From a virus: a stretch of DNA of 20,985 nt. Shown in pieces: positions 1-20,985 of the stretch. The notes under the pieces are model-generated. The model was not told where the DNA came from. It was given only the letters and a program-made list of their open reading frames with translations, and searched no databases. The position numbers were made by a program, and so were the translations under genes. Numbering within the stretch: the first letter of the stretch is position 1; each line of letters opens with the position of its first letter. The DNA lies in IMG/VR virus record IMGVR_UViG_3300012936_006294, positions 1-20,985 of that record; one strand, written 5' to 3'.

Positions 1-131
1 AAATTTCCTTCGCTGTTTACGCAAAGCTCAAAAGTTCTTAATTGATCAGAAACATCTGTCCCTGTTAAAATACCCATCTGAATAAGCTTGACGATTTGAG
101 AAATACTGAAGTCTGACATCTTATAATTCAT
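1..131 (-). CDS. Unknown protein, N-terminal 43 residues only
   Basis: An open frame starts at an ATG at 131 and reads without a stop to the left edge, so only the N-terminus is visible. It begins MNYKMSDFSISQIVKLIQMG and continues with a mixed helical stretch. A good Shine-Dalgarno (AAAGGA) lies 6-7 nt before the ATG, and a sigma70-like promoter lies just upstream. A second in-frame ATG four codons later is less well placed. The family is not recognisable from 43 residues. The Shine-Dalgarno and clean frame make it very likely a real gene. Confidence 0.7.
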   Translation of the reverse strand, partial: MNYKMSDFSISQIVKLIQMGILTGTDVSDQLRTFELCVNSEGN

Positions 132-167
132 AATTTATCCTTTCTTTAGACTTTTAATGTCATAAAA

Positions 168-195
168 ATTATAGGAGCTATGAATTATTTTACAA
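168..195 (-). promoter_or_regulatory. Candidate sigma70-type promoter
   Basis: On the minus strand a perfect -10 box TATAAT (168-173) is preceded, after a 16-nt spacer, by TTGTAA (190-195), which matches TTGACA at four of six positions. The -35 overlaps the stop codon of the 266-aa gene. Transcription would begin around 161 and serve the gene starting at 131. In this AT-rich DNA a chance match is possible, but it falls in one of the few intergenic gaps. Confidence 0.4.
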
Positions 196-985
196 GACTA
201 AAACTTAAAATTTTTATAGGGGTTACTATTATTTCATTCCATATTCCGGTTTTTAATTCAGAATCACAGCCTTTGGTTGAATAACACAGATTAGTAACAT
301 TTTTTCCCGGATACTCAAATCTTAGAAGATTGGCCGCCCTATTTCCGTCTGAAACAGCGAAAGACTTTACGTCGCTTCTAAAAACTGCTCTTGCATTACC
401 AAGGATTTTTACTTCTATATTAGAACCTTCGTCAAAGAAGTCTCTAGACTTTATAGTCATCGTACTAATATCAAACTGTGGTCCGTTCTCTATAGAGCCC
501 TGAAGATTTTTTAGTCCGCTTTCGTCTGTAAAGTGCAGAACTTCCATAGGGTTATATAGACTCCCGTAGATCTGATTTGTAAAAAAATCATCTATAAGAA
601 CATAGGGCTCTATATCTCCTCTGCTGTAAAAAAAAGAAAGCTTGCATTTGCTAAAGTCTTTAAAATAATACGAGTAGTTTTTTTCTAGAGCCCAAAATTT
701 ATGATTTATAAAATCTTCTATAAAGTCGTGGTAAGACTTTTCATTTATTAGTTCATATCTATCAATGTCCGCTTTTATGTGACCGAAAAAAAGATCTAAA
801 ACTTCTTCTACTGTCTGAAGCTCTACGCCCTCGCAGTCTTTTAGTTTGCAAGATAAATTTCCGCCTCTTGTGTCTATTCCTATTTTTTGATTAGCCAAAA
901 GAAAATTTACGCAAGAACCCCAGTCTCTATAGGTAAAAAAAGAACTGGCGGGCTTTATATAGCCTCTAACTGGATAGCTTGACAT
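185..985 (-). CDS. Unknown 266-aa phage protein, possible ADP-ribosyltransferase fold
   Basis: I do not recognise this protein with certainty. There is no signal peptide or membrane segment. The N-terminal 145 residues are charged and aromatic-rich. The C-terminal part has a LHFTDESGLKNL stretch (150-161), FDISTMT (171-177) and WNEIIVTPIKI (249-259). The order His in an HxT strand, Ser/Thr in an ST strand, then Glu in a hydrophobic strand resembles the His/Ser/Glu layout of ADP-ribosyltransferase folds such as DarT-like proteins. This is motif-level inference only. The start overlaps the end of thyX by 20 nt, so it is the last gene of the nucleotide operon. Only a weak Shine-Dalgarno (GTGAG) precedes it. 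Confidence 0.75.
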   Translation of the reverse strand: MSSYPVRGYIKPASSFFTYRDWGSCVNFLLANQKIGIDTRGGNLSCKLKDCEGVELQTVEEVLDLFFGHIKADIDRYELINEKSYHDFIEDFINHKFWALEKNYSYYFKDFSKCKLSFFYSRGDIEPYVLIDDFFTNQIYGSLYNPMEVLHFTDESGLKNLQGSIENGPQFDISTMTIKSRDFFDEGSNIEVKILGNARAVFRSDVKSFAVSDGNRAANLLRFEYPGKNVTNLCYSTKGCDSELKTGIWNEIIVTPIKILSFSLVK

Positions 986-1688
986 TACTCACACTTTCAA
1001 AAGAATCTATAGTTATAGGCCATAAATCTTTCGCTATATCTAACATTCCTAACGCAAGCTGCCTTATTTCCCACTGGGCTCCTTCATGGGTCCTTAGAGA
1101 AATAAACTTTATTAAATTGTTTAAATTACAGGTAGCATAATACTCAGTATAAAGGCTTTGTGGCAATATACCTCTCGCCTGTTCTCTGCACACCCCTTTT
1201 TCTATCAGCTTGTTATACAAATTTAAACTTTTCTGATTATGAGATCTTACTGCTTCCGAAGCTAAGTAAGGAGAAACAGGCAGCGGCATATTAGAAAAAT
1301 CGTTTAGGTCAGGATTAACCATATCTTGTTTACTAGCCTGCCTATTAGATTCATGTTGAGTTCTAAAAGACGAAGGTTCGTAGAACTGCATGTCGACGCT
1401 AGTATACCTTCTGCTTATTTCATTATATGACCAAGTCCTATGACGATGGTGTTGGGATCTAACAAACAAAGGAACCTTACATCTAAAAGTAACTAGATTG
1501 TGCTCCAAAGTAGAAGTGTGCTTGTGGCTTATTAAGTACTTTATCAGCTTCTTGTCTTTACTATCTAGTTCAGACTTTTCTTTTCCGAAGGATACTCTGG
1601 CAGAATTTACGATAGTTAAATCTGATCCTACGTGTTGAACATACTCAACAGACCCTATTTCATCTTCGTAAAGGTATATTTTTTTCAT
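966..1688 (-). CDS. thyX: Flavin-dependent thymidylate synthase ThyX
   Basis: ThyX makes dTMP from dUMP using methylene-tetrahydrofolate, FAD and NADPH. The diagnostic ThyX motif RHRX7S is present as RHRTWSYNEIS (82-92), followed by RRY (93-95). REQARGILP (168-176) and QWEIR (205-209) are the other conserved family stretches. At 240 aa it is a normal length for the family. Its ATG overlaps the clpP-like stop codon by 4 nt (ATGA), and its 3' end overlaps the 266-aa gene, so it is probably translationally coupled. It completes the dTTP branch beside ribonucleotide reductase. The assignment is firm. Confidence 0.96.
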   Translation of the reverse strand: MKKIYLYEDEIGSVEYVQHVGSDLTIVNSARVSFGKEKSELDSKDKKLIKYLISHKHTSTLEHNLVTFRCKVPLFVRSQHHRHRTWSYNEISRRYTSVDMQFYEPSSFRTQHESNRQASKQDMVNPDLNDFSNMPLPVSPYLASEAVRSHNQKSLNLYNKLIEKGVCREQARGILPQSLYTEYYATCNLNNLIKFISLRTHEGAQWEIRQLALGMLDIAKDLWPITIDSFESVSNVKLSS

Positions 1689-2287
1689 TTTAACTTTATC
1701 TTGACTGATATGTCGATATCCATAGTGGGTATTCTTAAGTGGTTGGCTAAATTATGCTTGACAGCCTCTTTTGAATCTATAAACCAATCTGCATGTTTCT
1801 TTTTATCTACTATATCCATAAAGTAGTCATCGTCTTTTCCGCAGTTCTGAGCCATCATCGTGTATATCGCTTTATTTAGACGGTCAGCTTCTTTAGCTCC
1901 AGCCTTGAGCTCTTCTACCTTACCCCAATCCATAGAAGATACATCGTGAATCATTATAGTTGCGTTTTTATCCATAAATCTTCTTCCCTCTTCACCAAAA
2001 GTAAAAAGAACCGCGCCACAAGACATTGCTTTTCCTTCTACCACTGTGGCTATGGGTAGCTCTGAATTTTGTATCGCTCCTATCATTGACATGAGACTGT
2101 AAACTTGTCCTCCGTAAGAATCAATAACAATTGGTATTATTTTTTGACCTGTGTTATGTGCCGCAGCAATTTCCGCTGAAAACTTTCTAGCTGAATCTTC
2201 ATCAAATTTGTTTACCCTTATCATAATAGGGTTTTTTCTTAGCTCAACTTCCTTTATTAGAGGAGAAATTTTAGATACATACTTCAT
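1685..2287 (-). CDS. clpP: ClpP-like serine protease
   Basis: This is a 200-aa ClpP/crotonase-fold peptidase. The catalytic triad is visible: Ser89 in EGKAMSCGAV, His114 in IMIHDV and Asp167 in HADWF. The Ser-His spacing of 25 residues equals that of E. coli ClpP. The oxyanion-loop segment is DSYGG (56-60) rather than the usual NSPGG. There is no long propeptide. In phages such proteins act either as ClpP-type proteases, needing an ATPase partner, or as prohead proteases. Here the gene sits between nrdA and thyX, far from any visible capsid gene, joined to nrdA by TAATG and to thyX by ATGA. A role in protein turnover during infection is therefore as likely as capsid maturation. Its substrate is unknown. 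Confidence 0.88.
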   Translation of the reverse strand: MKYVSKISPLIKEVELRKNPIMIRVNKFDEDSARKFSAEIAAAHNTGQKIIPIVIDSYGGQVYSLMSMIGAIQNSELPIATVVEGKAMSCGAVLFTFGEEGRRFMDKNATIMIHDVSSMDWGKVEELKAGAKEADRLNKAIYTMMAQNCGKDDDYFMDIVDKKKHADWFIDSKEAVKHNLANHLRIPTMDIDISVKIKLK

Positions 2288-4641
2288 TATCCACTACACA
2301 TTTCACAGGCTTCTGGGTTTTCTAAAGAGCATACAAGCGCAGCCTGTTCTTCTGCTGTCATGCCCCTGTTTTCTTCTATTGTTATTTTTTTAGATTGGCT
2401 AGCTGGCTTTGATCTTAGATAATACATGCCTGTTTTTAAGCCTTTTTCCCAAGCGTAAAAGTGCATAGAGTTAACTTTTCCTACGCTAGGTTCGGCTAAA
2501 AATAGATTCATTGATTGAGACTGGCATATATAAGGTGCTCTGTCTGCAGCCATTTCTATTATTGACTTCATAGACATTTCCCACACAGTTCTGTATCTTG
2601 ATTTTATATCTTGCGGTATATAGTTTATGTGCTGTATGGATCCGTTCCCTCTTATTATATCATCTTTTACATCTTCTGACCACATGTCAATCTCGATAAG
2701 GTCTCTAACTAAGTGCTTGTTGACCATTATAAATTCGCCAGACAATACTCTTCTTATGTATATGTTGGAAGTAAAAGGCTCAAAACACTCGTTATTTCCT
2801 AGTATTTGACTAGTAGAAGCTGTCGGCATAGGGGCTACAAGTAGCGAATTTCTTAATCCGTATTTTTTAATTTTGTTTTTTAAAGATTTCCAGTTATAGC
2901 TTTCGTCGGGCTCAATTTGCCATAAGTCGAATTGCAAAATTCCTTCGCTGGCAGGGCTTCCTTCAAAAGTGCTGTAAGGATTTTCTGACTTAGCAAGATC
3001 ACAAGATGCCTTTAAAGCTCCGTAGTATATAGAAGAAAAAACACGCTTATTTATTTCTCTAGCTATATCTGAATCAAAATCAATTTTTAGCGTAGCAAAT
3101 AAATCAGCTAGGCCTTGTATTCCTATTCCTATCGGTCTATGTAGACTGTTAGATACTTCTGCAGGCTCTGTAGGATAGTAGTTTCTATCAATTATTTTAT
3201 TTAGGTTTTCTGTTATTTCATAGGAAGCCGACGCTATTTTGTCGTAGTCGACTTTTTTATCAGTAATAAACCTATTAACTGCTATAGAAGCAAGGTTACA
3301 TACAGCTGTCTCTCCATCCTTTGAATATTGAATAATTTCAGTACACAAGTTGCTCGACTTTATAGTGCCCAGGTTTTTTTGATTAGACTTAAGATTGCAC
3401 GAATCTTTGTATAAAATATACGGAGTACCGGTTTCGATCTGGGCCTTAATAATTTTTACCCACAGATCCCTTGCTTTTATTTTCGCTCTATACTTTTCTT
3501 TGTCTACGTACGACCTGTATAGACTGTTAAACTCTTCTCCCCACACGTCAGATAACCCAGGGCATTCTTTAGGGCACATCAAATACCAATAATCATCATC
3601 TTTTACAGACTGCATAAAGTGATCTGGTATCCAAAGCGCGTAAAATAAATCTCTGGCTCTTAGCTCTTCTTTTCCGTGGTTTTTCTTTAATTCTAAAAAA
3701 TCTTCGATGTCAGCGTGCCATGGTTCTAGATAAACAGCGAATGAACCTTTTCTTTTTCCACCGCCTTGATCTACATATCTTGCTTCTTCATTCATAACTT
3801 TTAACATGGGCACTATTCCGTTGCTAGTACCTCCTGTTCCGGCTATGTAAGACCCTTTAGCTCTAACGTCATGTATATGAACACCTATTCCACCGGCATG
3901 CTTTGATATTTCCGCCATTTCTAAAAAAGTTTCAAATATGCCTTTGATAGAATCATCTTTCATGGCCTGTAAAAAACAAGAAGACATTTGCTGCCTAGAT
4001 GTTCCCGCGTTAAAGAGCGTAGGGGTTGCATGTGTATAATATCCTTGCGACATACTTTCATAGCACTTTATCGCACTGACTATATCTTCCCCGTGTATTC
4101 CTAAGGCCACTCTCATCCACATGAACTGGGGCGTCTCTAGTATTTGGCCATTGTGTGACTTCAAGTAGCCCCTCTGAAGAGTCATTAGACCAAAATAGTC
4201 TAGATTATAGTCTCTGTCGTGTATGATAGATCGATCTATTTTTCTTGCAAAAGAAGGTTTAGACACTAGGTCGTGAATTTCAGCGCTTACTAGAGGAGCG
4301 TGTTTTCCAGTCGTAGGATCTATATAGTCGTACAATATTCCTATATTTTCAGAAAAACTTAGTGGTATAGATTTTTGCCACCTAGTTATCAGTATTCTTG
4401 CTCCCAGGAGAGAGTAATCAGGATGAATTGTAACCATCCTTGCGCACTCTTGGGAAATCATATAATCTATTTGTTCTGTAGTTATTCCGTCTATTACAGA
4501 TTCAGCGACTTTTCTTGTTACATTTAGCGGACTAACAAAGCTATTATTTAGTCCTTTACACTGATTCCTTATTCTTCTAGTTATTTTATCAAACTTTATA
4601 GTTTCTTTTTCTCCGCTACTTTTAACGACGTATTGATGCAT
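2287..4641 (-). CDS. nrdA: Ribonucleoside-diphosphate reductase, class Ia large subunit
   Basis: NrdA reduces ribonucleoside diphosphates to deoxy forms in complex with NrdB. An ATP-cone regulatory domain covers roughly residues 1-90, so allosteric control by ATP/dATP is probable. Catalytic residues are present: Cys222 (SSCFLQAMKDDS), Asn431/Cys433/Glu435 in SSNLCTEI, and Cys448 in AVCNLAS. The radical-transfer tyrosine pair is in GMYYLRSKPA. The C-terminal redox pair CEMC is at 779-782. At 784 aa it is full length. The NLCTEI and AVCNLAS context looks closer to the eukaryotic-type class Ia branch than to E. coli NrdA, judged from memory. The start overlaps the nrdB stop as TAATG. Confidence 0.97.
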   Translation of the reverse strand: MHQYVVKSSGEKETIKFDKITRRIRNQCKGLNNSFVSPLNVTRKVAESVIDGITTEQIDYMISQECARMVTIHPDYSLLGARILITRWQKSIPLSFSENIGILYDYIDPTTGKHAPLVSAEIHDLVSKPSFARKIDRSIIHDRDYNLDYFGLMTLQRGYLKSHNGQILETPQFMWMRVALGIHGEDIVSAIKCYESMSQGYYTHATPTLFNAGTSRQQMSSCFLQAMKDDSIKGIFETFLEMAEISKHAGGIGVHIHDVRAKGSYIAGTGGTSNGIVPMLKVMNEEARYVDQGGGKRKGSFAVYLEPWHADIEDFLELKKNHGKEELRARDLFYALWIPDHFMQSVKDDDYWYLMCPKECPGLSDVWGEEFNSLYRSYVDKEKYRAKIKARDLWVKIIKAQIETGTPYILYKDSCNLKSNQKNLGTIKSSNLCTEIIQYSKDGETAVCNLASIAVNRFITDKKVDYDKIASASYEITENLNKIIDRNYYPTEPAEVSNSLHRPIGIGIQGLADLFATLKIDFDSDIAREINKRVFSSIYYGALKASCDLAKSENPYSTFEGSPASEGILQFDLWQIEPDESYNWKSLKNKIKKYGLRNSLLVAPMPTASTSQILGNNECFEPFTSNIYIRRVLSGEFIMVNKHLVRDLIEIDMWSEDVKDDIIRGNGSIQHINYIPQDIKSRYRTVWEMSMKSIIEMAADRAPYICQSQSMNLFLAEPSVGKVNSMHFYAWEKGLKTGMYYLRSKPASQSKKITIEENRGMTAEEQAALVCSLENPEACEMCSG

Positions 4642-5606
4642 TAGAATTCTTCACCCCAAGTAAGGTCGTTATTTCCGGAAACGACGCCGGCTTTAGCGTA
4701 TTCAGACACTTTTCTTTCGAAGAAATTTGTTTTTCCTTCTAGGGCCAACATTTCCATCCACTGAAAGGGATTTCTCGTTCCATACATTTTTGAATATCCG
4801 AGATCTGTTAATAATCTGTCTGCAACAAACTCAATATAAGAAGACATTGAGCTGGAATTCATCCCTATCAAAGAAACAGGCAACGATTCGCATATGAATT
4901 CTTTCTCTATAGAAACAGCTTCAGATATGATTAGCTTGACTTCTTCTTCTGACAGCTTATTTTTTAAATGATCCCTATATAGCATAATTGCGAAGTCGGT
5001 ATGCATAGCCTCGTCTCTACTAATAAGCTCATTAGAAAAAGTTAAGCCAGGCATTCCCAGACCTCTATGTTTTAGCCAGAAAATAGCGCAGAAAGATCCG
5101 CTAAAAAATACTCCTTCTACGGCAGCGAATGCTATTAACCTGTGAGCAAAACTAGTGTCACTATCAATCCACTTTAGTGCCCAGTCTGCCTTTTTATAAA
5201 CAGAAGGTAAGTTCTCTATTGCGTGAAGAAGCTGCAGTTTTTCTTCTTCATTGTCTACATAGGTATCTATTAAAAGACTATAGGTTTCGCTATGTATTGT
5301 CTCCATAGCCGCTTGAAACGTATAGGCTGCTCTAGCCTCAGGATACTGCACTTCGTTTATAAATCTATAACATAAATTTTCATTAACTATTCCGTCGCTA
5401 GCGGCAAAAAAAGCTAAAACGTGCTTTATAAAGTGCTTTTCGTCCTTACTGAGGTTTTTCCAATCTACTAAATCTTGGTTTAGATCAATTTCTTCTGCTG
5501 TCCAAAAGCTAGCTTCCTGCTTCTTAAATGAAGTCCAGATGTCATCGTGCTTAATAGGATAAATTACAAATCTATTTTTATTTTCTTCCAAAATTGGTTC
5601 GTTCAT
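4641..5606 (-). CDS. nrdB: Ribonucleoside-diphosphate reductase, class Ia small subunit
   Basis: NrdB holds the di-iron centre and stable tyrosyl radical that start catalysis in NrdA. The ferritin-like ligands are all visible: Asp71 ([13 protein letters not shown]), Glu102 and His105 (METIHSETY), Glu164 ([12 protein letters not shown]), and Glu199 and His202 (RDEAMH). The radical Tyr109 is kept, so this is a Tyr-radical rather than a Tyr-less subclass. The C-terminus ends acidic and aromatic ([10 protein letters not shown]), as expected for the tail that docks on Nrd[14 protein letters not shown] is strikingly like eukaryotic R2. A Shine-Dalgarno GGAG precedes the ATG, which overlaps the upstream stop by 4 nt. 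Confidence 0.97.
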
Positions 5607-6091
5607 TGGTTCTCCGAGTTGGTTTGATCGACGGCTGTCTTTTCTAAGTATTCTAAATCACTAACGACACCAATAGACTTAGCGGTAGAAACAAAAATAA
5701 TTTTTGCTGGGATCCTAAATCCTTTTTGCAAAACAACATCTTTCTCACCCAGGTTTAAAAAACTCACCTCAACCTCTTCTGTATCTCCGCTAAAAAAAAC
5801 ATTTTGCCTAACAATTACGCCCGTTGAATTTAATTGGCTAGTTCCTACTAACATGCCGACTACTCCGGAAGGTAAAGCTAGCTTAATTCCAGTCTTAATA
5901 GTTGTGCAGTCTTCTTCTCCGTATGCAATATACTTTGTTCTTCCTAGTATAATAGACTCTTCGGACATGTTGAATAAGTCTATATAGCCATCTCCTATTA
6001 TTTCATCAGCAACGTCTCTAGGCGACTGATTGCTAGAAACAAGCTCCTCTAGACATTCTTGAGTAAACCTAAAACTAACTTGCTTTTCCAT
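5603..6091 (-). CDS. dUTPase/dCTP deaminase-fold protein with degenerate active site
   Basis: The 162-aa protein follows the layout of the trimeric dUTPase/dCTP deaminase superfamily. It has GYIDLF (35-40, motif 1-like), [10 protein letters not shown] (48-57, dCTP deaminase-like), [10 protein letters not shown] (67-76), and a jelly-roll core ending [23 protein letters not shown] (111-133). The catalytic positions are not conserved. The RSG/RSS of motif 2 is GTSQLN. The GVID..Y of dUTPases is NVFFSGD (97-103). The Glu of the dCTP deaminase LEFYN motif aligns with Ser in VSFLN. No glycine-rich motif 5 is visible. It sits in the dNTP operon between helicase and nrdB with a good Shine-Dalgarno (AGGAAG). 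It may be a regulatory or structural relative rather than an active dUTPase. Confidence 0.72.
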
Positions 6092-7484
6092 TTTCTTCCT
6101 CTACCTGCTTCCACTTTTTCTTTAAAAGCATTTTCATATCATTTTGGTTTTGATTTACGGCTTCCTCTAAAGTAAGAGAATTGTCATCCAGTATTTCAAA
6201 AGTACTCTTTGAAGTGTCAATGTGAATAGGAAAAAGTATTCCGTCTCTACCAGCTCTATTTTTAGCCACGAATAATCGGCCTGAACCTGTTGACTTTTCT
6301 GTAGCTTTTCTAGATATAGATAGAACCAAGTCCGCTACCATAGCCTTACCGTAGGCTTCAGACATATTTTCTAAGCCGACAATATCTGAATTAGCAGAAT
6401 CTCTATTGGCCTGCGATGCAGTCCATATAGGAATGTTTAGATCCATCGCTAAATTTCTAAGCTCTTCATATATTAACTTTAGCTCATGCCTAAGAGAATC
6501 GTAGCTTCTAGTCGACCTCATAATGTCAGCATAGTCTATGATGATAACAGAAGGCCGAAACCCTTTTAGCATTAATTTTTCTACATGGTTTCTAATTGTT
6601 ATTACTGTAGCCGACCCTGTGGGGTATTCTTTTATAACAAGTCTTCCGTACTCAGAATTTTCATAATGTTCCATGACTTTTGATTTCTTGTCCTGGACTT
6701 CGTTAGAAGGTATGTTGCATAAATTAGAATCATATCTAAGGCCAACCGCGTGCTCTGTTAACTCGAAAGTATAATGAAGAACATTTTTTCCGCTCTTCAT
6801 CGCGTTAGCACCCATAGCAACAAGCCAATGAGACTTACCTACGCCGGTGTTTGCAGTGACTACCCCGATTTCTCCTCGGCCTAAACCACCTTGAAGAACA
6901 TCCTTGGCGTCTAGTCTAGGTAATCCGGTAGGACAAACTTGACGATTTATCTTTACAAACCTAGCCTCTGCATCTTCAAAAAAATCATGACCTGTACTAC
7001 TAGGTAGGCCTACAGAAACTGCATGTCTCATTAGAGTTAATACGTGCTCAAATTTCTCAGTCTGTATAAGATCTACAGCCTGCTCTAAAGCATCCTTAAA
7101 GGCTTGCTTTCTACAAAAATCTAATGACTTGTCTTTTACAAAAGCAAGATCGCTAACATCGGGACTAGACTTTATTCTGTGCAAAAACTGAACAATTTGA
7201 TCTCTTAATATAGTGTCATCTCTTTCAGAAAGAGAATCTTTTATTATTGTTACCAGCAACCCAAGAGTAGGAAAACACTTGTATTTTCTATAGTAAGAAA
7301 AAAACTTGTCGCTAAGATATTCCAAATAAGAAACGTCGAAAAAAGTCGGATCCATAACCTCTACCATCTGGGCCGCCCATTCTCTGTCAGATATCAAAGA
7401 TTGAAATATCTTTTCTTGAAACGACTTTCCGTAGTGGCCGAAATGAGGGTTGCTTGAGCGAGTTGGCAAAAAATCTTCAGACAT
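6075..7484 (-). CDS. Replicative DNA helicase, DnaB/T4 gp41 family
   Basis: This is a RecF/DnaB-type hexameric helicase that unwinds the fork 5' to 3' and would recruit a primase. The N-terminal ~150 residues form a helical domain like the DnaB N-domain. The ATPase domain starts near residue 185 with GLPRLDA. Walker A is ANTGVGKSH (211-219), the catalytic Glu region is TFELTEHAVGLR (239-250), Walker B is IIIDYAD (314-320), and the sensor Gln is in TASQANR (355-361). Its length of 469 aa fits gp41/DnaB. No primase domain is fused and no primase gene is visible. The ATG overlaps the 5' nuclease stop by 8 nt, with AGGA upstream. Confidence 0.93.
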   Translation of the reverse strand: MSEDFLPTRSSNPHFGHYGKSFQEKIFQSLISDREWAAQMVEVMDPTFFDVSYLEYLSDKFFSYYRKYKCFPTLGLLVTIIKDSLSERDDTILRDQIVQFLHRIKSSPDVSDLAFVKDKSLDFCRKQAFKDALEQAVDLIQTEKFEHVLTLMRHAVSVGLPSSTGHDFFEDAEARFVKINRQVCPTGLPRLDAKDVLQGGLGRGEIGVVTANTGVGKSHWLVAMGANAMKSGKNVLHYTFELTEHAVGLRYDSNLCNIPSNEVQDKKSKVMEHYENSEYGRLVIKEYPTGSATVITIRNHVEKLMLKGFRPSVIIIDYADIMRSTRSYDSLRHELKLIYEELRNLAMDLNIPIWTASQANRDSANSDIVGLENMSEAYGKAMVADLVLSISRKATEKSTGSGRLFVAKNRAGRDGILFPIHIDTSKSTFEILDDNSLTLEEAVNQNQNDMKMLLKKKWKQVEEENGKAS

Positions 7485-8433
7485 TATTTTTCCTAATACT
7501 AGTCATACTTGAATAAAAAGTGTCAACATCAAAATTCTTTATTCCTAGTTTTGATATTGATTTTAATAATTGCATTTTGTTGGCAGATTTACATTGATTT
7601 TCTAAACAAAAGTCAATTTTTTTTATTTGCTCTGCAGACAAATTAGATATATCTAGATACATTAGCTTCCAGTTTCTTCTAGCTATGTCTATAGACTCTA
7701 TAATATTTTTATGTATCTTTAGTTTTTTCTTATCTTCTAGTTTTTTACAGCTCTCAAACACATCTTGAACGCTAAAAAAAATGTCACTGTTTAGCTCTGG
7801 AAATCTTTTAGACAAAGATCTAAATCCTGCTAGCTTTATTCCGTCTACACCGTCTGATGGATCTCCTATGAAAGATCTGGCTGTGCAAAAATTTGTTGCT
7901 GATATTCCAAATTTGTCTATTAGGTCTTTTATCGTTATAAACTTTTTTTGGCCTGGAGACCACTGTATAGTTTTTTTAGATAACAGTTGATATAAATCTT
8001 TATCTGAAGATGCTACAACAGACCTCTGTTCTATTTTGTATTTTACAATATACCCTATTATATCGTCTGCTTCACAGTTATCTATATAAACTTGGTCTAC
8101 AGGAACAGATCTTAGTACAGAAACTATTTTAGCTATCTGGTTGTTTCTGTTTTCTACCGTGTCAGGAATTTGATCGCCATAGTACCTGTTTAGCTTTTGA
8201 GGTCTTTTGTTGTTTTTGTAGTTTTTAAAAATGGCCCTTCTTCTAGAAGAGCCACCTCCTTCCCATGCTATTATTACCCTGGAAGGATTAACTCGAGTTA
8301 CTAAGTAACCTAACGACTTCAGAAAACCTACGACTCCACCTACGTGATTTCCAGAATCATCTATAGTTGGATTAACAACAAAATGCCTCATGAATAGATT
8401 TAAGCCATCTATTAACAGTATCGGCCTTTTCAT
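7477..8433 (-). CDS. 5'-3' exonuclease / flap endonuclease, T4 RNase H-like
   Basis: The 318-aa protein is a FEN/PIN-fold nuclease that removes RNA primers and 5' flaps from lagging-strand fragments. Metal-binding acidic residues are visible in order: Asp9 (LIDGLN), Glu59 (IIAWEG, where many relatives have Asp), Glu121/Asp123/Asp124 (CEADDIIGY), Asp144/Asp146 (SSDKDLYQL), and Asp191/Asp195 in the helix-3-turn-helix start GDPSDGVDGIKL (190-201). The arginine/lysine arch RRRAIFKNYKNNKRPQK (64-80) fits DNA binding. It stands alone, not fused to a polymerase, as in T4. A strong Shine-Dalgarno GGAGG precedes the ATG, which overlaps the recA stop by 1 nt. Confidence 0.92.
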   Translation of the reverse strand: MKRPILLIDGLNLFMRHFVVNPTIDDSGNHVGGVVGFLKSLGYLVTRVNPSRVIIAWEGGGSSRRRAIFKNYKNNKRPQKLNRYYGDQIPDTVENRNNQIAKIVSVLRSVPVDQVYIDNCEADDIIGYIVKYKIEQRSVVASSDKDLYQLLSKKTIQWSPGQKKFITIKDLIDKFGISATNFCTARSFIGDPSDGVDGIKLAGFRSLSKRFPELNSDIFFSVQDVFESCKKLEDKKKLKIHKNIIESIDIARRNWKLMYLDISNLSAEQIKKIDFCLENQCKSANKMQLLKSISKLGIKNFDVDTFYSSMTSIRKNNV

Positions 8434-9620
8434 TATTCCTCCGGGTTTATCAGCTCATCTGAAATTTCCATTGAAATGCTTTTGACCTCTTCATATGACT
8501 CTACGTCGATGTCGACGTTTGAGTTATCTGACATGGTTTTTATCATAGCTCTCTGCATTAATAGATCGCAATAGGGAGCATAGTCTGGATTTTTTAATAT
8601 TTCGTCAAAATCTGCTTTATAAAACTTTTTCTCTAATATTACTTCTCCAGTTTTAGAGTCGTTTACTATTAGTGATTTCCATGCGCCGGTACCTGTTATT
8701 GCAACTGTTCGACCTTCAAAAGTTTCCGGTCCGTGTTTTCTAAGGACATCAAAAACCTGCTCGTGTTCCTTTATGCCTACCCCAAAATGTATCTCAAAGT
8801 TTACTGTTCTAAAAGGAGGAGAAACCTTGTTTTTAATAGTCTTTGCAGAAACGTTTATTCCAACAACTTCTTTATTTTTGTCCAGTATAGGTTGTCCAGC
8901 GCCAAGTTTAATTCTTACAGAAGAGTGAAAAGGAATAGCTTTTCCGCCAGGAGTTGTCGTCGGATCGCCAAACATAACTCCGATCTTTGTTCTAATTTGG
9001 TTTAAGCAAATCATTAAAACATTCTGGTTAGCTATAACTCCTGTAATTTTTCTCATGCCTTTTGAGATGGCTCTAGCCTGCAACCCTATAGTTTCTTTGT
9101 CATAATCCCCGACAAGCTCAGCCTTAGGAGATGTTGCTGCGACAGAATCCCAGATGATAGTAATCGGAACATCTTTATTCATGGCTTTTGCCCTGAGTAT
9201 AGTTGCTTCGGCTATAGAAAGAACTTCTTCTGTGCAGTGTGTATCTACGTAGACAAATCTTTTACTGATATCTACCCCTAGTAAAGACAGATTTTCTACA
9301 CTAGTTGCATTTTCAGTATCAATATAGACAACTATTCCTCCGGCGTCTTGCGTAGACTTAGCTATCTGTATAGCGATGTGTGACTTGCCTATAGAAGGAG
9401 GGCCGAATATTTCTACGATTCGGCCCTCAGGCAATCCACCGTCAGGTCTATTTGAAACTATGTAATCTAAAAGCTTAGAGCCGGTGCTGATCCAACGATT
9501 TACGTGAGTAGGTGAATCGTCATGAGCTAAGTTATAAGCAATTTTTGCACCATGCTCTTTATTTAAAGACTTTATTAAGTCGTCTGTAAAATCTTGGGCT
9601 TTGTTAGATTTTTTAGCCAA
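8433..9620 (-). CDS. recA: RecA-type recombinase
   Basis: This protein forms filaments on single-stranded DNA and drives strand exchange for repair and recombination-dependent replication. Walker A is GPPSIGKS (73-80), the catalytic Glu104 lies in YIDTENA, and Walker B is ITIIWDS (153-159). The L1/L2 region reads NQIRTKIGVMFGDPTTTPGG (207-226). It is nearly the bacterial RecA sequence and unlike T4 UvsX. At 395 aa it is slightly longer than E. coli RecA, with a C-terminal acidic tail ending in ELINPEE. The start codon is TTG, with AAGGA about 10 nt upstream; no ATG occurs near enough to replace it. It lies 16 nt after the SSB gene. Confidence 0.95.
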   Translation of the reverse strand: MAKKSNKAQDFTDDLIKSLNKEHGAKIAYNLAHDDSPTHVNRWISTGSKLLDYIVSNRPDGGLPEGRIVEIFGPPSIGKSHIAIQIAKSTQDAGGIVVYIDTENATSVENLSLLGVDISKRFVYVDTHCTEEVLSIAEATILRAKAMNKDVPITIIWDSVAATSPKAELVGDYDKETIGLQARAISKGMRKITGVIANQNVLMICLNQIRTKIGVMFGDPTTTPGGKAIPFHSSVRIKLGAGQPILDKNKEVVGINVSAKTIKNKVSPPFRTVNFEIHFGVGIKEHEQVFDVLRKHGPETFEGRTVAITGTGAWKSLIVNDSKTGEVILEKKFYKADFDEILKNPDYAPYCDLLMQRAMIKTMSDNSNVDIDVESYEEVKSISMEISDELINPEE

Positions 9621-9636
9621 TTTTCAGTATCCTTTT

Positions 9637-10425
9637 TTATAGGTCTTCTAGATCTGCAAAAGCATCATCTAGAGACTTGTATTTTGTTGTGTCGCTCTGA
9701 CTTCCAGCAGTACTTTGATTAGAGCTTGAATTGCCGCCTCGGAACGTACCTTCTGAGGATGATTCTTCAGTGTCTCCATTAAGCCAATCGTTGACTATCT
9801 TCTCTAATTCTTCGTAGGTCTTTAATGTAAAGAGTTCGTCTAGAGAAGGAATACTGTCCAGCATCTTTTTAGCCTCTGTCGTACTTTCGGTCAGCTTAGA
9901 TGATTTACCCCTAGGTCTAACTTCTGTTGAAGCCCACATGCGGCCTGGCGCCTTTGTACAGATAACCTTTACATCTCTTCCCTCTATAGGATCCGTGATG
10001 TCTCCGTAATCCTCGTCGAGCATTATGTTGAGAAGAGACTGGTACACCATCTTTCCAAAAGACCAAAGCATAACGCCTTTATCTTCCTCGCCTCGAACGA
10101 CTACGGGAGCATAACACCTCATCTTCGGATATAGCTTCTTTGCTAGCTCGTAAGATTCTTTAGAGCCATCATCTCTCAGTTTGTTTATTAACTCCTGGAT
10201 CGGATCGTCTTTTCCGAACTGGTATGGCGCCAATAGTCCAGGGTTGTTTCCGATATTGTAGTAAAACCACCTTTCTTTAAATGGCTGCCCATCGTTATCT
10301 GGGAAAGATAAGATTCTAACCGTGTGTTCTTCTCCCTCAACGGGCCTCCACATAGAGTTTTTCTTTGTGTTTTGACCTGATAGCTGGTTTAGCTTTCTTC
10401 GAATTGCGTCTAAATCAATTGCCAT
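9637..10425 (-). CDS. gp32-like single-stranded DNA-binding protein
   Basis: This 262-aa protein looks like a T4 gp32-family SSB. It has a basic N-terminus (MAIDLDAIRRKLNQL) for cooperative binding and an aromatic-rich core with WRPVEGEEHTVRIL (26-39) and RWFYYNIGN (52-60). A Ser/Gly/Asn linker (about 220-250) leads to an acidic tail, DDAFADLEDL, that would recruit partner proteins. The His/Cys zinc ligands of T4 gp32 are not seen. It opens the replication operon with recA, nuclease and helicase. Its Shine-Dalgarno AGGAGG, 5 nt from the ATG, is the best in the window, suggesting high expression. The AT-rich leader suggests autogenous translational control as in T4. Confidence 0.88.
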   Translation of the reverse strand: MAIDLDAIRRKLNQLSGQNTKKNSMWRPVEGEEHTVRILSFPDNDGQPFKERWFYYNIGNNPGLLAPYQFGKDDPIQELINKLRDDGSKESYELAKKLYPKMRCYAPVVVRGEEDKGVMLWSFGKMVYQSLLNIMLDEDYGDITDPIEGRDVKVICTKAPGRMWASTEVRPRGKSSKLTESTTEAKKMLDSIPSLDELFTLKTYEELEKIVNDWLNGDTEESSSEGTFRGGNSSSNQSTAGSQSDTTKYKSLDDAFADLEDL

Positions 10426-10505
10426 TTTAACCTCCTAAATATTTAAATTAGCAACTATTAAATTAGTAATTAAAATATTGTCGTGAAGCTAAGATTGTAT
10501 AGGTT
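10426..10505 (-). promoter_or_regulatory. AT-rich leader of the SSB operon with direct repeat and strong SD
   Basis: This 80-nt gap holds the perfect Shine-Dalgarno AGGAGG (10431-10436). Two copies of CTAATTTAA read on the minus strand lie at 10443-10451 and 10458-10466, exactly 15 nt apart. The stretch next to the SD is unstructured and A+T-rich, which is the kind of site where T4 gp32 coats its own mRNA. Possible -10-like boxes exist (for example TATACAAT near 10494-10501), but none has a convincing -35. That it is an operator is inferred from the T4 precedent. Confidence 0.5.
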
Positions 10506-10760
10506 TTATTTGGCTAATTTTGCGTTGCCGAAAGATTTTCCGGCAACCTTGTGTGCAGGCTTTTTTTTCTTTGATCTTTTATTTGGGTATGTTGAATCTA
10601 CACCTAGCGGTACAGTTACTCCTGCTACTGCTCCTGCCATAGATGCTTCCTTCTCTTCACTGTCCATTTTTTCTTTTGGAAAATCAGGCTCTAGAAGTAA
10701 ATCTTTTTTTTCCAATATCATTTTTATAAATTGTCTTAATTTTGATTCTAAGATTATCAT
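10506..10760 (-). CDS. Small lysine-rich protein, possible virion/DNA-associated
   Basis: An 84-aa protein of unknown function. It begins with an amphipathic helix, ESKLRQFIKMILEKK (5-19). A small Ala/Gly/Val patch follows (SMAGAVAGVTVPLG), then a strongly basic tail, KRSKKKKPAHKVAGKSFG (61-78). The tail suggests nucleic-acid binding. The initial helix resembles that of the neighbouring 187-aa protein, a pattern I associate with virion proteins of large phages. The ATG follows the upstream stop by 4 nt with no Shine-Dalgarno, implying coupled translation. An A8 run encoding the lysines contains the heptamer A_AAA_AAG in frame at 10560-10566. A longer antisense frame covers the same DNA but lacks support. 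Confidence 0.65.
   Translation of the reverse strand: MIILESKLRQFIKMILEKKDLLLEPDFPKEKMDSEEKEASMAGAVAGVTVPLGVDSTYPNKRSKKKKPAHKVAGKSFGNAKLAK
10524..10547 (-). other. 10-bp RNA stem-loop upstream of the SSB leader
   Basis: On the minus-strand transcript the inverted repeat GTTGCCG/CGGCAAC extends through a G-U and two A-U pairs to a 10-bp stem closing the tetraloop AAUC. The G-U wobble becomes a C-A mismatch on the other strand, so the fold suits the transcribed strand. It lies within the last codons of the 84-aa gene, about 15 nt before its stop. No U-tract follows, so it is not a classical terminator. An mRNA-processing, stability or frameshift-stimulating role is possible. Confidence 0.55.
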
Positions 10761-10764
10761 AAAA

Positions 10765-11331
10765 TTAATTATGAGTTGAAAGGACTATACCACGAGAAGT
10801 TTGTAACCCTATGACAACGGGGTTATTCATGTTTCCGTAAAATTGATTTTCAGGAAGGTGCAAACCTTGCGATGTTAATACCGCTATGTATTCGCTTTGA
10901 TCTAAGTTTATACCCAAAGAAGAACATAACCATAAAGTTCTGTTGGATATAGACATCCTTAGACATTCTTCGTTGTACTTATAGTGTTGTCCCAGTTTTT
11001 CTCTGTGCCAATCAGAATCTTGGCTGTGATATAAATCTTGTTCAAAGTCGCCTAGTCTTCCTAATTCATGGAGTAAAGAAACTTTAACTAACGATTTTTT
11101 ATTATTTAAATGTTTCGACATTAAGCTAGCATTGGATGCTACCGACAATGAAAAGTCTATTAACGCACCTGGGTATCCTCCGTCTTTTAGCTTTAAAGAC
11201 CTGGGGGCTACAACTAATCTTTCGCCAAAAGAAGACTCTATTTTGTTTATAGAATCACTGCTTACGACTTTAGACAGTATGCTTAAATATTTTTCAAAGT
11301 TAGCTATTAATTCTTGTGGTTCTTTAATCAT
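10765..11331 (-). CDS. HD-domain phosphohydrolase-fold protein, metal ligands lost
   Basis: The 188-aa protein matches the scaffold of the HD-domain hydrolase family found in large phages: APRSLKLKDGGYPGALIDFSL (42-62), SLLHELGRLGD (85-95), YHSQDSDWHREKLGQHYKYN (101-120) and a region ending LPENQFYGNM (159-168). The residues expected to bind metal appear replaced. The His of the GGLxDHS segment is Phe60. The HD doublet is His88-Glu89. The later HDG is TSQG (153-156). The last Asp region reads LQTSRG (176-181). The fold is probably retained and catalysis lost. It may serve as a binding or scaffolding protein. No Shine-Dalgarno precedes the ATG, which lies 30 nt after the 187-aa gene. Confidence 0.72.
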   Translation of the reverse strand: MIKEPQELIANFEKYLSILSKVVSSDSINKIESSFGERLVVAPRSLKLKDGGYPGALIDFSLSVASNASLMSKHLNNKKSLVKVSLLHELGRLGDFEQDLYHSQDSDWHREKLGQHYKYNEECLRMSISNRTLWLCSSLGINLDQSEYIAVLTSQGLHLPENQFYGNMNNPVVIGLQTSRGIVLSTHN

Positions 11332-11361
11332 AAAAAAGATTAATAGAAAAACACTTTTTGT

Positions 11362-11925
11362 TCAGAACTGTTTTAATAAAATTGTATTTCCAGAACCTTG
11401 AACAAACTGAACTCCTGATTCCAAAGTTATAAAATCCGACACTATGCACGCATTTAACATTTCGGCTAAAAACCTAACGCCGTTTTTTTTATCTATTCCA
11501 GAAACCGTAACCTCTACGACATCTTCCAATATTTTTTCGCCTGTAGTATCCATAGCAGAATTTTTTTTAATAGCACCTAGATAAGCCTGAGAAAGAAGCT
11601 CGTTACCATGTATTCCTTGGTTTATTACATCTAGAACTTTTGATATTGCGTCTCCAGAAGGCCTGCTATTTATACCTAGGTCTCTCAACAGTCCTGGCGC
11701 TGTTTTTGGAGATCTAGCTCTAGACTTTAGGTTTGAAATAAACTTTTGAGGTCTACCACCTGATCCAAACGCCCCCTTTGTAGATATAGTTCCGGCGTTC
11801 TTCGAAGACTTGGGCTTACTCTCCTTGGGATCTGGCTCTTTCTCTACTTCAGCAGCTTCAGCAGCTTCTTCGTTTTCTTGAAGTACCTCTCTAAGGATCT
11901 TATGTATATTTTCTAAATCTCTCAT
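11362..11925 (-). CDS. Unknown 187-aa protein with charged linker, virion-type N-terminus
   Basis: I do not recognise this family. Residues 4-17 form a helix, LENIHKILREVLQE, similar in pattern to the start of the 84-aa protein. An acidic Ala/Glu stretch follows (18-31), then a Lys/Pro/Ser linker (32-48) and a basic Gly/Arg region, FGSGGRPQKFISNLKSRARS (53-72). The remaining ~110 residues look globular and hydrophobic, ending GNTILLKQF. Such modular charged proteins are often packaged in virions, but that is inference. The gene starts 11 nt after the polymerase stop with no Shine-Dalgarno, so coupling to the polymerase gene is likely. Confidence 0.7.
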   Translation of the reverse strand: MRDLENIHKILREVLQENEEAAEAAEVEKEPDPKESKPKSSKNAGTISTKGAFGSGGRPQKFISNLKSRARSPKTAPGLLRDLGINSRPSGDAISKVLDVINQGIHGNELLSQAYLGAIKKNSAMDTTGEKILEDVVEVTVSGIDKKNGVRFLAEMLNACIVSDFITLESGVQFVQGSGNTILLKQF

Positions 11926-11936
11926 GATATTAATTA

Positions 11937-12968
11937 TTAAACTTTGGTGATTTTTGCAGCAAGATTAACTCCGCTGCACTCTAAATTTATAATAGAACCG
12001 GGCCTATGTTTTTCTATAAACTCTCGTGATGCATCAAATATTAGGGCATCATGTATAATATAGTAAGGCTTTATCGAAGTTTTATTTTTTTTACAAAATT
12101 TAGAAAACATCGATATGGAACAGTCAGCTACACTACTTTGCAGATAATGACTAAGAATTAACCCCTTGTCTTTTGTTAAAAGAGGACGTCCAAAATAATT
12201 TCTAAAGTCGTCATTATCAAAAGAGTTAGAAAGCATTTTGATCAAAAAACCATATCTAAAATAATTTTTTACTTCTGATATTACCTTTCCTGCGTCTATG
12301 TTGGAAGGAAGAGAGTTTGACAGCCTACTTTTTGACTGGCCGTATAAGCTACAAATAACTGCTGTTTTAATCTGCAGCCTAGTCAAATCTGGCATGTTGC
12401 GTTTTTTTGATATGTCGTCATAAACATCTTCTGGCATATCTATATTAGACACATGAAGTGCAAACTTAGGTTCAGCAGATATTAAGTCTATTTGCATAAC
12501 GTGCCCGTTTTTGTATGTTGACTTAATGCACTTTCTCAAAGATGAGGGTGCAGTCAAAATATTAAAGCCGGATGTTACAGTCATTCTACCAGTAGCTGTT
12601 TTTGAGTTTGAATACTCTGTTTTTTTTAGTCTTCTAAAATTTACGTTTTCTAGATTTTTATGCTTAAGCTTTAGCTTATTAGCTTTTTCAAAGTCAATTT
12701 CAGGCGATTGAAGAGATTCTATAAACTCAATACAGCCTTCATGAAACAGTGCATAGTCTACGTTTTTCTTTACAGAAAAAATATCTTCTATTTTAGAGTC
12801 TATCTGTCTGCTAGTTTTTCTGCAAACATGGTTTGGTACATATTTTTTCCAATCCGATGGCTTTACCTTTAAGGATTTCATTAATAGCAAATAATCTTTG
12901 CTTAAAGGGTATTCCGATCCAAATATTTCTATTAAGGAACTCTTTGTTTTTTCGCTAATTGACAACAT
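11937..12968 (-). CDS. Minimal family A DNA polymerase (palm/fingers only)
   Basis: At 343 aa this is far shorter than PolA-family enzymes but carries their polymerase motifs in order. TGR is at 126-128. Motif A is QIDLISAEPKFAL (159-171) with Asp161 and Glu166 in the D-x4-E spacing. Motif B is RLQIKTAVICSLYG (197-210) with Arg197, Lys201 and Tyr209-Gly210 at PolA spacing. QSSVADCS (277-284) matches QGTAAD. Motif C is IIHDALIFD (304-312). Both catalytic aspartates (161, 307) are kept. Motif C reads HDA instead of HDE, and the O-helix Phe aligns with Ile205. No 3'-5' exonuclease is present. It may be an accessory repair or virion polymerase. No good Shine-Dalgarno is present, but a late-promoter-like box lies upstream. 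Confidence 0.85.
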   Translation of the reverse strand: MLSISEKTKSSLIEIFGSEYPLSKDYLLLMKSLKVKPSDWKKYVPNHVCRKTSRQIDSKIEDIFSVKKNVDYALFHEGCIEFIESLQSPEIDFEKANKLKLKHKNLENVNFRRLKKTEYSNSKTATGRMTVTSGFNILTAPSSLRKCIKSTYKNGHVMQIDLISAEPKFALHVSNIDMPEDVYDDISKKRNMPDLTRLQIKTAVICSLYGQSKSRLSNSLPSNIDAGKVISEVKNYFRYGFLIKMLSNSFDNDDFRNYFGRPLLTKDKGLILSHYLQSSVADCSISMFSKFCKKNKTSIKPYYIIHDALIFDASREFIEKHRPGSIINLECSGVNLAAKITKV

Positions 12969-12993
12969 TTTAAAAATGTAGTGGTTTTCTTCA

Positions 12994-13001
12994 AATTTAT
13001 A
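12994..13001 (-). promoter_or_regulatory. T4 late-promoter-like box
   Basis: The minus strand reads TATAAATT in the 57-nt gap before the polymerase gene, a 7/8 match to the T4 late consensus TATAAATA. It would place the transcript start about 20 nt before the ATG. The gap has no hairpin-plus-U-tract terminator. A 7/8 match is common in AT-rich DNA; the intergenic position is the main support. Confidence 0.3.
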
Positions 13002-13025
13002 AAGCGATAAGCAAAGTAGAAAAAA

Positions 13026-16000
13026 TTACTTGTTTTCTGTATCGATGTTTGTAGCCAAAGATGCCATAGATCTATAGATCGGCATGGTTCCTGTCGGAAG
13101 CATTTCTAGAGAAGTGATAAATTTACCCTCTCCGATATTGTGAGAAATCGATATAACAGAATAGAATCCGTCTAATGTAGTGTCTGTTCCGAAGTCGATA
13201 AAAAGCTGTTGGCCTACGTGAAAATAATGGCAACCAAAACATTGCAACGATAAAGAACCTGGCATTACCAGCATAGGAAGATCGTTGGCTTGAGCTCCGT
13301 CACCATCGTCAGGAGCCTTGGTTTCTACTAACCTTTGACTTAATATCGTTGAATCGGCCTCTAAGGAAAGATCTGCCTTTATAATGCAAGATGAGTCGGT
13401 TCCATACACTAGGCTTCCGGCGTACGATTTTATATGCTCTTTTATGCTGTTATGTATACCTGGAACTCTTTTTAAAGTAACTTTTCCGGGTATCTTGTTT
13501 CCATCGCCGTCAAGGCCTTCTTTTTTGTCTATAGCAAAATCCATGTCTTTTATCTGAGATAGAACTAGGTTCATGTGTTTAGGTCCATAAACTCTTCCTC
13601 TTTCTTTTCTCACAGGCAACTCTATTTTCCCGGTATCGTCAACCGCGCTTAGTAGATCTTGCATAGTTACTTTAGAATTGTGGGCCATGTCAAATATGCT
13701 TATTCTTATAACTTTCTTTTTTTCATCGATCTTTACAAAAGTACTTCCTGGGCTAGTTTCGCTCAGCGGCCCGGAATCTATTTTTACGCCTAAACTTATA
13801 GGCTTAAAAACAACAGTTTGTTTCGTTGATCCCACCCCGTTGTTGTATATTTTTCTTAAAGCATTTTCTTTGTCATTTGTCGTTTTAAATTTTTTTCTAT
13901 CGATTCCAAAGTAGGCTACAGTGTTTTGATCCGAGAGAAGCTTTCTAGTGATTTCTGCAATAAATTTACTAATTGTAACTTTTGATTGACTCTTAAAAAC
14001 TGCGTCGTCGTCGTCGCATAATGCTTTTATAACTTTTGATTTCTCTAAAGGTACACTTGCTAAATTTTCTACAAATGAAGCTCCTGCATGCTGGTTACAG
14101 CACCCGAAATTGAATAATACTTCTGTGCCGCCAGACTGTCTATGAAGCGCTGGACCGACAAACTTCATTATTAAGTGACCTAAGGATATATAGGTCGAGT
14201 CATTCATCCTAGTTTCTAATTTTGAACTTGGTCCAAAATAACACTTATGCAAAAAAGGATCAGGCGTTTTAGGGGTAGATTTTTTATTTATTATCGATTT
14301 TATGTCTTTAGCTCTACTTTTTTTAGCCGCAGATACTTTGGAATTTTTATAACGCTTAGGAGATCCGAACAGCGATATTAGTTTTTTTGCCGCCTCTTTT
14401 GCATCTGACCCGCCTTTAGTTTGAAGTTTGGCGTTAAACTCCCTAATTTCTTTTAGAGTAGATTCGTTAAAACTAAAAAAGTCTTGATATCCTTCTCCTT
14501 CTATAACAGTTGGGATTTTTATATCTGTAAAACCCTTAGATTGTATACCCAGTAAAGTTTCTCTCGCTTTTTTTAATATACCTAAACATTGCTTGTAGCT
14601 TACGCTTAATCCCTTGGGAGTAATATCGGTTTCATCTACGGCTGCGGTGCCGACGCTGGCTAGCGTTAAATCTATGTCAACTTCAGAATCATTTAGTGTA
14701 TAGGAGCTATTTGCGACTTGGTAGTTTTCTTGAAGTTTCATCCTGTTAACGAAATCTTCAGGAAGTTTTCCTGAAAGATTTGCTCCCGCTACGCTGTATC
14801 CGTAAGTTATTTTAAATCTTACGCTATCGTAATAATCAGGCGATAAGAGCTTTCCTATTTTTTTTAACTTAGATCTATCATGTAGCCGCATCTTTAGATT
14901 CGCTAACTTGTAAGCAGCAGTTCCAAACCCCAGGCCCGTTACTCTAACTTCAAAGCCAGTGATTGAAAGATACGGTCTCATTAAATCTGATATTACATTT
15001 GATTCGATGTCTCTATCTGGATTGGCAAAAGTCTGAGGGGTAGTAAATATTTCCATACCTGAAGTAATAGCCCTGCCTTTTATATTTTCAGATTTGCCCG
15101 ATTCTGATAAATCAGTTATGCCTATAGGTATAGTTTTCTCGTCAATTGTGTTTCCTGACAAAAAATCCTCCATCGACATGCCAAAAGCCCTATTCATTTC
15201 TAAGTTTCCGTCTTTTTTCATATAGTCTGCATCTAGCTGATTAACAACTTGTACGTTTAAAAAAGGTATAGCTTTAGACATAACTGCAGTGGTTGCATGC
15301 TCAGAAAAATATTGAGCTTCGTAAGTGTTAGATTCAGAAAGATTCATGTCGCATCTAAACGTTAATATTGCTCCTATACCAGGATATGAATCATCTTTTA
15401 AATCGATGGACCGATCTAAATACTGACTTAGCATCAAAGATCGGTCGTTTGGGTTTTTTAATTTCTGTCTTAGTTTAGACAAATGATGACCTTCAATTGT
15501 CATGAAAAAAGAGCTATCTGTTTTCGGCCTTGCAACTAATTTTCCATCTTTAATAACTCCTGAATCATAGAAAAGGTATTTTCCATCTTTGTTCTTTAGC
15601 TCTTCTTTAATTTTTTTTTGAAAACCTTTAGCGATCGCCTCGACATTTTGCATCTGTATCGCCGATTGTTCTGAAAAAAAAGATTCTTTTTCAAAAGTGT
15701 TAATATTCATGTCGTATACAGACGTATATGCCTCGCCCGAAGAATATAACTTGCTGTAAATAATTGCGTCCGGATCTCTAGTAAATCTCAAGACTAAATT
15801 CTCGTTCAAGGTTACATTGGATAATGTTCCAATTTCCTTAACAAAATTTTCCATAAGTTCGCCTGAACCCATGGGAGCGGCTTCTCCTCCGCCGGCGCCA
15901 TCGCCCATGGGCGCGTCCCCTGATCCGCCATCGTCCATTGGGGGCAATTCATTAGGTTGTCCGACATTTGTATTTCTTCTTCCTGTTAATAGGCCACTTA

Positions 16001-16181
16001 AACTTGAAAAATTTCGAGATACAATGGCTGCAGATTGGTTAAAAAGTCGACCAAGCTCTAGAACGCGAGGATTGACTTCAAGACTTAAGATCTGGTCACC
16101 AGTTGTTGCTTTCTCTCCCTGTGCTAACGTTTGATCAGCGGTGCCCTCGCGCGTAGATGTTTTTAAATGGCCGTTAGACAT
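13026..16181 (-). CDS. Large baseplate hub-like tail protein
   Basis: A 1051-aa structural protein. The C-terminal ~60 residues, with FHVGQQLFIDFGTDT followed by FYSVISISHNIGEGKF, match the pattern of phage hub proteins (P2 gpD/T4 gp27 type), where a beta domain ends in a conserved HxIxxGxF strand. A low-complexity Gly/Pro/Met/Asp segment (80-107) looks like a flexible linker. Most of the middle is unrecognised beta-rich sequence (for example ITGFEVRVTGLGFGTAAYKLANL). It follows the LysM gene with a TAATG overlap and a GAGG Shine-Dalgarno, the usual hub-beside-LysM arrangement. It is about two to three times the size of classical hubs, so it may combine several baseplate roles. Confidence 0.6.
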   Translation of the reverse strand: MSNGHLKTSTREGTADQTLAQGEKATTGDQILSLEVNPRVLELGRLFNQSAAIVSRNFSSLSGLLTGRRNTNVGQPNELPPMDDGGSGDAPMGDGAGGGEAAPMGSGELMENFVKEIGTLSNVTLNENLVLRFTRDPDAIIYSKLYSSGEAYTSVYDMNINTFEKESFFSEQSAIQMQNVEAIAKGFQKKIKEELKNKDGKYLFYDSGVIKDGKLVARPKTDSSFFMTIEGHHLSKLRQKLKNPNDRSLMLSQYLDRSIDLKDDSYPGIGAILTFRCDMNLSESNTYEAQYFSEHATTAVMSKAIPFLNVQVVNQLDADYMKKDGNLEMNRAFGMSMEDFLSGNTIDEKTIPIGITDLSESGKSENIKGRAITSGMEIFTTPQTFANPDRDIESNVISDLMRPYLSITGFEVRVTGLGFGTAAYKLANLKMRLHDRSKLKKIGKLLSPDYYDSVRFKITYGYSVAGANLSGKLPEDFVNRMKLQENYQVANSSYTLNDSEVDIDLTLASVGTAAVDETDITPKGLSVSYKQCLGILKKARETLLGIQSKGFTDIKIPTVIEGEGYQDFFSFNESTLKEIREFNAKLQTKGGSDAKEAAKKLISLFGSPKRYKNSKVSAAKKSRAKDIKSIINKKSTPKTPDPFLHKCYFGPSSKLETRMNDSTYISLGHLIMKFVGPALHRQSGGTEVLFNFGCCNQHAGASFVENLASVPLEKSKVIKALCDDDDAVFKSQSKVTISKFIAEITRKLLSDQNTVAYFGIDRKKFKTTNDKENALRKIYNNGVGSTKQTVVFKPISLGVKIDSGPLSETSPGSTFVKIDEKKKVIRISIFDMAHNSKVTMQDLLSAVDDTGKIELPVRKERGRVYGPKHMNLVLSQIKDMDFAIDKKEGLDGDGNKIPGKVTLKRVPGIHNSIKEHIKSYAGSLVYGTDSSCIIKADLSLEADSTILSQRLVETKAPDDGDGAQANDLPMLVMPGSLSLQCFGCHYFHVGQQLFIDFGTDTTLDGFYSVISISHNIGEGKFITSLEMLPTGTMPIYRSMASLATNIDTENK
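15861..15944 (-). repeat. GC-rich imperfect PMxDGxGG repeat inside the hub-like gene
   Basis: This segment encodes PPMDDGGSGDA, PMGDGAGGGEAA and PMGSGE, an imperfect repeat of 11-12 residues. The DNA is markedly GC-richer than the surrounding AT-rich sequence, with CCCATGGG recurring. It probably encodes a flexible linker. Confidence 0.6.
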
Positions 16182-16465
16182 TATAGAACCTCAATTTGCT
16201 CTAACGAAGTAGGAACTATTAGTCTAGTGCCTGAAGGAACTTGCAACCACCAACCTACGTTACTAGCAGCAGCTATAATCCACCAATACCTTCCGTCTCC
16301 GTAGTATTGGTTAGCTATTTGATCAAGCCTTTGACCTTCGGACAGTACTATAATGGTAAACTGTATAGAACCGGTTTTAACTGCTGATCTTATCGCATCT
16401 AACTTCTGAGCCGTGCCTATAAATTTACCTATCTTTAGGTCGTTAAAGTATCTAGAAATAGCCAA
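16181..16465 (-). CDS. LysM tail/baseplate protein, P2 gpX / T4 gp53-like
   Basis: The 94-aa protein carries one LysM domain (about 37-87): FTIIVLSEGQRLDQIANQYYG, then RYWWIIAAASN and VPSGTRLIVP. In phage tails, LysM proteins of this size sit between the hub and tail tube/wedge (P2 gpX, T4 gp53) and bind structural partners rather than act as lysins. There is no catalytic domain or signal peptide. The start codon is TTG (16463-16465), with a strong AGGAG 6 nt upstream and no nearby ATG. It lies 9 nt after the 1194-aa gene and overlaps the hub-like gene by 1 nt. Confidence 0.85.
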   Translation of the reverse strand: MAISRYFNDLKIGKFIGTAQKLDAIRSAVKTGSIQFTIIVLSEGQRLDQIANQYYGDGRYWWIIAAASNVGWWLQVPSGTRLIVPTSLEQIEVL

Positions 16466-16474
16466 AATAATCTC

Positions 16475-19400
16475 CTAAAAACCTGGCGGGAACGATGGGG
16501 GTGCTGCTTCTTTAGCTAACCCGTCTAACTTAGCGTTTATCATTTCTACAGAAGAATCCTTTAACGCTAGCTCAGGATCTTTTTCTTTGACCCACGGACT
16601 TTTATGACCGCCAGAGGCATTGCCTACCGGGAAAACAGGGTTCATCATTGTACCTTCTGAACTAAGGCCTGGAGACAAATCATGTATAGGGTCAAAAGAC
16701 ATGGTTACATCTATCTTTTTAGGCGCTTTACTGTTTTCTGAAATTTCCCAAGTTGAGTCTCCGTAGTCTAAGCTAAACTGAGTTATTACACCTGCTAAAC
16801 CGTAGCCGGCATTTTGCATGAAGGATTTATAGAAAACATTTTTTCTAATAAATTCGATCACGCCTTTCTTTTTGTCATCTGCTTCTTTTGCACTTGTGAG
16901 AAGCCGTTTGACGTCCGGGTCATTTTTTATTTCATTTAAAAGTACTTTGTAATGAACAAACGGCCTCATTTTATTTACCGACACGTATAAAACTATAGAG
17001 CTATCGGGATCGTTCGATTTTATGTTTGCTGCAGCCATCATTGCCTGTTTGTTTATGCCTATTTCCCTCATTTTTTTAAAAAGACCGAACTCTTTTTTGT
17101 TTTCTGAATTTTGAGCTTTTTTCTGGGCTTTCTCAAAAATTTTAGACATGGCTCGTTGCGGATTTTCTGAGTCTGATTTTTTAGCCTTTATAAGATCGTC
17201 TAAAAAGTCTTTAATTGGCCCTTTTGAAAAGTGAACAATTTCAATGGCTGCGTAAACTTTTGCGTCGGCAGGCGCTGTGTATTTATGGCCCTCTAATATC
17301 TTTTTGCCTGGAATAAATATTTTTTTAAGCCTGCCTAATCCCATACGATTTGTTTTTCCGCTAAAGATTGAGCCGCCGTTTTCGCTAGGCTTGCTTCCTG
17401 GCAGTAGTGCAGAAACGGCGCCTAATAATCCGCTGGATTCTTTAAAACTCCCTATAGCGTAGTCAGCGCCGGCGAGGATTTTGACTGCGTTAGCATCACT
17501 AGCGTCTGCGTCAGTATACCTTGTAACAAATTCGCTTAATTTCTCTTTTTTCTTTTCAGCAGGCATTGACACATTAAGAATGCCGTCAAATTTACCGTAG
17601 ATTTGACTTTGTAAATCCTGCAGTTTTAATTTTATGCTGGTACTTAACGAATTTAATTTCGCTTGATCTTCTTCAGTAAGCTCTGACCCTGGAGGTACTA
17701 CTTTACCTGGATAGCCAAGCATTTTAGCAAACGAAGATTCAGAAAAATTGGAGCGATATAGGTCACCCAGCCTTAATCTTACTAAAGGGGAGGTTGTCGG
17801 TACGGATGAAAATGGCTGAATAAACTTTCCTCCTTCTTTTGTTTTGACGGGTCTACCAATAGATCTTTGAGGATACAGCATCGTAACTAATCTATTTACA
17901 ACAAACCACATATGTTCGTGATCCTCTTTACTCATGGCTACAAGCTTAAACGAAATCTGTATTTGACGGCTTGTTCTAGTATATACTTTAACAGAATCCG
18001 TTCTTCCGTAGCCGTTCGTTGTGGAGTATTCTGGTTGAAAATTGTCGTTTAGCGCAGTTATAAAAGCCGGCATGTTTATTATTTCGTTGTTTCTTAGATC
18101 TTGTATATAGAAAGGGCAGTATTCTGAATTTAAAGCTTTTTCGTACTCTTCTATAACCTCTCGGGATATCTTATACTTGTTATTGACGGTCGCTTTGTAA
18201 GCTGGCGTGCCAGATGCTTGAATTGACCCCTCGGTATACTGCTTGAGCCCTTGCAAAGAAGAGTCATGTTGTTGGCCTGATACCAGCAAAGAAGAAAAAT
18301 CCGAAATAGAAATAGGGGATAGATGAGATTTCCCCATGTGCTTTCCGGATACTCTAGACATTGCCCTTCTTGCATTATTGTTCGATGGAGGGTTAATGTT
18401 TTTTCCTCTAAAAGAGTCTGCATACGGTCCAGCCCAACTAGGATTTTGCTGGTCTAAAATCGATTTACCTATCTGCTCACCTATATTTGAAGTAGTAAGA
18501 ATAAACCTCCAAGTGGCCGATTCTCTGATCGATTCAAACAGGCCTAGTACAACCCTTATAAACGAAGCAAGATCAAATAAGTTTAAATTTCCAAACTCTT
18601 CAAAACCCTTTACTATATTATCAAACTCTCTCATGACTTGCTTAGTTATTACTGTATAGTAGCCTGGTGTTTTAATTATGCCCATTAAGGCAGGTAATAT
18701 TTCGGCGGGTTTGGTGGATATTTTTTTTGAATTTTCGTCAAATCTCGCCGACATTCCCATGAATACTATTAGGCCTCTAAAAGCATTTCTAAAAAAATTG
18801 TACTTTTGATAAAAAGGCCAGTCTAGAGATGATTGCATAAAACGAATAAGTATAGGTAAGAAATCCTCCGGTTCTGATAAATTAGTGTTTGATCCAAAAG
18901 GATAATCTCGTATATCTTCTTTAGGGTCTAAAATATGTTCTGCTTCACCTTTGGTGGGATCCTTTTCTCCGCCACCGCCTTTAAGCGCAGATTCTGCTTT
19001 TGCTGCTGTTTCAAGGCCACCGAAAAACAAGCTAAGTAAAAAGAAAAGAGCAAACAAGGTTATCAAACTCAATAAAGCAGGCATGATCATTCCTAATGCG
19101 AAAGGAGAGTGAAAAGGCTCTGCAGGAGAGTTCATTTGGCCAAAAGACTTACTGTTTATGCTGGAGTCTTCTTCGGAAGCGTTTTCAGAGCCGCCTTCGT
19201 CATTTATTAAAGACGATCTTTGTATGCCCATGGAGGACATGCTGATTTTTCCCATTCCCGGAAATGGAAGTTGTCCGTATGCTATAGGATTAGCTCTTAT
19301 TCCTTGAACATCAAAATTAAAATTCCCCATATCTACAGTGTCATCATCTAGTATTTTGTCGTGTCCAGTTGCTCCTATAAGATTTGTTAATACCGAACGT

Positions 19401-20059
19401 CTTATCTCTTTGACGGTTACCGGCGCTAAATTTAAGTCGTAGACGCCGAATTTGTTAGAACCAGAAGGCGGCAAAGTCCCTCTTATAACAGAGGAAGAAT
19501 TATATACGAAGTGGTTTCCAGTAGTTGTTAGCTGCGCTGCATCTATGTCAAAAAAAGGACTGTTTTCTCCAGGATTAAACCTATTATTAGAGTTTAGCTT
19601 TTCTATTAAGGCAGATGATAAAACGCTGTTTTCTGGTATTGGATCTTTTCCGTCTTGAAAAGTTCCGAATTCAGATTCTTTATCTGCGCTATATGCAGTA
19701 AAAATCCTTCTTAGCGTTGTGCTTAATGCTTGGTTATTTCCATCAGGAATATAGTGATCTGAAAGCTCTGATTCAGAATTCCAGAAAAGTGATAAAGGCG
19801 AGTCTTCTGTTTCGCGTGAAAATTCAGCCATGGCGTCACCGGGGGATTTAAACCTTACGCTTTCGTAAAAATCCCCTAGAAACTGTACCGTAAAAGGATC
19901 TATATCATCTCCAACTGCTACTGTTCCTGAAGAGTCAGGTTTATAAGGAAAAAATACAGATGAAATATACTGCCTTAACGCCGGGTTGTCTACTCCAGCT
20001 TTTTGTAAACCTTTAGTGCCGCGGTCGGCATTACTTATGAAGTCTCCTAAGGTTGGCAT
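16475..20059 (-). CDS. Large tail/baseplate structural protein with one hydrophobic segment
   Basis: A 1194-aa virion protein. A strong transmembrane-like segment, ALGMIMPALLSLITLFALFF plus following residues (321-347), sits after a Ser/Asn/Glu-rich stretch and before a Gly/Lys-rich one. Near 660-730 there is a conserved tail-protein pattern (GYGRTDSVKVYTRTSRQIQI, then MWFVVNRLVTMLYP). Near 1085-1130 ITQFSLDYGDSTWEI and PKKIDVTMSFDPIHDLSPG match the C-terminal domain of large-phage baseplate proteins that lie beside LysM genes. A charged lysine-rich region (about 940-1000) looks helical. AAGG lies 9-10 nt before the ATG. The exact tail role is not determined. Confidence 0.65.
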   Translation of the reverse strand: MPTLGDFISNADRGTKGLQKAGVDNPALRQYISSVFFPYKPDSSGTVAVGDDIDPFTVQFLGDFYESVRFKSPGDAMAEFSRETEDSPLSLFWNSESELSDHYIPDGNNQALSTTLRRIFTAYSADKESEFGTFQDGKDPIPENSVLSSALIEKLNSNNRFNPGENSPFFDIDAAQLTTTGNHFVYNSSSVIRGTLPPSGSNKFGVYDLNLAPVTVKEIRRSVLTNLIGATGHDKILDDDTVDMGNFNFDVQGIRANPIAYGQLPFPGMGKISMSSMGIQRSSLINDEGGSENASEEDSSINSKSFGQMNSPAEPFHSPFALGMIMPALLSLITLFALFFLLSLFFGGLETAAKAESALKGGGGEKDPTKGEAEHILDPKEDIRDYPFGSNTNLSEPEDFLPILIRFMQSSLDWPFYQKYNFFRNAFRGLIVFMGMSARFDENSKKISTKPAEILPALMGIIKTPGYYTVITKQVMREFDNIVKGFEEFGNLNLFDLASFIRVVLGLFESIRESATWRFILTTSNIGEQIGKSILDQQNPSWAGPYADSFRGKNINPPSNNNARRAMSRVSGKHMGKSHLSPISISDFSSLLVSGQQHDSSLQGLKQYTEGSIQASGTPAYKATVNNKYKISREVIEEYEKALNSEYCPFYIQDLRNNEIINMPAFITALNDNFQPEYSTTNGYGRTDSVKVYTRTSRQIQISFKLVAMSKEDHEHMWFVVNRLVTMLYPQRSIGRPVKTKEGGKFIQPFSSVPTTSPLVRLRLGDLYRSNFSESSFAKMLGYPGKVVPPGSELTEEDQAKLNSLSTSIKLKLQDLQSQIYGKFDGILNVSMPAEKKKEKLSEFVTRYTDADASDANAVKILAGADYAIGSFKESSGLLGAVSALLPGSKPSENGGSIFSGKTNRMGLGRLKKIFIPGKKILEGHKYTAPADAKVYAAIEIVHFSKGPIKDFLDDLIKAKKSDSENPQRAMSKIFEKAQKKAQNSENKKEFGLFKKMREIGINKQAMMAAANIKSNDPDSSIVLYVSVNKMRPFVHYKVLLNEIKNDPDVKRLLTSAKEADDKKKGVIEFIRKNVFYKSFMQNAGYGLAGVITQFSLDYGDSTWEISENSKAPKKIDVTMSFDPIHDLSPGLSSEGTMMNPVFPVGNASGGHKSPWVKEKDPELALKDSSVEMINAKLDGLAKEAAPPSFPPGF

Positions 20060-20061
20060 TT

Positions 20062-20319
20062 TTACTTACCTTTTTTCACGGCTATATCTTTAACCACTTT
20101 TTCTATATCTTTTTTATTCGCACCTGCTAAAGATTGATTAAAAGCAAAAGCAACCCAGCCTATTTTTTTTATATAGGATTCCATTAAATTATCCCAATTT
20201 TCATCAGAATCAGGAAAAAAAGTGCGATACATAGCCCCTATTCCCTCTTTGTTTTTAACTTGTCTTCTCCATTCTTCTAGAGCCGCCTCTCCAAAAGCTT
20301 CTTTATCTTTTTCGTTCAT
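20062..20319 (-). CDS. Unknown 85-aa protein in tail operon
   Basis: A small, charged, probably helical protein with a Trp-rich middle (EEWRRQVKNKE, then ENWDNLMESYIKKIGWVAFAF) and a lysine-rich end (KKDIEKVVKDIAVKKGK). No family is recognised. It lies between the tape-measure-like end and the 1194-aa tail gene, 13 nt and 2 nt away, with a weak AAGG about 11 nt before the ATG. The position suggests a tail assembly chaperone or minor tail protein, without direct evidence. Confidence 0.75.
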   Translation of the reverse strand: MNEKDKEAFGEAALEEWRRQVKNKEGIGAMYRTFFPDSDENWDNLMESYIKKIGWVAFAFNQSLAGANKKDIEKVVKDIAVKKGK

Positions 20320-20332
20320 TTTGCTTTATACC

Positions 20333-20985
20333 TTACCGCCTTACCCTCTGAAACTTTATCTTTTGCCCTACAGCACCGGAAGGTGTACCCTCTCCGCCGG
20401 CCACTACATTGAACAGTTTTCCTACAAGTTGATTAGTATCAATAAACACATGCATGTTAACTTCTATTCCCGCTTGATGTTCTACCAGGATTTTTCCTCC
20501 GCCGTCTAGTGCTCCAGCTATGGTCTTTATTCCTCCAGCTTTTTTAAATGCTGAATCGATCTTAGTTATATTCTTAGCAAGAACCTCAGCCCTCTTAGGG
20601 TTATTTATAAGCTCACTAAATTCTCCGCCTTTAGATCTACCTGATAGCACTTTATCGATTTGAGAAAATACTTTAGCAGCAGCTTTTATTCTTTTTACTG
20701 CCAACCTAGACTGGCTGGTTTTAGGTAGAGCCGCTTTTCCTCCGCCGGCAAAGTCTTTTACTTTCCCTATGACTGAATTAAAACCAGGGTTTAATAGCAG
20801 TGCATTGAGCCTTGATGCTCCTATGCTGGCCTGTGTAAAATTAGAAGTCTTTTTAGAGCCTTCTTCTGGATCTATACCAAACCTTTGTAATATTCCAGAC
20901 ATTGTTCCTATAGCTTCGAACGACTCCTTGATTGCACTTACTTGGTTTTTAAGCTCCTTAGGATTGCCTACTGTTGCCGCTAAAC
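20333..20985 (-). CDS. C-terminal part of a tape-measure-like virion protein (5' end off the window)
   Basis: An ATG at 20902 would give 189 aa, but the same frame stays open upstream through the window edge, encoding LAATVGNPKELKNQVSAIKE and more with normal helical coding character. The gene is therefore probably longer and cut by the window. The visible part is rich in Ala, Gly, Lys and Ser helices (AVKRIKAAAKVFSQIDKVL) and ends with a hydrophobic strand region, EVNMHVFIDTNQLVGKLF, then KIKFQRVRR. That ending resembles tape-measure or large virion protein C-termini. Its place upstream of hub and LysM genes agrees. If the ATG at 20902 were used, TAGGA would be a weak Shine-Dalgarno. Confidence 0.6.
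   Translation of the reverse strand, partial: LAATVGNPKELKNQVSAIKESFEAIGTMSGILQRFGIDPEEGSKKTSNFTQASIGASRLNALLLNPGFNSVIGKVKDFAGGGKAALPKTSQSRLAVKRIKAAAKVFSQIDKVLSGRSKGGEFSELINNPKRAEVLAKNITKIDSAFKKAGGIKTIAGALDGGGKILVEHQAGIEVNMHVFIDTNQLVGKLFNVVAGGEGTPSGAVGQKIKFQRVRR

Follow-up and report, generated by a model that had tools for sequence, protein, structure and literature searches.

The window, by which we mean the whole 20,985-bp IMG/VR contig analysed here, carries a replication operon lying directly after baseplate genes and headed by an open frame for a 343-aa family A DNA polymerase (PolA). The genes of the operon, from the polymerase downstream, are the following:

11937–12968, minus strand: minimal family A DNA polymerase, 343 aa, polymerase domain only; open frame with an ATG start
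11362–11925, minus strand: 187-aa conserved protein between the polymerase and single-strand DNA-binding protein (SSB) genes; no family above cut-off, position conserved
10765–11331, minus strand: 188-aa conserved protein; no family match, position conserved
10506–10760, minus strand: 84-aa small conserved protein; position conserved
9637–10425, minus strand: gp32-like single-strand DNA-binding protein (PF08804, E 6.7e-10; phrog_1192, E 2e-18)
8433–9620, minus strand: RecA/UvsX-like recombinase; conserved synteny, named from sequence and the annotation of syntenic genes
7477–8433, minus strand: separate 5'-3' exonuclease of FEN type, proposed trans partner of the polymerase (PF02739, E 1.8e-26); conserved downstream of the polymerase
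6075–7484, minus strand: DnaB-like replicative helicase; syntenic genes of isolates carry helicase/DnaB annotation

A scan for promoters and terminators around the polymerase gene gave a number of sites not above that in shuffled sequence. All family A motifs occur in the 343-aa protein in the order TGR, A, B, Q849 and C, with the following positions and conservation across an alignment of 35 family members (numbering of E. coli Pol I for the equivalents):

12585–12593, minus strand: TGR motif, residues 126–128, with R668; G and R in 35/35, T in 34/35
12465–12488, minus strand: motif A, DLISAEPK, residues 161–168, with D161 = D705 and E166 = E710; D and E in 35/35
12339–12380, minus strand: motif B / O-helix, RLQIKTAVICSLYG, residues 197–210, with R197 = R754, K201 = K758, I205 at the F762 position and Y209-G210 = Y766, G767; R, K, Y and G invariant
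12123–12140, minus strand: QSSVAD, residues 277–282, with Q277 = Q849; Q in 35/35
12045–12056, minus strand: motif C, IHDA, residues 305–308, with H306 = H881, D307 = D882 and A308 in place of E883; HDA invariant in 35/35 exonuclease-anchored homologues

A sequence-only reading of this DNA had described these signatures without naming the strand, and every residue it named lies where it had placed it; its remark that the protein has no exonuclease domain and only ~125 residues ahead of TGR holds as well. The stretch before TGR is too small for any exonuclease domain, the 5'-3' exonuclease domain of Pol I type is absent from the chain and encoded by a separate gene instead, and neither the sequence nor the predicted structure contains a DnaQ-like 3'-5' exonuclease domain, active or vestigial.

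Taken alone, the 343-aa sequence gave no PF00476 match in a Pfam search, no PDB match with phmmer and no phage match with tblastn, and a direct scan of viral contigs gave no convincing relatives; the sole hint was its best PHROG match, a weak one (E 0.01) to PHROG_15971 'DNA polymerase I', a family of short phage PolAs (376 positions), while other members of the family described here match PHROG_17, the long phage PolAs, better than PHROG_15971. Relatives of the polymerase became visible through anchoring on the neighbouring exonuclease gene (7477–8433), which brought in 80 loci, with 89% identity in the nearest. In ~39 of these 80 loci, the same position upstream of the exonuclease is occupied by a homologue of the 343-aa protein, and among those long enough to reach that position none was seen without it. 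A pattern scan brought the number of relatives to 184. The 35 aligned members measure 343–415 aa where complete and share 22 invariant columns, all motif residues among them, including the equivalents of R668, D705, E710, R754, K758, Y766, G767, Q849, H881 and D882 in every member. Searched against solved PolA structures, the family profile matches Aquifex Pol I, Pol nu, Taq and Bst polymerases with E-values of 7e-11 to 4e-9, and of 12 large contigs with a polymerase of the window type, 10 give a PF00476 match above the curated cut-off of that profile, the closest relative (G001) falling below it.

The gene is under purifying selection, with dN/dS (Nei-Gojobori) of 0.08–0.23 among relatives with computable dS and of 0.22 between the window and its sister locus L001. 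The two polymerases are 51% identical, and the exonuclease, RecA, gp32 and DnaB proteins of the same loci 89–97% identical, so that the minimal PolA evolves faster than the neighbouring replication genes. That a single sequence had no significant library match could have fitted a chance open frame or a fragment of a broken full-length PolA; this explanation, which retains practically no probability, is refuted by the 184 relatives, the invariant motifs, a dN/dS well below 1 and a coherent predicted fold (see below), with a frame break in one relative only, and the closest homologues also lack exonuclease domains (about 340–430 aa) and are not full-length PolAs. The invariant motifs, low dN/dS, coherent fold and conserved family thus identify a conserved functional gene, not a broken PolA. 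The one interrupted relative is L044, where the N-terminal part of the minimal PolA lies in another frame (L044:4880-5305 and 5058-6116), as the result of a true mutation or of an error in sequencing.

AlphaFold2, run with the family alignment, predicts a complete palm-fingers-thumb fold for the 343-aa protein (mean pLDDT 92.5), which is that of a PolA polymerase domain of Klenow type and aligns to KlenTaq (3lwl_A) over 323 residues with a Z-score of 24.1 and an rmsd of 3.6 Å (VIA-align), at an identity to solved enzymes of ~12–16% in the structural alignment. Like bacterial DNA polymerase I of the Klenow/KlenTaq kind (PF00476, DNA_pol_A), the protein has motifs A, B and C in order and keeps R668, D705, E710, R754, K758, Y766, Q849, H881 and D882; it differs from these enzymes in its 343-aa length without 5'-3' or 3'-5' exonuclease domain, and in the changes of E883 to Ala and of F762 to Ile. 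The 343-aa protein is therefore a small family A polymerase domain, and it is very probably active as a polymerase. The two findings that the sequence-only reading had named as refuting it, a fold other than a polymerase palm and close homologues of full PolA length with this copy broken by a frameshift, are both absent.

The Ala in motif C (A308) and the Ile in the O-helix (I205), which had already been picked out in the sequence-only reading, recur throughout the family: the E883 position is Ala in 35/35 aligned members, and the F762 position is Leu in 29, Ile in 3 and Met in 3. Both are fixed family features and not signs of damage, and neither predicts inactivity. An altered motif C is unexceptional among phage PolAs: in those sampled, it reads HDA in Microbacterium phage Shocker, HDS in LpeD, BSP36, Terranova and DS1, and HDQ in the replicase of Flavobacterium phage immuto. 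The PolA of phage Tt72 has Ser at the E883 equivalent, and its S616A variant retained 76% activity, while D384A and D615A brought activity down to 4% (PMC9324360), so that Ala at this position is compatible with activity. Leu762 variants are common in virioplankton PolAs and are capable of primer extension (PMC6302109, PMC9069017).

These fixed substitutions, together with the missing proofreading domain, might also be taken as marks of a low-fidelity translesion or mutator polymerase, and a low-fidelity role has been proposed for the actinobacterial PolA2 with its vestigial exonuclease (PMC12926913). We regard such a function as improbable, since the change of Phe762 to Leu in Taq reportedly gave a slower but more accurate enzyme (PMC6302109), no evident lesion-bypass insertions like those of Pol theta or Pol nu are present, and R754, K758, Y766 and E710 are all retained. 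The actinobacterial PolA2 / APEX polymerases resemble the window protein in being PolAs whose proofreading is inactivated and whose presumed place is an accessory one beside the replicase (PMC12926913). PolA2 retains its exonuclease domain in vestigial form, bearing a clamp-binding motif; this domain is absent from the window protein, and a beta-clamp gene (PF02768) was found in none of the 12 large window-type contigs.

The window protein lies at the short end of its family, in which complete stop-to-stop frames run from 355 to 468 codons with a median of 407. The longer relatives have ~60 additional N-terminal residues, which in the model of one of them (L055, pLDDT 90.1) form four short strands and one helix, and in structural alignments residue 1 of this model already falls at the beginning of the exonuclease domain in Klenow (350), T7 (1) and Bst (315) polymerases. 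These alignment ranges suggest that the N-terminal extension of the longer relatives may be a shrunken remnant of the exonuclease domain, most of which the window protein and its sister in L001 would then have lost; such a loss would be derived, as these two proteins branch from among the longer forms in the phylogeny. In a tree of the polymerase core, all 33 window-type proteins form one clade (98/89), and the minimal PolAs of the type found in phage immuto another (100/100). The union of both types against full-length phage PolAs is weak (85/65), with long branches, and the window family scores equally with hhalign against immuto-type minimal PolAs and full-length phage PolAs, so that the two exonuclease-less types may have had one origin or two.

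Two isolated phages carry counterparts of this gene. The 441-aa 'DNA polymerase family A' of Flavobacterium phage vB_FspM_immuto (QQO91919.1) is likewise a PolA domain without exonuclease, within the same gene order of polymerase, two small genes, SSB, RecA, 5'-3' exonuclease, DnaB and ribonucleotide reductase (RNR), but it is only ~15% identical in a profile alignment, with His for Glu in motif A, no Arg at the R754 position and YDA as motif C. The His at E710 and the YDA motif are fixed across the 13 immuto-type minimal PolAs that were aligned (among L102 and L279-L358), and the N-terminal part of this type appears, by eye, to resemble a degraded exonuclease domain (GYIIPVSHDEG). Microcystis phage Mel-JY01 has a 408-aa protein (WWT39333.1) that matches the family profile with an E-value of 1.5e-10, lies upstream of a gene at the SSB position, RecA, 5'-3' exonuclease and helicase, and shows D..H in motif A and YDA in motif C; it is annotated as hypothetical and not as a polymerase. 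In the same record (PP395634.1), the exonuclease is labelled 'DNA polymerase I' and the true PolA domain nearby 'hypothetical protein' (L101:19920-20960 and L101:14525-15751).

The loss of E710 and of Arg at R754 in the immuto type indicates drift at some catalytic positions, and the gene of the window directly follows baseplate genes, two facts that would fit a catalytically inactive PolA relic with a structural or regulatory role, for instance in DNA binding, or a protein packaged in the virion. We consider this very unlikely, as D705, D882, R754, K758, Y766 and Q849 are present in 35/35 window-type proteins and would not be kept by a relic, and no feature for targeting to head or tail was found. 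Packaging in the virion, which had been raised as a possibility from the sequence, gained no support in sequence or synteny beyond the adjacent baseplate genes.

We counted synteny in 64 window-type loci that were fetched independently by polymerase motif and have at least 5.2 kb of downstream DNA: the gp32-like SSB and RecA genes lie downstream in 64/64, the 5'-3' exonuclease in 60/64 and DnaB in 55/64. Where the exonuclease is missing (four loci), the retrieved stretch stops at an insertion in RecA or shortly past RecA. The exonuclease is equally found downstream in 33/33 immuto-type loci, and in both types, wherever detected, it lies 2.3–5.5 kb from the polymerase. A FEN-like 5' nuclease is near-universal in bacteria, where a solo protein supplies it if Pol I is absent (PMC12926913). 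A partner for proofreading in trans is not consistently present, as PF00929 occurs in just 3 of 12 large contigs and far from the polymerase; PF01612 exonucleases were not found in these 12 contigs. A recognisable DNA ligase is encoded by only 1 of the 12, so that the host ligase would be needed and a self-contained set for Okazaki-fragment maturation is not evident.

That the minimal PolA heads the replication operon and is the sole family A polymerase in most contigs searched would be expected of the main replicase of the phage. This is extremely unlikely, since a complete family C replicase is encoded by each window-type contig that extends far enough, and syntenic homologues of the minimal PolA occur beside a full-length PolA or a PolB. 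Of the 12 large window-type contigs, 11 carry a DnaE-type family C polymerase (PF07733) with E-values of 3e-53 or better, and the twelfth (G007) starts within a DnaE gene (E 3.6e-51); PolB and a second, full PolA were not found in these 12. Four of six further window-type contigs also have DnaE, and the two that lack it (G020, G021) reach no more than ~15 kb beyond the polymerase on its downstream side, ending short of the usual place of DnaE or close to it. In the nearest relative, DnaE is present in full, from its PHP domain through the catalytic and finger domains to HHH. Besides its minimal PolA, phage immuto encodes as main replicase a full-length PolA (immuto35A_71) that combines an exonuclease domain with a polymerase domain, and all 6 immuto-type records searched carry both forms, while the main replicase of Mel-JY01 is a PolB. 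The minimal PolA thus occurs together with replicases of three families (A, B and C), which bears out the earlier suggestion, formed from the sequence, that it is not the main replicase. Compared with a T7-type (PolA3-like) replicase, the window protein lacks the proofreading domain and is not the sole replicase, as DnaE is co-encoded; it is a PolA polymerase domain, neither a Pol I in the full sense nor a T7-type replicase.

The 484-kb genome of an uncultured phage (LR756508.1; L103:14390-15745, record 47415–48068 and 260623–266900) has a 456-codon homologue of the minimal PolA as well as a PolB in two frames and a partial, 575-codon DnaE-like frame, so that as many as three families of polymerase may be encoded together. 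In the excerpted text of two studies of jumbo phages, a DnaE NTPase domain is reported from about half of one marine cluster (Weinheimer and Aylward, PMC9123017) and groups are defined by their replicases (Iyer et al., PMC7824862); the excerpts of both leave a stand-alone PolA domain unmentioned.

Given the fixed linkage to the exonuclease and the existence of solo 5' nucleases in bacteria (PMC12926913), the simplest reading is that of a Pol I in two pieces. We therefore propose, as the probable explanation, that these phages have a split DNA polymerase I with the minimal PolA as its polymerase half, which fills gaps together with the trans-encoded 5' nuclease while another enzyme acts as main replicase. 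The polymerase half would consist of palm, fingers and thumb alone, with neither a 5' nuclease nor a 3'-5' proofreading domain in the chain, and the 5'-3' exonuclease activity would come from the separate gene of the same operon (7477–8433). The main replicase, in this lineage the DnaE-type family C enzyme, would extend Okazaki fragments; the FEN-type nuclease would strip RNA primers and damaged flaps; the minimal PolA would extend 3' ends by short patches, closing the gap on gp32-coated DNA; and a ligase, mostly that of the host, would seal the nick. Short-patch repair would be feasible with the same set of proteins. In these large marine phages, the task of a minimal PolA encoded a few genes from a 5'-3' exonuclease, in genomes with another main replicase, is probably to close gaps and not to replicate the genome.

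Against this proposal stand the scarcity of ligase genes noted above and the faster evolution of the polymerase relative to the neighbouring replication genes. Linkage to the exonuclease is no proof of joint action, and RecA and gp32 in the operon fit recombination-coupled synthesis equally well. The minimal PolA could accordingly be a repair polymerase that extends 3' ends invaded by RecA/UvsX (D-loop synthesis), with the exonuclease serving end resection and not primer removal, and indeed the RecA and gp32-like genes lie between polymerase and exonuclease in the window and in most loci. We hold such a role to be rather unlikely: many T4-like replication modules place these genes side by side in any case, the 5' nuclease belongs to the primer-removing FEN type (PF02739), and D-loop synthesis can be carried out by the main replicase in other phages, as in T4.

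Returning to the split Pol I, its occurrence with different replicases leads us to suggest, tentatively and with slightly less than even confidence, that it represents a widespread and undescribed class in large tailed phages, in which the exonuclease domain would have been lost stepwise and the polymerase kept beside a trans-encoded 5' nuclease while the replicase was swapped among families A, B and C; the filling of Okazaki gaps would then be a conserved module that does not depend on the replicase. A literature search of incomplete coverage found no paper describing a stand-alone minimal PolA class, which does not prove novelty; at the level of annotation the kind is known, as the immuto copy was deposited as 'DNA polymerase family A'. 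Accounts of phage replisomes usually centre on a single main polymerase, and here a second, minimal PolA shares an operon with a 5' nuclease while the main replicase varies (family C, B or full-length A). If confirmed, this would mean that phages maintain, in the form of two proteins, a dedicated module for Pol I-like gap filling, and the enzyme would be among the smallest natural family A polymerases, with a possible use as a compact polymerase without exonuclease.

Several further features of these loci deserve mention. The RecA/UvsX gene is split in two frames in L056 (251 + 144 codons), L150 (7620–8375 and 9827–10330) and L151 (9810–10565 and 12017–12520); in the latter two the halves lie ~1.45 kb apart, as expected of the insertion of a mobile intron, intein or homing endonuclease. 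The window has separate genes for NrdA (784 aa) and NrdB (321 aa) at 2287–5606, and most relatives (L001-L080) have a longer NrdA-like gene (~820–850 codons) and no NrdB match, which suggests that the ribonucleotide reductase was replaced between lineages. Finally, a similar short charged helix (LRQFIKMILE, IHKILREVLQE, EKIRIIVKRVLNE) starts the 84-aa (10506–10760) and 187-aa (11362–11925) proteins of the window and ends a 428-aa protein of Mel-JY01 (L101:16533-17819), and may be a shared targeting or interaction tag.
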